DNA from: Candidatus Saccharimonadota bacterium
GTDB taxonomy: Bacteria; Patescibacteriota; Saccharimonadia; Saccharimonadales; Saccharimonadaceae
DNA length: 64,000 bases
Assembly (NCBI GenBank): GCA_017404935.1
Contig: JAFRBI010000004.1
Location: 1 to 64,000, forward strand
Reading direction: 5' to 3'
Shown: in pieces, positions 1 through 64,000 of the stretch
Numbering within the stretch: position 1 is the first letter of the stretch
Layout of the letters: every line of letters begins with the position of its first letter
The notes under the pieces: generated by a model
Told to the model about the DNA's origin: nothing
Database searches by the model: none
The model's input: the letters and a program-made list of their open reading frames with translations, nothing else
Translations under genes and position numbers: made by a program

Positions 1-15
1 AAAGTGATGTAAATT

Positions 16-50
16 CTAAAAATAGCGACTGCAAAAGGTCGCTATTTCAC
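16..50 (-). terminator. Hairpin terminator reading leftwards
   Basis: A 10-bp perfect hairpin (positions 20-29 with 38-47) is followed on the minus strand by five T residues. It probably ends the minus-strand transcript that contains the tRNA-Leu-like sequence just upstream of it. Confidence 0.6.
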
Positions 51-103
51 TATTCTATAAGGGGTAATTTTCGGAACATAAACCAAAACCAAATAAAAAA
101 AGC

Positions 104-148
104 ATTCGATTTTAAGTCGAACGCGTATACCAATTCCGCCATCCGGCC
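104..148 (-). tRNA. tRNA-Leu(TAA), 5' part only
   Basis: On the minus strand the sequence has an acceptor 5' strand (GGCCGGA), a Leu-type D arm (TGGCGGAATTGGTATACGC) and a complete anticodon stem-loop with anticodon TAA in loop CTTAAAA. The variable arm, T arm and 3' acceptor strand (expected TCCGGCC) are not found in the remaining 100 nt before the window edge. A T-rich tract and a hairpin terminator follow instead. It is either a truncated remnant or a gene interrupted by something that extends past the window. Anticodon identity is sure; function is not. Confidence 0.55.
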
Positions 149-188
149 GCCTTTTTATATTATACCATAAATTTGATATAATAGAAGT

Positions 189-1010
189 ATGAACATCTTG
201 TATTGTGGTGATAAAGGAATTTCCGATGGGGTTTTGATTTCGATCTTATCGCTACTCAAACATAATAACGAACCACTTGAGATTTTTATTTTGACAATTA
301 AATATGAAGGGGTGGTGCCGTTCACTAAAAAAGCAGCGGATTTTCTTGATAAACTGGTAAAAGAAAAAAATGCCAAGAGCTTTGTAAAATTGATTGATGC
401 GACTTCGATTTTTGTAGAAAATTTGCCGAAAAAAAATATGGGTTCGTATTTTACGCCGTGTTCGATGCTGAGGCTTTATGCAGATAAAGTACCGGAACTT
501 AAAAAACTTGATCGAATTCTATATCTAGATTATGATGTGGTTTGTCGGAAAGATATTTCGGAATTCTACCACATGGATATGGATGGAATCGAAGCGGCGG
601 GAGTGCTCGATATTTACGGACGGAGATTTTATCATTATCACGGGTTGTTTAAACAAGATTATATGAACTCTGGCGTGATGCTATTTAATATGCCAGAATG
701 TATTAAGACTGGGATGTTTGAAAAAGCAGTGGAACTCTGCGGGAAAAGATGGATGATGCTAGCAGATCAAGCAGCGCTGAATAAATCAATTGAAAAACGT
801 AAAATTATGCCGCTTAAATATAACGACCAAAGAGAAAGACCAGATTCTAATACAGTTTTGCATCATTTCTCAAATAATTTTAAATTCTGGCCGTATTTTA
901 GAGTTCAAAAAGTAAAGCCTTATGAAATTGAAAAAGTGCATAAGGTTTTGAAGATTTTTGATTACGATGAGATTTTTGAGGAGTATAATAAGTTGAAAGG
1001 GAATTTGTAA
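189..1010 (+). CDS. Glycosyltransferase family 8 protein
   Basis: This 273-residue protein fits the GT8 family (LgtC/glycogenin-like), retaining glycosyltransferases that transfer a hexose from a nucleotide sugar. A nucleotide-binding N-terminus (MNILYCGDKG) is followed by the metal-binding DxD motif (DYD, about residues 114-116), an acceptor-side segment MNSGVMLFNM (about 159-168), the DQAALN segment and a late LHHF histidine motif. There is no signal peptide or membrane span, so it acts at the cytoplasmic face. The ATG lies 6 nt after a TATAAT box, so the mRNA is probably leaderless. It runs straight into the acyltransferase and a second GT8 gene, which suggests one glycolipid or surface-polymer operon. 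The sugar and acceptor cannot be told. Confidence 0.85.
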   Translation: MNILYCGDKGISDGVLISILSLLKHNNEPLEIFILTIKYEGVVPFTKKAADFLDKLVKEKNAKSFVKLIDATSIFVENLPKKNMGSYFTPCSMLRLYADKVPELKKLDRILYLDYDVVCRKDISEFYHMDMDGIEAAGVLDIYGRRFYHYHGLFKQDYMNSGVMLFNMPECIKTGMFEKAVELCGKRWMMLADQAALNKSIEKRKIMPLKYNDQRERPDSNTVLHHFSNNFKFWPYFRVQKVKPYEIEKVHKVLKIFDYDEIFEEYNKLKGNL

Positions 1011-1847
1011 ATGGCAAAGGCAGAATTATTTCAAAAAGACATTCCAGAAGAAGAACGAGTTTTTTATTACGCTTCGGAAGAAGATGACCCGATTAAAACT
1101 GATGGGCAAGAGAAACATGAAAAAATTACTTTGCCAGAAGGTTATGAGTATATTCCAAAAAATCCGTTGGTGAGACTTTATGCAAGATGTTGTTTCTTAG
1201 TATTTTGGGTGTTTGGGCAGTGGTACGAAAGATGCTACTGGAAGGCAAAATTTCATGGACGAGAAAAACTAAAGAAAGCTAAAGGCACTGGATATGTGAT
1301 GTATTGTAATCACACTAACCCATTTCATGATGTATTTGGACCAGCACTGGCGGCGGATAGAAAAATTTATACCGTAATTAGTGCGGTGAATTTGAAAATT
1401 CCAGGCATTGGACCTTTGCTTCCAATGATTGGCGGGATTCCATTGGGCACTAATGCGGAAGAAAAGAAGGCAATGAATGAGGCGGTAGATACTAGATTAG
1501 TGAAGCAAAAAAAGTGCGTAGTGATTTATCCAGAGGCGCATGTGTGGCCGTATGCGACCGAGATTCGGAGATTTCCGGCAGGCGGTAAATCCTTTAAATA
1601 CGCCGTTCGGAATAATTTGCCGGTGTTTTCAATGACGACAACTTACCATAAGCGTAAAGGCAGCAAACGAGATTTGCCGCGGATGGATATTTATGTAGAT
1701 GGGCCATTTTTCCCAGATCCTAAGTTGACTGACGAACAAAACCAAGATATGTTGGCAGAAAAAGTTTATGAAAGTATGAAAAAGTATGCCAAGAAAAATA
1801 CTTATGAATACTTTAAATATATTAAGAAATCTGATAAAATAAAGTAA
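1011..1847 (+). CDS. PlsC-like 1-acylglycerol-phosphate acyltransferase
   Basis: The protein (278 residues) belongs to the LPLAT/PlsC acyltransferase family, which acylates glycerolipids at the membrane. A hydrophobic segment at about residues 58-72 precedes the catalytic motif NHTNPFHD (H101). The aspartate is spaced one residue further away than in the usual NHx4D form, a spacing I believe occurs in some Firmicutes-like members. A second block, YPEAHVWPY with FPAGGKSFKY, matches the substrate-binding region. It starts directly after the upstream GT8 stop codon and ends 2 nt before the next GT8 gene, so translation is probably coupled. With two glycosyltransferases around it, a role in making a membrane glycolipid is likely. 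The true acceptor is unknown. Confidence 0.8.
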   Translation: MAKAELFQKDIPEEERVFYYASEEDDPIKTDGQEKHEKITLPEGYEYIPKNPLVRLYARCCFLVFWVFGQWYERCYWKAKFHGREKLKKAKGTGYVMYCNHTNPFHDVFGPALAADRKIYTVISAVNLKIPGIGPLLPMIGGIPLGTNAEEKKAMNEAVDTRLVKQKKCVVIYPEAHVWPYATEIRRFPAGGKSFKYAVRNNLPVFSMTTTYHKRKGSKRDLPRMDIYVDGPFFPDPKLTDEQNQDMLAEKVYESMKKYAKKNTYEYFKYIKKSDKIK

Positions 1848-1849
1848 GT

Positions 1850-2827
1850 ATGAGTATTTTTAGTACGGGGCTTCCGCTCGATAAATATACTAAGGTGGTG
1901 CCGGTTTTTGTGACCATTAATAATGAATACGCTCCTTATGCAGCAGCGGCGATTCATTCACTTTTTCAACATTCCGATAAAAAACGTTATTATCGGGTGA
2001 TAATTCTTCATGATGGGCTCAGTTTTGTAAATCGTCTGAGATTCAGAAGTTTGGTAACCAAAAACTGCGCGATACAATTTAAGAAAATTACGAATAGCTT
2101 GTGGCTGAGAGCGGTAGTAAGTTATGTTTCTAAGCGTAAAGGAATGGGCGACTTTTTCTCGAAAGCAGTTTATTTTTATCGGTTTTTTGTGCCTCTTCTA
2201 TTTCCACTTTATGAAAAAGCAGTGTATATAGATAGTGATACGATTTTGCGTGGAGATGTTGGTAAACTTTTTGATATGGAGTTGGACGAGAATTTGGTGC
2301 TGGCGATGCCGGATCCAAAAGTATCAGGAATTCCAGAATTTAAAGAATATGTAGAGAATGCTCTTAAAGTACCAGCTTCAGAATACGTAAATGACGGTGT
2401 GATGCTAATGAACCTCAAAAAAATGCGTAAAGAAAAATATCTATCACAGATGGTAGAAATGATGAAAAAATTTGATGCAGATTTGGTGGCGCCAGACCAG
2501 GATTATCTCAATGTGATTGGGCGAGGTGCTATTGGCTATATTGGGCCAGAATGGAATGCAGAACCAACGGCAGAATACGACGAGGGGACAATGCTAGTAC
2601 ATTTTAATTTGTTTAACAAACCTTGGCATTACAAAAATGTACCAGGCGAAAAGATTTTTTGGAATGCAGCGAGGGGAACCGGGTTTTATGGAGATTTGAA
2701 GCGTCAGCAACAAGCATTTGATGAATCTAAGCAAAAGTCTGACAAAGAAAAAGTGGGAGCTTTGATTGAAAAGGCTGGGATGTTGGCCAAACGCGGAAAA
2801 GTTTTGATTAAGAAAATTGAAAAATAA
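1850..2827 (+). CDS. Glycosyltransferase family 8 protein
   Basis: This is a second GT8 enzyme, 325 residues. It shows the typical opening VPVFVTINNEYAPYA (nucleotide-sugar binding), the DxD metal motif YIDSDT (about residues 128-130), the block NDGVMLMNL and the late acceptor block DQDYLNVIG. A basic, possibly amphipathic stretch near residues 85-125 and a Lys-rich tail could hold it at the membrane. It follows the acyltransferase by 2 nt, in an apparent three-gene unit. It is closer to LgtC/RfaJ-type hexosyltransferases than the first GT8 protein. The donor (UDP-glucose or UDP-galactose) is a family-level guess; galU at the far end of the window could supply UDP-glucose. Confidence 0.85.
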   Translation: MSIFSTGLPLDKYTKVVPVFVTINNEYAPYAAAAIHSLFQHSDKKRYYRVIILHDGLSFVNRLRFRSLVTKNCAIQFKKITNSLWLRAVVSYVSKRKGMGDFFSKAVYFYRFFVPLLFPLYEKAVYIDSDTILRGDVGKLFDMELDENLVLAMPDPKVSGIPEFKEYVENALKVPASEYVNDGVMLMNLKKMRKEKYLSQMVEMMKKFDADLVAPDQDYLNVIGRGAIGYIGPEWNAEPTAEYDEGTMLVHFNLFNKPWHYKNVPGEKIFWNAARGTGFYGDLKRQQQAFDESKQKSDKEKVGALIEKAGMLAKRGKVLIKKIEK

Positions 2828-3811
2828 CTACATTGCGGCGAGAGTGTTGGCGATGATGTAACCGTAGTAAACGGCGAAGACGATGAGCATAAAGGAACCT
2901 TCTTTTTTGGAAATTGGGCTACCTTTTCTTGCAACTAGCCAAAGGAGTGCGGCGGAAGTTACCATCATCACAACGTCGATCATTTCAAAACTTTCGGGTT
3001 TGATGCTGCCAAAAATAGCAACTGGGAGCCCGAGTACTATACAAATATTAAAGATATTGCTACCAATGATGTTGCCAACTAAGAGTTCGTTTTCGTGGCG
3101 ACGAGCGGCGGTGATAGTGGTGACGAGTTCTGGAAGCGAAGTGCCAAAGGCTACAACGGTGAGTGCAATGATGCGATCAGAAATCCCCATGACGCCGGCG
3201 AGCGTTGAGGCGGAACTGACCACGAGTTGGCTACCGCCGACTACACCGGCAAGACCCAGTAATACAAAAATGAATGACTTACCGAGTTTCCATTTGGGTT
3301 TTTCTACTTTGTGGCGTTCTTTTTTGTTTTTGCGCGTAAGCTGAATAATATAATAGAGAAAAATTGCAAAAAATAGTACACAAATAAGACCATCACTTCT
3401 AGTAATCCAGTTTTCATTAGCGCCAGAAATAGTGGTGTCTAAAAATAGAAAAACTAAACCGAGCGTAGTAAGAAGTAGAAGTGGAAGCTCTTTGGAAATG
3501 GTATTTCTATTGACCTTGATGGGAGAGATAAGCGCCGCGACGCCGATTAGAAGTAGAATGTTGATGATGTTGCTACCCATGACGTTGCCAAGTAACATAT
3601 CTGTATTGCCGCTGACCATAGAAGTGATAGAAACGGCGAGTTCTGGCGCACCGGTGCCGAAGGCAACAATGGTAAGACCGATAAGTTGTTTGGACACTTT
3701 GAAATTGGATGCCACACTACTTGCGCCATCGACGAGCCAATCAGCGCCTTTAATCAAAATAACAAAGCCGCCGATTAAAAGTGAAATTTGTAATAATATA
3801 TTGGTGTCCAT
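2828..3811 (-). CDS. CaCA-family calcium/sodium antiporter (YrbG-like)
   Basis: This 327-residue membrane protein has the two inverted alpha repeats of the Ca2+/cation antiporter superfamily. Repeat 1 has AFGTGAPELAVS (about residues 50-61) with GNVMGSNIINI; repeat 2 has AFGTSLPELVTT with GNIIGSNIFNI. The acidic residue in each APEL/LPEL motif is the conserved ion ligand. About ten membrane spans can be seen, split by a basic cytoplasmic loop (RKNKKERHK). Length matches YrbG-type exchangers. It exports Ca2+ in exchange for Na+ (or K+/Na+). It is convergent with the glycosyltransferase operon, with its stop codon touching the end of that operon and no terminator between. Confidence 0.9.
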   Translation of the reverse strand: MDTNILLQISLLIGGFVILIKGADWLVDGASSVASNFKVSKQLIGLTIVAFGTGAPELAVSITSMVSGNTDMLLGNVMGSNIINILLLIGVAALISPIKVNRNTISKELPLLLLTTLGLVFLFLDTTISGANENWITRSDGLICVLFFAIFLYYIIQLTRKNKKERHKVEKPKWKLGKSFIFVLLGLAGVVGGSQLVVSSASTLAGVMGISDRIIALTVVAFGTSLPELVTTITAARRHENELLVGNIIGSNIFNICIVLGLPVAIFGSIKPESFEMIDVVMMVTSAALLWLVARKGSPISKKEGSFMLIVFAVYYGYIIANTLAAM

Positions 3812-3870
3812 GTTTGTGTTGTTTTGGTTATGTATATATTATAGCACAAAATATTTTTTTAGCAAAAAAA

Positions 3871-4036
3871 TGTGGTGCGAATGAAGAGACTCTAACTCTC
3901 GACTCGTAGAGCGAGAGTTAGCCAACAAAAAAAGCTCAAATGGAGCTTGTGGATGTGGTGCGAATGAAGAGACTCTAACTCTCGACTCGCAGAGCGAGAG
4001 TTAGCCAACAAAAAAAGCTCAAATGGAGCTTGTGGA
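3871..4036 (-). repeat. Two 83-bp tandem copies of a tRNA-Gly 3' end plus terminator
   Basis: Units at 3871-3953 and 3954-4036 differ at about one position. Each repeats the 3' part of the neighbouring tRNA-Gly (T arm, acceptor strand, CCA) and then a hairpin terminator (AAGCTC/GAGCTT with T7 on the minus strand). A third, native copy is the tRNA itself (4037 onward). Read on the minus strand, the order is tRNA-Gly, terminator, tRNA 3' fragment, terminator, fragment. Near-identity points to recent tandem duplication. Confidence 0.9.
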
Positions 4037-4038
4037 TG

Positions 4039-4115
4039 TGGTGCGAATGAAGAGACTCTAACTCTCGACCTCTTCCTTGGCAAGGAAGCGCTCTAAACAA
4101 CTGAGCTACATTCGC
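4039..4115 (-). tRNA. tRNA-Gly(GCC)
   Basis: A full cloverleaf with encoded CCA: acceptor GCGAATG/CATTCGC, anticodon loop TTGCCAA in a CTTCC/GGAAG stem. Discriminator A. Unusually, the D loop reads AGTTGTTTA (T at position 19) and the T loop reads TTAGAGT (A at position 56), so the universal G19-C56 tertiary pair appears replaced by U19-A56. It is followed by an 83-bp tandem repeat of its own 3' end. Confidence 0.95.
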
Positions 4116-4162
4116 ACGTTGTATATATATTATAGCACAATTTTTAAATTTTTGAAATGTTT

Positions 4163-4236
4163 TGGAGGTGCCTACCGGAATTGAACCGGTGTACGCGGTT
4201 TTGCAGACCGCTGCGTAACCACTCCGCCAAAGCACC
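4163..4236 (-). tRNA. tRNA-Cys(GCA)
   Basis: A full cloverleaf with encoded CCA: acceptor GGTGCTT/AGGCACC, anticodon loop CTGCAAA in a GCGGT/ACCGC stem, discriminator T (U73, the Cys identity base), normal T loop TTCAATT. It lies just upstream of tRNA-Gly on the same strand and may be co-transcribed with it. Confidence 0.97.
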
Positions 4237-4253
4237 ATATATTATATATTATA

Positions 4254-5186
4254 TCATACTTGTACGAATTGAATAAGACAGATGCCGATTACTACTAAAA
4301 CGGTAGCAATAAGGTGGACTAAAATAGTTTTTTTATTGAGCTTTTCGCGACCAAATTTTGGCCAGAGTAAAGTAAATAGAATTCCCATAAAGAAGATGAA
4401 AATAGGTTTGGATGAATCAGAAATCGCCGAAACAAGCGCAACTGATGGCGCAAGGATGAGAGCTAAATTGGTAGCAAAATCTTTTAGAATACAGGCTATA
4501 AAAGTAGCTGTGAGTGGGCGAAGAACTTTGTGGTGAGTGCTTTTTGAAACAAAATGATAACGTTTGCGCCATTTGGGAGCGAGCGCCATAATAATGCAGT
4601 TACCTAGACCTTTACCGATAAAGACAAACCCCATTTCGGTGACAAAATTAAGTTCGGTGGTATTTTGACCAACAAAAATCATTGCCCCGATCGCCACAAT
4701 CAAAACGTTCAAAAAAGCATAAAAAGCTGCTCGCATACGGATGGTTCGACTACGTTTCTTGGTGGTGACAATAACTAAAAATGGGGCAGAAATAATAATT
4801 AAGAAAGCTACTAATTGGACAGGCGTGATGCTTTGACCCAGAAATAGCCAGCCGAGTATCAAATAGACAATAGGTGATAATTGAACGAAAATGCCAAAGT
4901 CGGTAGTATCGGAAAGTTCCAGAGCCTTATAATATGGAATCCCAGCAATTACGCTACAGGCTCCAGAAAGAATAAATAATAAATAAACATGAAATGGGAC
5001 GGCAGTAAAATCTATTCCTGCAGTGATGGCACAGATAATGCCTAAAATAATAAATGAAAAGCAATAATAGTATTTTTGAGCGACGGCCATTTTGCCTTTG
5101 AAATAACAATCAGAAATATAGTTGTCGATAAAAATACGTGATGAGTCGGCAATCACAGCAATGGCAACCAAAATTAACCAGTTCAT
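4254..5186 (-). CDS. EamA/DMT-superfamily transporter
   Basis: The protein has 310 residues and about ten hydrophobic spans arranged as two EamA-like halves of five, with a basic loop in the middle (TTKKRSRTIRMR). This is the layout of drug/metabolite exporters. The first span (LILVAIAVIADSSRIFIDNYIS) starts at residue 3, and the half ending GWLFLGQSITPVQLVAFLIIISAPFL is typical EamA. Substrate is not predictable from sequence; members export amino acids, nucleobases or drugs. Its promoter lies back to back with that of lemA; a TATAAT box sits immediately upstream of its ATG. No neighbour suggests a substrate. Confidence 0.75.
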   Translation of the reverse strand: MNWLILVAIAVIADSSRIFIDNYISDCYFKGKMAVAQKYYYCFSFIILGIICAITAGIDFTAVPFHVYLLFILSGACSVIAGIPYYKALELSDTTDFGIFVQLSPIVYLILGWLFLGQSITPVQLVAFLIIISAPFLVIVTTKKRSRTIRMRAAFYAFLNVLIVAIGAMIFVGQNTTELNFVTEMGFVFIGKGLGNCIIMALAPKWRKRYHFVSKSTHHKVLRPLTATFIACILKDFATNLALILAPSVALVSAISDSSKPIFIFFMGILFTLLWPKFGREKLNKKTILVHLIATVLVVIGICLIQFVQV

Positions 5187-5281
5187 ATTGATATAATAAC
5201 ATAAGCGCTATAATCTGGCAAGGTATATAACATTTTGCGGTTTTGTGCTATAATAGATATATATAATATAAGGAGTGGAAA

Positions 5282-5860
5282 ATGCCTATAGGAGCAATAA
5301 TAGCAATAGTAGTGGTAGTCGTAATCGTTTTGATTATCGCAATTATTGCCGGAACTTATAATAGTTTGGTAAGAACCAATGAACGCGTAGAAGAAGCTTG
5401 GAGCGACATCACCGTTCAACTCAAATATCGTGCGGATTTGATTCCGAATGTAGTAGAGACCGTTAAAGGTTACGCCAAACACGAAAAAGAAACTTTTGAA
5501 ATGGTAACGGCAGCTCGTTCTGCAGCGATGGGTGCAAAAACTGTAAAAGCAGCAGCTGAAGCTGAAGGCGAAATGCAAGCAGCACTTTCGAAAATTTTTG
5601 CAATTGCAGAGGCTTACCCAGAACTAAAAGCTAATGAAAACTTTAAGACTCTTCAAGGTCAGCTTCAAGACGTAGAAGACAAAATTCAAGCAGCACGTAG
5701 ATTTTATAATTCTGGCTGTAAAGAACTTAACGCAAAGATTAAAACTTTCCCAACCAATATTATCAACAATATGGTTGGTCATTTCAAGAAGCGTGATTAC
5801 TTTGAAGTATCTGAAGCTGAAAAAGCCAAGATCGATAACGCGCCAGAAGTTAAATTCTAA
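5282..5860 (+). CDS. lemA: LemA family protein
   Basis: The 192-residue protein has an N-terminal membrane anchor (residues about 5-27) followed by the family block YNSLVRTNERVEEAWSDI and a helical soluble domain with the RYRADLIPN-like segment (here YRADLIPNVVETVKGYAKHE), exactly as in LemA. The function of LemA is poorly known; the helical domain is thought to lie outside the membrane. A good ribosome binding site (AAGGAG) lies 7 nt before the ATG. The next gene, htpX, begins 2 nt after its stop codon, and this lemA-htpX pairing is common in bacteria, pointing to a shared role in membrane protein quality control. Confidence 0.95.
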   Translation: MPIGAIIAIVVVVVIVLIIAIIAGTYNSLVRTNERVEEAWSDITVQLKYRADLIPNVVETVKGYAKHEKETFEMVTAARSAAMGAKTVKAAAEAEGEMQAALSKIFAIAEAYPELKANENFKTLQGQLQDVEDKIQAARRFYNSGCKELNAKIKTFPTNIINNMVGHFKKRDYFEVSEAEKAKIDNAPEVKF

Positions 5861-5862
5861 AT

Positions 5863-6721
5863 ATGTATAAACAAATCGCACAAAATAAAAGAAGAACAAT
5901 TGTAATAATGATGGTTTTTGTAGCCATCATTATTGCTATTGGTGCGGCAGTGGCTTACTTTGTAAATGATTGGTGGGTGCTTTTATGGGTATCTATTGCG
6001 TCGATTATTTATGCTTTGATTCAATATTTTGCGGCGGGTTCTCTTGCTACAGCGATGGCTGGGGCTAAAGAAATTGAGAAAAAGGACAACCCTAGACTAT
6101 ATAATATAGTAGAAAATCTTTGTATCACTACCGGGCTTCCGATGCCGAAAGTTTATATTATTGATGATCCGGCGCCAAATGCTTTTGCGACGGGGCGTGA
6201 CCCACAACATTCAGTGGTGGCAGCTACGACAGGGCTGCTTGATATTATGAACGACAAAGAGCTTACCGCGGTGATGGCACACGAAATGTCGCACGTGAAA
6301 AATTACGATATTCGTGTATCAATGATTGTGTTTGGTTTGGTTTGTGTAGTGGGGCTAATTTCTGATATTGCGATGCGAATGATGTTTTATGGAAATCGTC
6401 GTCGCAATGATGAGGGTAGTCCGGTAGCATATATATTAATAGTGCTCGCGGCGATTTTTGCACCATTTTGTGCAGCGATTGCGCAGATGGCAGTATCGCG
6501 TGAACGAGAGTATTTAGCGGATGCATCAGCAGTAAATATTACGCGCTACCCAGAGGGTATGATAGACGCACTTAAAAAACTTCAGTCGCATAGTCGGCCG
6601 ATGAAAAATCAAAACTCAGCTTCTGCTTCTATGTATATCAACGATCCACTTAGAAAAGGCTTTTTCAATAATTTGTTTGGAACTCACCCACCACTAGAAA
6701 AACGTATTGAAAGGCTTGAAA

Positions 6722-6741
<20 letters not shown>
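5863..6741 (+). CDS. htpX: Membrane zinc metalloprotease HtpX (M48)
   Basis: This 292-residue M48 peptidase degrades damaged membrane proteins. Two N-terminal spans (about residues 13-60) precede the domain. The zinc motif HEMSH gives ligands H140 and H144 with catalytic E141. The third ligand is E216 in EREYLADASAV, and two more spans lie between (about 155-172 and 190-210). The substrate-binding segment PAPNAFATGRDP is intact, as is the C-terminal THPPLEKRIERLE. Length and order match family members. It follows lemA by 2 nt and its last 20 nt overlap the next membrane protein gene, so the operon continues. Confidence 0.96.
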
Positions 6742-9596
<2,855 letters not shown>

Positions 9597-9600
9597 AAAA

Positions 9601-9626
9601 CACCCCGGGTTTTTAGGCCCGGGGCT
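9601..9626. terminator. Bidirectional terminator
   Basis: A 7-bp GC stem (CCCCGGG, 9603-9609, with CCCGGGG, 9618-9624) has an A run upstream and a T run in its loop. It sits between ligA and the convergent secreted-protein gene and can serve both. Confidence 0.75.
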
Positions 9627-9649
9627 TGTGAAAGGGGTTTGATGTGGGG

Positions 9650-10387
9650 TCAGCTTGCGTATGGTGTTTTGTAACTAAAGTTCCAGACGCCTCCGCTACC
9701 ATTGGGTCCGGTAGTGATGGCGATCATGTTGCCGGTAGAAGTTACGTAGTAGTAACCGCCGGGGACAACTCTGCCGTTTGAAGCAATACCAGAACGTCCT
9801 GCCTTCCAACGGAAGATGATGTCGCGTGCGAGCGGAAGTAAACTTCTGCCGAAATCGTCGGTAAGATTTCCGTTGTAATCGTAGCCGAAGTTGCCGGCTA
9901 CGGTGCACACGCTGGCACCTTTGCCGCTGGCATCTACTGAGTTCATTACAGCCCAGCCGACACCGGCCTGAGCAGTTTGTGATGCAACGCCGTGAGCGTA
10001 GATGTTGATGATCCGAGCGAGAACCACAGCCTGGTCTTCGGTAGAGCCATCATAAACATCAAGAACGCCACCGTAGAAGTTGTAGTTATTGAAACCGTTG
10101 TTGTAGTTATTATTGTTGTTCCAGTTGCAGTTATTGTTCCAGTAGCTCCAGTTGTTGTAGTTCCAGTTGCAATCGTTCTTGTGATCTTTGCGATCGTTAT
10201 TGTTCCAGTCGGGCTGGGGATCGCAAATGTAGGTACAACCGTCATTTCCAACATAGTAGTATTTACTACCATTCCAGTAACAATAATGGCCATTATACCA
10301 ACCTTCGGTGGGCGCAGCGAAAACTGCAATCGGTAGGCTGGCCGCCATTAGAACAGCAGTCATCAGGATAACGAGAAATTTCTTCAT
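9650..10387 (-). CDS. Secreted SleB-like (cell wall hydrolase family) protein, degenerate
   Basis: The 245-residue protein starts with a clear signal peptide (MKKFLVILMTAVLMAASLPI, cleavage near AFA-AP). A Tyr/Trp/Asn-rich low-complexity region follows (about 30-115), with many NN and NW steps. The C-terminal part (about 120-245) resembles the SleB/Hydrolase_2 cortex-lytic fold: LARIIN-IYAHG then a VGWAVMNSV segment, matching the usual LARIIYGEARGE and AVAAVVLNRV. The catalytic Glu of that motif appears to be His or Gly here. The start at 10387 has a GAAAGGAGC ribosome site. Either a diverged peptidoglycan-binding protein or an inactive hydrolase; the family assignment is moderate. Confidence 0.6.
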   Translation of the reverse strand: MKKFLVILMTAVLMAASLPIAVFAAPTEGWYNGHYCYWNGSKYYYVGNDGCTYICDPQPDWNNNDRKDHKNDCNWNYNNWSYWNNNCNWNNNNNYNNGFNNYNFYGGVLDVYDGSTEDQAVVLARIINIYAHGVASQTAQAGVGWAVMNSVDASGKGASVCTVAGNFGYDYNGNLTDDFGRSLLPLARDIIFRWKAGRSGIASNGRVVPGGYYYVTSTGNMIAITTGPNGSGGVWNFSYKTPYAS

Positions 10388-10480
10388 ATTTTTGCTCCTT
10401 TCGTAAACCCACATCAAACTGTTAAAGTGCTCTATATATTATATCATTTTACAATAAAAAAAGCAACTCTGGTGAGGCTT

Positions 10481-10503
10481 CTTTTCGTGCTTCGCACGAA
10501 AAG
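10481..10503 (-). terminator. Hairpin downstream of tRNA-Glu
   Basis: A 10-bp perfect stem (CTTTTCGTGC and its mirror around TTC) is followed on the minus strand, a little later, by a T run near 10455-10462. It probably terminates the tRNA-Glu transcript. Confidence 0.5.
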
Positions 10504-10507
10504 AAAA

Positions 10508-10571
10508 GGTCACCGGCGGTACTCAAAAAATCCAAAACAAGTTTTGGATTTTTACTCGTACCTTGGTGACC
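10508..10571. repeat. Palindrome whose one arm is the tRNA-Glu 3' end
   Basis: The inverted repeat runs from GGTCACC at 10508 to GGTGACC at 10571. The outer arm pairs the tRNA-Glu CCA end and discriminator with a mirrored copy; the inner 16-nt arms (ATCCAAAAC and mirror) are perfect. The arm made of tRNA sequence suggests that flanking DNA was copied in inverted form, as at the protein-gene elements. Confidence 0.8.
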
Positions 10572-10638
10572 TCAGCGGGAATTGAACCCACATTGACGGG
10601 ATGAAAACCCGTTGTACTAACCATTATACTATGAGGCC
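10564..10638 (-). tRNA. tRNA-Glu(TTC)
   Basis: A full cloverleaf with encoded CCA: acceptor GGCCTCA/TGAGGTC, anticodon loop TTTTCAT in an ACGGG/CCCGT stem, normal T loop TTCAATT. A palindrome directly follows the 3' end and shares it as one arm. Confidence 0.96.
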
Positions 10639-10671
10639 ATAAAAGTGCTATTTTTATTATAACAAGAATTT

Positions 10672-11139
10672 TTAGAAATTGCAAGAGTAGGCGTAATCTA
10701 CGTGATAATTTTGACGGTCAAATGGCTCTTCTGGGTAGATTTTAATGTAGGTTTTTTCAAGGTCGCAGTATTTTTCAAAAAATTCTAGGGATGTAGCGTG
10801 CTTTTTATCGCTATATAATAATAGTTGGCGGAGACTAACCTTAGCGAGGCCGGTGTCTTTATAAATATCTAGAGCTTTGTGATCTGGCACAGAATCGTAA
10901 AAATAATTTTCGTAATAGTCAGACGTGATATTTTTGATGCGATTTTTGACTAGAAATTCTGGCGTGGCGATGAGATTAAAAATAGCAAAACCAACTACCA
11001 TTAAGGTTACAAATGTGATGACGGTAAGAATAGAATTTTTAGAAAAATGATAGGAATCGTAACTTCTAGAGCGCGAAAGTGCTGGCCCAGAAATAATCAC
11101 GGGCGTTTTAGAAACATGTACGTCTTCCGCACTCACCAT
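10672..11139 (-). CDS. Single-span membrane protein of unknown function
   Basis: I do not recognise this 155-residue protein. It has a short N-terminal region, one hydrophobic span (ILTVITFVTLMVVGFAIFNL, about residues 37-56) and an extracytoplasmic domain of about 100 residues with two cysteines near the end (YCDLEK, YSCNF) that could form a disulfide. Short basic and serine-rich N-terminal stretches suggest a type II orientation. The ATG at 11139 sits a few nt after a TATAAT-like box. It is divergent from pyk and upstream of tRNA-Glu on the same strand. Confidence 0.6.
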   Translation of the reverse strand: MVSAEDVHVSKTPVIISGPALSRSRSYDSYHFSKNSILTVITFVTLMVVGFAIFNLIATPEFLVKNRIKNITSDYYENYFYDSVPDHKALDIYKDTGLAKVSLRQLLLYSDKKHATSLEFFEKYCDLEKTYIKIYPEEPFDRQNYHVDYAYSCNF

Positions 11140-11187
11140 ACTTTTATATTATCATATTTATGCTTTTTATGGTAATATATAATATAT

Positions 11188-12621
11188 ATGAGTAAACTTT
11201 TTAAGAGAACAAAAATTTTGGCGACGATTGGTCCGTCGGTTTTTGGTCAAGAAAAAATTGATGAAATTATTATGGCTGGTGTAAATGGTTGCCGGCTGAA
11301 TTGTTCGCACGGTACTAATGAAGAACGTGATGAACAAATTAAGTGGATTAGAAATGCGGCAGAAAAAAAAGGTCGTTCCGTTGCGATTTTACAAGATCTT
11401 CAAGGTCCAAAAATTAGATTAGGTGAAATTGTTGATAATCATCTAGATCTTTCTTCTGGTGACGAAGTGATTTTGGAAGCTCAGGAAGGTTTTGAGCACG
11501 ACGGTGGGCTGACTTTGCCGGTGCAATATAATTTGGCAGGAAAGGTAAAAGTGGGCGAGCCGCTTTTTATGTTTGATGGCAAAATCAAAACCGAAATTAT
11601 TGAAATTGTTTCTGAAACTGCCATTAAAGTAAAAGTCTTAAATGATGGTTTTGTGATGAGCAAGAAAGGTCTTAATCTTCCAGACACAGATTTTGGTGGC
11701 GACATTATTACGCCGAAAGATATGGAAGATTTGGAATATGGGTCGGGGTGTGATTATGATTACGTGGCGCTTTCTTTTGTGCAGTCGGCTCACGACATTG
11801 AAAATTTGAAACAGATTCTTTTGTCGCTTGGCTCTACGGCAAAAGTGATTGCCAAAATTGAAACTAAAAAAGCAATTTCCTCGGATGAAAATTTGGAGGA
11901 AATTGTAAAAGCGTCGGATGGAATTATGGTGGCGCGTGGTGATATGGCAGTAGAAGCAGGTAACGAAGTGGTGCCGATTGTGCAAAGAAAATTAATTGCA
12001 CTTTGTCGGGCACATTCTAAACTTTGTATTGTGGCAACGCAAATGATGGGCTCGATGGTAGAAAGTCCAGAGCCTACTCGTGCAGAAGTTTCGGACGTAG
12101 CGACGGCGGTAATTCAAGGTGCAGACTGTGTGATGCTTTCGGATGAAACTGCCAATGGTAAATATCCGGTTGAAGCTGTTTCGGAAATGAAGCGCGTGAT
12201 TTTGTATACACAAAATCATTCCAAAGTTGCAGGAATGTCGGTTTCGCCAGAAGGTGAAAAGGCACTTTACGATGGTATTTCGGATGCAGTAGCAAGACTC
12301 GCTGAAAAAATTGAAGCCGATGTAATTGTGTGTCAGACGGCTTCGGGAACCACGGCTCTTACGATGGCAGCGCAAAGACCGAACGTGCCGATTATTTCGG
12401 TGACGCCAAATCCTCGGGTGGCAAATCAACTAGCTTTAACTTATGCTAACTCGGCATTTGTAAGAAAATACGATGAAAATTTTGGAAAAGAATTAACTTT
12501 GGAATTAAAAGATTCGGGTTATCTTTTGACTAAGCCGGGCAAAAAAGATTTGCTAGCCGTAATAGTATCGGGTGATAAAAATAAATATGGCACCGATACA
12601 ATTAAGATTCGACACATTTAA
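11188..12621 (+). CDS. pyk: Pyruvate kinase
   Basis: Pyruvate kinase makes ATP and pyruvate from phosphoenolpyruvate and ADP. The 477-residue sequence has the opening TKILATIGPS, substrate motif RLNCSHG, the conserved KIETKKAI block (catalytic Lys, metal Glu) and GIMVARGDMAVE, then an MLSDETANGKYP segment and a C-terminal regulatory-type domain. The B domain (about 73-165) is present. Length matches bacterial enzymes. The ATG lies directly after a TATAAT-like run, so the mRNA is probably leaderless. Its 3' end overlaps pgk by 20 nt on the opposite strand. Together with pgk, tpiA and the aldolase it makes up part of lower glycolysis. Confidence 0.97.
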   Translation: MSKLFKRTKILATIGPSVFGQEKIDEIIMAGVNGCRLNCSHGTNEERDEQIKWIRNAAEKKGRSVAILQDLQGPKIRLGEIVDNHLDLSSGDEVILEAQEGFEHDGGLTLPVQYNLAGKVKVGEPLFMFDGKIKTEIIEIVSETAIKVKVLNDGFVMSKKGLNLPDTDFGGDIITPKDMEDLEYGSGCDYDYVALSFVQSAHDIENLKQILLSLGSTAKVIAKIETKKAISSDENLEEIVKASDGIMVARGDMAVEAGNEVVPIVQRKLIALCRAHSKLCIVATQMMGSMVESPEPTRAEVSDVATAVIQGADCVMLSDETANGKYPVEAVSEMKRVILYTQNHSKVAGMSVSPEGEKALYDGISDAVARLAEKIEADVIVCQTASGTTALTMAAQRPNVPIISVTPNPRVANQLALTYANSAFVRKYDENFGKELTLELKDSGYLLTKPGKKDLLAVIVSGDKNKYGTDTIKIRHI

Positions 12622-13645
12622 TACCAGGAAGATCTTTTCCTAGTAAAAATTCGAGAGCAGCACCACCACCGGTGGAAATCAAAGAGAATTTGAGATCCTT
12701 GTGGTCTTCAAGATAATTTTCGACAAAACCTGTGGTATCACCGCCACAAATAATCGAAGTGGCTGAGGTATTTTTGCCAATAGTGTCGGTGATAATTGAA
12801 GATGCAGTGCTAAAAGCTGGGTCTTCGACCTTGCCCATCACACCATTCCAAATAATGGTTTTGGCCTCGGCAATATATTTTGCAAATTCGGCAGTAGAAA
12901 CTGGACCGATGTCTAGTTTATTTCCTTCGACATCTTCGTCAAAATCGGTCGCGACGATAATTTTACTATCTAATGGTTTGTAGCCGTCGGCAGCAATTTT
13001 GCCACCGACCAAAATATTGTCAGCGATAGTTACAAATTTATCGATTAAAGGTTGCTTGTCTTCTACTTTTGAGCCGCCAATAATTAGAACTACTGGGTGC
13101 TCTGGGCTTTCCATAGCTTTTTTCAGATTTTTGATTTCGTTTTCCAGAAGCAAACCAGCATAAACTGGTAAGAAATTTTTGATGGCGTCGGTAGAGGCGT
13201 GAGCGCGGTGAATGACTGCAAAACCGTCTTGGACAAAGGCATCGGCATCGACGCTACCTACGATATTTTTGATGAAATCTTTAGAATTTTCTTCTTCGCC
13301 TGGATTAAATCTTAGGTTTTCTAAAAGAATAATTTTGGCGTTTGAATTTAGTTTTTCGCCATTTTGAGGAAGTGGCTTAAAATCCACAGGTTGGTTTAAA
13401 AGTTTTTGCAATTCTTCTGCTACCGGGCTTAAAGAAAACTCTGGGTTTTCTTTTCCTTCTGGTCGACCGAGATGAGAAATTAAAATAATTTTTTTGGCAC
13501 CATTTTCTAGTAAATAGTTGATGGTAGGAAGTGAAGCGCGAATTCTAAGGTCGCTTTCTACTTTTTTATCTTTGAGCGGGACATTGTAATCTACGCGAAC
13601 TAAAATGTTTTTATCTTTTAAATCTAAATCTTTGATGGTTTTCAT
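12602..13645 (-). CDS. pgk: Phosphoglycerate kinase
   Basis: Phosphoglycerate kinase transfers a phosphate from 1,3-bisphosphoglycerate to ADP. Visible motifs: VDYNVPL and HLGRPEG (N-domain substrate site), GGSKVEDKQPLIDKF in place of the usual GGAKVSDKI, the nucleotide-side WNGVMGKVE, CGGDTTGFVE and the closing GGGAALEFLLGKDLPGI. At 347 residues it is about 40-50 shorter than typical bacterial PGK but both domains are complete. The C-terminal few residues are encoded opposite the end of pyk. Its promoter region is divergent from murA. Confidence 0.96.
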   Translation of the reverse strand: MKTIKDLDLKDKNILVRVDYNVPLKDKKVESDLRIRASLPTINYLLENGAKKIILISHLGRPEGKENPEFSLSPVAEELQKLLNQPVDFKPLPQNGEKLNSNAKIILLENLRFNPGEEENSKDFIKNIVGSVDADAFVQDGFAVIHRAHASTDAIKNFLPVYAGLLLENEIKNLKKAMESPEHPVVLIIGGSKVEDKQPLIDKFVTIADNILVGGKIAADGYKPLDSKIIVATDFDEDVEGNKLDIGPVSTAEFAKYIAEAKTIIWNGVMGKVEDPAFSTASSIITDTIGKNTSATSIICGGDTTGFVENYLEDHKDLKFSLISTGGGAALEFLLGKDLPGIKCVES

Positions 13646-13704
13646 ATCTCAATTATAGCATATTTTATCTTTACAAAATATTCACCTGGTGATATAATTG
13701 GGGA

Positions 13705-15255
13705 ATGAAAAAAGCGAAGTCATATCAGGAAGTAATTGGCGAAACTATTGAACAGATGCGCCTAGAAAAAGGCTGGACTCAAGGTGAATTAGCCGAGGCT
13801 ACCGGCACTTCTCAGTCTGCAATTCACAGAATTGAAAAAGGTGGTCAGAATATTTCTCTTGAAATGGTGAAGAAACTTTCTGAGGCCCTTGGTAATCAAA
13901 TTCTCTCTATTAACGACTCCGTTTCTCAGAGTTTTAGGATTCGTGGCGGCAAGGAACTTAGTGGTGAAATCACCATTAATACTTCCAAAAATGCAGCCGT
14001 AGCACTTCTGATGGCGGCACTTTTAAACTCTGGCAGAACGGTGCTTCACAAAGTGGCTAGAATTGAAGAGGTGTTTAGAATTATTGAAGTTCTTGAATCT
14101 ATCGGTGTAAAATGCCATTGGCAAAATCGCCATCGGGACTTAGAAATTATATCACCACGCGAATTGAAATTAGAAAATATGGACGTTGAAGCAGCGAGGA
14201 AAACACGCTCGGTAATTATGATGTTGGGGCCACTGCTTCATCGCTACAAGAAATTTACGCTTCCTTATGCTGGTGGTTGTTCTTTGGGCGTTCGCACGAT
14301 TGAACCACACTTAAAAGCTCTAGAATCTTTTGGTGTAAAAGTAGACGCCGAAACTAACAGTGGTTTTTATGAGGTAGAAGTAAATCAACATACACTCAAA
14401 AAATACGAAGATCGGTATATCGTATTGGTGGAACGTGGTGATACGGTGACCGAAAATGTTTTGATGGCGGCGGCACTTTCGCCTGGCAAGACCACAATTG
14501 TAGGTGCATCACCAAATTATATGGTGCAAGACATGTGCTTCTTCCTTGAAAAATTGGGTGTAAAAATTAGTGGTATTGGCACAACGACTTTGGTGGTGAG
14601 AGGGCGTAATAAAATTGATTTGGACGTGGAATATAATCTTTCCGAAGACCCGATTGAAGCAATGAGCTTTATTGCGGCAGCTTATGCGACACATTCAAAA
14701 ATTACTCTAAGGCGCGCGCCAATTGAGTTTTTGGAAATTGAGCTTGAGATTCTTAAATCTATGAATGCGAAATTTAAAAAGTCTGAAGAGTATTTGTCTA
14801 ATAACGGTAGAACGCGTTTGGTAGATTTGACGATTTTGAAGTCTGATCTAGTGGCGCCGGTAGATAAAATTCACCCAATGCCATTTCCAGGGCTTAATAT
14901 TGATAATCTTCCGTTTTTCTCAGTAATTGCAGCGGTGGCAGAAGGTCGAACGATGATCCATGACTGGGTATTTGAAAATCGCGCGATTTATACTACGGAA
15001 CTTGCGAATTTGAATGTAAAGGTAGAGCTTCTTGATGCGCACCGTTTGTATGTAGAAGGGCCAACTAACTGGCGCCCGGCTGAGCTCGTAGCGCCACAAG
15101 CTCTTAGACCTGCGGTGGTGGTTTTGATTGGTATGCTTGCTGCACCTGGCACTTCAATTCTCCGTAATGTTTATTCGATTAACCGCGGTTATCAAGATTT
15201 TGCCGTACGGCTTCGTCATCTTGGCGCAGATATCACTCCACTTACGGGTATCTAG
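13705..15255 (+). CDS. murA: UDP-GlcNAc 1-carboxyvinyltransferase MurA with N-terminal HTH domain
   Basis: MurA makes the first committed step to peptidoglycan, adding enolpyruvate to UDP-GlcNAc. The 516-residue protein has an extra N-terminal Xre-type helix-turn-helix (about residues 8-68; IGETIEQMRLEKGWTQGELA, then TSQSAIHRIEKG). The enzyme domain starts near residue 78 (IRGGKELSGEI). It keeps the catalytic K95-N96 pair and the cysteine of the fosfomycin loop (C192 in AGGCSLGVRT), so activity and fosfomycin sensitivity are expected. The ATG is 6 nt after TATAAT, a leaderless arrangement. The fused DNA-binding domain could link cell wall synthesis to transcription; that is inference. Confidence 0.93.
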   Translation: MKKAKSYQEVIGETIEQMRLEKGWTQGELAEATGTSQSAIHRIEKGGQNISLEMVKKLSEALGNQILSINDSVSQSFRIRGGKELSGEITINTSKNAAVALLMAALLNSGRTVLHKVARIEEVFRIIEVLESIGVKCHWQNRHRDLEIISPRELKLENMDVEAARKTRSVIMMLGPLLHRYKKFTLPYAGGCSLGVRTIEPHLKALESFGVKVDAETNSGFYEVEVNQHTLKKYEDRYIVLVERGDTVTENVLMAAALSPGKTTIVGASPNYMVQDMCFFLEKLGVKISGIGTTTLVVRGRNKIDLDVEYNLSEDPIEAMSFIAAAYATHSKITLRRAPIEFLEIELEILKSMNAKFKKSEEYLSNNGRTRLVDLTILKSDLVAPVDKIHPMPFPGLNIDNLPFFSVIAAVAEGRTMIHDWVFENRAIYTTELANLNVKVELLDAHRLYVEGPTNWRPAELVAPQALRPAVVVLIGMLAAPGTSILRNVYSINRGYQDFAVRLRHLGADITPLTGI

Positions 15256-15303
15256 TTACGCTTGGCTTTTTGTGAAAAATTGTTGAGGTTATGTTTTTTG
15301 TGA

Positions 15304-15490
15304 TATAATGGAAGTGCGATATTCTAATTATGTTACGATGGTAGTTCCTATTTGTTATATAGGTTCTTCCACAACGAAAACGGTACCACAAGGCACTTTG
15401 GTTGTGGAAGCTACTATGTAACCCAATTAGAGTATCGCAGCCTTGCGGTACCGTTTTTAAGTACCGCACATAAAAAATAAGTGAGGTACC
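15304..15490 (+). ncRNA. Structured leader RNA, candidate cis-regulatory element
   Basis: After a TATAAT box (15304-15309) the leader folds on paper into a long closing stem (15315-15329 with 15425-15439, about 14 of 15 pairs), a hairpin at 15347-15363 and a 9-bp hairpin (15367-15375 with 15401-15409) with a 25-nt loop. Loop nucleotides 15377-15387 (AAAACGGTACC) are perfectly complementary over 11 nt to 15447-15457. That strand can instead pair with 15461-15468 (TGCGGTAC/GTACCGCA). GGTACC occurs again within the ribosome site next to the ATG at 15491. This is a two-state layout typical of riboswitches or autoregulated leaders. The ligand, if any, is unknown. Confidence 0.6.
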
Positions 15491-16798
15491 ATGCAAAAAG
15501 CCAAATATATATTATATATAGTAGCAATTTTAAGTATTTTTCTAATGTTTTCTGGTGATTCTACTTTTGCCGAAAATGTAGACTACAACGTCACCATCGC
15601 CCCAGCTCTTACTCTCACTACTACCACTAATTCTTTGGTTCTTAATCTAGATCCATCGAGTAGGACTTTTGAATCTAAAACTCTCACAGTATCTGCTGGG
15701 ACTAATAATAAGACTGGTTATACATTAATTCTATCTACGCCAAATGATAATACGGACCTAGATAGAAATAGTAGTGCAGACAGTATAACAGCTACTATAC
15801 CTACACTAGCTTCTGGTACCTATACAGAATCTACCTTTACTGCAGATAGATGGGGCTATAAGATAAATTCTAATACATCGCTGCCTAGTATTATTACTAC
15901 AGACTATATACCATTTGTTTCTGGTAATACCTTAATGGAAAGCTCTACCGCTATTAACCACGATGAAACAGAACTGGCCTTTGCTGCCAAAATAGACTAT
16001 TTACAGCCTGCTGGAGCTTATAATACCACACTTCAGTTTAGTATGGTGGCGAACCCGGACATACAAAATATACAGAATTTAGACCCCAGCTTTTGCACCG
16101 CTGTGCCAATAACGGTGATAGATGAACGTGACAATGAAGAGTACCTCGTACAGCGATTAGCCGATGGCAATTGTTGGTTACTTGATAATCTCCGCTTGGA
16201 CATCAGCGACCCAGCTATTCAAACAAAACTCGACTCTACTACTACCAATGCTACAGATGCAACGCTTAATTATCTTATTAACGGCGGAGGCACATCGCCA
16301 TACGCGACAACGTCGGTATCTTCAACTTATGGAGACTCGTATATAGCGCCAAAGATTGTGCTAGACTATAAAGATACTGTAGTTTCTGGGACTGGTCTTG
16401 GCTCTAAAAAAGCCGGTGTCTATTATAATTATTGTGCTGTATCAGCAGGATCCTATTGTTATGCTGCTGCTGCCGGTAGTGGCCCTGCCCTATACGATAT
16501 ATGTCCAAGAGGGTGGCATCTCCCTACTAGCGCTGAATATACGGCATTATTTTCTAGCTATCCAGATCGATCTGCATTTAAGGAGGCTTTTAGCGTTCAA
16601 CTCTCTGGAGCGATCGGCAATAAAGGTGCTACTATGTGGCAGGAATCTTACGGGATGTTTTGGTCAAAAACGTTTGCTAATAGCTACTATATGTATTATC
16701 TTTGGATAAATGATGAAACAGTAGCGATGATGTATTATTTGCAAGGTTATGCTACATACCGCAACTGGGGGATGCCAATTCGCTGCGTTGCTAGCTAA
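15491..16798 (+). CDS. Secreted FISUMP-domain surface protein
   Basis: The 435-residue protein opens with a signal peptide or anchor (residues about 5-27, ending SGDSTFAEN). Residues about 30-200 form a Thr/Ser-rich beta region (VTIAPALTLTTTTNSLVL). The C-terminal half (about 205-435) matches the Fibrobacter succinogenes major paralogous (FISUMP) domain: LADGNCWLLDNLRL, DICPRGWHLPTSAEY and closing MPIRCV. Such proteins are secreted and of unknown function, often in CPR and Bacteroidetes. Several cysteines (about six) could form disulfides. Translation starts at GAGGTACC-ATG, right after the structured leader, so its expression is probably controlled post-transcription. Confidence 0.8.
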   Translation: MQKAKYILYIVAILSIFLMFSGDSTFAENVDYNVTIAPALTLTTTTNSLVLNLDPSSRTFESKTLTVSAGTNNKTGYTLILSTPNDNTDLDRNSSADSITATIPTLASGTYTESTFTADRWGYKINSNTSLPSIITTDYIPFVSGNTLMESSTAINHDETELAFAAKIDYLQPAGAYNTTLQFSMVANPDIQNIQNLDPSFCTAVPITVIDERDNEEYLVQRLADGNCWLLDNLRLDISDPAIQTKLDSTTTNATDATLNYLINGGGTSPYATTSVSSTYGDSYIAPKIVLDYKDTVVSGTGLGSKKAGVYYNYCAVSAGSYCYAAAAGSGPALYDICPRGWHLPTSAEYTALFSSYPDRSAFKEAFSVQLSGAIGNKGATMWQESYGMFWSKTFANSYYMYYLWINDETVAMMYYLQGYATYRNWGMPIRCVAS

Positions 16799-17146
16799 TT
16801 TAATTACTATAATCGTAATCTCAAAATTCGCAATTTTTATCCCGCTTAGGCTTACCTTTACCAGAAGCGTTAAAGTAATTTTTACAGAGATAAAAACACT
16901 TATGCTAGGGTAGGGGGTTGATTTTTAGAATTAGATATGCTAGTCTGAATAGCGCGGGGTTGACGCTTTAAAAACTTGCGGGGAGAAAGGAGGAGGTTTA
17001 TGGGATTCGAACTGGACCTTTTATTTGGACTTGTCCATATAAAATTTATCCGCTCTAGAAAGAACGGATAAACACAAACTACAATTCTATTCTACCGTAC
17101 ACTAATTAATAAGTCAACCCCGTGAAAGGAGTGGTATAATTAAATA
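16799..17146. other. Intergenic region with inverted repeats before uvrD
   Basis: No coding region is seen. There is a 10-nt inverted repeat (CGGGGTTGAC at 16955-16964, mirrored at 17113-17122), a hairpin TTTATCCG/CGGATAAA (17045-17052 with 17065-17072), and a short TGGAC/GTCCA hairpin (17013-17037). The 160-nt section between the outer arms could be a small RNA on either strand. A tRNA-like GGGATTCGAACT near 17003 does not form a valid T arm. The uvrD -10 box TATAAT is at 17135-17140. Confidence 0.4.
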
Positions 17147-19090
17147 ATGGATGCAATTTTGGAAGGGCTGAACCCGAAGCAAAGAGAGGCGGTGGAGTAT
17201 TTAGAGGGCCCGCTGTTGATTTTGGCAGGGGCGGGGTCTGGTAAAACTCGCACGCTTACTCATAGAATTGCAAATTTGATTTCTCACGGGGTGAAGCCTT
17301 CTAAGATTTTGGCGGTGACTTTTACAAATAAAGCTGCCAATGAAATGAAAGAACGTTTGGCAAGGCTTCTTGGAGCGCCGATTAATTTTATGCCGTATAT
17401 GGGGACGTTTCACGGAATTTCAGTAAAGATTTTGCGTCAAGAATATGCAGCAGCAGGAATTGATAGAGATTTTTTAATTTATGATACGGATGATCAGATT
17501 GCGCTAATTAAACGGATTTTAAAAAATCTAGATTTTTCGGGTGAGAAAAATTTGAAGCCAAAAATGATCCAGGCAGTGATTTCGGGCGAAAAAAATAAGG
17601 GAAACGGACCAGAAGAATATGCGGCGAGCGCGTATTACCCGAATCAACAAAAAATTGCGAAAGTTTTTGAAGAATACGAAATACAAAAAATTCAAAACGG
17701 GGCGTTGGACTTTGATGATCTACTCTTAAAAACTTTGGAGCTTTTTGCAAATAACCCGGAAGTTCGCAAAAAATGGCAAGATAAATTTGAGCATATTTTG
17801 ATTGACGAGTATCAGGATACGAATGTGATTCAGTATCAATTGGTGAAATTACTTGTAAATGAAAAACGAAACATTGCGGTAGTGGGGGATGATTGGCAAT
17901 CGATTTATTCGTGGCGGGGAGCAGATTTTACGAATATTCTCAATTTTGAACGTGATTTTCCGGGTGCGAAGGTGATTAAGTTGGAGCAAAATTACCGCTC
18001 TACTGGAAATATTTTGGAAGCTTCGCAGAAGGTAATTAATAATAACAAAACTAGAACTTCGAAAGTGTTATTTACGGAAGCCGAGCAGGGCGCGCCGGTA
18101 GAAATTGAGGCTCTTGCTGACGAAAAAAAGGAAGCAAACTATGTGGCACTCAAAATCTTAAATTTGCAAAATGATTTTCCAGATTTATCGAGTTTTGCAG
18201 TTTTGTATCGGACGAATGCGCAGTCGTATGCGTTTGAAAAAGCGTTTATTGATATGAATATTCCGTATAAAATTGTGGGTGGTGTGAGATTTTATGACCG
18301 CAAAGAAATTAAAGATATGCTGGCGATTTTGCATCTCGTTGTGAATGAGCGAGATACGGTGTCTTTGGAACGCGTTCTTAAAAATGTGCTTAGTGGAGTG
18401 GGGGAAGTGTCAGTTGCGAAAATTTTGGCAGCGGGGCCGTTGATGGAAATAGACGTAGATAAAGTTTTGAGCGCAGCTAAGGCTCGGGCATCAGTGAAGA
18501 AATTGATAGATTTTATCAGGGATGTGAAGTCAGGAGAGTCGCCTTCACAGATTGTGAAGTCGGCTGTGAAAAAGTTTGACTTTGAGACATTCCTAAATGA
18601 CGGGACGCCGAGTTTTGAAGATAGAATGGCAAACTTGGAAGTTCTTGCTAATACCGCGGGCGAATATGAAAATCTGGAAGATTTTTTGGCGGATGCGGCG
18701 TTGATGTCATCTAGTGATGAGGCTTCGCGCAAAAATTCGGTGACGTTGATGACACTTCACGCGGCTAAAGGTTTGGAGTTTCCAGTGGTATTTATTGTAG
18801 GAATGGAAGAGGGGCTTTTCCCTTCGGCGCGTGGTGCTGAAACCGAGGCAGAGCTTGAAGAAGAAAGGCGGTTAGCATATGTAGGGATGACTAGGGCGAT
18901 GGATCGGCTGTTTTTGACTTTTGCAAGAGCTAGGCGAACTTATGGAATGATGAACTTTTCGATGCCGTCGAGATTTTTGATGGAATTAGGATATAAAGAC
19001 AAAAATGGAGACGGGTTTTTGAACCCGTCTCTTGATGATTTTGACCCTTTTCCGGAAGAATTACCGGACTTCAACGCGAATTCTTGGTAA
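17147..19090 (+). CDS. UvrD/PcrA-type superfamily 1 DNA helicase
   Basis: This 647-residue SF1A helicase unwinds DNA 3' to 5' in repair and replication. Motifs in order: Q motif LNPKQREAVEY, Walker A GAGSGKT (28-34), VTFTNKAANEMKERL (Ia), LIDEYQDTN (II), VVGDDWQSIYSWRGA (III), NYRST (IV), then VTLMTLHAAKGLEFPVVF (V) and RRLAYVGMTRA (VI). It is shorter than typical PcrA (about 720) and lacks much of the C-terminal tail that binds RNA polymerase in PcrA. A TATAAT box ends 6 nt before the ATG. Its last 30 nt overlap the convergent rpmA gene. Confidence 0.95.
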   Translation: MDAILEGLNPKQREAVEYLEGPLLILAGAGSGKTRTLTHRIANLISHGVKPSKILAVTFTNKAANEMKERLARLLGAPINFMPYMGTFHGISVKILRQEYAAAGIDRDFLIYDTDDQIALIKRILKNLDFSGEKNLKPKMIQAVISGEKNKGNGPEEYAASAYYPNQQKIAKVFEEYEIQKIQNGALDFDDLLLKTLELFANNPEVRKKWQDKFEHILIDEYQDTNVIQYQLVKLLVNEKRNIAVVGDDWQSIYSWRGADFTNILNFERDFPGAKVIKLEQNYRSTGNILEASQKVINNNKTRTSKVLFTEAEQGAPVEIEALADEKKEANYVALKILNLQNDFPDLSSFAVLYRTNAQSYAFEKAFIDMNIPYKIVGGVRFYDRKEIKDMLAILHLVVNERDTVSLERVLKNVLSGVGEVSVAKILAAGPLMEIDVDKVLSAAKARASVKKLIDFIRDVKSGESPSQIVKSAVKKFDFETFLNDGTPSFEDRMANLEVLANTAGEYENLEDFLADAALMSSSDEASRKNSVTLMTLHAAKGLEFPVVFIVGMEEGLFPSARGAETEAELEEERRLAYVGMTRAMDRLFLTFARARRTYGMMNFSMPSRFLMELGYKDKNGDGFLNPSLDDFDPFPEELPDFNANSW

Positions 19091-19333
19091 AGATTTGCCA
19101 GAGAAGTGAGTCTTTTTGGTTTTGACAAAAGTAACTACACCATCTTTAGCAGCGTGAATAGTGAAATTACGAGACATATAAGTGCCAGGACCAGCGATCT
19201 TGGTAGCGCCGGTTTGGCGAACAATAACTTCACCGTTTTTAACTTTTTGACCACCAAAACGCTTAACACCAAGTCTTTGACCAGGGTTATTATGGATATT
19301 CTTGGAGGTTCCTCCAGCTTTTACGTGTGACAT
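19061..19333 (-). CDS. rpmA: 50S ribosomal protein L27
   Basis: L27 sits at the base of the 50S central protuberance and its N-terminus reaches toward the peptidyl transferase centre. The 90-residue protein starts MSHVKAGG, with the conserved RLGVKRFGGQKV and RQTGATKIAGPGTY blocks. No Firmicutes-type N-terminal extension is present. It starts immediately after the stop codon of the methyltransferase gene (TAA then ATG), with GGAAAG in the end of that gene as ribosome site, so the two are co-transcribed. rpmA usually follows rplU; here it does not. Its C-terminal ten codons lie opposite the end of the helicase gene. Confidence 0.97.
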   Translation of the reverse strand: MSHVKAGGTSKNIHNNPGQRLGVKRFGGQKVKNGEVIVRQTGATKIAGPGTYMSRNFTIHAAKDGVVTFVKTKKTHFSGKSLPRIRVEVR

Positions 19334-20515
19334 TTAAACTTTCCTTAATATTATTATATCTCTCGCTACGATTTGACCTTCTCTGTGATAAAAAAGACCC
19401 TCGCGCGATTTATTCTCTACATTATACCCCATATTCTCTATTTGGTCAAGTATTTCTAGCCTGGAATATTCGCCATTTTCGCGAAGCCAAGCTGGGGCAG
19501 CGATGACGATAGGAGTGTTTTTTACGATTTGGGGTGCTAGGTTCTTAAGAAAACCTAGAATAATGCTAGAACATTCCTGTTTTTGCTCTTTTAGTTCGAT
19601 ATCTGAAGGAATTTTGCTCATAGGTTTACCAAGATAGCCTTCGCAAGCCACGGCATCGAGTTTAGACCATTTATGATCTGTAGCGTTACCTTGAGATAAC
19701 AGAAAAGTACTTTCTCGACGCGCTTGCGCCGGCCCGTCGTTACGGGCGGCGCTGCGCTCTTCTTGCTCGCGTCTTCGCAAGACGGTCTCGAAAGCACTTT
19801 TTCTGTTATCTTGGAGTAACCATTTCAGGTTTCTTTCAGAGTATTCGATCATTCTTTCGCTGATGTCGGTGCCGTAGGCAAAATAACCCATCAAAAGGGC
19901 TTCTTGGAGTAAAACGCCGGTGCCACAGAATGGGTCTAGGATAATAGAGCCAGGCTTTAGAGCCCCGCAGAGATTGATTAAGATTTGGGCGAGTTTTGGT
20001 GGGAGCATACCGACTTTAGCGTCTCTTGCTGGGCGACCTTGATCGCGGCGAGAGTAAGCATCGATATCTTGCACACCAATAACTTTGTAATAATCATTGT
20101 CTACTTTGATGAGTTCTATTTTTTTAGGGTTTTTGCCAGATAGGCCATTATGAAGGGAAGTAGCAGTAGAAAGTACAGCATCGTCGCCTAAAACTACTCG
20201 GACACTTCGGCCGTGGCGAGTGAGAATCTTTTTTAGTTTCATCGCTTCAAGCGTGGCAGATTTTTTGGAAGCGCCTTTAGAATAATCTGAAATACCGATG
20301 GTGATTTTGCCATCTTCGATTTTACTTAAGAATTCTAGAGGTTTTTCGGATAATTTTTCGGCAAGTTTGAGGGAACCACCAAGACGATTGATATCTGGCG
20401 TAGTTTTGCTATCAAACAGAGATAAATTATTGGTAAGATGGGTGATTTTACCAAAAAGTGATTCTAGTTCTGCGTTTGATAATTCTGGTTCGCGCCCGAG
20501 CACTGCTAAATACAT
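19334..20515 (-). CDS. TRM11-like tRNA guanine N2-methyltransferase, with palindromic insert
   Basis: The protein has 393 residues. Its first about 160 residues look like a THUMP-type RNA-binding region (YLAVLGREPELSNAELESLF), followed by a Rossmann methyltransferase with SAM motif ILDPFCGTGVLLQEALLMGY. This is the layout of Trm11/TrmG10 enzymes, which methylate G10 of tRNA. The catalytic motif, usually DPPYG or EPYLG, reads CEGYLGKP here, which is unusual. Residues about 232-277 are Arg/Ala-rich and encoded by a palindromic insertion between the motif I region and the motif IV region. It heads a small unit with rpmA. Confidence 0.82.
   Translation of the reverse strand: MYLAVLGREPELSNAELESLFGKITHLTNNLSLFDSKTTPDINRLGGSLKLAEKLSEKPLEFLSKIEDGKITIGISDYSKGASKKSATLEAMKLKKILTRHGRSVRVVLGDDAVLSTATSLHNGLSGKNPKKIELIKVDNDYYKVIGVQDIDAYSRRDQGRPARDAKVGMLPPKLAQILINLCGALKPGSIILDPFCGTGVLLQEALLMGYFAYGTDISERMIEYSERNLKWLLQDNRKSAFETVLRRREQEERSAARNDGPAQARRESTFLLSQGNATDHKWSKLDAVACEGYLGKPMSKIPSDIELKEQKQECSSIILGFLKNLAPQIVKNTPIVIAAPAWLRENGEYSRLEILDQIENMGYNVENKSREGLFYHREGQIVARDIIILRKV
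19685..19820. repeat. In-frame palindromic element inside the RNA methyltransferase gene
   Basis: Outer arms (19685-19718 against about 19787-19820) are reverse complements with few mismatches (GTTACCTTGAGATAACAG against its mirror). The 70-nt GC-rich core contains GCCCGTCGTTACGGG, which also occurs in the lepA element. The element keeps the frame open on the minus strand. Confidence 0.9.
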
Positions 20516-20547
20516 AACTAAATTATATCATATGGTATAATATAAAT

Positions 20548-21894
20548 ATGAAATTATCAGAGGAACTAATCTATCGTGGCTTCACAGCCGAAACTACCAT
20601 TAAAAACCCAGAAGATTTAGACACTCGGGAATCTAAGAAATTTTATTGGGGTGCAGACCCTTCGGCAGATTCTTTGACGATTGGAAACTTGGCAGCTCTT
20701 ATGATGTGCGCCTGTTTTGTACGGCACGGGTACGAACCATATCTTTTGGTTGGTGGTGCCACTGGGCAGATTGGTGACCCAAAAGAGAATGGTGAGAGAG
20801 ATCTTAAATCGCTTGAAGAAGTAGAGCATAATAAAAAATGCATTAAGCAACAGGTTGAACAAGTGATTGTAAAAGCAACCGAAATGGCTTCTCTCGGGCC
20901 GCGTCCGGCCGGCCCATCGCCATGGGTGGCCGGCGCTAGTCCTCGCGCTGCCGCGCTCCGGATTCCCTCGAGTAAGCCATCTTCGGTTGCTCTTACGATG
21001 GTGGATAATTACGATTGGTTTAAAGATATCAATTACCTTTCGTTCCTTCGGGAAATCGGGAAGAATTTTTCAATGACACAGCTTCTTGATCGGCAATTTG
21101 TGCAAAATCGGATTGGCGCGGGAGGTTCGGGTATCTCTTATGCTGAGTTTTCTTATACTCTCATTCAGGGCTATGATTTTCTACATCTTTATCGTGAATA
21201 TGGAGTAGCTTTGCAGCTTTGTGGGGCAGATCAATATGGCAACTGCACGAGTGGTATTCATTTAATTTCTAAATTAGAAAATGCTACAGCAGATGTATGG
21301 AGTACGCCGCTTGTAATAGATCCAGTAACAGGCAAGAAATTTGGCAAGTCCGAAGGAAATGCTATTTGGCTAGCTGCTTCTGATAATGGCTCTGGAAATT
21401 ACACTTCAATTTATGATTTTTATCAATTTTGGATGAATCAATCTGACGCGGCAGTAGAAAACTTGCTAAAGATTTATACTTTGCTCGAGCCTGCAGAGAT
21501 TGATGAAATTTTGGCTTGTCATAAAGAACAGCCTGAGCTCAGAATCGCTCAAAAAGCTTTGGCTCGTGGCGTAACTACTGTGGTTCACGGTGCTGGTGCA
21601 GCTGAAGCAGTAGAAAATTTGTCGGAAACATTGTTTTCTCGCGAAACTGATTTTTCGGAATTTTCCGAAGATGAATTAACAGAATTTTCGGCGTATCTTC
21701 CAGTAATTGCTAAGGGTGCGATGCTAGTAGATGCTTTGGCAGAGACTGGTCTTGCTGAGTCTAAGAAAAAGGCGCGTGAATTTATCGCCCAGGGTGCAAT
21801 TTCGATTAACGGTACTAAAGTTTCTGACGATTTAGCAGTAAATCAAACAGCTATCATCAAAAAAGGCAAAAATAAGTTTGCAATAGTGAAATAG
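20548..21894 (+). CDS. tyrS: Tyrosyl-tRNA synthetase, with palindromic insert
   Basis: TyrRS charges tRNA-Tyr. The 448-residue class I enzyme opens with KFYWGADPSADSLTIGN, where the HIGH signature is changed to TIGN. It keeps VGGATGQIGDPKE, the tyrosine site SYAEFSYTLIQGYDF and LCGADQYGN, the KMSKS-equivalent KFGKSEGN, and a C-terminal S4 domain (KKKAREFIAQGAISING). It is longer than usual (about 410) because residues about 107-150 come from a palindromic GC-rich insertion just before the conserved VDNYDW motif. The ATG follows TATAAT by 6 nt, so the mRNA is probably leaderless. It is divergent from the methyltransferase gene. Confidence 0.96.
   Translation: MKLSEELIYRGFTAETTIKNPEDLDTRESKKFYWGADPSADSLTIGNLAALMMCACFVRHGYEPYLLVGGATGQIGDPKENGERDLKSLEEVEHNKKCIKQQVEQVIVKATEMASLGPRPAGPSPWVAGASPRAAALRIPSSKPSSVALTMVDNYDWFKDINYLSFLREIGKNFSMTQLLDRQFVQNRIGAGGSGISYAEFSYTLIQGYDFLHLYREYGVALQLCGADQYGNCTSGIHLISKLENATADVWSTPLVIDPVTGKKFGKSEGNAIWLAASDNGSGNYTSIYDFYQFWMNQSDAAVENLLKIYTLLEPAEIDEILACHKEQPELRIAQKALARGVTTVVHGAGAAEAVENLSETLFSRETDFSEFSEDELTEFSAYLPVIAKGAMLVDALAETGLAESKKKAREFIAQGAISINGTKVSDDLAVNQTAIIKKGKNKFAIVK
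20866..20999. repeat. In-frame palindromic element inside tyrS
   Basis: Arms ATTGTAAAAGCAACCGAA (20866 on) and its mirror ending at 20999 flank a strongly GC-rich core (GGGCCGCGTCC, GGCCGGC, TCCTCGCG, CTCCGGA). The right arm is native TyrRS sequence (VALTMVDNYDW); the left arm looks like an inverted copy of it. GGCCGCGTCC and the later CTCCGGA also appear in the truB element read on the opposite strand. Confidence 0.9.
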
Positions 21895-21918
21895 GCTTTT
21901 TGGTGGTATAATTTTGTT

Positions 21919-22986
21919 ATGGCTAAAAAGCGAAAGTTCAAGTTTCCTTGGCGAACGATTATTTCTATCGCGACTATTGGCTTGGTGGGTTATGTAGTTT
22001 ACCAAAACTGGGATGGTTTTGTAGAAACTTTTGATAATTTGAATCGGACCAACATCTTTGTACTGCTACTTCTCGTGCCAGAGCAGTTATTCATGTATTA
22101 TGCTTGTGGGCAGATATTTTTCTCGTATCTAGAAAATAAATACCGAATGGTGTTTGGACGAAAGGAAAAATTAAAAATTTCTACCGAGCTAAATTTTGTA
22201 AACCGAGCAGTGCCGGCTGGGGCGCTTGGTGGTTTGGCGTATCTTACCTATAGAATGCGACCGTTTGGGGTAACAGCAGGGCAAGCGAGTTTTCTTTATA
22301 TTTTTAGATTTGGGATTACTACGGTAGTAAATTATGTACAGGCTCTTATAGCAGTGTTGGTGCTTCTTGCGCTTGGTTCAATTCCGGAGGAAGCCACGTG
22401 GATTATTTGGGTGTCGCTTCTGATGAATATGGGCGTATTTACGATTTTGGGTTTAATTATTTATGTCGCGAGTTCTAAAAAACGAATTGAATGGTTTGCG
22501 ATGTTAGTGGGGAGATTAATTGCATTTGTAGTGCGAGTAGTAACCTTTGGGCATAAAAAGAGTTTGTTTAGAAGAGAAAAAGTGCAAGATTATTTTCTTA
22601 GTATTCATGACTGTGTAGTAATTGTAAAAAAGGATAAGAAATCTCTATATAGACCTACAATGTGGGGCTTTATTTATAGCCTTTGCGAAATTGGGGTATA
22701 TTGGATTGTAGCGTGTGCGATGGGGCGACCAGAAATTTTGCCGGTGATTATGGTGGGTGAAGCGATTGGTTCAGTGTTTGATGGAATTGTGCCATATGGG
22801 CCGTATGAGCTTGGTATGGCAGGGGTGATGGGAATACTCTTAGGTGGAACGGAAGAAGCAATTGCAGTTTCTCTAATTGTAACGGTAATGGCAAGGGCAC
22901 TGTCCCTTATCTTTACAATTCTCACGGGTTATTGGCCATACCAACAAGCAATTAGAGGCAAAGAAGATGGAAAATCTAACTCCTAG
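21919..22986 (+). CDS. Flippase-like membrane protein (UPF0104/LPG synthase TM domain)
   Basis: The protein of 355 residues has eight or so hydrophobic spans after a basic N-terminus (MAKKRKFKFPWR). It matches the lysylphosphatidylglycerol synthase transmembrane/UPF0104 family: NFVNRAVPAGALGGLAYLTY in the middle and PYGPYELGMAGVMGILLGG near the end are family hallmarks. These domains are thought to move lipids across the membrane. There is no attached lysyl transferase domain. A TATAAT box ends 6 nt before the ATG. Its last 20 nt overlap xseA, though a functional tie to the nuclease is not expected. Confidence 0.82.
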   Translation: MAKKRKFKFPWRTIISIATIGLVGYVVYQNWDGFVETFDNLNRTNIFVLLLLVPEQLFMYYACGQIFFSYLENKYRMVFGRKEKLKISTELNFVNRAVPAGALGGLAYLTYRMRPFGVTAGQASFLYIFRFGITTVVNYVQALIAVLVLLALGSIPEEATWIIWVSLLMNMGVFTILGLIIYVASSKKRIEWFAMLVGRLIAFVVRVVTFGHKKSLFRREKVQDYFLSIHDCVVIVKKDKKSLYRPTMWGFIYSLCEIGVYWIVACAMGRPEILPVIMVGEAIGSVFDGIVPYGPYELGMAGVMGILLGGTEEAIAVSLIVTVMARALSLIFTILTGYWPYQQAIRGKEDGKSNS

Positions 22987-23983
22987 CGAATTTTTAGCAG
23001 TAGTAAATCAGACGCTGGAATATACGTATTCGTCGGTGACGATTGTGGGGGAGGTGAGCGAATTTAAAATAAACCAAGGGAAATGGGTGTTTTTTAACGT
23101 TAAAGACGAAGAATCGTCGGTGCCTTGTTTTATGACTTTGTGGGGACTGACGCAGCCAATAGAAGATGGAATGAAAGTAGTAATTCGTGGTGTTCCAAAA
23201 GTTACTAAGTGGGGAAAGTTTTCTTTTACAGTTTCTAAAATCGCGCCAGTGGGTGAAGGCTCGCTGAAAAAAGCTTTTGAGATGCTCAAGAAAAAATTAA
23301 AAGACGAAGGGCTGTTTGATATTTCTAAAAAACGCCCTTTGCCAGAAGAAATCTCTAAAATTGGCGTAATTTCTTCTACTCAGGCTGCTGGGTATCACGA
23401 TTTTGTAAAAATTATTAATGCCAGATGGGGTGGAATGAGGGTTTTGGTGGCGCACACTCAGGTGCAAGGTTTGGACGCGTCAGAGCAAATGATAAAAGCT
23501 CTTAAATATTTTAATGAGCGAACAGATGTAGATGTAATTGCTCTGATTCGTGGTGGTGGTTCGAAGGATGATCTTGCTTGTTTTAATGATGAGGCGTTGG
23601 TCCGTGCAGTGGCAGCATCGAAAATTCCAGTGATTACGGGTATTGGCCACGAGGTAGATGAGAGCTTATGTGATCTCGCAGCTGATGTGAGAGCGTCGAC
23701 GCCATCTAATGTGGCAGAACTTTTAACTCGTGATAGAAAAACCGAAAAAATTACCGAAAAAGTGGAAGCGATTTATCAGAAAATTATTTCGGAAATTAGA
23801 ATTTTAGAATCGGAAGTTTCGCAGAAAAAACGTATTATTGAAACGCTTAACCCAGAGAATATTTTAAAGCAAGGCTATGCGATTTTATCTGGTGATATTA
23901 AGATTGGCAGTGTTGTAAAAATTACAACATTAGAGCAGGAAATTGAAGCAGAAATTTTAAAATTAAAGAAAGGTAAAAAATGA
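22967..23983 (+). CDS. xseA: Exodeoxyribonuclease VII large subunit
   Basis: Exonuclease VII degrades single-stranded DNA in both directions. The 338-residue large subunit has an N-terminal OB fold (VTIVGEVSEFKINQGKWVFFNVKDE), then the catalytic domain with IGVISSTQAAGYHDFVKI, ALIRGGGSKDDLACFND and GIGHEVDESLCDLAADVRASTPSNVAELL. It is shorter than the E. coli subunit (about 455) because the coiled-coil region is reduced to residues about 245-290. The ATG is inside the previous membrane protein gene, and xseB overlaps its end by 4 nt (ATGA), the classic coupled pair. Confidence 0.95.
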   Translation: MENLTPSEFLAVVNQTLEYTYSSVTIVGEVSEFKINQGKWVFFNVKDEESSVPCFMTLWGLTQPIEDGMKVVIRGVPKVTKWGKFSFTVSKIAPVGEGSLKKAFEMLKKKLKDEGLFDISKKRPLPEEISKIGVISSTQAAGYHDFVKIINARWGGMRVLVAHTQVQGLDASEQMIKALKYFNERTDVDVIALIRGGGSKDDLACFNDEALVRAVAASKIPVITGIGHEVDESLCDLAADVRASTPSNVAELLTRDRKTEKITEKVEAIYQKIISEIRILESEVSQKKRIIETLNPENILKQGYAILSGDIKIGSVVKITTLEQEIEAEILKLKKGKK

Positions 23984-24174
23984 GTGAGAAAACTTTGAAC
24001 CAAAAATTAAAAGATTTAGATAAGCAGGTGGAATGGTTCTATTCAGATGATTTTAAGCTGGAAAAAGCTTCCGAAAAATATAAAGAAGCTTTGAAATTAT
24101 CCGAAGAAATTGAAAAAGATTTAAAAAATCTTAAAAATGAAATTGAAGTATTAAACGAAGATTTTACCAAATAA
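23980..24174 (+). CDS. xseB: Exodeoxyribonuclease VII small subunit
   Basis: The 64-residue helical protein matches XseB in size, charge and position directly after xseA with a 4-nt overlap. It shows the pattern LNQKLKDLDKQVEWFYSDDFKLEKASEKYKEAL, comparable to the conserved LE-EIV-LE-G-LSLEESL-Y-EG segment of the family. Several small subunits bind each large subunit. Translation is almost certainly coupled to xseA. Confidence 0.9.
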   Translation: MSEKTLNQKLKDLDKQVEWFYSDDFKLEKASEKYKEALKLSEEIEKDLKNLKNEIEVLNEDFTK

Positions 24175-24196
24175 TTTTTTGTGATATAATAAACTT

Positions 24197-25084
24197 ATGG
24201 ATAATAAACAGCCATTTGGTTCTGGGCCTAATTCTGGGCAGCCATATACGGCAGCTTTTACGCAGCCGATTACTTCGCCACAAGGTGCAGATATGAGCCA
24301 ACCGATGCAGCCAGCACAGATGGCACAGCCAATGCAACCAGGCCAGCCACAAGGTGCGATTACTAGCAACCCAATTACGGGTCAGCCAATGATTTCGCAG
24401 GCGCCAGTCCAGGAAGTCCCACAAATAAGAAAAGATACAAAATCTTTGATTAAAACTATTGTGATTATTGCACTTTCTCTTGTTTCGGTAACATTTATTG
24501 GTTTGTTTATTTGGATGTGGACACAGTATGATTCTGCTAAAACTGATGTAGATGGGCAAATTGCTGATGCAGTGGTAAAAGCAGTAGATGAGAATACTAC
24601 TAAACTAGAAAATGAATTTACTATTCGTGAAAAATACCCATATAAGACTTTTGCTGGGCCGGCAGACTATGGTGAGCTTACCTTTGAATATCCAAAGACT
24701 TGGAGTGTGTATGTAGCAAAAGACGCCACCCAGCGTGGAGATTTTGAAGCATACTTAAACCCAGTAGAAGTTTATGAAGTTTCTGATGAAACGGTGAATG
24801 CTCTAAGAGTAGCAGTAAAAGACGAAGGTTTTGATGAAGTAGCTGAAGAATATCAAAGAGAGCTAGAAGGCGATCAGGCAACACTTAAAGTAGAATCGGT
24901 GACGATTGGTAAAGACGGTAACATTACAGCTAACCGTTATACTGGCATTATCCCTGGCACTGAGCTAAATGGTATCGTAGTGATATTTAAGATTCGTGAT
25001 AAAACTGCAGTGCTTCAAACCGATTCAGTGTTGTTCCAAAGTGATTTTGATACACTTCTTTCAACTGTTCGTTTTAACGCGTGA
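24197..25084 (+). CDS. Membrane-anchored protein with Pro/Gln-rich cytoplasmic tail
   Basis: No family recognised. The 295-residue protein begins with a Pro/Gln/Met-rich disordered tail (residues 1-75; repeats like QPMQPAQMAQPMQPGQPQ), then one membrane span (about 88-112, IVIIALSLVSVTFIGLFIWMW), then an extracytoplasmic domain of 180 residues with YPKTWSVYV, resembling PsbP-like or lipoprotein-type folds. The disordered N-terminus facing the cytoplasm is common in Saccharibacteria surface proteins. The ATG is 6 nt after TATAAT. It begins its own leaderless transcript after xseB. Confidence 0.6.
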   Translation: MDNKQPFGSGPNSGQPYTAAFTQPITSPQGADMSQPMQPAQMAQPMQPGQPQGAITSNPITGQPMISQAPVQEVPQIRKDTKSLIKTIVIIALSLVSVTFIGLFIWMWTQYDSAKTDVDGQIADAVVKAVDENTTKLENEFTIREKYPYKTFAGPADYGELTFEYPKTWSVYVAKDATQRGDFEAYLNPVEVYEVSDETVNALRVAVKDEGFDEVAEEYQRELEGDQATLKVESVTIGKDGNITANRYTGIIPGTELNGIVVIFKIRDKTAVLQTDSVLFQSDFDTLLSTVRFNA

Positions 25085-25099
25085 TATAATATATATATA

Positions 25100-25780
25100 A
25101 TGTTGGAGGTTGATGGAGCGACGGTGGTGGCGCGCGAGTTGAAGCGGCCACTTTTGGAATTAAGGCAACTTGCTTTTGGTTTTGATGGAAATGGCGCAGG
25201 CGATGAAAAGATTCGCTCAAGAATGATTAGTGTAGCAGATAAAGCAATTCGTCAAGTGAATGATCTTGCTAAACTTGAGAAATTAGCAAACGGTGGCTTT
25301 GAAATGGGGCCGGTGGCAGTGAGGGCACTTTGCGACGATGTAATTTCAGAAGTTTCCGAACTTTTTGATGGTAAAAAAGGCAAAATGACAGTGCGATATT
25401 CTAATCGTTCTAGACTAGTAGTGGCAAACCCAGAACTTTTATCTTCTGTGGTATATAATTTTCTTCTTGATGCAGAAAATTATACTGATGAAGAAATGAA
25501 AACCGAGCTTCGTGTGCGTGAAGCTAATGGAATGGTGGAGATTAATGTTAGAGATTTTGGACCGGCGCTACCTTTTGATGTGTGGCAAGAAGTAAAAGGA
25601 AATCTAATGACTCCTCGTGATATTGCGATGCGCCCAGGCTCTTCGGCGCTCGGGCTTTATATTGTGTCTAAATTTTCTAAATATATGAATGCAGAAGTAG
25701 GTGCAGTGAGACATCGTGATGGTGCGAGCTTCTTTGTAAAAATTCCAGTGCCTCATCAAGTAAATTTGTGGGGGCTTTGA
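25100..25780 (+). CDS. Histidine-kinase-like protein lacking the phospho-acceptor histidine
   Basis: This 226-residue soluble protein has the layout of a sensor kinase core. A helical part (ARELKRPLLELRQLAF, about 11-26) corresponds to the HisKA H-box, but the residue that should be His in HELRTPL is Arg. An HATPase_c-type domain follows, with N-box-like SSVVYNFLLDAENYT, a G1-like VRDFGPALP and a G2-like SSALGLYIVSKF. No sensor or membrane span is present. A receiver-domain gene follows with a 1-nt overlap (TGATG). It may be a phosphatase, an ATP-binding regulator or an inactive kinase. The start follows a TATAAT box closely. Confidence 0.7.
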   Translation: MLEVDGATVVARELKRPLLELRQLAFGFDGNGAGDEKIRSRMISVADKAIRQVNDLAKLEKLANGGFEMGPVAVRALCDDVISEVSELFDGKKGKMTVRYSNRSRLVVANPELLSSVVYNFLLDAENYTDEEMKTELRVREANGMVEINVRDFGPALPFDVWQEVKGNLMTPRDIAMRPGSSALGLYIVSKFSKYMNAEVGAVRHRDGASFFVKIPVPHQVNLWGL

Positions 25781-26130
25781 TGATTCTTGTTGTTGATTCG
25801 GATGAAGTGTTTGGCGAATGCGTAGTTTCTAATTTAGAAAAAAATAAGTTTGATGCGCATCTTTCTAAAAATGCAATTGAAGCGATTAATTATATTGCCG
25901 ATGTAGTGCCGAGTTTGGTGTTTTTGGACCCGATTTTGACGGGACCAGACGGCTTTACATTTTTAAATGAAATGGCGTCTTATGCAGATACAATGAAAGT
26001 TCCGATTGTGTTGATATCGGAAAAAGATTTTTCTAATTTTGATCTTTCTGAATATAATGTAGTGGAAGTTCTGGATAAAAACAAAGTAAAGCCGAAGGAG
26101 ATTTTGGACTGTGCTCGAAAATATGCCTAA
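25780..26130 (+). CDS. Single-domain response regulator (receiver)
   Basis: The 116-residue protein is a stand-alone CheY-like receiver. The acidic pair is VDSDE, the phospho-acceptor Asp lies in VFLDPILTGPDGF, a Thr/Ser switch position is in VLISEK, and the conserved Lys is in VLDKNKVKP. No output domain is present, so it acts by binding a partner. I chose the ATG at 25780, which overlaps the TGA of the histidine-kinase-like gene, over an in-frame TTG at 25768. The paired kinase lacks its histidine, so the phosphate source is unclear. Confidence 0.82.
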   Translation: MILVVDSDEVFGECVVSNLEKNKFDAHLSKNAIEAINYIADVVPSLVFLDPILTGPDGFTFLNEMASYADTMKVPIVLISEKDFSNFDLSEYNVVEVLDKNKVKPKEILDCARKYA

Positions 26131-26788
26131 AGATTTGAAAACCAAAGCGTATGTGCTTCGGCGCACTAATTATGGCGAGGCGGATAGAATTATCAATTTA
26201 ATTACGCCGGTGGGGAAAATTTCGGCGATGGCGAAGGGCGTTCGTAAACCAAAATCAAAATTGGCTGGTGGAATTGAAATGTTTTCGCTGGTTCAAGTAA
26301 ATTTACATTTTGGTAAAAGTGATATGGCAGTTTTGACTGGCACTAAAATGATTTCGTTTTATGGTGAGATTTTGAAAGATTTGGGGCGAATGGAGCTAGC
26401 CTCAGAAATTTTGAAAAAAGTTAGCAAAGCGTCTGACTCGGTAGATTCGCCAGAACTTTTTGAAATAGTGGATCAGAGTTTAAGTTCTCTTAATGTTGGT
26501 TTTGATACTAATTTGGTGGAAGCGTGGTTTTTGTTAAATCTAGCGCGAGTGATGGGCGAAGAAATTAATTTATATAGAGATGCTGACGGCAATAAATTAG
26601 ATGCAAATTTAAAATATAGTTGGAACAGTTATGAAACGGTTTTCTATGTAGATGAAAAAGGCGAGATTGATGCGAATGTAATTAAAATTTTAAGACTTTT
26701 GGTATCATCTAAACTTGACGTGGTGGTGAGAATTAAAGATATTGGTGCTTATTTTTCTTTAATTTTAGAAATTGCTAAAGCTTTTTAA
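26123..26788 (+). CDS. recO: DNA repair protein RecO
   Basis: RecO helps RecR load RecA on single-stranded gaps coated with SSB. The protein of about 221 residues opens with the OB fold (KAYVLRRTNYGEADRIINLITPVGKISAMAKGVRKPKSKLAGG), closely matching the family, followed by a helical C-terminal domain. The C-terminal zinc cysteines found in many RecO proteins are absent. The start is either ATG 26123, or GTG 26111 inside the receiver gene; the overlap implies coupling to it. recA and recX are found at 46-48 kb. Confidence 0.9.
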   Translation: MPKDLKTKAYVLRRTNYGEADRIINLITPVGKISAMAKGVRKPKSKLAGGIEMFSLVQVNLHFGKSDMAVLTGTKMISFYGEILKDLGRMELASEILKKVSKASDSVDSPELFEIVDQSLSSLNVGFDTNLVEAWFLLNLARVMGEEINLYRDADGNKLDANLKYSWNSYETVFYVDEKGEIDANVIKILRLLVSSKLDVVVRIKDIGAYFSLILEIAKAF

Positions 26789-26833
26789 TTTTTATTTTAA
26801 AAATAGTGGTAAAATAAAATAAAGGAGAATAAA

Positions 26834-27394
26834 ATGGCTTCCAAAGTTCGCAAAAAAATCGTGCACAAAAAAGTTGAAAAAACTAAAAGAGTTAAAAAAC
26901 CATTTGATTATAAAACTACAATTTGGGTAGGTTTGGCGCTGGTGGCTTTAATCATTGTAGTGATGATGATTTTGAGGTTTAGCCAGAATGAGAGTTTTGA
27001 TAGTAGTTATTTTCATGATGCAGACGGCAAAATAGTGCTTACGATGAGTCGTGAGATGTCGGCGCTCGATGACAGTGAATGGGAAGCGGACGTAACACAC
27101 GTGGTCTATTATTATGAAGGCAATAAGATTATTGCTGCTAGAGCATTTTATGAATATGCGACTGAGGCCGAGGCGGAAGAAGCTTTTAAACATTTGGAAC
27201 TTGGGGCTTATTCTACCAATAAAAAAATTAATGGTAAATTTGTAGTATTTGATATTAATAAATCGCAATACGAAAATATGACGGTGGAAGATTTGAAGGA
27301 AAGCCGGGAACTTTTGAAACAAATTGATGCGTTGATTTTGGACTATGGCGAAGGTTATGTAAAGCCTCGAACTGTGTTAGAAGAAACAGAGTAG
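26834..27394 (+). CDS. Single-span membrane protein of unknown function
   Basis: I cannot place this 186-residue protein in a family. A very basic N-terminus (about residues 3-26, VRKKIVHKKVEKTKRVKKP) precedes one span (about 32-51, WVGLALVALIIVVMMILRF). An acidic, mainly extracytoplasmic domain follows with ATEAEAEEAFKHLELG, which suggests a small alpha/beta fold of the ACT or YcgL size. A good ribosome site (AAAGGAG) lies 8 nt before the ATG, unlike the leaderless neighbours. It sits alone between recO and glyS. Confidence 0.6.
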   Translation: MASKVRKKIVHKKVEKTKRVKKPFDYKTTIWVGLALVALIIVVMMILRFSQNESFDSSYFHDADGKIVLTMSREMSALDDSEWEADVTHVVYYYEGNKIIAARAFYEYATEAEAEEAFKHLELGAYSTNKKINGKFVVFDINKSQYENMTVEDLKESRELLKQIDALILDYGEGYVKPRTVLEETE

Positions 27395-27414
27395 TTTTGT
27401 GATATAATATTGGT

Positions 27415-28758
27415 ATGAGCAAATTAGATGAAATCGTGAGTTTATGTAAGCGCCGCGGATTTATATTTCCGGGTTCGGAAGTTTATGGTGGTTTTGCCGG
27501 AACTTGGGACTTTGGGCCACTTGGCGTGATTTTGAAGAAAAAAATTATGGACGAGTGGTGGAAGTTTTTTGTAGAAAATCGTGATGATATGTATGGGGTG
27601 GATGCAGCGATTTTGATGAACCCTTTGGTTTGGAAAGCCTCTGGGCATACGGCGACTTTTGCTGACCCTTTGGTAGAATGTAAAGAATGTAAATCGCGTT
27701 TTCGCGCAGATAAAATTGCTGATGGCATAAATGAGAGCGTATCTTCTGAAGAATTTTGGAATTTGCACGTAAAATGTCCAGTTTGTGGCAAAGAAAATTG
27801 GGGCCCGATCCGGAAGTTTAATATGATGTTTTCTACGCACGTGGGTGCGGTGCTTCCCGATGATGATGCAGAATTGTCTGAAAAATCGGTTGCCTATCTT
27901 CGCCCAGAAACGGCGCAAGGTATTTTTGTGAACTACAAAAATGTAGTAGATACTTTTTACCCTACTATTCCGTTTGGGTTGGCTCAACAAGGGAAGGCAT
28001 TTAGGAACGAAATTTCGCCACGCGATTTTATTTTGAGAGATCGGGAATGCTCGCAAATGGAAATTGAGTATTTTGTAAAACCGTCTGAGTGGGAAGTAAG
28101 TTTTGAAATGTTAAGGGGGCTTCAACACGAATTTTTGGAAAATGTGATGGGACTTAATGCTTCTTCTATTCATGAGTTTGAAGTGGCGCCAGAAGATCGA
28201 GCGCATTATAGTGAGCGGACGATTGATTTTATGTTTGATTATCCAAACGGTTCAGAAGAATTAATGGGACTAGCTTACCGGACTGATTTTGACCTTGCTA
28301 ACATTGCTAGAGAATCTGGTAAATCGATGGAATATCGCGATAAAAATACTGGTGAAACTTATGTGCCACACGTAATTGAACCATCGATTGGTGTGGAAAG
28401 ACTATTTTTGGCAGTTCTTACTAATGCCTATTTTGAAGATGAAGTTGATGGTGCTTCGCGCGTGGTTTTGAAACTTCCAGAAAATTTGGCACCGTACAGA
28501 TTTTGTGTTTCGCCACTTCTTAAAAACAAACCAGAATTGGTGGAAAAAGCCCAGGAAGTTTATCAGATTCTACGTTCTAGATACGGAAACGTAACTTGGG
28601 ATGATTCTGGCAATATTGGCAAGCGCTATCGCAAACAAGATGAGATTGGTACGCCAAAATGTGTAGTGATAGATTTTGATACTTTGAATGACAATTCGGT
28701 GACAGTGCGTGATCGCGATGACACCTCGCAAGTCAGAGTTTTAATTTCTGAATTATAG
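27415..28758 (+). CDS. glyS: Glycyl-tRNA synthetase (homodimeric type)
   Basis: GlyRS charges tRNA-Gly; this is the alpha2 class II form (bacterial Gram-positive/eukaryotic type). The 447-residue protein has motif 1-type GFIFPGSEVYGGFAGTWDFGPLG, a zinc-ribbon-like insertion CKECKSRF and CPVCGKENWGP, motif 2 FRNEISPRDFILRDRECSQMEIEYF, motif 3 EPSIGVERLFLAVL and a C-terminal anticodon-binding domain. Length fits the family. The ATG follows TATAAT by 6 nt. Two tRNA-Gly genes (GCC and TCC) are in the window. It is followed at once by the pyrophosphatase gene, which removes a product of charging. Confidence 0.96.
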   Translation: MSKLDEIVSLCKRRGFIFPGSEVYGGFAGTWDFGPLGVILKKKIMDEWWKFFVENRDDMYGVDAAILMNPLVWKASGHTATFADPLVECKECKSRFRADKIADGINESVSSEEFWNLHVKCPVCGKENWGPIRKFNMMFSTHVGAVLPDDDAELSEKSVAYLRPETAQGIFVNYKNVVDTFYPTIPFGLAQQGKAFRNEISPRDFILRDRECSQMEIEYFVKPSEWEVSFEMLRGLQHEFLENVMGLNASSIHEFEVAPEDRAHYSERTIDFMFDYPNGSEELMGLAYRTDFDLANIARESGKSMEYRDKNTGETYVPHVIEPSIGVERLFLAVLTNAYFEDEVDGASRVVLKLPENLAPYRFCVSPLLKNKPELVEKAQEVYQILRSRYGNVTWDDSGNIGKRYRKQDEIGTPKCVVIDFDTLNDNSVTVRDRDDTSQVRVLISEL

Positions 28759-28792
28759 TGATATAATTAAGGGGTAAAAAGGAGATATTTTT

Positions 28793-29416
28793 ATGGCAGA
28801 CTTTAATAAAGTTTTGACTCCGGGGGACTACGAAAAAGGTGAGCTCAATGTGGTGATTGAAATCCCAACTGGCTCCAATCATAAAATTGAATGGGACAGA
28901 GAAAGAGCCTGTTTTATGCTCGATCGGGTAGAGCCAATTTGTTTTGCGAAACCTTGTAATTATGGTTTTATTCCGCAAACTCTTGATGAAGACGGTGATG
29001 AACTTGACGTGTTGATGATTACAGACCAGCCTCTGACTACTGGTATTTGGATGAAAGGTCGGATTCTTGGTGTAATGAAATTTGTGGACGACGGCGAAGT
29101 AGATGATAAAATCATTTGTGTGCCGGAAGATGATAGAAACAATGGCGACTGCTACAAAACTTTGGAAGATTTGCCAAAGCGTGTGTTGGAGCAAATTGAA
29201 TTTCACTTTAACCACTACAAAGATCTCAAAAAGCCAGGCACTACCGTGGTGAAATCATTTGAAGGTATCGATGTAGCTAAAAAAGTGATTGCAGACTCGA
29301 TTGCACGCTACGATGAAAAGCATCCAGATGCAAAATTTGCAAAAGATGCCAAGAAATTCGCTGAAGATGTAAAAGGGAAAATTGACGAAGCTCTAAATGG
29401 TGCTTCTGAAAAATAA
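28793..29416 (+). CDS. ppa: Inorganic pyrophosphatase
   Basis: The enzyme hydrolyses pyrophosphate from biosynthetic reactions. The 207-residue family I protein shows the signature DEDGDELDVL with the three metal-binding aspartates, the substrate-lysine region ERACFMLDRVEP and the later HFNHYKDLKKPGTTV. It is slightly longer than E. coli Ppa (176) because of a Lys-rich C-terminal helix. A ribosome site (AAAGGAG) lies 9 nt before the ATG and a TATAAT box is upstream at about 28761. A terminator hairpin follows. Confidence 0.96.
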   Translation: MADFNKVLTPGDYEKGELNVVIEIPTGSNHKIEWDRERACFMLDRVEPICFAKPCNYGFIPQTLDEDGDELDVLMITDQPLTTGIWMKGRILGVMKFVDDGEVDDKIICVPEDDRNNGDCYKTLEDLPKRVLEQIEFHFNHYKDLKKPGTTVVKSFEGIDVAKKVIADSIARYDEKHPDAKFAKDAKKFAEDVKGKIDEALNGASEK

Positions 29417-29429
29417 CAACTCAGCTTCT

Positions 29430-29464
29430 AAAAATAGTGTTGTAAAAATCACAACACTATTTTT
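29430..29464 (+). terminator. Rho-independent terminator after ppa
   Basis: A 14-bp perfect stem (AAAAATAGTGTTGT with its mirror) around a 7-nt loop ends in a run of T residues, directly after ppa. Confidence 0.9.
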
Positions 29465-29500
29465 ATGTTGATTTTGTGATTCTTATGATATAATAAGCTT

Positions 29501-31366
29501 ATGCATATATTGGTAGTGGGCAATGTCTTGAAGGACGTTTACCTAAATCTAGATTCTCGGACTGAGAATTTTGAGCGCGATGGCGATGGTAAAGAGTGGC
29601 TTGATTTTAGTTTTGATTCTTCTGAGCATCATTATTTTAGTCGCACCAGCAGTTTTGGTGGGGCAGCAATTACGCTTGAAGTTCTTCAAAAAATGGGGCT
29701 ATCTGCCGATATTACCGATACGAGTTTCCATTTTGATGAAACTGGTCCGGTGATTAGTGGCCCAACGGGGACTTATAGATATATTCTGACTTCTGATAAT
29801 GGCACGTCTTATATGGTGCCTTCAAGCCCACAAAAGACTTCCTTTACTACGCCAACCGAATCGGTAGACTATCTTTATGTAGATAGATCTGCATATCTTA
29901 CCCCTGCGATAGTGGATAAAATTGCAGCATATCTTGATTATTACAAAAAAACTAAATTGGTGCTTTATGTCAAAACTTCTTCTGCTGACGAAGTAGCAGG
30001 TTTGGTTCGCCACGCTAGTTTGATTTTCCTTGAAGAAGATGCGCCACTTTATACTGCAAAAGAGGCTTTGGAAGGCTACCCGCAAGAGAAAATTATTAGA
30101 GTTTCTGAGAAATCTTTGGGTTATATGGACTTTAAAGAAAATATCGCAGTTTCTAGAATTGATCGGCTGACGCATCTTTCGGCTTATTCGATTATGTCGG
30201 CGACGGTGCTCGGTGGTTTTATCATTGGCAAAACTGTAGAATATGCTCTCAAAATGGCAAGAATTAACGTAGAAAATGCCACGCTTGATGCTACTCTTAG
30301 CTTAGAAGAACTTGAAAATATCGCTACTTCTACATCGGAAAGTAATCTAGAAATGATTGCAGCAACTTTGATGGCGCCAGGTAAAGGAATCTTGGCTGCA
30401 GATGAATCTGGTGGCTCGATTAAGAAGAAATTTGAGGCTCTTGGAATTGCTGATACAGCCGAAAATCGCCACGACTATAGAGAGATTTTACTATCTACAC
30501 CAGGTATGGAAGAATTCCTTAGTGGTGTGATTTTGTTTGACGAAACAGCTAAAGATGCGACTTCTGACGGGCAGGGGATCCCAGATTATTTGATTTCTAG
30601 AGGTTTAGTGCCAGGTATTAAGGTAGATAAAGGTCTTGAAAAGATTAGAGATATTCCAGAGACAAATGCTGATGAAACTTATACTAAAGGTTTGGAAGAT
30701 TTACCAGCGAGACTGCGCGAATATTATCAAATGGGGCTTCGCTTCTCTAAGTGGCGTGCAGCCTTTGAGATTCGTGTGGGGCGCGATGGCGAAGTAATCA
30801 CCCCTACTACTGCAGCGATTGTAGAAAATTGCCGAATTTTGGTTGAATATGCCGCAGCTTCGCAATCTGCTGGGCTAGTGCCAATTGTAGAACCAGAGGT
30901 GGTTTATGATGGAAATTATGATATTGACACCTGTTCTAGAATTACCGCTAAAGTGTTAGATGAGCTATTTAAAGCGCTAGAAAGACACGGTGTAAATTTG
31001 AAGGCCTGCATCTTAAAATGCAATATGGTGATGAACGGTAAGCAATTTGTAAATGGATCTACCCCTGATGAGGTAGCAAGTGCTACGATGAGAGTGCTGC
31101 GTTCTAATGTGCCACTAGACCTCGCTGGAATTGTGTTCCTCTCTGGTGGGCAAACTCCAGAACAGGCTACAGCCAATCTTGCTGCAATTATGAAGCATCA
31201 ACCATTTGCCTGGCCAGTTTCATTCTCATTTTCAAGAGCTTTACAGGGGCCAGCATTAGAGGCTTGGGCTGGCGATAATGCCAACAAAGAAGCCGCTCAA
31301 AATGCTTTATTTGATAGATTAACAGAGAATACAAAAGCTTTATATAACGCCGAGAATGCCGCGTAA
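29501..31366 (+). CDS. Fusion of degenerate PfkB-like kinase domain and class I fructose-bisphosphate aldolase
   Basis: The 621-residue protein has two parts. Residues 1-275 resemble PfkB/ribokinase sugar kinases (GNVLKDVYLNLD opening, FGGAAITLEVLQKMGL), but the catalytic GAGD motif is replaced by THLSAYSIMS, so kinase activity is doubtful. Residues about 285-621 are a eukaryote-type class I aldolase with GKGILAADESGGS, Schiff-base Lys506 in ILKCNMV and FLSGGQTPEQA. This part should cleave fructose 1,6-bisphosphate to the triose phosphates used by the neighbouring tpiA. The ATG follows TATAAT by 6 nt. The 3' end overlaps the convergent phosphomannomutase gene by 27 nt. Confidence 0.9.
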   Translation: MHILVVGNVLKDVYLNLDSRTENFERDGDGKEWLDFSFDSSEHHYFSRTSSFGGAAITLEVLQKMGLSADITDTSFHFDETGPVISGPTGTYRYILTSDNGTSYMVPSSPQKTSFTTPTESVDYLYVDRSAYLTPAIVDKIAAYLDYYKKTKLVLYVKTSSADEVAGLVRHASLIFLEEDAPLYTAKEALEGYPQEKIIRVSEKSLGYMDFKENIAVSRIDRLTHLSAYSIMSATVLGGFIIGKTVEYALKMARINVENATLDATLSLEELENIATSTSESNLEMIAATLMAPGKGILAADESGGSIKKKFEALGIADTAENRHDYREILLSTPGMEEFLSGVILFDETAKDATSDGQGIPDYLISRGLVPGIKVDKGLEKIRDIPETNADETYTKGLEDLPARLREYYQMGLRFSKWRAAFEIRVGRDGEVITPTTAAIVENCRILVEYAAASQSAGLVPIVEPEVVYDGNYDIDTCSRITAKVLDELFKALERHGVNLKACILKCNMVMNGKQFVNGSTPDEVASATMRVLRSNVPLDLAGIVFLSGGQTPEQATANLAAIMKHQPFAWPVSFSFSRALQGPALEAWAGDNANKEAAQNALFDRLTENTKALYNAENAA

Positions 31367-32104
31367 GGCGTAGGCAGTATCTTCGTGAGATCTTACAGTA
31401 ATGGTATCGATACCCATTTTGACGACTGGGTAATCGTTGCCGCCAGGTTGAGTCATATCGCCAAAATAGAGAATATCTGCTTTTTCGACTTTTAATTCTT
31501 CTAGAAGATGAGTCATGCCAAACTCTTTGTTCATACCAGGGGTGATGGCGTTAATAGAGGTGGTGCCACCGATTTCGTAATCAAATTCTGGGGCGTATTC
31601 TTTACATTTTGCCACAATTTGTTCGCGTTTTTTGCAATCTGGGTCCCAAGCGTATTTTTCTTCGGTGCCAGCTTTTTGGCCGAGTGCCGAGAAGGTCACC
31701 TGAGAGAGGCGGTTTTCGATGATTTCGTCGCCAGGCTGGAGCTTATCTTCTTCCCAGTAGCCCAGCTCTTTGGCTGATTTTTCGATAGTCTCGGAAATTT
31801 TTGCAACCTGTTCATCTGTTAGAGGGTAGTTATAAACCAGTTCCCAGTCGTTTTTTTCTACATTAAAACGGTAATATTGCGTTCCTTGGGCCACAAATAG
31901 GTGTAGGTGGCTTAGTTGTTCTGGAGTAGGGTCTTTGAGCCTACTTACGATTTGAATCAAAAATTGGTCGAATTTTTGGCCCGAAATGGGGCAAATTTCA
32001 AAATAATCGAGACATTTAACCAACAAATCAGCGATATCATCGGTGATAGGGGTTTTTGCTACGTTTAATGTTTGATCTATATCGAATGCTAATACTTTTT
32101 TCAT
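31340..32104 (-). CDS. Eukaryote-type phosphomannomutase-like HAD protein
   Basis: This 254-residue HAD-superfamily (type IIB cap) protein has the nucleophile motif FDIDQTLN (D8, D10), the second motif region PISGQKFDQF, a lysine-containing loop and the closing metal motif YFGDMTQPGGNDYPV. The last motif, with GGTTSINAITPGMNKEFGM, matches the alpha-phosphomannomutase family known mainly from eukaryotes, which interconverts mannose 6- and 1-phosphate. Sucrose-phosphate phosphatase-like activity is the alternative. It reads from an inverted copy of the tpiA promoter. Confidence 0.75.
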   Translation of the reverse strand: MKKVLAFDIDQTLNVAKTPITDDIADLLVKCLDYFEICPISGQKFDQFLIQIVSRLKDPTPEQLSHLHLFVAQGTQYYRFNVEKNDWELVYNYPLTDEQVAKISETIEKSAKELGYWEEDKLQPGDEIIENRLSQVTFSALGQKAGTEEKYAWDPDCKKREQIVAKCKEYAPEFDYEIGGTTSINAITPGMNKEFGMTHLLEELKVEKADILYFGDMTQPGGNDYPVVKMGIDTITVRSHEDTAYALRGILGVI

Positions 32105-32110
32105 AATTTC

Positions 32111-32248
32111 AGTATAGCACAGAAGTGTAAAACTTGGGAGTTTCGCGTCGTGATAATCTTCGATTATATCACGACGCTACACCTCTGCGCGCAAAAAATC
32201 ATAGATTTTTTGCTTGATGCCCCAAGTTTTACACTTCTGTGCTATAAT
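32111..32248. repeat. Inverted repeat forming mirrored divergent promoters
   Basis: Arms 32111-32138 and 32221-32248 are reverse complements over 28 nt with one mismatch. Each arm contains a full promoter end: CTTCTGTGCTATAAT for tpiA to the right and CTTCTGTGCTATACT for the HAD gene to the left. Two hairpins lie between the arms (about 32146-32176 and 32191-32213). The region could form a cruciform with three branches. Confidence 0.9.
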
Positions 32249-32254
32249 AAAACC

Positions 32255-33022
32255 ATGAAAACTTACGTTATGGGCAACTGGAAGCTAAACTTTAATGTAG
32301 GCGAGGCTTCGATTTATCTTCACAAATTACAGAAAAAAATCGCAAATTACAGAGATATAGAGGTGGTGGTGGCGCCGACTTCTTTGTGTCTTCAACCTTT
32401 ATCTTTGCAGCTTGAAAGATCTAAAATTAAATTGGGTGCGCAAAATGCGTTTTATCAAGATTTTGGGGCTTATACAGGGGAGATTTCCTTTGCTGAACTT
32501 AGAGGTTTGGTAGATTATTGTATCATTGGACATTCAGAGAGACGCTATATTTTTCACGAAGACGATAAGATGATTGCAAAAAAGGTCGCTGCTTGTATTA
32601 GAAACAAAATTACCCCTGTTCTTTGTATTGGTGAAACTGAGAGCGAACGCTCTTTTGGCGAAACTGCCGACGTGATAAAAGACCAGCTTCTTGGTGGTCT
32701 ATCAGAGATAGGTGTAGAAGATGTGCCTAAGGTAATTGTAGCCTATGAGCCAGTTTGGGCGATTTCTTCTACCAAAGATGCTAAAATTGCCACCCCTGAC
32801 GAAATTGCTGAGGTTGTTGAGATAATTCGGGCGAATTTGAAAGAAGTCTATGGCGCTGATATTTCCGAAAATGTGCCAATTTTGTTTGGCGGGAGCGTAA
32901 AGCCGACTAATGCTGGCGCTTACCTCACTACCCCTGGTATAAACGGGCTTCTCATCGGTGGCGCAAGCTTGATATTAGAACAATTTACTGATATAATTGA
33001 GATAGCTAAGAGAGTAAAATAA
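32255..33022 (+). CDS. tpiA: Triosephosphate isomerase
   Basis: TPI interconverts dihydroxyacetone phosphate and glyceraldehyde 3-phosphate. The 255-residue barrel has the substrate Lys in GNWKLN (K10), catalytic His in IGHSERR, catalytic Glu in AYEPVWAI, and the phosphate loops FGGSVKPTNAG and GLLIGGASL. I took the ATG at 32255, 6 nt after TATAAT; an upstream open frame to 32150 is part of the promoter inverted repeat and not coding. The next gene begins with a 1-nt overlap (TAATG). It works with the aldolase fusion upstream. Confidence 0.97.
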   Translation: MKTYVMGNWKLNFNVGEASIYLHKLQKKIANYRDIEVVVAPTSLCLQPLSLQLERSKIKLGAQNAFYQDFGAYTGEISFAELRGLVDYCIIGHSERRYIFHEDDKMIAKKVAACIRNKITPVLCIGETESERSFGETADVIKDQLLGGLSEIGVEDVPKVIVAYEPVWAISSTKDAKIATPDEIAEVVEIIRANLKEVYGADISENVPILFGGSVKPTNAGAYLTTPGINGLLIGGASLILEQFTDIIEIAKRVK

Positions 33023-33681
33023 TGAACAAACGTTACATAGATTTTGTGCCAGCGAAGAATACTATTCCAAAGGGTGGTATTGCTAAGCCTAAATCTATTA
33101 AGGTGTCTGCTGAAAAACCAGCGAAAAAGCCGGTGAAAAAGGTGGTGCGGAAGATTCCGGCGGCGAATCCGCTACTTGATGAAGAAGTCGTAGTGGAGGA
33201 GATTTTTGCTGAGAGAGAAGAACCTGCGAAAAAAGCCGTAAAAAAGGCGCCAAAAGCGAGTAATCAGCCGAAATTTGTGAAAACTGATGTAAAAAAACGC
33301 CCTCTGGGTGCAGAGAAGGCCGCTAAGACAGCAGTTAAGGCTAAACCGGTAACTAAGCCAGCTGCCACAAAACCAGCTGTTAAACCGGCTACTGTTAAGC
33401 CAGCTGCCGTAGCAAAAAGGCCAGCACCTCTGGGGCAGAGAGCCAAATTTATCAATACGAATAAGATAGAAAAGCGACCTTTATCAGCGGTGGCAGCACG
33501 CAAAACTCCTCTGATTGTGCCAAAAGTAGAGTCAGAGAAGCCGAAAAAACCAGCTGCACCAGAGAAGATTATTTCAAAACCAGAGAAAGATTCTAAGGCT
33601 GGGCTAATTATCGCGATTATTCTCACAATTATTCTAGGGGCGGCAGCCGGGACAGTAGCATTCTTATTATTGCCAAAATAA
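33022..33681 (+). CDS. Lys/Ala/Pro-rich tail-anchored membrane protein
   Basis: This 219-residue protein has a strongly basic, disordered region (residues 1-190) with many AKKPVKK, KPAAT and KPAVKPA steps, like histone H1 or AlgP tails. One membrane span closes it at the C-terminus (about 195-216, LIIAIILTIILGAAAGTVAFLL). That layout implies a cytoplasmic basic arm anchored to the membrane, possibly binding DNA, RNA or acidic lipids. A weak internal repeat around RPLGAEKAAK, RPAPLGQRAKFINTNKIEKRPL is visible. It is translationally coupled to tpiA. No named family. Confidence 0.6.
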   Translation: MNKRYIDFVPAKNTIPKGGIAKPKSIKVSAEKPAKKPVKKVVRKIPAANPLLDEEVVVEEIFAEREEPAKKAVKKAPKASNQPKFVKTDVKKRPLGAEKAAKTAVKAKPVTKPAATKPAVKPATVKPAAVAKRPAPLGQRAKFINTNKIEKRPLSAVAARKTPLIVPKVESEKPKKPAAPEKIISKPEKDSKAGLIIAIILTIILGAAAGTVAFLLLPK

Positions 33682-33690
33682 GGGGTTTTG

Positions 33691-33996
33691 ATGATTTCTA
33701 AAAACCCATTTCTAAAATATGTAATGAAAGACCAAAAAGAGGATGTTTTTCATTCTTCGGCGTATGCAAAGGCGCAAAATGGGGCTGCCATAGGGGCTTC
33801 GTCATCAGAGAGCTATCAGGTGAGAGTGAATATTGATAAAAATCGCACTAAGGTGCGTGGATATGGTGATTCGGAGCTGATGACAGGGGTGCGAAGCAAT
33901 GGGCCGAAGGCTAAGGCTTATACGGCACCGACCTCTGAGGCTTCTAGTAGAGCGGCGATGCCGGTAAAAAACCCTGGTATTTCTCTGAAAAAATGA
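33691..33996 (+). CDS. Small protein of unknown function
   Basis: The 101-residue protein is mostly disordered and basic, with a Ser/Ala/Glu mix and no membrane span (SSAYAKAQNGAAIGASSSESYQVRVNID). I do not recognise it. I chose the ATG at 33691 with AGGGG just before it; an in-frame TTG sits at 33688. It is 9 nt downstream of the tail-anchored protein, so both likely belong to the tpiA transcript. A TATAAT box for tRNA-His lies right after its stop codon. Confidence 0.5.
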   Translation: MISKNPFLKYVMKDQKEDVFHSSAYAKAQNGAAIGASSSESYQVRVNIDKNRTKVRGYGDSELMTGVRSNGPKAKAYTAPTSEASSRAAMPVKNPGISLKK

Positions 33997-34021
33997 TATA
34001 ATAATAGCGGGAGTGTTTTAT

Positions 34022-34099
34022 GGTGGGATTAGCTCAGATGGTTAGAGCGTCTGATTGTGGTCCAGAAGGTCGTCGGTTCGATCCCGATATCCCACCCCA
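34022..34099 (+). tRNA. tRNA-His(GTG)
   Basis: A full cloverleaf with the His-specific extra 5' G (G-1 opposite C73), acceptor GTGGGAT/ATCCCAC, anticodon loop TTGTGGT in a TCTGA/CCAGA stem, and encoded CCA. A TATAAT box lies about 15 nt upstream. Its 3' part is repeated downstream at about 34119-34169. Confidence 0.96.
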
Positions 34100-34118
34100 G
34101 TAAACTATACGGCTAGGA

Positions 34119-34169
34119 CCGTCGGTTCGAATGGAGCGAAGCGACATCCCTTCCCGATATCCCACCCCA
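34119..34169 (+). repeat. Partial direct repeat of the tRNA-His 3' end
   Basis: CGTCGGTTCGA, then a 23-nt insertion (about 34131-34152, containing GGAGCGAAGCGACATCC), then CCGATATCCCACCCCA. The two flanks match the T arm and acceptor/CCA end of tRNA-His 20 nt upstream. With the insertion in the T loop it cannot be a working tRNA piece. It parallels the tRNA-Gly 3'-end repeats at 3.9-4.0 kb. Confidence 0.85.
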
Positions 34170-34183
34170 TATTTCAAACCATT

Positions 34184-34258
34184 GCGGGTATAGTACAGTG
34201 GTTAGTATGCAAGTTTTCCAAACTTGAGATGAGAGTTCGATTCTCTCTACCCGCACCA
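34184..34258 (+). tRNA. tRNA-Gly(TCC)
   Basis: A full cloverleaf with encoded CCA: acceptor GCGGGTA/TACCCGC, anticodon loop TTTCCAA in a CAAGT/ACTTG stem. The D loop (GTGGTTAG) and T loop (TTCGATT) have the normal G19 and C56, unlike tRNA-Gly(GCC) at 4.1 kb. Confidence 0.97.
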
Positions 34259-34260
34259 AG

Positions 34261-34281
34261 AGGCGATTTATCGCCTTTTTT
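34261..34281 (+). terminator. Rho-independent terminator after tRNA-Gly
   Basis: A 6-bp stem (AGGCGA, loop TTTA, TCGCCT) is followed by T5, 2 nt past the tRNA end. Confidence 0.9.
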
Positions 34282-34300
34282 GATTATTATGTTATAACCA

Positions 34301-34329
34301 TTGACTTTTTGGGTAAAGTGTGATATAAT
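34301..34329 (+). promoter_or_regulatory. Consensus promoter, 17-bp spacer
   Basis: TTGACT (34301-34306) and TATAAT (34324-34329) are 17 bp apart, with TG before the -10. It drives the coiled-coil gene at 34395 with a leader of about 60 nt and a strong AAGGAGG ribosome site. Confidence 0.85.
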
Positions 34330-34394
34330 GAAGGCATTAGTAGTTTAACAGGTGCCATTTTTTCAAGAACAAATTCTTAAGGAGGGTGAATATT

Positions 34395-35153
34395 ATGGCA
34401 AAGAAAAAAGATGCTTTAGAGATTAAGGAGTTAAGAAGATCCAAGAAGGCTACTGAAAAGGAGTTGAAGAAACAACAGGAAGAGCGAGCTGAAGATGTGA
34501 AGAATATCATGTCTGAGCACGAAGACTCTACAGAGGAAGAAGATTTTACTGTTGAGGATCTGACTCCGGAAGAGAGAGCTAAGGAGGCTGAGAAGATTCG
34601 CCAGGCTATTGCCGATGTTGATAGCGACATTGAGGCAGAAAAGAAACGGGAAATCCAGGTAATGGCAATCAATGGCCGGAACAAGGCTCAATCTGATGAT
34701 CGGGCTGAAGCGAATGCTAAGGTTAAGGCTAAGGAGCTTTCTTCTGTTGAACTGGACGCTCAGGCGGACCAGATTGAAAAAGAGATAGCTGATGCCAAGA
34801 AGAAGATCGAGGTTGCTCTTACAAGAAAGCATGAGGAAATCAAGAAACTCAGGCAGCTTTCTAAGGAGAAGGCGGCAGCTGAAGAGCAGGCTCGGAAGGA
34901 ACAGGAAGCTCGTGAAGCTGAGGAAGCTAAGAAGGCTGAAGAAGAAGCTGTAAAGAAGGCGAAAGCCGAAAAGGCTCGAAGAATCTTGAAGGCTTACAGG
35001 GTATCTGATGGTATTTACTATTACGATGCCGCTGCAGCTGAGCAGGATTCACCTGGTGAGTGGATTACATGTTACGTTTTCAAAGAGGACAGTGGTCCGC
35101 GTGAACTTACCAAGGAAGAGCTTAGAGAATTCTTATCGTACACGCCTGTGTAA
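34395..35153 (+). CDS. Highly charged coiled-coil protein
   Basis: This 252-residue protein is almost wholly predicted coiled coil (about residues 5-205), rich in Lys, Glu and Ala (AEEQARKEQEAREAEEAKKAEEEA). A compact C-terminal segment (about 206-252) with RVSDGIYYYDAAA and WITCYVFKEDSGPRELT looks folded. There is no signal or span, so it is cytoplasmic. I do not recognise a family; such proteins can be structural scaffolds. It has a consensus promoter, a real leader and a strong ribosome site, unlike the leaderless genes nearby, and a terminator follows, so it is a single-gene unit. Confidence 0.7.
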   Translation: MAKKKDALEIKELRRSKKATEKELKKQQEERAEDVKNIMSEHEDSTEEEDFTVEDLTPEERAKEAEKIRQAIADVDSDIEAEKKREIQVMAINGRNKAQSDDRAEANAKVKAKELSSVELDAQADQIEKEIADAKKKIEVALTRKHEEIKKLRQLSKEKAAAEEQARKEQEAREAEEAKKAEEEAVKKAKAEKARRILKAYRVSDGIYYYDAAAAEQDSPGEWITCYVFKEDSGPRELTKEELREFLSYTPV

Positions 35154-35171
35154 ACTACTAGCACCTTGAAA

Positions 35172-35199
35172 GGTCCCCCTATAAATAGGGGGATTTTTC
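35172..35199 (+). terminator. Rho-independent terminator
   Basis: A 7-bp stem (TCCCCCT, loop ATAAAT, AGGGGGA) is followed by T5, just after the coiled-coil gene. Confidence 0.9.
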
Positions 35200-35234
35200 T
35201 TGTTTGCCATAAGCGTTAAAATATGGTAAATATA

Positions 35235-35447
35235 TTGACAAAAAAGCTTATGTGTGATATAATGAAAGTAGTCTGAGTTTTGGTGTGTTTTTTCAAAACG
35301 AGAAGACCATTAACAACCGAATCATCTCAGGTTTCAAACACAATGAAACCTGTTGCCTATATATCGCACCCCTGTGGTGCAAACGTCCCAATTTTGTAAC
35401 ACGAAAACGGGGCGAATTGCCCCACACTCAATAAAGGAGGTGTGCTT
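35235..35447 (+). promoter_or_regulatory. Consensus promoter and 180-nt structured leader
   Basis: TTGACA (35235-35240) and TATAAT (35258-35263) are 17 bp apart. The leader then contains hairpins CAGGTTTCA/TGAAACCTG (about 35329-35353), GCACC/GGTGC (about 35367-35380) and GGGGCGAATTGCCCC (about 35409-35423), ending in AAAGGAGG before the ATG at 35448. The length and hairpins suggest post-transcriptional control of the membrane and secreted proteins that follow. Confidence 0.6.
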
Positions 35448-36062
35448 ATGTTTAGCACAATCAGTGGTTTTATCGTAGCAATTATAGTATTTTGTTTGAT
35501 GTGGAGTGCATCGAGAAGGTTTGGCGAAACGCTGAGGTTCCGGCTGTTTGAGTCAGGAGCTTTTGGAGTTCTCGCTGGACTGTTTACAGCTCTTTCGCCG
35601 AAGGTACCCGGATGGGTAGCGATGGTGTTTTTACTGACAGAGCTTTTATTGATGGCTTACATTGTAGTTTGGTGGAAGATCAATGGAAGCACAATACCGG
35701 AGCTGATCAACATAGCATTAATAGATTTATTGTTGATGTTAGTAGGACAGAGTTCGGCAGCGCGCATCTTGGCGATCACAGAAAACAGATATGTAGTAGG
35801 GACGATCAGAGCTTTACCGGTAATAGCTTTCATAATTTCGCTCGGAATTTTTATCGTTGATATGATAATTTGGAGTGAAAAGAAAGAATCGGAAGACTTT
35901 GAACCTGATGACTATCTGATAGGTGATGAAAAGATCTCAGATTTTAAGGGATCAGCAGTCAAGAAATACTTCGACAAAGTAAGGAGGTGGGTAAGCTATG
36001 AAGACGAAGCTAATAATATCATTAATTTCCGGTCTGCTCGCAACAGCAGTGCTGATTGCTAG
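35448..36062 (+). CDS. Polytopic membrane protein of unknown function
   Basis: The 204-residue protein has four or five hydrophobic spans (about 5-22, 38-55, 58-76, 85-103, 118-140) and an acidic then basic C-terminal cytoplasmic tail (SEKKESEDFEPDDYLIGDE). I cannot name a family. I chose ATG 35448, 7 nt after AAAGGAGG, over an in-frame GTG at 35442. The last 65 nt overlap the start of the secreted protein gene, whose own ribosome site (AGGAGGTGG) lies inside this gene. The two are co-expressed and may act together at the envelope. Confidence 0.65.
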   Translation: MFSTISGFIVAIIVFCLMWSASRRFGETLRFRLFESGAFGVLAGLFTALSPKVPGWVAMVFLLTELLLMAYIVVWWKINGSTIPELINIALIDLLLMLVGQSSAARILAITENRYVVGTIRALPVIAFIISLGIFIVDMIIWSEKKESEDFEPDDYLIGDEKISDFKGSAVKKYFDKVRRWVSYEDEANNIINFRSARNSSADC

Positions 36063-37230
36063 TATTGCAACAGCAGGACCGAAGGTAGTAGAAGCTACGG
36101 AAGAACCGGCAGCGGTAGTAGAAGAAGAAGTGAAGGCACCTGAGGTAGAGACAAAACCCGCCCCTATGGAGCCTAAGTGGCACTACTTCAATCTGGATTT
36201 ACAGGGAGATGGTATCGAAGGTAACGAATACAACTTTGGATGTATGCCGGATTGTTCGGTAACACCCGAGGCGATGGACGTTGCTTTTAGAAACCGACTC
36301 AATCAGGATCCGGCGCTTGGAGCTGCGGATATGGCTTGGTTTGATGCGCTGCTTGGTACTCGTTATCTTGGCGTGTTCTATGATGAATGCGACGAGGAAT
36401 GGGATAGAGCGATCAACAAGGCTAAGACGGATTGGATTGCAAATCCTGATGATTACTTTGAGACACTTGATGCATTCTTTGAGCATCTGGATTCGGCAGT
36501 TTCGGTAGAAATACGGGAACAGAAGGATTTAGAAGATCAGATGTATATGAACCCGTTTACGCGGGATCATATTCCGGACGTCATCGTAATGGAGACGGAC
36601 GAGCACGAGGGAAATTTCCTGGTGTATACATTTGTGATCAAAGAAACCAAGAAGATCGAAGTAGCCTATCGCTTGGAGTGCGGATTCCAGCCGACCAACG
36701 TAGCGGAGATAATGAAAATTACTCCGAAGAAACGTTCTGGTGGCGGCGGCGGCGGTGGTTCTATCACCGGTGGCGGTGCTAAACCGACTTTGACTGGTGG
36801 TGGACCTAAGCCTGGGCCGAATCCTACACCTACGCCGAAGCCGACGCCTACACCTAAGCCAACACCGACTCCTAAGCCGACTCCGACTCCGACTCCGAAG
36901 AAAGACCCGACGCAGGGAACATCGGTACTATCTAACGATGATCCTGGGCCTGATTCGAATACGAATAATCCGTCTGATCCGAATCATTCAACGAAGGATC
37001 AGCCGACGAATTCAACGGAGCTTACTCCACAGGAGTACAAGGATGCAATCGATGAGATTAAGGAGGCGAATGAGAGTGCCGGGGGAGGCGATACTCCTTC
37101 TACACCTCCGCCAACTTCGGATACTCATGTAGATTCAGGCGCTTCAGAGGCGGACAAACCGACAGAAAAGTCGGAATCTTCGGTATCAGACGAGCCAGCT
37201 GGTGAATCGTGGGACGGACCACCAGACTGA
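35998..37230 (+). CDS. Secreted protein with Pro/Thr-repeat linker
   Basis: The 410-residue protein begins with a signal peptide (MKTKLIISLISGLLATAVLI, cleavage after ATA-GPK). A folded domain (about 55-235) has two Cys near GCMPDCS and more at DECDEEW and LECGF. A Gly run (GGGGGG) and a PT/PK repeat (PTPTPKPTPTPKP, about 275-305) follow as a wall-spanning style linker, then an acidic Ser/Thr/Pro tail. There is no LPxTG motif or C-terminal span, so it may be released or bind the wall. It may use the membrane protein upstream. No family recognised. Confidence 0.7.
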   Translation: MKTKLIISLISGLLATAVLIASIATAGPKVVEATEEPAAVVEEEVKAPEVETKPAPMEPKWHYFNLDLQGDGIEGNEYNFGCMPDCSVTPEAMDVAFRNRLNQDPALGAADMAWFDALLGTRYLGVFYDECDEEWDRAINKAKTDWIANPDDYFETLDAFFEHLDSAVSVEIREQKDLEDQMYMNPFTRDHIPDVIVMETDEHEGNFLVYTFVIKETKKIEVAYRLECGFQPTNVAEIMKITPKKRSGGGGGGGSITGGGAKPTLTGGGPKPGPNPTPTPKPTPTPKPTPTPKPTPTPTPKKDPTQGTSVLSNDDPGPDSNTNNPSDPNHSTKDQPTNSTELTPQEYKDAIDEIKEANESAGGGDTPSTPPPTSDTHVDSGASEADKPTEKSESSVSDEPAGESWDGPPD

Positions 37231-37269
37231 TCGTATGGTATATAGGCACAATTGAAAGTGGTGGGACTT

Positions 37270-37447
37270 TAGCACATTATTATCTGCCCGGCGGTTAAGC
37301 ACACCGCCGGGTCTCACCCGAAATTAAGTTTTGAAATTTGAGATGATTCGGTTGATAAACTAGATGGAATTTAACAATTCGGCTAGCAAAAAGTAGTTTT
37401 CAAGTTTTGAATTAAAAACTCTAATCTATTATTAAGAAAGGAAATTT
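37270..37447 (+). other. Intergenic region with GC hairpin
   Basis: A strong 8-bp stem (CCCGGCGG, loop of 9 nt, CCGCCGGG, about 37288-37312) lies 60 nt after the secreted protein gene and could slow or end transcription, though a T run is lacking. The rest is AT-rich leader of the next gene, ending with AAGAAAGGAAATTT before ATG 37448. Nothing else is seen. Confidence 0.5.
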
Positions 37448-38701
37448 ATGAATAAATTTGCTAAATCTATTCTTAGCGTTTCTGCTGCTGCTATTGTGGC
37501 AACTGCTACGCTAATTCCTGCTGGTCTTGTTAACGCTTATGGCGATAACACTGGTACCCAGGAAGGTCGTCCAGTTTATAGCCTTGATGATATCAATGCT
37601 GGTAAACTTGGTGACAAAATCACCTTTAACTCCATCACTAAAGATGGTAAAATTGGTGACGAAAGAAATTTCGTAGGTGCTAGACTTACCTCTGGTAATG
37701 CTAGTGTTTACAATGCTAATGAAATTAATGTTGAGGATGGTCAGACTTATACTATTCGTCTTTATGTCCACAACAACAGCCCTAAGGGTGAAGATGCAAT
37801 TGCTAAAGGTGTTGGTGTAAGTTTCTCTTTGCCTACTACTGTAGCTTCTGAGCAAACCATTATCGGTTACCTTGATGCTGATGCACCTGTAACCCCAACT
37901 CGTTACTGGGATGAAGTAACTTTGAAATCTTCTGATGATTTTTACATCGAATACGTTCAAGGTTCTGCTCAGTATCGTAACGAAAACGGTACCTTCAAAT
38001 TAGCTGATACCGTGATCAATGGTAAAACCTTAATTGGTTATACCTCTATGAATGGTGAAATCCCTGGTTGTTTCAAATACGACGGTGAAGCTACTATTCA
38101 GGTGAAAGTTCACAAATCTGTAAATGCGAAAGTTGCTAAAACTGTACGCATCAAAAACTCTGGCGCTAAATTTGGTGAATCTGTTGAAGCCAAAGTTGGT
38201 GACGAAGTTGAATTCCAGATTGAATATGTGAACCTTCTTTCCGACGAAGTGAAGGACGTGATGATTCGTGACGTACTTCCAAATAACTTGGAATATGTGG
38301 AGAACTCTACTTATCTTTATAATTCAAACCATAAAGAAGGTATTCTTCTTCCAGAAAATACTTTGACTACTACCGGTCTTAACATTGGTAGCTACAAAGC
38401 TAAAGGTAATGCTTACATTCGCTTTACTGCGAAAGTAGTTGACAACTCTATGGCTTGTGGTTCTAACCAACTTGTTAACTGGGCTGCCTCTACGGTTCTT
38501 GGCAAAGTTGTAAAAGACGATGCTTCCGTAATGGTTGCTAAGACCTGTAATGATACTCCAGTAGTACCAAACACTCCTGCCCCAACCACTGGCAAGATTG
38601 TTGCAACTGGTGCTTCTGATACTGTACTTATCAGCGCTCTTGGTGCTGGTGGTCTTGTATCTGTAGTTAGCTATGCTATTGTTAGCCGGAGAAAATTCTA
38701 A
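37448..38701 (+). CDS. Cell-surface protein with DUF11-like domain and C-terminal anchor
   Basis: This 417-residue protein has a signal peptide (about 1-30, ending GLVNA-YG), an N-terminal beta domain (30-225), a DUF11-like repeat (about 226-370; VKVGDEVEFQIEYVNLLSDEVKDVMIRDVLPNNLEYV) and a C-terminal hydrophobic span with a short basic tail (VSYAIVSRRKF). Before the span, PTTGKIVATGAS may be a diverged sorting signal. DUF11 domains are found in large surface and S-layer-type proteins. Strong codon regularity (many GGT, GCT and AAC) suggests high expression, so it could be a major surface protein. A strong terminator follows. Confidence 0.78.
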   Translation: MNKFAKSILSVSAAAIVATATLIPAGLVNAYGDNTGTQEGRPVYSLDDINAGKLGDKITFNSITKDGKIGDERNFVGARLTSGNASVYNANEINVEDGQTYTIRLYVHNNSPKGEDAIAKGVGVSFSLPTTVASEQTIIGYLDADAPVTPTRYWDEVTLKSSDDFYIEYVQGSAQYRNENGTFKLADTVINGKTLIGYTSMNGEIPGCFKYDGEATIQVKVHKSVNAKVAKTVRIKNSGAKFGESVEAKVGDEVEFQIEYVNLLSDEVKDVMIRDVLPNNLEYVENSTYLYNSNHKEGILLPENTLTTTGLNIGSYKAKGNAYIRFTAKVVDNSMACGSNQLVNWAASTVLGKVVKDDASVMVAKTCNDTPVVPNTPAPTTGKIVATGASDTVLISALGAGGLVSVVSYAIVSRRKF

Positions 38702-38750
38702 GTTCCCTCTAGGTGGGTTTTAGACCGCTTCAGGTAAGAACTCAGATGAA

Positions 38751-38784
38751 AACGAACCCTGCTTCTTAGTGGGGTTCGTTTTTT
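38751..38784 (+). terminator. Rho-independent terminator
   Basis: A 9-bp stem (AACGAACCC with GGGTTCGTT) is followed by a T run, about 50 nt after the surface-protein gene. Confidence 0.9.
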
Positions 38785-38800
38785 GTAGTTTTTTGTGGTT

Positions 38801-38871
38801 GATTTTTGAGGTTTTTGCCTTGATTTTTGCCTTGTTTTTTGCCTTGTTTTTTTGTCTTGATTTTTGCCGCT
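38801..38871. repeat. Imperfect T-rich tandem repeat
   Basis: About five units of roughly TTTTTGCCTTG (with GATTTTTGCC variants) are packed in 70 nt, between the terminator and the next promoter. It looks like a slippage-prone repeat and could vary between strains, altering spacing to the TATAAT box that follows at about 38877. Confidence 0.7.
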
Positions 38872-38888
38872 TATGGTATAATAGAAAT

Positions 38889-39875
38889 ATGAATCCGTCA
38901 TACAGTAGTGGGTCTAGTGATTCTAGTGTTAATACGCCTGGCGTAAAACCAGGTGTAATCGCGAGTGGGCCAGATCCGGCTGATGTGCCAGCGCCACAGC
39001 CTTTATCTACGCCTTCGCCTACAATGACACCGCGTAAGAAACTTAGACTACCTACTGGTGGGCGGAGTGGTTCTATTCCTACTATTGGTGGTTCTTCTCG
39101 TGGTGGCTCTAAAAAAGGTTTGATTATTGGTGCGCTTGTCGCAATTGTGATTTTGATTGTGGTTCTCGTGGTGGTGCTTTTGATGGGGGGTGGGAAAGGT
39201 GGAAATAATAAAACTAGAACAGACATTTCGTTTAATGATTTGATAAATTATATAACAAGTGGCAAAGAATCTAAGTCGGATGTTAATGATGAATACAGTA
39301 TAACTGGCAGCTACTATTTTGTGAATGGTTGGAGTACAGAAGAAGAAAAATCTACAATTTATGCCAAAACCAAAGAATTGATGGATGGTTTTACAGCTAG
39401 CTACAAAGACGGCGATAATCAGATTTTGAATAATCTCGTAAAATCTACTAAAGATTTGTTTGATTTTATTTATGCGATGAATTCAAAAGAGAAAATTTAT
39501 GGCATAGAAGCGACTATGACGATTGTAAAAGAAGGCGACGAAAAGGGCAAGCAGAAATTAGTAAATCATTTTGCATTTTCTGGGCTTGATGATAATAGCT
39601 ATGCAAAAAGTTTTTCGGAATTATATAACGATTATATTGACGCTTTGGTAAACAAAGTGAAAGTATATAAAGACAATGGTTGTATATCTGGTAACTATAT
39701 TGACGATGAGTGTATAAAAGGCAAAACTTCTGAAACATTTGAAGATGTTAATAAGTATTATTTAGACACCGTGCATTATTATAATTTGTCAGAAAATTTT
39801 GTTGGGAATGTTTATAACATTAATAATTTGATGCACGGAAAAACTTTAATGGGTGAAGAAAACAATGAAGAATAA
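38889..39875 (+). CDS. Membrane-anchored protein of unknown function upstream of VirB6-like gene
   Basis: The protein of 328 residues starts at an ATG 6 nt after a TATAAT box. Residues 1-75 are a Ser/Pro/Gly-rich disordered tail; one span follows (about 77-101, LIIGALVAIVILIVVLVVVLLM) with a GGGKGG hinge; the remainder is a helical extracytoplasmic domain (NGWSTEEEKSTIYAKTKEL). I know no family for it. It overlaps the VirB6-like gene by 11 nt, so it may be part of the same secretion or pilus assembly, similar in topology to VirB8/VirB10-like anchors, though no such motif is seen. Confidence 0.6.
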   Translation: MNPSYSSGSSDSSVNTPGVKPGVIASGPDPADVPAPQPLSTPSPTMTPRKKLRLPTGGRSGSIPTIGGSSRGGSKKGLIIGALVAIVILIVVLVVVLLMGGGKGGNNKTRTDISFNDLINYITSGKESKSDVNDEYSITGSYYFVNGWSTEEEKSTIYAKTKELMDGFTASYKDGDNQILNNLVKSTKDLFDFIYAMNSKEKIYGIEATMTIVKEGDEKGKQKLVNHFAFSGLDDNSYAKSFSELYNDYIDALVNKVKVYKDNGCISGNYIDDECIKGKTSETFEDVNKYYLDTVHYYNLSENFVGNVYNINNLMHGKTLMGEENNEE

Positions 39876-42800
39876 AAGAAAAAGTATTTTAGCGATTGTA
39901 TTTCTGGGGCTTTCTTTAGGGCTTTCTTTAGTTTTAACAACCGGGGCTTCTGCGATCAACAATTCCGCGATTGTTTCAAAGGCAGTTTTCGAGGGTGTCT
40001 ATGGATGTTTTAATGGCGGGGCTTATAGGAAAAGTTTTTATGCGTCTAATCCGCCATTATTCATTCTGAATGATGGAGCGACTGATGCCGTAAAATTACC
40101 ATATGGAATGACGAATGTTGGCGATAACAACCTTAACTGTAAAGAAGTAATGCTAGGTTACAATAATGATTCTGGTATAAAAGGTGGTTTGATTCCAACT
40201 AATGTAAGAACTGCTGGTGCTTTGATTCCAACTAATGTAAGAACTGCTGGTGCCGATATAACTACAGTTAAAAATTACTTTGCTGGGCAAACCGTTGGTA
40301 GCAATGGGCTTCCAGTTGCGGGTGGGGCGACAGTTACTACTAATACTACTACTAGTGGTGGGATTGGTTATACGGCCGAAGCAATAACTGAGGGTACCGG
40401 TGGTGTTTCCAAAACATTATCTTACTCGATTGGCGAGCATAATTGTACAAGTGGTGAATCTAATCCTAGTTTTAACGGCAAGACAAGTATTACATTTCCA
40501 ACCGTGGTGTCGACTGATAGTGGTTTGAAGATCATGAGCAACAATGATATTTCTTCTAACGGTGCTAGCTTCACCATCAACAACTGTGGTAATTTGAAGT
40601 TTACTGTAGGCATTCCGGTGGCAGATAGTAGCAGCGTTACCTTTGACGTGACTTTGAACGATGTTGGATACCAAACAATTACCTACACAAGAAATGGCAA
40701 CGATATATCTATTACTGAACGTGGTCTTACAATTGGCGATGATACTGGAAACTATGTTAATTTAGATCCAAAAACTACTCAAGCTTCTGCTGGCAGTAGT
40801 ATCGTTTCTGATTATAAATTATCTTGGGGTGGTGGTAACTGGACGGCGCTCTTGAAGGGCTTAAATTCTAATAACAGAGCCGGTATTAGCGTCAATCAAG
40901 TTTATGCTGGTTATAACTATTTGGCTTTAACTCGTCAAGAGTTGTTTGATTTGTATGTGCATTATATTGAAAACAGCAATATAATGAATGCAAAATTGGT
41001 AGCAGAAGGGCAGAACGATTTTAGCGGGGTAGATGTTAATTTATGTACCGATAAAAAATATAAAGTCAACAAAACTAATGCTACTGGACGTACGGTATAT
41101 GGTGTAGATTCTAATCTTCACTTTAATGCTGGACCACTTTCACTTGATGATATAATTAGTACTCTGAATGCAAATGGTCCTTATGATGATATTGACAATG
41201 GTGGCAGATGTGCAGTTAGCAAAAAAGATCCTTCTAACCCGTCTACTGGGACTACTAGTAGTACACCGGATGGCATGTGTGACGACCTCGTAGATGAATA
41301 TGCTGGTGGTGGTATTGGTGCAATGCAATGGATACTTTGCCCAACAATGGATAACACTTCATATACGGCAGACTGGGTAGACAATATTACTCAAGATATG
41401 CTTGAAGTAAAAGCAGATACCTACAAAGGTTTAGATACTACGTGGGGGGAAGTAAGAAATATTGCCAATATAACAATTATAATATTCTTGTTAGTGGTGA
41501 TATTCTCACAATTAACAGGTCGTGGCATCGACAATTATGGTATCAAGAAAATGTTGCCTAGGATTATTATGATGGCGATAGTAGTGAATTTGAGTCTTTA
41601 TATTTGTCAAATTGCGGTAGACCTTTCAAATATCTTTGGTTCGGGGCTGAGAGATATGTTTGGTGGTATGGGTGGTTCTCCTAGTGGCGGGGCTAGCTAT
41701 GTTACTGGCGCAATAACTGGTATATTCGCAGCGGCAGCTGGCGGTGGTGGAGCGGCAGCTGGTGCCGCTAGCACAGCACTTGCTGTAGGTGCAGCTGGTT
41801 GGGTAGCGGTGGTGATTGCAATTATCGTATTGGTGCTTGTAATCATTGTGGCTGTAGTAGTTTTGTGGTTTATGGTGGCAGCAAGACAAGTAATTATTAT
41901 ATTCTGTATTCTAATTTCACCACTAGCGTTTGCGGCGTTTATTTTGCCAAATACGCAAGGGCTCTTTAAGAAATGGTGGGATCTGTTTAAAGCTGCACTT
42001 ATCATCTTCCCAATTTGTGGGGCAGTAAGTGGTATTAGCGCAATGATTAGAAACTTGGTAAATAATGGTTCGCTTGAGCTTGGTGTAGCAGGGAATTTGA
42101 TATTAATGGTATTACCGTTCTTGGTATTCTTCTTGCTACCTACTTTGCTCAAACAAGCAATTTCGGCACTTGGCAAAGTTGGTGGTGCACTCACCACGCT
42201 TGGTACTTCTGTGCGTAGTGGTGCAAGAAACATTGGCCAGGCTGCAATAAGTGGCGCAAAGAATACCGAAGCATTTAAGAATAGACAAGTGGAAGCAGCT
42301 AGGAATCGCCAGTCCGAAAGCTCACAGAGAACTATCGAGAGGCTAGAAGCTCTTAAGAAACAACGTGAGGCTGAGGGTGGCGCACTTAGTGATACTGAGA
42401 CAAGAAGACTCGCTCGTGCACACGAAACACAGAGAAAGCTTGGGCTTGAAGATCAGGCTGCTAGAACGATTCTTACCGAGAAAGATTATGCTGGTAAATC
42501 TCTAGATGATCTTATGTCCGACTGGAATACGGCATTTGATAGTGGCGATACGGCTAGAATGGATGCACTCACTAATGTGATTGTGTCTAGACATGGCCCT
42601 GGTGGTGTAAGCCAAATCGCTTCAAGTTTGGCTAATAGAGAAGGAGACAATGGTATCTTTGCGGCGAATGGTGAATTTAGAAACGGTAATATGGAGAAAT
42701 CATTTACAGCGCTCCAGGCTAATATGATGCAAAATTCGGCTCTGGCTACTGCGATGCAAAACAAAGCTTCGGATGTATTTCAGATGGTCTCTGGTGGTGG

Positions 42801-43269
42801 GTATGTAAATGGTACACGCCAAAATGTTTCGGCCCATGCTGCCAATAACGGTATAGCAACTCAGATGAAAGACTGGGCGACGCAAAGCAATGGTACAATT
42901 CAACGTGCAGCAACAAACGGTGGGTTTGACGCCAAGATGGCAAGAGACCTTCTCAATAGCACAGATCCAGCGATTCAGTCTGGTATCCAGTCTGATAAAG
43001 ATAAAAGAGCTACACTTGAAGCAATTGCTGGCGGATATAAAGGCGATTGGTCAAATAAAGCTGACGTGGATAGAGCAAAAATAAATTATGCTCATGAACA
43101 AGCTTTGACTGAAAATGCTGAATTTGATAGAAGGACATTAGAACGTCAACAGGTCGCTAGTCAAACAGAAAATTTAAGAAGGGCTGCAGAGGGCCTAGAA
43201 AATCTCAATAGAAATCAGGGTGGCGATAATAATAGCGGCCAGGGGTTTGACCAAGGCGCTGGAATCTAA
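39865..43269 (+). CDS. VirB6/TrbL-like type IV secretion membrane protein
   Basis: The 1134-residue protein has a signal peptide (about 5-30), a 500-residue extracytoplasmic Thr/Asn/Gly-rich region, then a membrane core of about six spans (from NIANITIIIFLLVVIFSQL near 540 to LVFFLLPTLL near 770), with PRIIMMAIVVNLSLYICQIAVDLSNIFG and an Ala/Gly-rich loop. The C-terminal 350 residues are charged and helical. This is the layout of VirB6/TrbL-type conjugation pore proteins seen in CPR. The start at 39865 overlaps the previous gene. A 33-bp perfect-but-one tandem duplication doubles LIPTNVRTAGA in the N-terminal part. Confidence 0.8.
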   Translation: MKNKRKSILAIVFLGLSLGLSLVLTTGASAINNSAIVSKAVFEGVYGCFNGGAYRKSFYASNPPLFILNDGATDAVKLPYGMTNVGDNNLNCKEVMLGYNNDSGIKGGLIPTNVRTAGALIPTNVRTAGADITTVKNYFAGQTVGSNGLPVAGGATVTTNTTTSGGIGYTAEAITEGTGGVSKTLSYSIGEHNCTSGESNPSFNGKTSITFPTVVSTDSGLKIMSNNDISSNGASFTINNCGNLKFTVGIPVADSSSVTFDVTLNDVGYQTITYTRNGNDISITERGLTIGDDTGNYVNLDPKTTQASAGSSIVSDYKLSWGGGNWTALLKGLNSNNRAGISVNQVYAGYNYLALTRQELFDLYVHYIENSNIMNAKLVAEGQNDFSGVDVNLCTDKKYKVNKTNATGRTVYGVDSNLHFNAGPLSLDDIISTLNANGPYDDIDNGGRCAVSKKDPSNPSTGTTSSTPDGMCDDLVDEYAGGGIGAMQWILCPTMDNTSYTADWVDNITQDMLEVKADTYKGLDTTWGEVRNIANITIIIFLLVVIFSQLTGRGIDNYGIKKMLPRIIMMAIVVNLSLYICQIAVDLSNIFGSGLRDMFGGMGGSPSGGASYVTGAITGIFAAAAGGGGAAAGAASTALAVGAAGWVAVVIAIIVLVLVIIVAVVVLWFMVAARQVIIIFCILISPLAFAAFILPNTQGLFKKWWDLFKAALIIFPICGAVSGISAMIRNLVNNGSLELGVAGNLILMVLPFLVFFLLPTLLKQAISALGKVGGALTTLGTSVRSGARNIGQAAISGAKNTEAFKNRQVEAARNRQSESSQRTIERLEALKKQREAEGGALSDTETRRLARAHETQRKLGLEDQAARTILTEKDYAGKSLDDLMSDWNTAFDSGDTARMDALTNVIVSRHGPGGVSQIASSLANREGDNGIFAANGEFRNGNMEKSFTALQANMMQNSALATAMQNKASDVFQMVSGGGYVNGTRQNVSAHAANNGIATQMKDWATQSNGTIQRAATNGGFDAKMARDLLNSTDPAIQSGIQSDKDKRATLEAIAGGYKGDWSNKADVDRAKINYAHEQALTENAEFDRRTLERQQVASQTENLRRAAEGLENLNRNQGGDNNSGQGFDQGAGI
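40189..40254. repeat. 33-bp in-frame tandem duplication
   Basis: Units 40189-40221 and 40222-40254 are identical except for the final base (GCT/GCC). Each encodes LIPTNVRTAGA in the extracellular part of the VirB6-like protein. The near-identity suggests a recent event. Confidence 0.95.
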
Positions 43270-43272
43270 TAA

Positions 43273-44067
43273 CTATTTACTAGCTTGAATTAGATGATCA
43301 AATAAACAGGTGATGGTAAGGGGGCCGACGCCGCCGGTTGATGGGGTAATAGCGGTGAGATCTTGGCGAGCTCTAACCTCTGGGCTTAAATCACCCTTTA
43401 ATACGCCGTCTTCTGATGCAGTGCCGGCATCTACAATCACACTACCCGGTTTTATATAAGAATCAAGAATTAAGCCGGGTTTTCCGGTTGCAGTAATTAT
43501 TATATCATAGTCTTGTAGATTTGTCAAGTCTGAACCGTGGTGAAAGAGTTCGACATTGTATCCAGAATTAGCAAACATTTGATAAAGAGGAGCGCCGACA
43601 AGTTTGCCGCGGCCGACGATAGCGATATTTTTGGTTTTTAGATCTATATCATAGCCAGAAAGTAGCCACAAAATAGCAGTAGCAGTAGCAGAATCGAAAC
43701 CTGGGTTTTCGCCGAGGCCATCAACGTCTTTTGATGGGGCAATTAAATTGGTGAGCTCGTCGGTCCTACCTTTTTCTAAAATCGGAAGTTGGAGGATGAT
43801 ACCGTTTATTTCGGGATTTTCATTGGCTTCTTTGATTTTGGCGGCGATGTCTTCGGAGCTGGTAGCTTTGTAATCTATAACTTTGGCACCAATGTCTTCG
43901 CCATAGGCAATTTTGAGATTAACATATTTGGTGATGACAGGGTTGTCGGAATCGCGAATGATGAGAAGGGTTGGTTTTTTGGACATTCCGGCGACTTCAT
44001 GGGCTTGGCGTTCCTTAATAAAACCGGCAAGTTCCCGCCCGTCTAAAATTTTTGGACCCTTAATCAT
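43273..44067 (-). CDS. folD: Methylenetetrahydrofolate dehydrogenase/cyclohydrolase FolD
   Basis: FolD interconverts methylene-, methenyl- and formyl-tetrahydrofolate with NADP. The 264-residue protein has the catalytic Tyr/Lys segment KYVNLKIAYGEDIGA, QLPILEKGRTDELTNLIAPSKDVDGLG, the nucleotide loop IAIVGRGKLVGAPL and the closing TPSTGGVGPLTITCLFDHL. It is somewhat shorter than the 285-residue norm, and the VDGLGENPG segment is diverged from VDGFHPxNVG. It overlaps murB by 4 nt on the same strand. Its stop codon is only 4 nt from the end of the convergent VirB6-like gene. Confidence 0.94.
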   Translation of the reverse strand: MIKGPKILDGRELAGFIKERQAHEVAGMSKKPTLLIIRDSDNPVITKYVNLKIAYGEDIGAKVIDYKATSSEDIAAKIKEANENPEINGIILQLPILEKGRTDELTNLIAPSKDVDGLGENPGFDSATATAILWLLSGYDIDLKTKNIAIVGRGKLVGAPLYQMFANSGYNVELFHHGSDLTNLQDYDIIITATGKPGLILDSYIKPGSVIVDAGTASEDGVLKGDLSPEVRARQDLTAITPSTGGVGPLTITCLFDHLIQASK

Positions 44068-45089
44068 AATCTGGCTCCGCGATTTTTGGTGTTAATGATT
44101 TCGACTGGTTCTTGTTCGAGCCAGTAGCCAAATTTGTCGTAAACGGTGCTAGTAATCATACCGCGAGCGCGTGCGAGATTGGCGTAAGTGCCGGCGGATT
44201 CGTTAATCAAAACGAGTGGAGCTTTTGGGTTGACGCGCATACCGTAAAGTAGTTGGCCTTTAAACCCACATTGTTCGATAAACCAGGCGGAATTGATTTT
44301 GTTGCCATCTTGACCACGGCGAACTGGGTAGCCTTTTTCTTCGGCTTTTTCGGCTTCGAGTGGATCTAGGTAAACATTTTTGAAGAATGAGCCAGAGCTG
44401 GCTTTTTCCTTTGGATCGGGAAGTTTGTCGGCGCGAATGGCGGTGACGATTTCGCGGATGCCTTTTGGCGAAAAATCTCTACAGCCATTGTCTTCGATGT
44501 ATTTTTCCATAGAATTGTAAAATGGGCGCTGCATCTGACCTTTTTTTAGCTCTAAAACAACGGAAGTGATGAAAAAGCGACCTTGCATTGTGGTGTTCAT
44601 AATGCTTTTTCGGTAGGCAAATTGCATATCTTTTTTCTCTAAGGTGACAAATTTATTAGTGGCAGTATCAAAAGCGGTGGCAGATTTGAAAACGCCAGAA
44701 AGATCTTGACCATAGGCGCCGATATTTTGAGCGGGCGCTGCGCCAATTAAACCTGGGATACGGGAAAGGGCTTCGATGCCGGTATAACCTTTTTCGCAAG
44801 CGTAATCTACGATGTTGTCCCAATTTTCGCCAGCAGCAACCGTGAGAGTGCCGTTGTCATCATTAAAGCCACGCAGGCGATTTAAAAGAATTACGCCATC
44901 TAGACCTTCATCTCTACCGATAGTGTTGGCGCCACCACTAATAATATAAGTAGGGTACCAATAAGCGCTGGCAAAAGCGTAAGCTTCTGGGATATCTTTG
45001 TCATTTTCAATTTCTAAAACGTGACGTGCGATACCACCAATACGCATAGTAGTTAAGCTAGAAATAAAAATGTTTTCGTAAGATTTCAT
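44064..45089 (-). CDS. murB: UDP-N-acetylenolpyruvoylglucosamine reductase MurB
   Basis: MurB, an FAD enzyme, reduces the MurA product to UDP-MurNAc. The 341-residue protein follows the E. coli-type (type I) layout: TMRIGGIARHVLEI, FAD loop ISGGANTIG (normally GGGSN), IPGLIGAAPAQNIGAYGQDLS, AYRKSIM, then SSGSFFKN, the AWFIEQCGFKG block and the closing LVLINESAGTYANL with the catalytic Glu region. It starts at an ATG shortly after a TATAAT-like box and overlaps folD by 4 nt. MurA is encoded at 13.7 kb, so the first two peptidoglycan steps are both present. Confidence 0.94.
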   Translation of the reverse strand: MKSYENIFISSLTTMRIGGIARHVLEIENDKDIPEAYAFASAYWYPTYIISGGANTIGRDEGLDGVILLNRLRGFNDDNGTLTVAAGENWDNIVDYACEKGYTGIEALSRIPGLIGAAPAQNIGAYGQDLSGVFKSATAFDTATNKFVTLEKKDMQFAYRKSIMNTTMQGRFFITSVVLELKKGQMQRPFYNSMEKYIEDNGCRDFSPKGIREIVTAIRADKLPDPKEKASSGSFFKNVYLDPLEAEKAEEKGYPVRRGQDGNKINSAWFIEQCGFKGQLLYGMRVNPKAPLVLINESAGTYANLARARGMITSTVYDKFGYWLEQEPVEIINTKNRGARL

Positions 45090-45108
45090 AGCCTAATTAT
45101 ACCATAAA

Positions 45109-45609
45109 TTACTTGTGGGCGTTTTTGGCGATTTGGTGCATTAAGGCGATTTCGTGAGTGGTGAAGTTTTGGTCGGACCAAGTTTTAGGAGTGTTGTCAA
45201 AACCGCGTTCTTTTAGGGCTTCTTTGACGTCTTTTTGGTGTTCGCCATTTGCAAAGTTTTTGAGTTCGTTATAGTCATATTCGCGTTCTTTGGCAAAATC
45301 GGAAATCTCGAGTTTAGTTGGCTCGGAAACTTCATATAAAGCGATAACGGGGCTTTTTTCTTGATGGTCGATATCGAGCCCAAATCTCTTAAGCTTGACT
45401 TTTGTATTTTCATCTACTTCTTGCAAATTTTGGAAAGGCTCAAGCAGTTTGTTGTATTCTTCGGCTTCGTGGTTTAAAATCTCGGAGGCTTTTTCAAAAT
45501 TTTTTTCTTTTTCAGCAGTTTCACTGGAAAATTCTTGATTTGATAAACTATCCCACGCAGTGTTGATTTTTTCTGAATTTATCTGTTCTTTGGCATTTAG
45601 TCGTTCCAT
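45109..45609 (-). CDS. Helical protein of unknown function
   Basis: This 166-residue, charged, mostly helical protein has no span or signal. Residues 25-75 look like a coiled coil (AEKEKNFEKASEILNHEAEEYN); the C-terminal half has KEREYDYNELKNFANGEHQKD. I do not recognise a family. A GAGG ribosome site precedes the ATG and a TATAAT box lies about 25 nt upstream, so it has a short leader. It is followed by murB after 20 nt and may lead that operon. A G-run lies in its divergent promoter region with recA. Confidence 0.55.
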   Translation of the reverse strand: MERLNAKEQINSEKINTAWDSLSNQEFSSETAEKEKNFEKASEILNHEAEEYNKLLEPFQNLQEVDENTKVKLKRFGLDIDHQEKSPVIALYEVSEPTKLEISDFAKEREYDYNELKNFANGEHQKDVKEALKERGFDNTPKTWSDQNFTTHEIALMHQIAKNAHK

Positions 45610-45655
45610 TTTACCTCACTTTGTTAATTTAATTATAGCACATTTTAGCATAAGC

Positions 45656-45670
45656 GGGGGGTGGGGGGGG
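45656..45670 (+). repeat. Poly-G tract
   Basis: Six then eight G residues separated by one T (GGGGGGTGGGGGGGG) lie in the intergenic region between two divergent promoters. The tract is unusual in this AT-rich sequence and prone to slippage. Confidence 0.95.
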
Positions 45671-45738
45671 TTGAATTTATTTTTTGAGTGTGGTAAAAGA
45701 GATGTGCTATAATAATATTAACTAGAAAGCGAGGAAAA

Positions 45739-46776
45739 ATGGCAAAAAAGGAATTAAACAAGGGTGCAGAAAAAACTGCTGCGGCAGATAAAAATAATGA
45801 TGGCAAAAACGAGGCTTTGAAGCTAGCGATTGCGCAGATTACCAAGCAATTTGGTGATGGCTCGATTATGAAACTTGGTGAGACGCCAAAAATGGACGTG
45901 CAACTTTTGCCGTCTGGGTCTTTATCGCTTGACTTGGCACTTGGGGGCGGTTGGCCAAAAGGTAGAATTATTGAAATTTACGGGCCAGAATCATCTGGCA
46001 AAACCACTTTGGCACTTCATGCGATCGCAGAAATCCAGAAGCAAGGTGGGCAAGCGGCGTTTATCGATGCAGAGCACGCTTTAGATCCAGCTTATGCTAA
46101 GAAAATTGGGGTAGATACGGGGAATTTACTGATTTCTCAGCCAGATAATGGTGAGCAGGCGCTTGAAATTTGTGAAACTTTGGTTCGCTCTAATGCAGTA
46201 GATTTAATTGTGGTAGATTCCGTAGCAGCGCTTGTGCCACAGGCCGAAATTGACGGTGATATGGGAGATGCGCAGATGGGGCTTCAGGCACGTTTGATGT
46301 CTCAGGCAATGAGAAAATTAACTGGTATTATTTCTAAGTCTAAAGCTACAGTGATTTTCATTAACCAGATTAGAATGAAGATTGGTGTGATGTTTGGAAA
46401 TCCTGAGACCACTACCGGTGGCAACGCACTCAAATTTTATGCTTCGGTACGTGTAGATATTCGTAGAATTGGCCAAATCAAAGATGGCGACAGCGTTTCT
46501 GGTAACCGCACCAAGATTAAAGTAGTAAAAAACAAAATTGCAGCGCCATTTAGAACAGCCGAGTTTGATATTATGTATAACGAAGGTATTTCTAAAACTG
46601 GCGATGTACTGGATCTTGCAATTGAGCACGGAATTTTGGAAAAGGCTGGCGCGTTTGTGAAATATAATGGTGAAACTATTGGTCAGGGGCGTGAAGCAGT
46701 GAAGAAACTCTTTGCCGAGAAGCCAGAGCTAATGGCAGAAATTGAAGCTAAAGTTCGTGAAAAATTAGGTATTTAG
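45739..46776 (+). CDS. recA: Recombinase RecA
   Basis: RecA forms filaments on single-stranded DNA for homologous recombination and the SOS response. The 345-residue protein has Walker A GPESSGKT (82-89), the [22 protein letters not shown] block (Walker B, then loop L1), loop L2 [32 protein letters not shown], and the C-terminal lid region. A short Lys-rich N-terminal extension (about 20 residues) is present. The ribosome site GCGAGGAA precedes the ATG. It is followed by a Nudix gene and recX, in one operon. No LexA box was noticed upstream. Confidence 0.98.
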
Positions 46777-46794
46777 TGGAGTTTTAAAGAGTCT

Positions 46795-47349
46795 ATGCAT
46801 ACAGACGAGATGTGGCAACTTTATTATGGCAATGGCGAGCCGATAGAGGGCGCCGGGTGGGAATCGGCGCGCGATAATCCAGAGGGTGACGATACTGAAA
46901 TTGTTGGTGCAGCCGTGGTGTTTTTGTTTCGGGTGTCCTCTGATGGCGTGTTGGAACTTTTGTGGCAAAAACGTGGCGCGGGAGTTTCTAGATTTCCAGG
47001 GTATTATGACATTTCGGCAGGTGGGCACGTTAATTTAGGTGAATCTTTGGTGGAAGCGGCAGTAAGAGAAGCGCATGAGGAAATTGGGGCAGAAATTTCT
47101 CCGTCGGAGCTGAATTTTGTCTCTATGCGAGAACAGAATAAAAATAGATTTGCGTGGATTTATGCAGTAGATTGGACTTTAAAGCAAGAAGATTTTAAGT
47201 TTAATGATAAAGAAGTAGAAGAAGTTAGGTGGGTGCCGTTTGACTTGACAGCGGATTTCGTGGAAAAATATGTTAAACCGAGTCTTAAAAAAGATAAACT
47301 GACTTTTGAAGCGCTTGAAGTGTGGTTTAAGAATCATGGCTATCTATAA
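46795..47349 (+). CDS. Nudix hydrolase
   Basis: The 184-residue protein has a complete Nudix box (GHVNLGESLVEAAVREAHEEIGA), which binds Mg2+ and cleaves nucleoside diphosphates linked to another moiety. The surrounding sequence (WQKRGAGVSRFPGYYDISAGGH; REQNKNRFAWIYAVDW) is like the isopentenyl-diphosphate isomerase/YfcD subgroup. Substrate is unknown. It sits between recA and recX and overlaps recX by 14 nt; cleansing of oxidised nucleotides would fit a repair operon, but this is a guess from position. Confidence 0.88.
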   Translation: MHTDEMWQLYYGNGEPIEGAGWESARDNPEGDDTEIVGAAVVFLFRVSSDGVLELLWQKRGAGVSRFPGYYDISAGGHVNLGESLVEAAVREAHEEIGAEISPSELNFVSMREQNKNRFAWIYAVDWTLKQEDFKFNDKEVEEVRWVPFDLTADFVEKYVKPSLKKDKLTFEALEVWFKNHGYL

Positions 47350-47959
47350 AATTACCGATTTGAAACAGGGTCTGAAAAACCCGGATCGGGTGAATGTTTT
47401 TGTAGATGAAAAATTCGCGTTTTCTCTAGATATTTCGCAGGTAGTGGATTTTGGGATTAAAGTAGGAATGGAAATTTCGGCGGAAGATGTCGCGGAATTT
47501 AAGAAAGCTTCTGAATTTGAAAAGTTATACCAGAGAACTTTGGAATGGGTGTTGGTAAGGCCTAGAAGCATAAGAGAGACAAACGATTATCTGTATAAGA
47601 AAATTTTTGAGAAAAAATTAGATAAAAATTATATAGATAGAATTATCGAAAAATTAAAAGACAAAAAGTATTTAGACGATTATAAGTTTGCGGAGTATTA
47701 TGTAGAAAATCGGTTTGTCAAAAAAGGAGTATCTTTAAAGCGGCTGAGGATGGAGCTTTTGAAAAAAGGAATTTCAAAAGAAATTATAGAGGAAGTTTTG
47801 GCGGATAGCGATAGAAATGATGAGGAAGAACTCAAAAAAATGATCGCCAAAAAACGGGCGAAATATGACGATGAAAAACTTACTGCTTATCTTGTTCGGC
47901 AGGGGTTTCAATATGATTTGGTGCGGGAGCTTGTTGCTCAGACTTCCGAAATGGATTGA
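47336..47959 (+). CDS. recX: RecX-like regulator of RecA
   Basis: RecX binds RecA filaments and limits their activity. The 207-residue protein has an N-terminal extension with an SH3-like feel (MAIYKITDLKQGLKNPDRVNVFVDEKFAFSL), as in Firmicutes RecX, followed by three-helix repeats (RPRSIRETNDYLYKK; KKYLDDYKFAEYYVENRFVKKGVSLKRLRMELLKKGI). I chose ATG 47336, inside the Nudix gene. Its last 80 nt lie opposite the end of the PRC-barrel gene, an unusually long convergent overlap. Confidence 0.9.
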   Translation: MAIYKITDLKQGLKNPDRVNVFVDEKFAFSLDISQVVDFGIKVGMEISAEDVAEFKKASEFEKLYQRTLEWVLVRPRSIRETNDYLYKKIFEKKLDKNYIDRIIEKLKDKKYLDDYKFAEYYVENRFVKKGVSLKRLRMELLKKGISKEIIEEVLADSDRNDEEELKKMIAKKRAKYDDEKLTAYLVRQGFQYDLVRELVAQTSEMD

Positions 47960-48491
47960 CGAAATTAGGTACAAAATCTTCTTTTAAGGCGCGCTCTTTG
48001 ATAACTTTTTCTTCGTCTCTTACGATAATTTTGTAATCGGTGATTTCGACGATTTCGGCGCGAGGGATAATTAGTTCGGAATCAAAGAAACTTTTGACGG
48101 TTGGGCGTTTGACGACAATCTGGGCTACAGAGAAATTATCATCGGTGACAGTAAAATCTAGAACTTTACCTAGTTTTGAGCCTTTTTTGGTTTCGACTTT
48201 GAGGCCAATCAGGCTAAAATTGAGCTCTAAAACTTTGGCGATTTTGACGATATCGTCGTCTTTTACGAGCTCTTCGGTGGAATCGATAACTAAGCCGAAT
48301 TCGGAATATTCGCGAACAGAGTTAACATCCAGGATATTGCCGCCGTCACTACCGATGGCGCCGTGAACCCTAAGAGCAATAATCTTAAGAGTGTCTGGAT
48401 CTACAATCGTATTAGAAATAGTGCCGATTTTACCAGAGTCTTGGACGCTTAAAACAGGCATATTTAGTAATCTCGAATTATAGATTAACAT
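47880..48491 (-). CDS. PRC-barrel domain protein
   Basis: This 203-residue protein has two PRC-barrel-like halves: PVLSVQDSGKIGTISNTIVDPDTLKIIALRVHG and LIGLKVETKKGSKLGKVLDFTVTDDNFSVAQIVVK. PRC barrels occur in the photosynthetic reaction centre H subunit and in RimM; stand-alone ones are of unknown function, possibly RNA or protein binding. The C-terminal 40 residues are disordered (KSEQQAPAPNHIETPAEQ), and their codons overlap recX on the other strand. A TATAAT box ends 6 nt before the ATG. Confidence 0.8.
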   Translation of the reverse strand: MLIYNSRLLNMPVLSVQDSGKIGTISNTIVDPDTLKIIALRVHGAIGSDGGNILDVNSVREYSEFGLVIDSTEELVKDDDIVKIAKVLELNFSLIGLKVETKKGSKLGKVLDFTVTDDNFSVAQIVVKRPTVKSFFDSELIIPRAEIVEITDYKIIVRDEEKVIKERALKEDFVPNFVNPFRKSEQQAPAPNHIETPAEQDKQ

Positions 48492-48510
48492 ACTCTAATT
48501 ATATCACGCT

Positions 48511-48594
48511 TGGCCTTTCTTTTCGGAAAAGAAAGGCCATAAAAGAAAACCAGTGTGAAAAGAAAAACAGGCACATGTCCTGATTTTTCTTTTT
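48511..48594. terminator. Two strong hairpins in an intergenic region
   Basis: A perfect 13-bp stem around CGG (48511-48539, TGGCCTTTCTTTT) is followed by a second hairpin (48558-48594, AAAGAAAAACAGG with its mirror around CACATGT) that ends in a T run. They sit between the divergent PRC-barrel and alarmone synthetase genes, where no transcript is expected to end, so they may be a mobile palindrome rather than plain terminators. Confidence 0.6.
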
Positions 48595-48599
48595 GAATA

Positions 48600-48628
48600 T
48601 TGACAAAATTAACAATGTATGCTATAAT
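48600..48628 (+). promoter_or_regulatory. Consensus promoter, 17-bp spacer
   Basis: TTGACA (48600-48605) and TATAAT (48623-48628, extended TGCTATAAT) are 17 bp apart, followed by a leader of about 42 nt and a GGGGG ribosome site before a TTG start. Confidence 0.85.
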
Positions 48629-48677
48629 AAGAGATGGAACTAAAAATTCGGTACCTTAAGAACAGGGGGTAAGAAAA

Positions 48678-49424
48678 TTGAGCGAAGTATTATCGGAACA
48701 AGAGGTTCAGGGTCTTATGGATGCGCTTTGCAATGGAGAAATAAGCGATATAGCTGATCAGGGTATTGAGAGACTGGAAGAATTGGAAAATATGAGATTT
48801 GTCAATGAAAACCAGGCTCTTGAGTATGAGTTTGATCAGTATGCCATGGAGTGTCAGTCGGCGCTTGATCTTGCAATGGTTCGTATCGAAAATGCTCGCA
48901 GAATGATTGCGGCAGATCCTATGAGAAATGATCCGTTTGATCGTATTGAAGGTCGTATTAAGGCTTTTGATAGTACGATTAAAAAGTGCAGGCGCAAAGA
49001 TTACAATCTTGATATTGATAGTATTAAGAAGAGTGTAAGAGATATAGCCGGCATAAGGATTATCACGATTTTCCGTGATGAAATCGAACAGGTCGCTGAC
49101 TTGATTTCAAAGATTCCGGGGCTTAATGTAGTGTCCAGAGAAGATTATATTCATACTCCAAAGGAGAATGGATATTCGAGCTTACATCTTGAAGTGCAGG
49201 TGGAGATTTATTCTCCTGATGGAGGAAGTAAGCTTGTCCCGATCGAAATACAGATTAGGGATAAATCTATGAACTTGTGGGCATCGGTTGAACACAAGAT
49301 CAAATATAAAAAGAAGGACCACGACCCTAAGGCTGAGGAATATTTTATCAAGTTGGCTGAGATTTTGTCAGAGTTTGATGAGGTCGCGATGCAGTTTCGT
49401 GACTATGACAAAAGTGGCAACTAG
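48678..49424 (+). CDS. RelA/SpoT-type small (p)ppGpp synthetase
   Basis: The 248-residue protein has the RelA_SpoT synthetase domain alone: RIEGRIKAFDSTIKKC, SVRDIAGIRIITIFRDEIEQV, REDYIHTPKENGYSSLHLEVQV and EIQIRDKSMNLWASVEHKIKYK. It lacks the HD hydrolase, TGS and ACT domains, so it is a small alarmone synthetase (RelQ/YjbM-like), which pyrophosphorylates GDP or GTP. The only fitting start is TTG at 48678, 12 nt after a GGGGG site. An acidic N-terminal helical extension of about 65 residues is present. A terminator follows. Confidence 0.93.
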   Translation: MSEVLSEQEVQGLMDALCNGEISDIADQGIERLEELENMRFVNENQALEYEFDQYAMECQSALDLAMVRIENARRMIAADPMRNDPFDRIEGRIKAFDSTIKKCRRKDYNLDIDSIKKSVRDIAGIRIITIFRDEIEQVADLISKIPGLNVVSREDYIHTPKENGYSSLHLEVQVEIYSPDGGSKLVPIEIQIRDKSMNLWASVEHKIKYKKKDHDPKAEEYFIKLAEILSEFDEVAMQFRDYDKSGN

Positions 49425-49440
49425 CTCAAAGTACATTATT

Positions 49441-49472
49441 AAAAAACCCGGCTTTTTAAGCCGGGCTTTTTA
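49441..49472. terminator. Bidirectional terminator
   Basis: An 8-bp stem (CCCGGCTT with AAGCCGGG) has A6 before it and T5 after it. It ends the alarmone synthetase transcript and the convergent rpsO transcript. Confidence 0.9.
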
Positions 49473-49477
49473 TTGGC

Positions 49478-49744
49478 TTATTTTCTGAGGCCAAGTTTTT
49501 TAACAGTTTCTTTATAAAGCTCAAAATCGGTGTCTTCGAGGTATTTAAGCAATTTTTTGCGCTTGCCTACCATTTGAATTAAACCTCTTTTGGCCATAAA
49601 GTCATGTTTGTTATTCTTAACGTGCTCAGTCACCTCTTTGATGCGAGCAGTGAGAATAGCCACTTGAACTTCAGGAGAACCAACGTCTTTTTTGCTTCTA
49701 GCGACGCTGGCAATAGCCTTGTCCTTATTCTCTTTTGTTATCAT
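49478..49744 (-). CDS. rpsO: 30S ribosomal protein S15
   Basis: S15 binds 16S rRNA early in 30S assembly. The 88-residue protein starts MITKENKDKAIASVARSKKDVGSPEVQ and contains LTARIKEVTEHVKNNKHDFMAKRGL and the closing RKKLLKYLEDTDFELYKE, as in all S15 proteins. I chose ATG 49744, 7 nt after TATAAT with GGGAG in between; a longer open frame upstream runs into truB promoter DNA. In many bacteria rpsO, truB and pnp are clustered; here rpsO is divergent from truB and pnp. Confidence 0.97.
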   Translation of the reverse strand: MITKENKDKAIASVARSKKDVGSPEVQVAILTARIKEVTEHVKNNKHDFMAKRGLIQMVGKRKKLLKYLEDTDFELYKETVKKLGLRK

Positions 49745-49783
49745 GCTCCCTATTATAGCACAAAAATGTGGTATAATCAAGGG

Positions 49784-50536
49784 GTGGAAGATAGAATTAT
49801 TTTGATTGATAAACCAGCGGGAATGTCGAGCTTTGGGGTGGTGGCCAGGGTAAGGCGTGGGCTTAGGGATGAATTTGGGCACAAGGTAAAAGTAGGGCAT
49901 ACTGGGACTTTGGACCCGTTTGCGACGGGGCTTTTGATTTTACTCTCTGGACGCTATACCAAGAAATCGGGGGAATTTTTGAAATTAGATAAGGTTTATG
50001 AAGCGACGATTAAGTTGGGGTTTGTATCGTCTACTGGGGATATTGAAGGGGAGATTTCACCATACTCGGTTGAGAGCTGTCCGGAGGAGGGGATTCGAGA
50101 ATGTTTAGTTGAGGGGATTCCGGAGGCTGCTGCCGAGGATAAGCGCCCGAGCCCCGTGAAGACGGGCGCGAGGGACGCGGCCCCGAAACTAAATATTCTT
50201 GAATCTACACTTCAAACCTTCATCGGGGAGATTTTGCAAAAACCACCGAAGTTTTCTGCGATTAAAATCAATGGGCAGCGGGCGTATAAATTGGCACGTG
50301 CTGGCAAAGATTTTGAAGTGCCTACTCGGAAGGTTACTATATATAATATAGAGATTTTGGAATATAATTATCCGATTCTTAAAATTCGCTGTCATGTGTC
50401 GAGTGGAACTTATATTCGGACTTTGGCTGAGGATATTGGCGAGAAACTGGGGACGGGGGCGTATTGTGAGGCTCTGAGGCGGCTTAAAATTGGCGAGTAT
50501 GATGTAAAAGACGCCGAAAAATTGCCCAAAATGTGA
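49784..50536 (+). CDS. truB: tRNA pseudouridine-55 synthase TruB, with palindromic insert
   Basis: TruB makes pseudouridine 55 in the T loop of tRNAs. The 250-residue protein has LIDKPAGMSSFGVVARVRR, catalytic Asp in GHTGTLDPFATGLL, the KPPKFSAIKINGQRAYKLAR block and VSSGTYIRTLAEDIG. No PUA domain follows. I chose GTG 49784, 7 nt after TATAAT, because the upstream open frame lacks a conserved start. Residues about 103-141 (EGIRECL to DAAPKL) are encoded by a palindromic insertion. tRNA-Gly(GCC) in this window still has T54-T55 despite its changed position 56. Confidence 0.95.
   Translation: MEDRIILIDKPAGMSSFGVVARVRRGLRDEFGHKVKVGHTGTLDPFATGLLILLSGRYTKKSGEFLKLDKVYEATIKLGFVSSTGDIEGEISPYSVESCPEEGIRECLVEGIPEAAAEDKRPSPVKTGARDAAPKLNILESTLQTFIGEILQKPPKFSAIKINGQRAYKLARAGKDFEVPTRKVTIYNIEILEYNYPILKIRCHVSSGTYIRTLAEDIGEKLGTGAYCEALRRLKIGEYDVKDAEKLPKM
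50091..50205. repeat. In-frame palindromic element inside truB
   Basis: Arms GGATTCGAGAATGTTTAGTT (50091 on) and its mirror (ending 50205, native codons KLNILES) flank a GC-rich core. Read on the minus strand the core has CTCGCGCCCGTC, ACGGGGCTCG, TCCTCGGC and GCCTCCGGA, in the same order as the lepA element core. Confidence 0.92.
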
Positions 50537-50676
50537 TATAATAGAGATAGAATATTAATAATGAGGAAGACGGCAGAGATAGGAGTATCGAGTACAACGT
50601 GGGCTTTTGCCATTGTTGGGTCCAGGTTGCGGCACTTCTATCTCTGATGTTTTCCTCTTAATAGAAAGGATTTTTT
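50537..50676 (+). promoter_or_regulatory. Promoter and long hairpin leader of pnp
   Basis: TATAAT (50537-50542) is followed by a leader with a long stem: GAGGAA and CAGAGATAG (50563-50582) pair with CTATCTCTG and TTCCTC (50638-50657) around a GC-richer loop. In E. coli, PNPase controls its own mRNA through such a leader stem after RNase III cutting. The layout suggests a similar loop here. Confidence 0.7.
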
Positions 50677-52854
50677 ATGGAAATAATTAACCCTAATGGT
50701 AAGAAGACTACTCATGTGTCTTGTGATTGGCTTGGGCGCAAGCTCACCATTGAGGTAAACAGAGTAGGTTTTAGAACCACTTCGTCTGTTTTGGTAACCT
50801 ATGGCGACACTGTAGTGCTAGGCAGCGTAGTAGTAGGTACTAAGCCAGTGGTGCAAGATTTCTTCCCACTATCAATCGATTACGAAGAAAAATTTTATGC
50901 TGCAGGCAAGATTTCGGCTTCTAGATTTATTAAAAGAGAAGGTAAGCCGGCTGATGAGGCAGTGTTAGTCGGTCGTCTCATTGATCGTCCAATTCGCCCA
51001 CTGTTTCCTAAAGGCTATCGCCAGGAAATTCAGGTGGTTTGTACAGTTTTGTCGATGGATCCTTCATTTAGACCAGACTGTGTGGCGATGATTGCAGCTT
51101 CTTCGGCTCTGATGAATGCTGGTGTGCCATTTGATGGCCCAGTTGCCGGTATTAGAATCGGTAGAATCGGTGGGAAATTTAAAGGTTTTCTCTCCCCAGA
51201 AGAAAGAGATGAGTCTCCACTTGATCTTGTAGTGGCTTGTAAAGACGGTAAAGTAGTGATGGTAGAAGCTGGTGCGAAAGAAGTTCCAGAAGATACGATT
51301 ATTGAGGCGATGCATTGGGCAGTAAAAGAAGTTCAGCCGGTCTTGGATCTTCAAAGACAACTCGCTAAGCAAGTAGCTGCGCCAGAACAAGAATATGAAT
51401 TGGTTTTGCCATCTGACGAAGTAGTAGAAGAAGTGGCTAAATGGACTGATGGTAAATTTGGTTCAAAGATTCGTGGTAATGTGATGGAAAGAGCTCATCT
51501 TCTCGACGATATGAAATATGCGATGCACGATGAATTTGCTTTATCAAAAGGTGAGGGCGAAACTGATAATGAAAAGGTGCGTTGGTATGATGAAAACTTG
51601 CGTGATGTGTATGATCAGGCATTTGAGCTTGCTGTTCATAAGGAAGTGCGTCGTGGTATTTTGGAAGAAGGGGTAAGGCCAGATGGTCGTAAACTTACCG
51701 AAGTTCGCCCACTTTCATCCCAAGTTGGGATTTTGCCGAGAGTTCATGGTTCTTCACTATTTACCCGTGGCGTAACTCAGGCGATGAATATTGTGACTTT
51801 GGCACCTTTATCTTATTCTCAAGATGTAGATACGATGGAAGTAACTGATGGCAAGCGTCGCTATATGCATCATTACAATGCTCCATCTTATACTGTAGGT
51901 GAGCCAGGTCGTTTGGGTTCTCCTGGACGTCGTGAAATCGGCCACGGTTATTTGGCTGAAAGAGCACTTCTTCCGGTGCTTCCTTCTGAAGAAGATTTCC
52001 CATATGCAATTAGAAGCGTGACCGAGATTATGTCTCAAAACGGTTCTACTTCTATGGCTGCAACTTGTTCTTCTTGTATGGCATTGATGGATGCTGGCGT
52101 GCCATTAAAACGCCCAGTTTCTGGCGTGGCAATGGGGCTAATGGTAGATGTTCCTAAGGGGCAACCAATTGAAGCTTCTGATATTGACAAGGCATATGTT
52201 CTTACCGATTTGATGGATGCAGAAGATTTTGCTGGCGATATGGACTTTAAGGTTACTGGTACTACCGAAGGTATCACGGCTCTTCAAATGGATATGAAAG
52301 TACACGGGCTTCCGGTAGAAATTCTTGAAAAGGCAATTAAGCAAAGTCACGAAGGTAGAATGTTTATTCTTAACCATATTTTGGAAGTAATTAAAGAGCC
52401 TCGCGCTAAGATTTCTGATTTTGCACCACGTATTGAAAAGGTAAAAATTTCTAAAGACAAAATCGGTGCAGTGATTGGTAAAGGTGGGGAAATGATTAAC
52501 AAAATCACGAGCGAGACTGGCGCTGGGATTGATATTGCTGAGGATGGTCTTGTGACGATTTCTGGTACCGATGCCAAGTCTATTGAGATGGCAGTGAAGT
52601 GGGTAAAGGACTTAACCGAGGAGCCAGAAGTTGGTAAAATTTATGAAGGTACCGTGGTTTCTATCAAAGACTTTGGTGCGTTTGTGAATATTCTTCCTGG
52701 CATCGATGGTATGCTCCATATTTCGCAAATTGTGGAAGGCAAGCGACTTAAGTCTGTGGAAGAAGTTTTGCATGTGGGTGACAAAGTTCGCGTGAGACTT
52801 GTTGCAATTGAACGTGGCAAACTCAGCCTTTCTATGATTGGTGTTGATAAGTAA
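50677..52854 (+). CDS. pnp: Polyribonucleotide nucleotidyltransferase PNPase
   Basis: PNPase degrades RNA 3' to 5' by phosphorolysis. The 725-residue protein has two RNase PH domains (first with DYEEKFYAAGKISASRFIKREG, second with GVTQAMNIVTLAP and GSPGRREIGHGYLAERAL), a linking helical domain, the KH domain (IGKGGEMINKITSETGAGIDI, about 605-645) and a C-terminal S1 domain (GKIYEGTVVSIKDFGAFVNILPGIDGMLHIS). Length and order match the family. A ribosome site (GAAAGGA) precedes the ATG, after a long structured leader. Confidence 0.98.
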   Translation: MEIINPNGKKTTHVSCDWLGRKLTIEVNRVGFRTTSSVLVTYGDTVVLGSVVVGTKPVVQDFFPLSIDYEEKFYAAGKISASRFIKREGKPADEAVLVGRLIDRPIRPLFPKGYRQEIQVVCTVLSMDPSFRPDCVAMIAASSALMNAGVPFDGPVAGIRIGRIGGKFKGFLSPEERDESPLDLVVACKDGKVVMVEAGAKEVPEDTIIEAMHWAVKEVQPVLDLQRQLAKQVAAPEQEYELVLPSDEVVEEVAKWTDGKFGSKIRGNVMERAHLLDDMKYAMHDEFALSKGEGETDNEKVRWYDENLRDVYDQAFELAVHKEVRRGILEEGVRPDGRKLTEVRPLSSQVGILPRVHGSSLFTRGVTQAMNIVTLAPLSYSQDVDTMEVTDGKRRYMHHYNAPSYTVGEPGRLGSPGRREIGHGYLAERALLPVLPSEEDFPYAIRSVTEIMSQNGSTSMAATCSSCMALMDAGVPLKRPVSGVAMGLMVDVPKGQPIEASDIDKAYVLTDLMDAEDFAGDMDFKVTGTTEGITALQMDMKVHGLPVEILEKAIKQSHEGRMFILNHILEVIKEPRAKISDFAPRIEKVKISKDKIGAVIGKGGEMINKITSETGAGIDIAEDGLVTISGTDAKSIEMAVKWVKDLTEEPEVGKIYEGTVVSIKDFGAFVNILPGIDGMLHISQIVEGKRLKSVEEVLHVGDKVRVRLVAIERGKLSLSMIGVDK

Positions 52855-52874
52855 AACACTTATGTTTGTATTAG

Positions 52875-52888
52875 TGGGGGTGGGGGGC
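52875..52888 (+). repeat. Poly-G tract
   Basis: GGGGGTGGGGGG lies between pnp and the ORF6N gene. It is a second G-rich tract like that before recA, in an otherwise AT-rich spacer. Confidence 0.9.
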
Positions 52889-52913
52889 TGAAATTCTTCC
52901 CTCTATGTGGTAG

Positions 52914-52968
52914 TTTTGTCCGTAATATAATAAAAGGAGTTTTATGTCTTTTAATATTACGGACAAAA
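52914..52968. promoter_or_regulatory. Inverted repeat spanning promoter, ribosome site and start codon
   Basis: Perfect 15-nt arms TTTTGTCCGTAATAT (52914-52928) and mirror (52954-52968) enclose the -10 box TATAAT (52926-52931), the AAAGGAG ribosome site and the ATG at 52944. It could be an operator for the ORF6N protein itself, or, in read-through mRNA from pnp, a hairpin that hides the ribosome site. Confidence 0.75.
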
Positions 52969-54005
52969 TTTATATGGTGCGTGGGCAGAAGGTGATGCTG
53001 GATGCAGATTTGGCGGAGATATATGGGTATGAAACTAGATATCTGAATCGGCAGGTAAAAAATAATAAAGAAAAATTTGAGGGGGAAGAGTTTATGTTTC
53101 AACTAACGGGGGAGGAATTGGAAAGAATCTTGAAGTGCAATTTTTGCACATCAAGTTTGCGGTCACAAATTGTGACCGCAAACATTGATGGTAATGATTT
53201 GCGGTGCCAAAATGGCACCGCAAACATCAATGGCTCCTTGAAGTCACAAATTGTGACTTCAAGTTGGGGTGGGGTTAGGAAGTTGCCTTATGCTTTTACT
53301 GAGCAGGGCATCTATATGCTAATGACGGTTTTAAAAGGTGAGCTGGCGGTGAGGCAAAGCCGCAATTTGGTGATGGCGTTTAAGGCGATGAAAGATTATA
53401 TCGTAGAAAACAAAATGCTTCTTGACCGGCGTGAAAATGAAAATGCCGAAAAAATTAAAAAAATCGATGCGAAAGTTTCTAAGCTTGCCAATGAAATGAA
53501 TGAAGTAGTGAAAAGAACCGAAATCTCTCCGGTATTTTTAGATTTTAACAAAACTGTGGAACATAAAGAATTTTTGCTGCTTGATGGTGAACCCATTCAA
53601 GCTAAAGAAGCTTATATGGAAATTTATAAACACGCTAAAAGGAAAATCTACATCATAGATAATTATATAAATCTTAAAACTTTGCATCTTTTGCAAATAG
53701 CAAAAAAGAATTTGGAAATTATATTTTTTACGGACAATGTAAAAAATTATTTAAGAAAAAGTGATCTTGTTGATTTTAATAAAGAGCGCCCAGATCTTAA
53801 AATTAGTTTTATTAAAAATGGTGGGAGAATACACGATAGATTTATTATTTTAGACGAAAAGAAAGTCTATTCGTCTGGTGGTTCTTCCAAAGATGCTGGT
53901 TTAAAAATGATTTCAATTCACGAAATTACCGAAAAGTTTATAAAAGATAGTTTGCTTTTTGAAATTGAGAAATTAAAAAGAAATGGGTTTTTGAAATTAA
54001 AATAA
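52944..54005 (+). CDS. ORF6N (KilA-N-related) DNA-binding protein with PLD-like C-terminus
   Basis: The 353-residue protein starts with an ORF6N domain (ITDKIYMVRGQKVMLDADLAEIYGYETRYLNRQVKNN), known from phage and mobile-element regulators, ending LPYAFTEQGIYMLMTVLKG. A coiled coil follows (about 150-190), then a phospholipase D-like fold with IHDRFIILD (His-x-Arg instead of HxK) and YSSGGSSKDAG. Between the two halves of the ORF6N domain, residues about 62-107 come from four consecutive 27-bp palindromes. It is probably an accessory gene. A promoter inverted repeat suggests self-control. Confidence 0.85.
   Translation: MSFNITDKIYMVRGQKVMLDADLAEIYGYETRYLNRQVKNNKEKFEGEEFMFQLTGEELERILKCNFCTSSLRSQIVTANIDGNDLRCQNGTANINGSLKSQIVTSSWGGVRKLPYAFTEQGIYMLMTVLKGELAVRQSRNLVMAFKAMKDYIVENKMLLDRRENENAEKIKKIDAKVSKLANEMNEVVKRTEISPVFLDFNKTVEHKEFLLLDGEPIQAKEAYMEIYKHAKRKIYIIDNYINLKTLHLLQIAKKNLEIIFFTDNVKNYLRKSDLVDFNKERPDLKISFIKNGGRIHDRFIILDEKKVYSSGGSSKDAGLKMISIHEITEKFIKDSLLFEIEKLKRNGFLKLK
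53129..53263. repeat. Four 27-bp palindromes in the ORF6N coding sequence
   Basis: Palindromes at 53129-53155 (imperfect), 53156-53182 (perfect, TTTGCGGTCACAA and mirror), 53198-53224 (TTTGCGGTGCCA and mirror) and 53237-53263 (CTTGAAGTCACAA and mirror). Each is 27 bp, nine codons, so copies can be gained or lost in frame. Encoded peptides repeat LRSQIVT, LRCQNGT and LKSQIVT. Confidence 0.95.
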
Positions 54006-54062
54006 TCTTTGAGACAATGTTGTAAAATTTACAATAATACTTTATTATTATATAATATATAT

Positions 54063-55910
54063 ATGGAAAAGATTCGGAATTTCTGTATTATTGCGCATAT
54101 TGATCACGGTAAATCTACCATTGCCGATAGAATGATGGAAATTACTGGCACGGTGTCTAAGCGCGAGATGAAATCTCAGCTTCTTGATTCGATGGATTTG
54201 GAACGAGAAAAAGGCATCACTATTAAACTTGCGCCAGTGACGATGAATTGGAAAGGCTACACTTTAAACTTGATTGATACGCCAGGGCACGTAGATTTTT
54301 CTTATGAAGTATCGCGTTCTCTTCAGGCGGTAGAAACGGCGGTTCTGGTGGTAGATGCTACGCAGGGAATTCAGGCGCAAACTCTGGCTAATGTGTATCT
54401 TGCTCTTGAGCAAGATCTGACAATTATTCCAGTAATTAACAAAGTTGATCTTCCGGCGGCAGACGTAGAAAAAGTGGCGGCGCAGATAATTTCGCTACTT
54501 GGATGTTCGCGCGAAGATATTATCGAAGTTTCGGGTAAGACCGGATTAAATATTGATAAAATTTTAGATAGGATTGTGGGCGAGTCAGAGATTGGTTCGG
54601 GACTCGGGTCGCTCGCGCCCGTCGTTACGGGGCTCGCGCCCTCTTCCTCGGCCGTTGCCTCCGGACGGTCCCGAACCAACTCCGACTCGCCCACTCGTGC
54701 ACTAATCTTTGATTCATATTTTGACGATTATCGTGGGGTGGTTTTGTATGTGAGAGTGTTTGAGGGTGAGATTGATAAAAATTCGGAAATTTTGATGATG
54801 GCGGCAGAAACTAAAGGTTTGGCCCTAGAGGTTGGAATTTTGACACCCAAAATGACGCCAAAAGAATCTTTAAAGGCTGGTGAAATTGGCTACATCGTGA
54901 CAAACTTAAAAACCACGCGCGAAGCCAAAGTGGGTGATACGCTGACGCTTGTCAAAAACCCAGCCGAAAAACCTTTGCCGGGTTATAAAAATGTTTTGCC
55001 ATTTGTGTATGCGGGGTTTTTCCCGGTGTCTAACGATCAATACAAAGATTTGAAAGAAGCAATTGAAAAATTGTCGCTTTCTGATTCAGCTTTGCAATAT
55101 GCGCCAGAAAATTCGCCGGTTCTGGGCTTTGGTCTTAGAATTGGATTTTTGGGACTTCTTCATATGGATATTATCAAAGAACGTGTGGAGCGAGAATTTA
55201 ATCTAGATTTAATTATAACGAACCCATCTACTAATTATGAAGTGTTGCTCAATAATGGTGAGTTGATTGAAATTAAATCGGCGTCGGAACTTCCTGATAT
55301 GACAGAAATTGCTGAAATCCGCGAGCCGTGGGTGAAAGGCGAAATTATTGTACCACGCGAAATGATTGGAAATGTGCTAAATCTCATTAATGAAAAACGG
55401 GGATTACAAACAAATCTTTCATACATTGAAGAACGGGCGGTGATTGATTTTGAAGCGCCGATGGCAAATTTACTGACTGATTTTTATGATCAATTAAAAT
55501 CAGCCACAAGCGGCTATGCTTCGTTTAATTACGAACTTAATGGTTACAAAGCTGAAGATTTGGTGAGAATTGATTTTCTGGTGGCGGGGGAAAGAATGGA
55601 TGCTTTGTCTGTGATGGCGCATAAGACGGAGGCCGAGGCAATTGGTCGGGAAGTAACGAAAAAATTAAAAGAAGTGATTCCTCGCCAAAACTTTGAAGTG
55701 GCTTTACAGGCAGCAATTGGCGCTCGCATCATAGCTCGGGAAACTATTGGTGCATATAGAAAAGATGTGTTGGTAAAAATTCATACGGGTGATCGTGACA
55801 GAAAAGCAAAGCTTCTAGAAAAACAAAAACGTGGTAAAGCGAGAATGAAGAGATTTGGCAAAATTGACATTCCACCAGAAGCATTTACGGTGATGCTAAA
55901 ACGAAATTAG
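54063..55910 (+). CDS. lepA: Elongation factor 4 (LepA), with palindromic insert
   Basis: LepA is a ribosome-associated GTPase that back-translocates or aids initiation. The 615-residue protein has G1 AHIDHGKST, DTPGHVDF, NKVD and SGKTGLN motifs, domain II, EF-G-like III and V domains (PVYAGFFPV, GFLGLLHMDIIKERVEREF) and the LepA-specific C-terminal domain (ARIIARETIGAYRKDVLVK, GKARMKRFG). I chose ATG 54063, 6 nt after TATAAT. Residues about 172-210 are a palindromic insertion between IVGES and the conserved RALIFDSYFDDYRG, at the border of the G domain and domain II. Confidence 0.97.
   Translation: MEKIRNFCIIAHIDHGKSTIADRMMEITGTVSKREMKSQLLDSMDLEREKGITIKLAPVTMNWKGYTLNLIDTPGHVDFSYEVSRSLQAVETAVLVVDATQGIQAQTLANVYLALEQDLTIIPVINKVDLPAADVEKVAAQIISLLGCSREDIIEVSGKTGLNIDKILDRIVGESEIGSGLGSLAPVVTGLAPSSSAVASGRSRTNSDSPTRALIFDSYFDDYRGVVLYVRVFEGEIDKNSEILMMAAETKGLALEVGILTPKMTPKESLKAGEIGYIVTNLKTTREAKVGDTLTLVKNPAEKPLPGYKNVLPFVYAGFFPVSNDQYKDLKEAIEKLSLSDSALQYAPENSPVLGFGLRIGFLGLLHMDIIKERVEREFNLDLIITNPSTNYEVLLNNGELIEIKSASELPDMTEIAEIREPWVKGEIIVPREMIGNVLNLINEKRGLQTNLSYIEERAVIDFEAPMANLLTDFYDQLKSATSGYASFNYELNGYKAEDLVRIDFLVAGERMDALSVMAHKTEAEAIGREVTKKLKEVIPRQNFEVALQAAIGARIIARETIGAYRKDVLVKIHTGDRDRKAKLLEKQKRGKARMKRFGKIDIPPEAFTVMLKRN
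54576..54694. repeat. In-frame palindromic element inside lepA
   Basis: Arms GTGGGCGAGTCAGAGATTGG (54576 on) and mirror (ending 54694) extend to CGGGAC/GTCCCG. The core holds GCGCCCGTCGTTACGGGG, CTCTTCCTCGGC and GCCTCCGGACGG, shared with the truB and methyltransferase elements. The right arm is native LepA sequence. Confidence 0.93.
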
Positions 55911-55963
55911 TATTGTTTTTATGGTTTTTGTGTTATAATTGAATAAACATAAGGGAGATTTTA

Positions 55964-57055
55964 ATGCGTAGAAGACGTCGCGAACGTGTGAGACCGATGC
56001 CGACTGAAGAAGACAAAAGAAAAGCGCAGATTAAAGCATCTGGTGCTGATCCTTTGGTGTGGGCAATGAAGTCTGTAGATGATAAATTCCCTGATGAACG
56101 CGAAAAAGATGTTGAAACTATTGAAGCAGAAGCCGAAGTAGAGATGACGATGGGCCCGACCGATGACGATATGCTTGATGATATTGATGAAGAGCCAGAA
56201 GTACCGATGAAAGCTCCAACCGAAATTAAGGCTGAGGGCAAAACTGCTATGCCAGTAGATGAAGGCGTGCTTACCGTAGATGTAGAACCGATGCGCCAAA
56301 ATGTAGATAATGTTACTGCAAAAGAAGTTAATAAAATTGAAGGCAGAAAATCTGAGATTGAAAAACAAGAAAAAGCTGAGAGAGCTAAAAAGGCTGAGAA
56401 CGAATTTAAAGAAGCTAAAAAAGTAGTAAAGGCAGAACCAAAAGTCGTCGATCACAAAACTCAAGTAAAACTAACCGCACTAGAATCTAAGCAAAAGAAA
56501 ATGATGTTTGCTTTGGCTTCGCTTGTGGTTGTAGCGCTCGGTGGTGTAGTGTTTGGCGCAGTAGCGATGGTAAATCAAAACAAAGCCACTATTGAACTTG
56601 CTAACCAAATCGTGGCATCATCTGACCACGAGAACCAAGTAGACGGTGAATATATTTATCTCAAAGATTGGAATATGAAAATTAAAATCGCGAGTGGTCT
56701 AGAACATATGTCGTTTGATTATGATGAGAATGAGGATGGCTTTTCTAAAGTTTTGGTTTGGGGTGCGAGAAAAGAAGACGGCGCAAATTACACGCCAGAT
56801 TTTGCTAAGCAGTCTAAGAATGGCAATGCGATGGGAATTATTACCAGAATTCCACGTTATGAACGGGCAGCGGCTGGTCGGTTGATTTGGTATGACGATT
56901 ATTATAATTATTATTACCAAGGTCCAACTTCTGAGCCGGAAGCTAGTGAAACTGAAATGAGTTGGTGGGTGGAAAGTTATCTTTTGATTAAAGATATGCT
57001 AACAAACGCAGACAACTATATCAAATTCGACGATACTACAATTAGCCAACAATAA
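55964..57055 (+). CDS. Single-span membrane protein with charged cytoplasmic tail
   Basis: I recognise no family for this 363-residue protein. It has an Arg-rich start (MRRRRRERVRP), a long acidic disordered cytoplasmic part with coiled-coil section (about 125-165), one span (about 182-204, MMFALASLVVVALGGVVFGAV), then an extracytoplasmic domain of 150 residues (EYIYLKDWNMKIKIASGLEHMSF) with a Tyr-rich patch (DDYYNYYYQG). A similar topology is seen in the 24.2-kb protein, whose outer domain may share the fold. An AAGGGAG site precedes the ATG. Confidence 0.65.
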   Translation: MRRRRRERVRPMPTEEDKRKAQIKASGADPLVWAMKSVDDKFPDEREKDVETIEAEAEVEMTMGPTDDDMLDDIDEEPEVPMKAPTEIKAEGKTAMPVDEGVLTVDVEPMRQNVDNVTAKEVNKIEGRKSEIEKQEKAERAKKAENEFKEAKKVVKAEPKVVDHKTQVKLTALESKQKKMMFALASLVVVALGGVVFGAVAMVNQNKATIELANQIVASSDHENQVDGEYIYLKDWNMKIKIASGLEHMSFDYDENEDGFSKVLVWGARKEDGANYTPDFAKQSKNGNAMGIITRIPRYERAAAGRLIWYDDYYNYYYQGPTSEPEASETEMSWWVESYLLIKDMLTNADNYIKFDDTTISQQ

Positions 57056-57074
57056 TCGTGCTATAATAATATAT

Positions 57075-57599
57075 ATGAAGAAACTGAAAGTTTTAGTTTT
57101 GATGGTGATGACTTTGTTTCTGATTTTTTCTTCTGTAAAAGTTTTTGCTGAGGGTGAAGAAGATTTACAAATTACTGATGCTCAAAGAACTACAATTATT
57201 GATCATTGTGATGCAATGAAAGATAGTTTGAAAAATTTGCAGCGAACAGATTCTAGAACTAGAGTTTATCTTGGGCGTTATTTTGAAACAATTTTGACTA
57301 ATTTTATTACGCCACTTAATTTGAGGCTCGTTGAAAATAATATTTCTGATTCTGCGCTTCTTGAAAACCAGACAAACTTTGCCGAAAGAAGAACGCGATT
57401 TGTAAATGATTTTATTACTTATCAGCAGGGGCTAGAAGAATTGGTGCACGTAGACTGTAAAAGTGAGCCAGATAGATTTTATGAAAAATTGCAGGCAACG
57501 AAAGATAAACGTAAAATTGTAAATCGAGATGTAATGAAGCTAAAAGGCTATACGAACGAGCAAGTAAAATTGGTGGAGGCGCTTAAAAATGGACAATAG
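57075..57599 (+). CDS. Small secreted helical protein
   Basis: The 174-residue protein has a signal peptide (MKKLKVLVLMVMTLFLIFSS, cleavage near VFA-EG) and a helical mature part of 145 residues with two cysteines (DHCDAMK, VDCKSE). There is no anchor, so it is free or bound to partners outside the membrane. Family unknown. The ATG follows TATAAT by 7 nt. It overlaps the next gene by 11 nt, so both are likely made together. Confidence 0.65.
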   Translation: MKKLKVLVLMVMTLFLIFSSVKVFAEGEEDLQITDAQRTTIIDHCDAMKDSLKNLQRTDSRTRVYLGRYFETILTNFITPLNLRLVENNISDSALLENQTNFAERRTRFVNDFITYQQGLEELVHVDCKSEPDRFYEKLQATKDKRKIVNRDVMKLKGYTNEQVKLVEALKNGQ

Positions 57600-57936
57600 T
57601 GAAGATAATAAAAAAGGCGGACGAAAATTAATTTTGCTTTGTGTAATTTCGATTTTTATCACACTTTGCCTTACTACAGTGTCGCTTGCGATTTATCATT
57701 ATTCTGGTGATATTTATCTAGATAGATCTAGGCCGGGCTATCTTCCAGACGATGAGGAAGTAGAAGATGATGAGGAAGATGAAGAAGGTGATTATAATTT
57801 TGAAAAAACCGGACCAATTAATAAAGAAGTTTTGGAAGAATATTTGAAAAAATTACAAATTGAAGTTGACGCTTTAGACGAATATCAAGATCCGTTTGGC
57901 GCCGATGCGCTATCAGATGAACAATTTGGTTTATAA
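57589..57936 (+). CDS. Small membrane-anchored acidic protein
   Basis: The 115-residue protein has a short basic tail, one span (about 14-36, LILLCVISIFITLCLTTVSLAIYHY) and a strongly acidic outer part (DDEEVEDDEEDEEGDYNFE). Function is unknown. The acidic stretch may bind divalent cations. It overlaps the secreted helical protein gene and ends 78 nt before the promoter-containing spacer of the next surface protein. Confidence 0.6.
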   Translation: MDNSEDNKKGGRKLILLCVISIFITLCLTTVSLAIYHYSGDIYLDRSRPGYLPDDEEVEDDEEDEEGDYNFEKTGPINKEVLEEYLKKLQIEVDALDEYQDPFGADALSDEQFGL

Positions 57937-57961
57937 TTTGGTTGATAATTTGGTTTTAGGG

Positions 57962-57990
57962 TTGACATAAGCGGTTTTGCCCTATATAAT
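57962..57990 (+). promoter_or_regulatory. Consensus promoter, 17-bp spacer
   Basis: TTGACA (57962-57967) and TATAAT (57985-57990) are 17 bp apart, with a short leader containing AAAGG before ATG 58014. Confidence 0.85.
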
Positions 57991-58013
57991 GGTGAGTAAG
58001 AAAGGTCATATAT

Positions 58014-59765
58014 ATGATGAAAGAGAAGGGGATTTTTACGAAATTGTTGGCTGTGTTTGGCGCAGTTCTTGTAATTTCTGGTGTTTTTGTATTTCAGATG
58101 GGTTCTAGAGCAGAAGATACTACTACTCCAGCAGACCCAGGAATTGGATTAACTACTAGTGGCGATCCAGCTGAACCAACAAATCCGGCCGAGTCAGCAG
58201 ACCCAGTGGATCCGGCTGATCAAACAACCGATCCAGACCCAGAGCAAAATACTTTTACGGTAGAGTATTATACCGAGGCAGAGAGGTTAAATTCAGAAAC
58301 TGGTGAAGTAGAAATTGTTAGAACCCCATTTGATATAGTCACTTATACCGGTGTGGAGACCGAAAAAGCTTTTTCTTTGATTGATATAATTCCAGTTGGC
58401 GAAGGCGAATTTGTAGATTGGTATGATGTAAAGAACAATAAAGTTTATTTGCCAGGCTCTACGGAAGCAATTATTGCAAATCTTGAAAACCCTACGGTGG
58501 AACTCGTAGCAGAGTTTGATGTTGAGAGAACTTTTGCGGTAGAATATGACCTTAATGGTGGCGAAGGTACAATGACTACCGGCATTTGTAAATCTCATAT
58601 TAAGACTTGTGATTACACAATTGTTTCTGAAGTGCCAACAAGGGAAGGTTTTGAATTTAAAGGTTGGCAAAAAGACAACGATACTTCTATGACTTATGCG
58701 CCAGGCGCATCGGTTAGGACTCGTTCTTATCTTTTGACTTTGAAGCTTAAAGCTGTATGGGCAGAAATTAGAACTTATACGTTGGTGTTTGAAGGTAATG
58801 GTGGCAATGGCGCGCCAGCTGCTCAAGAATGTAAGAGTGCTGATGGTTTTTGTAAATTTGTGATTCCTGAAACTATGCCAACCAGAGCTTCGTTTGAATT
58901 TATGAACTGGCAAAAAGGTGCAGAAGTAGTGATGCCAAATACTGAAATTACCGTAACCGAAACTTCTACAATTTTGATTGCAAATTGGAACCCAATTACG
59001 GTGTTTACTCTAGAATATATCGCAGAAGATGTAAAAGATATTCCAGAACCAGCAAGATGCGAAACCTTTATGGGGACTTGTACATTTGTAATTACGGACA
59101 AGGTGCCAGAGAAGGAAGGTTATATCTTTAAGGGTTGGAGACTCGAAGGCAAGGAAGATATGTTGGCTAAAGCTGGTGACCAACTAGAAGTTGGTGTAGA
59201 TGGTCCACTTGATCTTAAAATCTTTGCAGTATGGTCTAAGATTTATCCAGTACTTAACTCTGGTGAAGTATTTGGTGTAGGCGAAAGAATTATGATTAGG
59301 ACTGCAGCAAATTATGCTAACTTCAAGGAACTTACCATTGATGAAGAACTCGTGCCAGAAGATTACTTTAAAATTTCGGAAGGTGGTGCTACGACGCTCA
59401 TTCTTTCTAATGCATTCTCGCAGGCGCTATCTGCTGGTGAGCATACAATCAAGCTCACTTGGGAAGATGGCGAAGCTAACGGTATCATTTCGGTAAATCA
59501 AAATGAAGATGGCACTAAGAGATTTATCATTATTGATGCTGCCGGTACTACTGATGGCATGAGCTTGATGCTTAGACCAAAAGCGGGTGCAGTTTCTAAG
59601 GAATCTACTAGCGCAATTAAAGATACTGCAAAAGACAATAAAGATTCTGACTTTGACGCTGTAAAAACTCTGATTATTGCCTCTGTGGCAGTGTTTGTAA
59701 TGGTCTATCTAGTTAATAAATTCTATATCCGTCGCAAGATGGAATTTATTGAAAACTTTGACTAG
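58014..59765 (+). CDS. Surface protein with Listeria-Bacteroides (InlB B-type) repeats
   Basis: The 583-residue protein has a signal peptide (about 8-30), a Pro/Asp/Thr-rich linker (PADPGIGL, DPAEPTNPAE), then about four beta-grasp repeats of the InlB B/Flg_new type (YDLNGGEGTMTTG, FKGWQKDND, VFEGNGGNGAPA, FMNWQKG, FKGWRLEG). A C-terminal domain and membrane span with basic tail (YLVNKFYIRRKMEF) close it. Three repeats carry a C-x6-C pair that is not standard for this repeat. It is probably a surface adhesin, in keeping with the host-attached life of Saccharibacteria. Confidence 0.82.
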   Translation: MMKEKGIFTKLLAVFGAVLVISGVFVFQMGSRAEDTTTPADPGIGLTTSGDPAEPTNPAESADPVDPADQTTDPDPEQNTFTVEYYTEAERLNSETGEVEIVRTPFDIVTYTGVETEKAFSLIDIIPVGEGEFVDWYDVKNNKVYLPGSTEAIIANLENPTVELVAEFDVERTFAVEYDLNGGEGTMTTGICKSHIKTCDYTIVSEVPTREGFEFKGWQKDNDTSMTYAPGASVRTRSYLLTLKLKAVWAEIRTYTLVFEGNGGNGAPAAQECKSADGFCKFVIPETMPTRASFEFMNWQKGAEVVMPNTEITVTETSTILIANWNPITVFTLEYIAEDVKDIPEPARCETFMGTCTFVITDKVPEKEGYIFKGWRLEGKEDMLAKAGDQLEVGVDGPLDLKIFAVWSKIYPVLNSGEVFGVGERIMIRTAANYANFKELTIDEELVPEDYFKISEGGATTLILSNAFSQALSAGEHTIKLTWEDGEANGIISVNQNEDGTKRFIIIDAAGTTDGMSLMLRPKAGAVSKESTSAIKDTAKDNKDSDFDAVKTLIIASVAVFVMVYLVNKFYIRRKMEFIENFD

Positions 59766-59788
59766 TTTTATGCTATAATATTGGTATT

Positions 59789-60625
59789 ATGGAAATTAAG
59801 AAAGCTATTATTCCGGTGGCTGGTTGGGGAACGCGTCGGCTTCCGATTACTAAAATTATTGAAAAATCAATGCTTCCAGTGGGGAATCGGCCTTTGGTTG
59901 ACTATTCTGTACAGGAATTAATCAAGGCAGGTGTGAAGGATATATATATGGTGGTTTCCAACGTGGAACCTTGCCAGGTGAGAGAATTTTATCATGATAA
60001 TCTAGCGCTCAATTTGTATTTGCGCGAAAGGGGTAAGGAAGATAAACTAGAAAAAGCCAAAACGCTTCCTGACGATGTGACGATTCATTATGTGGCGCAA
60101 GATCCGTCGGCTAAATATGGCACTGCTGTGCCAGTAGCACTTGTAGTAGAAGAATATGATATCAATGAGCCAGTTCTTGTATTTATGGGTGATGATTTTA
60201 TTTGGAATCCTAATGGCAAATCTTCGGCAGAACTTTTGCTTGAGTCTGTAAAAGGTGAAGATGAGTCGGCACTTTGTGCAATTGATCACCCTTATGAGGC
60301 ACTTTTAAATGGTGGCGCCCTTACTATTGAGGATGATAAAATTGTAAAGATTACTGAAAAACCAGCACCAGAACAGGTAACCGGGCTTGCTTCGGTTTCT
60401 AAATATATTTTGTCTCCATCACTTTTAAAAGAAATCGTAAAATATGTGCACGAAAATGATTTTGGCCCGACTGACCAGGAATATTTAATTACTGACCCAT
60501 TTGCAACTTACATTGAAAAAGGTGGTGTGATGCGCGCTGCTCGTGTAGAAGGCGAATATCTTGATGGTGGCACCGTAGAAGGTTGGGTGCACGCGAACGA
60601 TGTGGTTTGTGGGTCGAAAGACTAG
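59789..60625 (+). CDS. galU: UTP-glucose-1-phosphate uridylyltransferase
   Basis: GalU makes UDP-glucose from UTP and glucose 1-phosphate. The 278-residue protein opens with KKAIIPVAGWGTRRLPITKIIEKSMLPVGNRPLVDY, the nucleotide-binding signature (usually GLGTRFLP), followed by VFMGDDFIW, KITEKPAPEQ and YLDGGTVEGWV. Length matches family norms. UDP-glucose would feed GT8 enzymes such as those at 0.2-2.8 kb. Its stop codon (TAG, 60623-60625) lies inside the CIRCE element of clpC. Confidence 0.93.
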   Translation: MEIKKAIIPVAGWGTRRLPITKIIEKSMLPVGNRPLVDYSVQELIKAGVKDIYMVVSNVEPCQVREFYHDNLALNLYLRERGKEDKLEKAKTLPDDVTIHYVAQDPSAKYGTAVPVALVVEEYDINEPVLVFMGDDFIWNPNGKSSAELLLESVKGEDESALCAIDHPYEALLNGGALTIEDDKIVKITEKPAPEQVTGLASVSKYILSPSLLKEIVKYVHENDFGPTDQEYLITDPFATYIEKGGVMRAARVEGEYLDGGTVEGWVHANDVVCGSKD

Positions 60626-60648
60626 CACTCTTGACTAGCGAGTGCTAA
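60622..60648 (+). promoter_or_regulatory. CIRCE operator (HrcA site)
   Basis: CTAGCACTC-N9-GAGTGCTAA differs from the consensus inverted repeat TTAGCACTC-N9-GAGTGCTAA at one base. It is the binding site of the heat-shock repressor HrcA. It lies over the galU stop codon and over the -35 box of the clpC promoter. Confidence 0.93.
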
Positions 60649-60659
60649 TTTGCTATAAT
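60631..60659 (+). promoter_or_regulatory. clpC promoter nested in CIRCE
   Basis: TTGACT (60631-60636) falls inside the CIRCE spacer and TATAAT (60654-60659, extended TGCTATAAT) lies 17 bp downstream. HrcA bound at CIRCE would cover the -35 box. The ATG at 60669 is 10 nt from the -10 box, so the leader is very short or absent. Confidence 0.85.
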
Positions 60660-60668
60660 GGGGGTATC

Positions 60669-63140
60669 ATGCAAGCTGAATTTAGTGAAATAATGAATCG
60701 TTTATCTGAAAACGCTAAGTTTGCGCTTCAGAAAGCTGATTTTTATAGTAAAAGATATAACAATGGGTATATGGGGACTGAGCACCTTTTGATGGGGATT
60801 TTGGCTCAAGATACTTCTACTGGTGCGGAGATAATTCGGCATGAAGGTATCACTTTAGATGACGTAGAAAAGTTATTAAATAAGGTAGCGGTAGAAGTGC
60901 CGGGTTCTGATATGGCAATGATGTCTCTTTCGGAGGCAGTAGTTTTGACGCTTAGAATGGCGCAGAACTTTGTAAATGAAGAAGGTCTTTCCGTGATTGG
61001 GACTGAGCATATATTATATGCAATCTTGACTCAGCCAAATTCTAGAGCGGCTTTGATATTGATCGAACTTAAAGCTGATATTGAGAAAATGTTAGCCGAA
61101 ATTGAAGATTTGGTAGAAAAACAAACTGAAGATGAAAAAACAAAGGCTAAAAAAGCGGAATTTGCCAAAACTTCGAATCTTAAATTTTTGAAAAAATACG
61201 GTAAAGATTTGACGGAAGAAGCTAGAAACGGACATCTTGATACCGTGATTGGTCGTGAAAAAGAGATTGAACGGGTGGTGACAGTTTTATCACGTAGGAC
61301 TAAATCTAACCCGGTTCTGATTGGCGAAGCTGGAGTTGGCAAAACCGCAATCGTGGAAGGACTGGCTTCTAGAATTGCTGAGCAAAATGTGCCGGGAAAT
61401 TTGATTGGTAAACACATTTATCAAGTAGATTTGTCGAGCGTGGTGGCTGGCACAAAATTCCGTGGTGAATTTGAAGAAAGAATCAAGGGAATTATTGATG
61501 AGGCGGTGGCAGATGAAAGCGTGCTTTTATTTATTGACGAGATTCATCTTCTTTGTGGGGCTGGAAATTCGGAAGGTTCAATGGATGCAGCAAATATTTT
61601 GAAACCAGAGCTTGCTAGAAATTCCTTACATCTTATCGGTGCAACTACTTTAGACGAATATAGAAAAACCGTAGAAAAAGACAAAGCACTTTCGAGACGT
61701 TTCCAAACGGTGATAGTAGAAGAACCCTCCGCTACTGTAACGTTTAGAATTTTGAAGGGAATTAAAAAACACTATGAAGATCATCACGGCGTTGTGATTC
61801 CGGATGAGATTATAGAAACAGCAATTGTGATGAGCCGGCGCTACATTAATGATAGATTTATGCCGGACAAAGTGATTGATGTGATTGATGAAGCTTCGGC
61901 AATTTGTAAAGTTTCTGCCGACAAAAAAGATGGTGGCAAGTATAAAAAAATGAAAATTCAAAAAGCGACTCTGGAAGAAAAAATGACGGAAGCTGCGGAA
62001 AATGAAGATTATGAAAAAGCGGCGAATTTAAAAACTGAACTTTTGAGGCTTGAAAAAGAAATTAAAAAACTTGAAAAAGCCGGTGTGAAAAAATTAGAAA
62101 AAGCGCCAGTTCTCTCGGAAGAAAATTTGGCAACGGCGATTTCTCTTAAAACTGGTATTCCGGTGTCTAAAGTGCACGGAAGCGAGATGAAAATGTTGCT
62201 TGATCTTGAATCGCATATTAAAGAATCAATTGTGGGGCAGGATGAAGCGGTGTCGGCGGTAGCAAAAGCGATCAGGCGTGGACGTTCGGGAATTGCTGAT
62301 TCTAGAAGACCAATTGGCTCGTTTATATTTATGGGTCCGACTGGTGTAGGTAAGACTGAACTTGCGCGAGTGATTGCGCGTGAAGTGTTTGGCGGAGAGA
62401 ATGCTTTGATTAAAATTGACATGAGTGAGTTTGGCGAAAAACATAATGTATCTAGACTCGTGGGTGCGCCAGCTGGTTATGTTGGCTATGAAGATGGCGG
62501 CAAATTAACCGAAGCAGTGCGCAGAAAACCTTATTCGGTGATTTTGTTTGATGAAATTGAAAAAGCGCACCCAGATGTATTTAATATGCTACTTCAAATT
62601 TTGGAAGATGGGGTTCTGACTGACGGGCAAGGTAATAAAGTTAAATTTAATAATACAATTGTGATTCTTACATCCAATCTAGGTTCGGCGGATATGTATA
62701 GAGAAAGTGAACTTGGATTTACGGCTAAGACTGCCAAAGATAAAAAAGCTCTCGCGGAAGAATATGAGGAAAATAAATCCTATGCTTTTAAGGCTCTTAA
62801 AAAGGCGATGCGGCCAGAGCTAATCAACCGGTTAGATTCTGTATTAGTATTCCACGCACTAACCCGCGAAAATGTAGAAAAGATTTTTGACAATTTGATC
62901 TCGGATCTTAAAAAGCGTTTGGCAGTGAAAGGCATCGGTCTGAAAATTTCTGAAGAGGCTAAAGATTATTTGATTTCTGAAGGTTATGATCCAAAAAATG
63001 GCGCAAGACCTTTGAGGCGTAAAATTGAGGACGAAGTAGAGTCACTGCTTTCGGAAGAAATTATTGCAGAAAAATTAGTGAAGGGTGATATCCCAACGTT
63101 AAAATTAGTAGGTAAAAAGTTAAAATTAGTAAAGGAGTAA
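60669..63140 (+). CDS. clpC: ATP-dependent Clp protease ATP-binding subunit ClpC
   Basis: ClpC unfolds proteins and feeds them to ClpP. The 823-residue protein has the double Clp N domain (about 1-145), AAA1 with Walker A GEAGVGKT and LFIDEIH, a middle section with UVR-like helices ([29 protein letters not shown]) and AAA2 with [13 protein letters not shown] and [17 protein letters not shown], then the ClpB D2-small domain. The UVR-like region and length favour ClpC over ClpB. I chose ATG 60669 just after the CIRCE-controlled promoter. clpP begins 1 nt after its stop codon, so unfoldase and protease are made together. Confidence 0.95.
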
Positions 63141-63141
63141 T

Positions 63142-63723
63142 ATGAAAGATTATTTAGTACCAACTGTGGTGGAAGAAACTAATAAAGGCGAAAGAGCTTA
63201 CGATATTTATTCTAGGCTTTTAAATGACCGAATCGTGTTTCTTGGTGAAGATGTAAACGCGCATACGGCAAACTTGGTGATTGCGCAGCTTCTTTATCTT
63301 GCGCATGAAGATAATAAAAAACCGATTAAACTTTATATTAATTCTCCTGGTGGAAGCGTTTATGATGGGCTCGCGATTATTGATACGATGAACTATATTG
63401 AACCAGATGTAGAAACGATTGGAATTGGGCTTCAAGCTTCGATGGGGGCAATGCTACTTTCTTCTGGTGCGAAAGGTAAAAGATATTGTCTTCCAAATTC
63501 TAGAATTATGATTCATCAGCCATCTTCTGGCACAGAAGGTAAAATTACCGACCAAGAAATTATGTTAAGGGAAGGCGTGTTTCTTAAAAAACGTCTTGCG
63601 GAAATTTTTGCTAAAAATACCGGAAAGTCTTTGTCGCAAGTTGAAAAAGATATGGACCGCGATAATTGGATGAGCGCAGAAGAAGCTAAAAAATACGGGA
63701 TAATTGACGAAATAATCAAATAA
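63142..63723 (+). CDS. clpP: ATP-dependent Clp protease proteolytic subunit ClpP
   Basis: ClpP is the serine protease barrel that degrades substrates fed by ClpC. The 193-residue protein has the catalytic triad S100 ([10 protein letters not shown]), H125 ([10 protein letters not shown]) and D172 (DMDRDNW), all present. The usual GMAAS is GLQAS here. It is co-transcribed with clpC under HrcA control; a classic clpP in many bacteria stands alone or with clpX. A large palindrome follows at once and may end the transcript. Confidence 0.97.
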
Positions 63724-63724
63724 T

Positions 63725-63823
63725 AAGTAACTAGAATTTCTAAAGCGTGTCCTTCGGACACGCTCCGGGCCGCTCTGGCCAAGTCTTCAAGTCCGCAGGA
63801 ACGTTTAGAAATTCTAGTTACTT
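63725..63823. repeat. Palindromic element between clpP and tsaB
   Basis: Perfect 20-nt arms (AAGTAACTAGAATTTCTAAA and mirror) surround a GC-rich core with a hairpin (GCGTGTCC-TTC-GGACACGC) and GGCCGCTCTGGCCAAG, close to the ligA element core. The right arm includes the end of tsaB. In this position it can act as a terminator for both convergent genes. Confidence 0.92.
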
Positions 63824-64000
63824 CACCGGTTTGGTGATGTTGGCTGATTTGCCGTAGTTTGGAATAACTAGTGGCTGATTGAGATTTAGTTCGTGAATTA
63901 AAGTGTTTGCAATGCTGGCGCCGATTCTGAGACCGGTGAAAGAGCCAGGGCCTTCGTTAAATTCGATTTCTGTTATATCTTGCCAGGTTTTGCCGTTTTC
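63818..64000 (-). CDS. tsaB: tRNA threonylcarbamoyladenosine biosynthesis protein TsaB, 3' part
   Basis: The 60 visible C-terminal residues contain EFNEGPGSFTGLRIGASIANTL, the hallmark of TsaB (YeaZ), which with TsaD and TsaE makes the t6A37 modification in ANN-reading tRNAs. The start is beyond the right edge. The protein ends only about 45 residues after this motif, so it is short and lacks most of the usual C-terminal subdomain of E. coli TsaB. Its last codons fall in the palindrome shared with the clpP spacer. Confidence 0.88.
   Translation of the reverse strand, partial: ENGKTWQDITEIEFNEGPGSFTGLRIGASIANTLIHELNLNQPLVIPNYGKSANITKPVK

Follow-up and report, generated by a model that had tools for sequence, protein, structure and literature searches.

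An apparently undescribed folded RNA leader upstream of surface-protein genes in Saccharibacteria: a candidate transcription attenuator

The window, a stretch of 64,000 nucleotides, belongs to a 740-kb Candidatus Saccharimonadota genome and contains a leader located between a MurA-like gene (13705-15255) and a gene encoding a FISUMP protein (Table 1). The upstream gene encodes an EPSP-synthase-family protein with an N-terminal helix-turn-helix domain, which is an unusual fusion. The FISUMP protein scored 53.9 bits against TIGR02145 (cut-off 41.65) and 30.3 bits against Pfam PF09603, just below the cut-off of 33.9, and its AlphaFold model (mean pLDDT 52.7) was too poor for a structure search. 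Relatives of this protein were found in Saccharibacteria genomes, mostly from the ruminant gut, and the search of genome contigs for such relatives gave mostly mid-gene matches without a leader.

The region 15304-15490 had been predicted to be structured, and its fold of -66.8 kcal/mol agrees with this: 200 dinucleotide shuffles gave -40.1 +/- 4.3 kcal/mol and none was as good (z -6.2). The predicted fold is a rod of P1, P1b, a small side hairpin (P2) and P3, with strand A in the apical loop. In the window, P1 begins 6 nt past the extended -10 box and strand B begins directly after the P1 3' strand. A perfect 11-nt pairing between 15377-15387 and 15447-15457, which the original prediction described, is present within a longer helix (15376-15394 with 15440-15458) that has 18 of 19 positions paired, and the alternative pairing of 15444-15451 with 15461-15468 also exists (8/8). 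That set of pairings was right as far as it went but missed that B also pairs with the end of P1, T5, as GTATCGCA-GCCT-TGCGGTAC (15432-15439 with 15444-15451), at -10 kcal/mol and followed by CG-TTTTT. Mutually exclusive pairings, as originally proposed for B, are conserved across the family described below.

Table 1. Features of the leader and its downstream gene in the window
Feature	Position	Strand	Details	Basis
Likely sigma-70-type promoter	15280..15309	+	TTGTTG 15280-15285, 18-nt spacer, extended -10 TGA-TATAAT 15304-15309	sequence
P1 5' strand, TGCGATATTCTAATT	15315..15329	+	partner 15425-15439	covariation
P1b 5' strands, GTTAC and ATGGTAG	15332..15344	+	partners 15418-15422 and 15411-15417	fold
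P2, AU-rich side hairpin CCTAT-loop-ATAGG	15347..15363	+		fold
P3 5' strand, CTTCCACAAC	15366..15375	+	partner 15401-15410	fold
Strand A, apical loop complementary to B	15376..15394	+	18/19 paired with B	
P1 3' strand	15425..15439	+	last 8 nt, 15432-15439 (GTATCGCA), double as T5, the terminator-like hairpin's 5' arm	
Strand B, complementary to A	15440..15458	+	includes terminator 3' arm 15444-15451 (TGCGGTAC) and U-tract 15454-15458	
Strand A', second complement of B, 3' of the U-tract	15461..15469	+	in this copy also 8/9 with 15481-15489 around the Shine-Dalgarno	
Shine-Dalgarno region and start	15481..15493	+	GAGG 15483-15486, ATG 15491-15493	sequence
FISUMP (Fib_succ_major) protein, 435 aa	15491..16798	+	N-terminal hydrophobic signal-like stretch	TIGR02145

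The leader at 15304-15490 belongs to a family of folded RNA leaders that occurs across Saccharibacteria and is apparently undescribed. BLASTN with the whole element found no second full-length copy in its own genome, a result that, taken alone, would wrongly suggest a singleton. When 147 genomes of the genus were searched at the DNA level, the matches were all short, but the sequence around them revealed elements that differ in sequence and are laid out alike, with a -10 box, then a stem whose start lies close to the expected transcription start, loop A at the apex, strand B as its complement, and a U-tract. Six remote homologues were aligned (A1) as the seed of covariance model R1; a seven-sequence MAFFT alignment (A2) was set aside because the long copy L037 was misaligned. 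P1 is the sole structure in R1, while A, B, the -10 box and the U-tract are sequence columns, so copies without them are under-sampled. The leader was found with R1 in 72 of 174 genomes of the genus and in 40 of 295 genomes of the family (13 of 61 genera) and, with model R2, in 80 of 393 genomes of the order (30 of 156 genera). The phylum sample gave just two matches outside the order, one of them in a fragmented MAG on a contig of 5.6 kb, where contamination or transfer is possible.

Copies per genome go from one up to 52-71 matches in G055, G063 and G103, a minority of these being antisense shadows; such high counts occur in some genomes of 0.8-0.9 Mb. Antisense shadow matches of palindromic copies to the covariance model were not counted as copies. 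The genome of the window shows eight good copies and a ninth, L079 (G000:C3:17898-18034, minus strand), which is divergent: its loop code (TGCGGCTATTTACG/CGTAAATAGTCGCA) is unrelated to that of the others and its terminator-like hairpin is strong, and it lies upstream of a gene for a 204-aa protein with no obvious signal peptide. The -10 hexamer was TATAAT in 73 and TACAAT in 25 of 110 unique copies, counts to be read with the hexamer being part of the search model, so that copies lacking it are under-sampled. Across the family P1 has a median of 25 bp and P3 of 13, the P1b position is helical in most copies, and a 5'-side hairpin or bulge (median 17 nt) occupies the place of P2. The P1 and P3 lengths, together with A:B, would suit a fold-back at the P2 junction. 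A strict length ruler was considered and is unsupported by these lengths, the negative correlation between them being partly definitional. In G055, G063, G103, G005, G011 and other genomes, leaders were seen 27-400 nt from contig starts, and many contigs stop just 3' of a leader, as if repeated surface-gene starts broke the assembly; MAG gene counts of the leader-linked surface family are therefore probably too low.

Covariation was found in both helices that define the layout. Two-sided changes were present in 9 of 15 pairs of P1 and 5 of 18 pairs of A:B in the six sequences of A1, and were lost in both when the partners were slid. In A4, which contains 45 copies (two of them antisense shadow matches) and whose counts refer to related sequences rather than independent events, all 15 pairs of P1 showed two-sided changes, with 97% of cells paired. 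In the same alignment, the A:B helix, which is absent from the model structure, showed two-sided changes in 10 of 16 core pairs and was 92% paired, against about 40% when its partners were slid by 1-3 nt; on such sliding the compensatory signal of both helices broke down. Striking single cases are L215, which contains matching 1-nt insertions in A and B, L171 with its loop/strand code GCGGCCACGTG/CACGTGGTCGC, and L079. A test of strand pairing against shuffles, on 94 copies including 16 from other genera, found A:B better than shuffles in every copy. In several copies from other genera, among them L160, L169, L172, L173 and L177, an ATGCGGT-like strand lies immediately upstream of P3 and can pair with the ACCGCAT of A; such a pairing could hide A and was not seen in the genus of the window.

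The conserved 3' end of the leader looks like an intrinsic terminator. A run of five or six U directly follows B in 106 of 110 unique copies, and the hairpin before it, made from the end of P1 and B, has a mean of -7.1 kcal/mol in the genus vs -2.8 for shuffled sequences. This hairpin was recognisable in 134 of 137 copies, with 25 stem variants such as GACACC-UUGC-GGUGUC-G-UUUUUU, GCACC-CCUUGC-GGUGC-CA-UUUUU and GCGACUA-acguaaa-UAGUCGC-A-UUUUU; L009 and L025 have a weak version of it, and its commonest form has two nucleotides between the stem and the U-tract. At the level of sequence, a GC-rich hairpin with a U-tract thus lies between promoter and gene. Its 3' arm falls within the A:B helix in 134 of 134 copies, and 68% of the nucleotides of its 5' arm are already bound by the P1 5' strand when the 3' arm is synthesised, so that an alternative pairing is available to sequester each arm, P1 on the 5' side and A:B on the 3' side. 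The terminator state lies above the closed-P1 state by a median of 1.9 kcal/mol in the genus and 1.5 kcal/mol in the others, as would be expected of a switch; in the window copy it is 6.4 kcal/mol worse than closed P1. The start codon is found just 12-21 nt past the U-tract in L195, L203, L210, L211, L215 and L222, leaving no room for a second promoter, and the gene must then be reached by read-through.

Since both arms of the terminator are claimed by the folded leader, we lean towards reading it as a cis-acting transcription-attenuation element of a previously uncatalogued RNA family, by which the choice between an early stop of transcription and running on is probably made separately for each surface or defence gene behind it. 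Transcription would begin just before P1, and P1, P2 and P3 would form the rod that displays A in its apical loop, after which the RNA polymerase would make B and the U-tract. If T5 swapped to B, the intrinsic terminator would form and the RNA would end before the gene. If P1 stayed closed and A captured B in a pseudoknot of 15-19 bp, no free terminator arm would be left and transcription would read through into the surface-protein gene, in whose RNA A' could then hold B. The promoter-like box, P1, the A:B covariation, the hairpin with its U-tract, the overlapping pairings and the gene context are all legible in the sequences compared; what we infer is termination at the hairpin, an antiterminating and not a terminating role of A:B, and a signal that sets the balance. 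The leaders and downstream genes, when compared, gave no ligand, protein or gene theme indicating such a signal, and stochastic switching, a metabolite and a protein are all possible as the input.

Several points count against this model, among them the unfavourable terminator state of the window copy, the weak hairpin of L009 and L025, and the two nucleotides between stem and U-tract in the commonest form. In addition, only about 1 nt lies between the rod, of roughly 39 bp, and the start of B, and A:B can form only if the rod unfolds in part or bends sharply at the P2 junction. Furthermore, the U-tract is where the A:B helix ends as well, and this helix could itself be the terminator. The roles would then be reversed, the A:B pseudoknot with the U-tract stopping transcription and sequestration of A, by the upstream ATGCGGT strand in other genera or by a ligand-stabilised fold, giving read-through. 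The fit of A:B in all 94 copies, including those with a weak local hairpin, agrees with such a reversal, as do the GC-rich part of A:B that abuts the U-tract and the ATGCGGT strand seen by eye to face ACCGCAT of A in several other-genus copies. However, the local hairpin is conserved as well and should form faster, a 5' arm that sits about 50-60 nt upstream within a closed loop makes an awkward terminator, and the U-tract faces A or G of loop A in only 72-91% of copies, yet is itself near-invariant. We consider this reversal unlikely, although it is the strongest of the rival explanations.

Regulation of translation was the original idea, in which GGTACC recurring in the loop, the switch strand and the ribosome site would change access to the start codon. 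The three occurrences are present in the window copy, but the one at the ribosome site is not conserved: in the 94 copies, the pairing of B or of A with the start region was at background, that is at the level of shuffled or mismatched controls. GGTACC at the ribosome site was therefore rejected as a general device and appears to be a local feature of the window copy, where a ribosome-site switch is possible. In its three-strand form the idea has A, B and A' competing, with A' hiding or freeing the Shine-Dalgarno and start codon. The window copy allows this, as its A' GTACCGCAC (15461-15469) can pair with GTGAGGTAC (15481-15489) over the Shine-Dalgarno, and B:A' beats shuffles in 83% of genus copies (50% of other-genus copies). 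However, A' with the start region exceeds shuffles in just 37% of genus copies and in none of the 16 from other genera, some copies have no room for A' (start codon at +12 to +21), and the U-tract is left unexplained. The conserved sequestration of Shine-Dalgarno or start codon that characterizes a translational riboswitch was thus not found, and a translational switch in place of attenuation is improbable; a translational layer, if present, would be confined to part of the genus.

The promoter-like and terminator-like ends would also fit a separate gene for a trans-acting small RNA of 160 nt that merely lies upstream of surface genes. In the expanded genomes G055, G103 and G063, the A and B strands of different copies pair in trans nearly as well as in cis, as such a gene would allow. 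In the genome of the window, by contrast, pairing is cis-specific (cis A:B -28.8 vs trans -17.7 kcal/mol), with its own B as the best or joint-best partner of A in 9 of 9 copies, including L079. A permutation test on 66 copies never gave a mean as good as the cis one. Almost every inspected copy sits on the strand of a gene, immediately upstream of its start, and the gap of 12-21 nt would often leave downstream genes promoterless. A small RNA gene is accordingly a slightly poorer candidate even than the translational switch.

The leader was originally described as preceding a FISUMP gene. This holds in the window and in G055, where an ORF with a FISUMP-type C-terminus directly follows 30 of the 34 leaders inspected, and where, among 31 listed FISUMP matches, 23 have an upstream leader, three are at contig edges and five are without one; the association is nevertheless wider than FISUMP. 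The leader is not used by all FISUMP genes either, as seen from the 23 FISUMP matches against about nine leaders in the genome of the window and from G046, which shows 71 FISUMP matches and no match to the model. Many of the matches in G046 (contigs C1, C4 and C7) are packed in open frames of about 2000-3850 codons with tandem FISUMP domains, and these frames are an alternative way of holding the repertoire. In other genera, the genes behind leaders encode a T4SS pilin, a PASTA/Ltp lipoprotein, a viperin-like radical SAM protein, and OmpA-like, NHL-repeat and small membrane proteins; DNA methyltransferases are found behind L163, L171, L174 and L207, and the restriction enzyme Tsp45I behind L172. 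The common theme of the leader-linked genes is cell surface and defence.

Comparison between species revealed 13 orthologous sites whose upstream flanks are 81-100% identical, and in the orthologous leader pairs with enough sequence the downstream gene was always only paralogue-like (0.49-0.64). Conserved flanks with paralogue-like genes indicate that surface genes are exchanged behind leaders that stay in place. In L084 (G103:C8:20322-23477) and L120 (G055:C1:11100-16300) the two sequences are identical through flank and leader and diverge sharply once past the U-tract; this and other pairs suggest cassette replacement or gene conversion of surface genes. The break exactly after the U-tract, as well as the 52-71 dispersed matches in some genomes, might be expected of a mobile or recombination DNA element, palindromic and MITE- or att-like, that does not act as RNA. 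However, copies far apart in sequence are linked by compensatory pair changes, the promoter-like box sits at a fixed spot with the element oriented toward the gene start, and no transposase or integrase was noticed beside the inspected chromosomal copies. MITE copies would be near-identical, whereas the copies of the window's own genome have diverged too far for BLASTN to link them, and what they have in common is structure and not sequence. Such a DNA element is very improbable, the least probable of the rivals weighed here. A viral-labelled IMG/VR contig (L227, IMGVR_UViG_3300029305_004784) contains the 3' motif of the leader at 11272-11294 (minus strand), with a surface-protein gene at 10354-11112 (minus strand) and a convergent tyrosine-recombinase-like gene at 9351-10205 (plus strand).

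No known RNA family had been recognized in this layout, and Rfam bears this out: at the gathering threshold, Rfam 15 matched only tRNAs in the window and in 15 loci with other copies, and at E up to 10 the window copy gave chance matches only, far below threshold. The T-box riboswitch (RF00230) has an invariant UGGN bulge that pairs with the NCCA end of tRNA and controls genes for aminoacyl-tRNA synthetases or for amino-acid synthesis or uptake. The leader resembles it in a TGG-ACC-like sequence (TGGCACCG), in its position, in the competing terminator and antiterminator, and in the start codon soon after the U-tract, although the T-box family was not among the matches of the window copy at E up to 10 and no specifier domain was recognised. 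The UGG that would be the partner of the tRNA 3' end is CGG in the window and many other copies, its partner in B covarying with it (UA 20, CG 16; columns 118/305 of A4), and the genes behind the leader are not amino-acid genes. T-box identity was rejected on the non-invariant UGG and on the gene context of FISUMP, restriction-modification, pilin, lipoprotein and membrane proteins. In pseudoknot riboswitches of the preQ1-I type, a hairpin loop pairs with a downstream strand overlapping the expression platform, as in the leader; however, the leader has about 160 nt, its loop helix has 15-19 bp instead of a few, and no family matches it. Classical attenuators and terminator leaders controlled by proteins or sRNAs share the order of promoter, structured leader with mutually exclusive hairpins, intrinsic terminator and gene, but no leader peptide was seen here, and a single leader type stands before dozens of different surface genes per cell. 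With regard to metabolite riboswitches, pairing with B accounts for most of the conservation of the loop nucleotides, and the genes show no metabolic theme. The description "riboswitch-like" holds in the sense of a structured, conserved and cis-acting leader, while "riboswitch" in the strict sense is unproven.

Within the main texts that it covered, the literature search found no survey naming such a motif and no paper combining FISUMP and Saccharibacteria. Surveys of candidate structured RNAs (for example PMC8040213) likewise concern the comparative discovery of structured leaders and palindromic terminators; no motif from Saccharibacteria, TM7 or Patescibacteria is mentioned in the main text of PMC8040213.

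The leader is a genuine and conserved feature that is apparently uncatalogued, and its loop-to-terminator pseudoknot would be unusually long. A broader proposal, which we put forward tentatively and with more doubt than the attenuator reading, is that it represents a new class of RNA switch with which ultrasmall, host-attached bacteria gate, one by one, a whole repertoire of dozens of surface adhesins in a genome and, in other cases, defence genes, through a pseudoknot of 15-19 bp with its own matched code in each leader and with the genes behind swapped between species. Control of attachment and differentiation in Patescibacteria has been described as completely unknown (PMC11665869). A promoter-linked RNA element before surface, pilin, lipoprotein and restriction-modification genes in 30 genera offers a concrete, testable regulatory system in these bacteria. 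If confirmed, it would add a class of cis-regulatory RNAs and would provide a natural on/off module for organisms without inducible expression tools.
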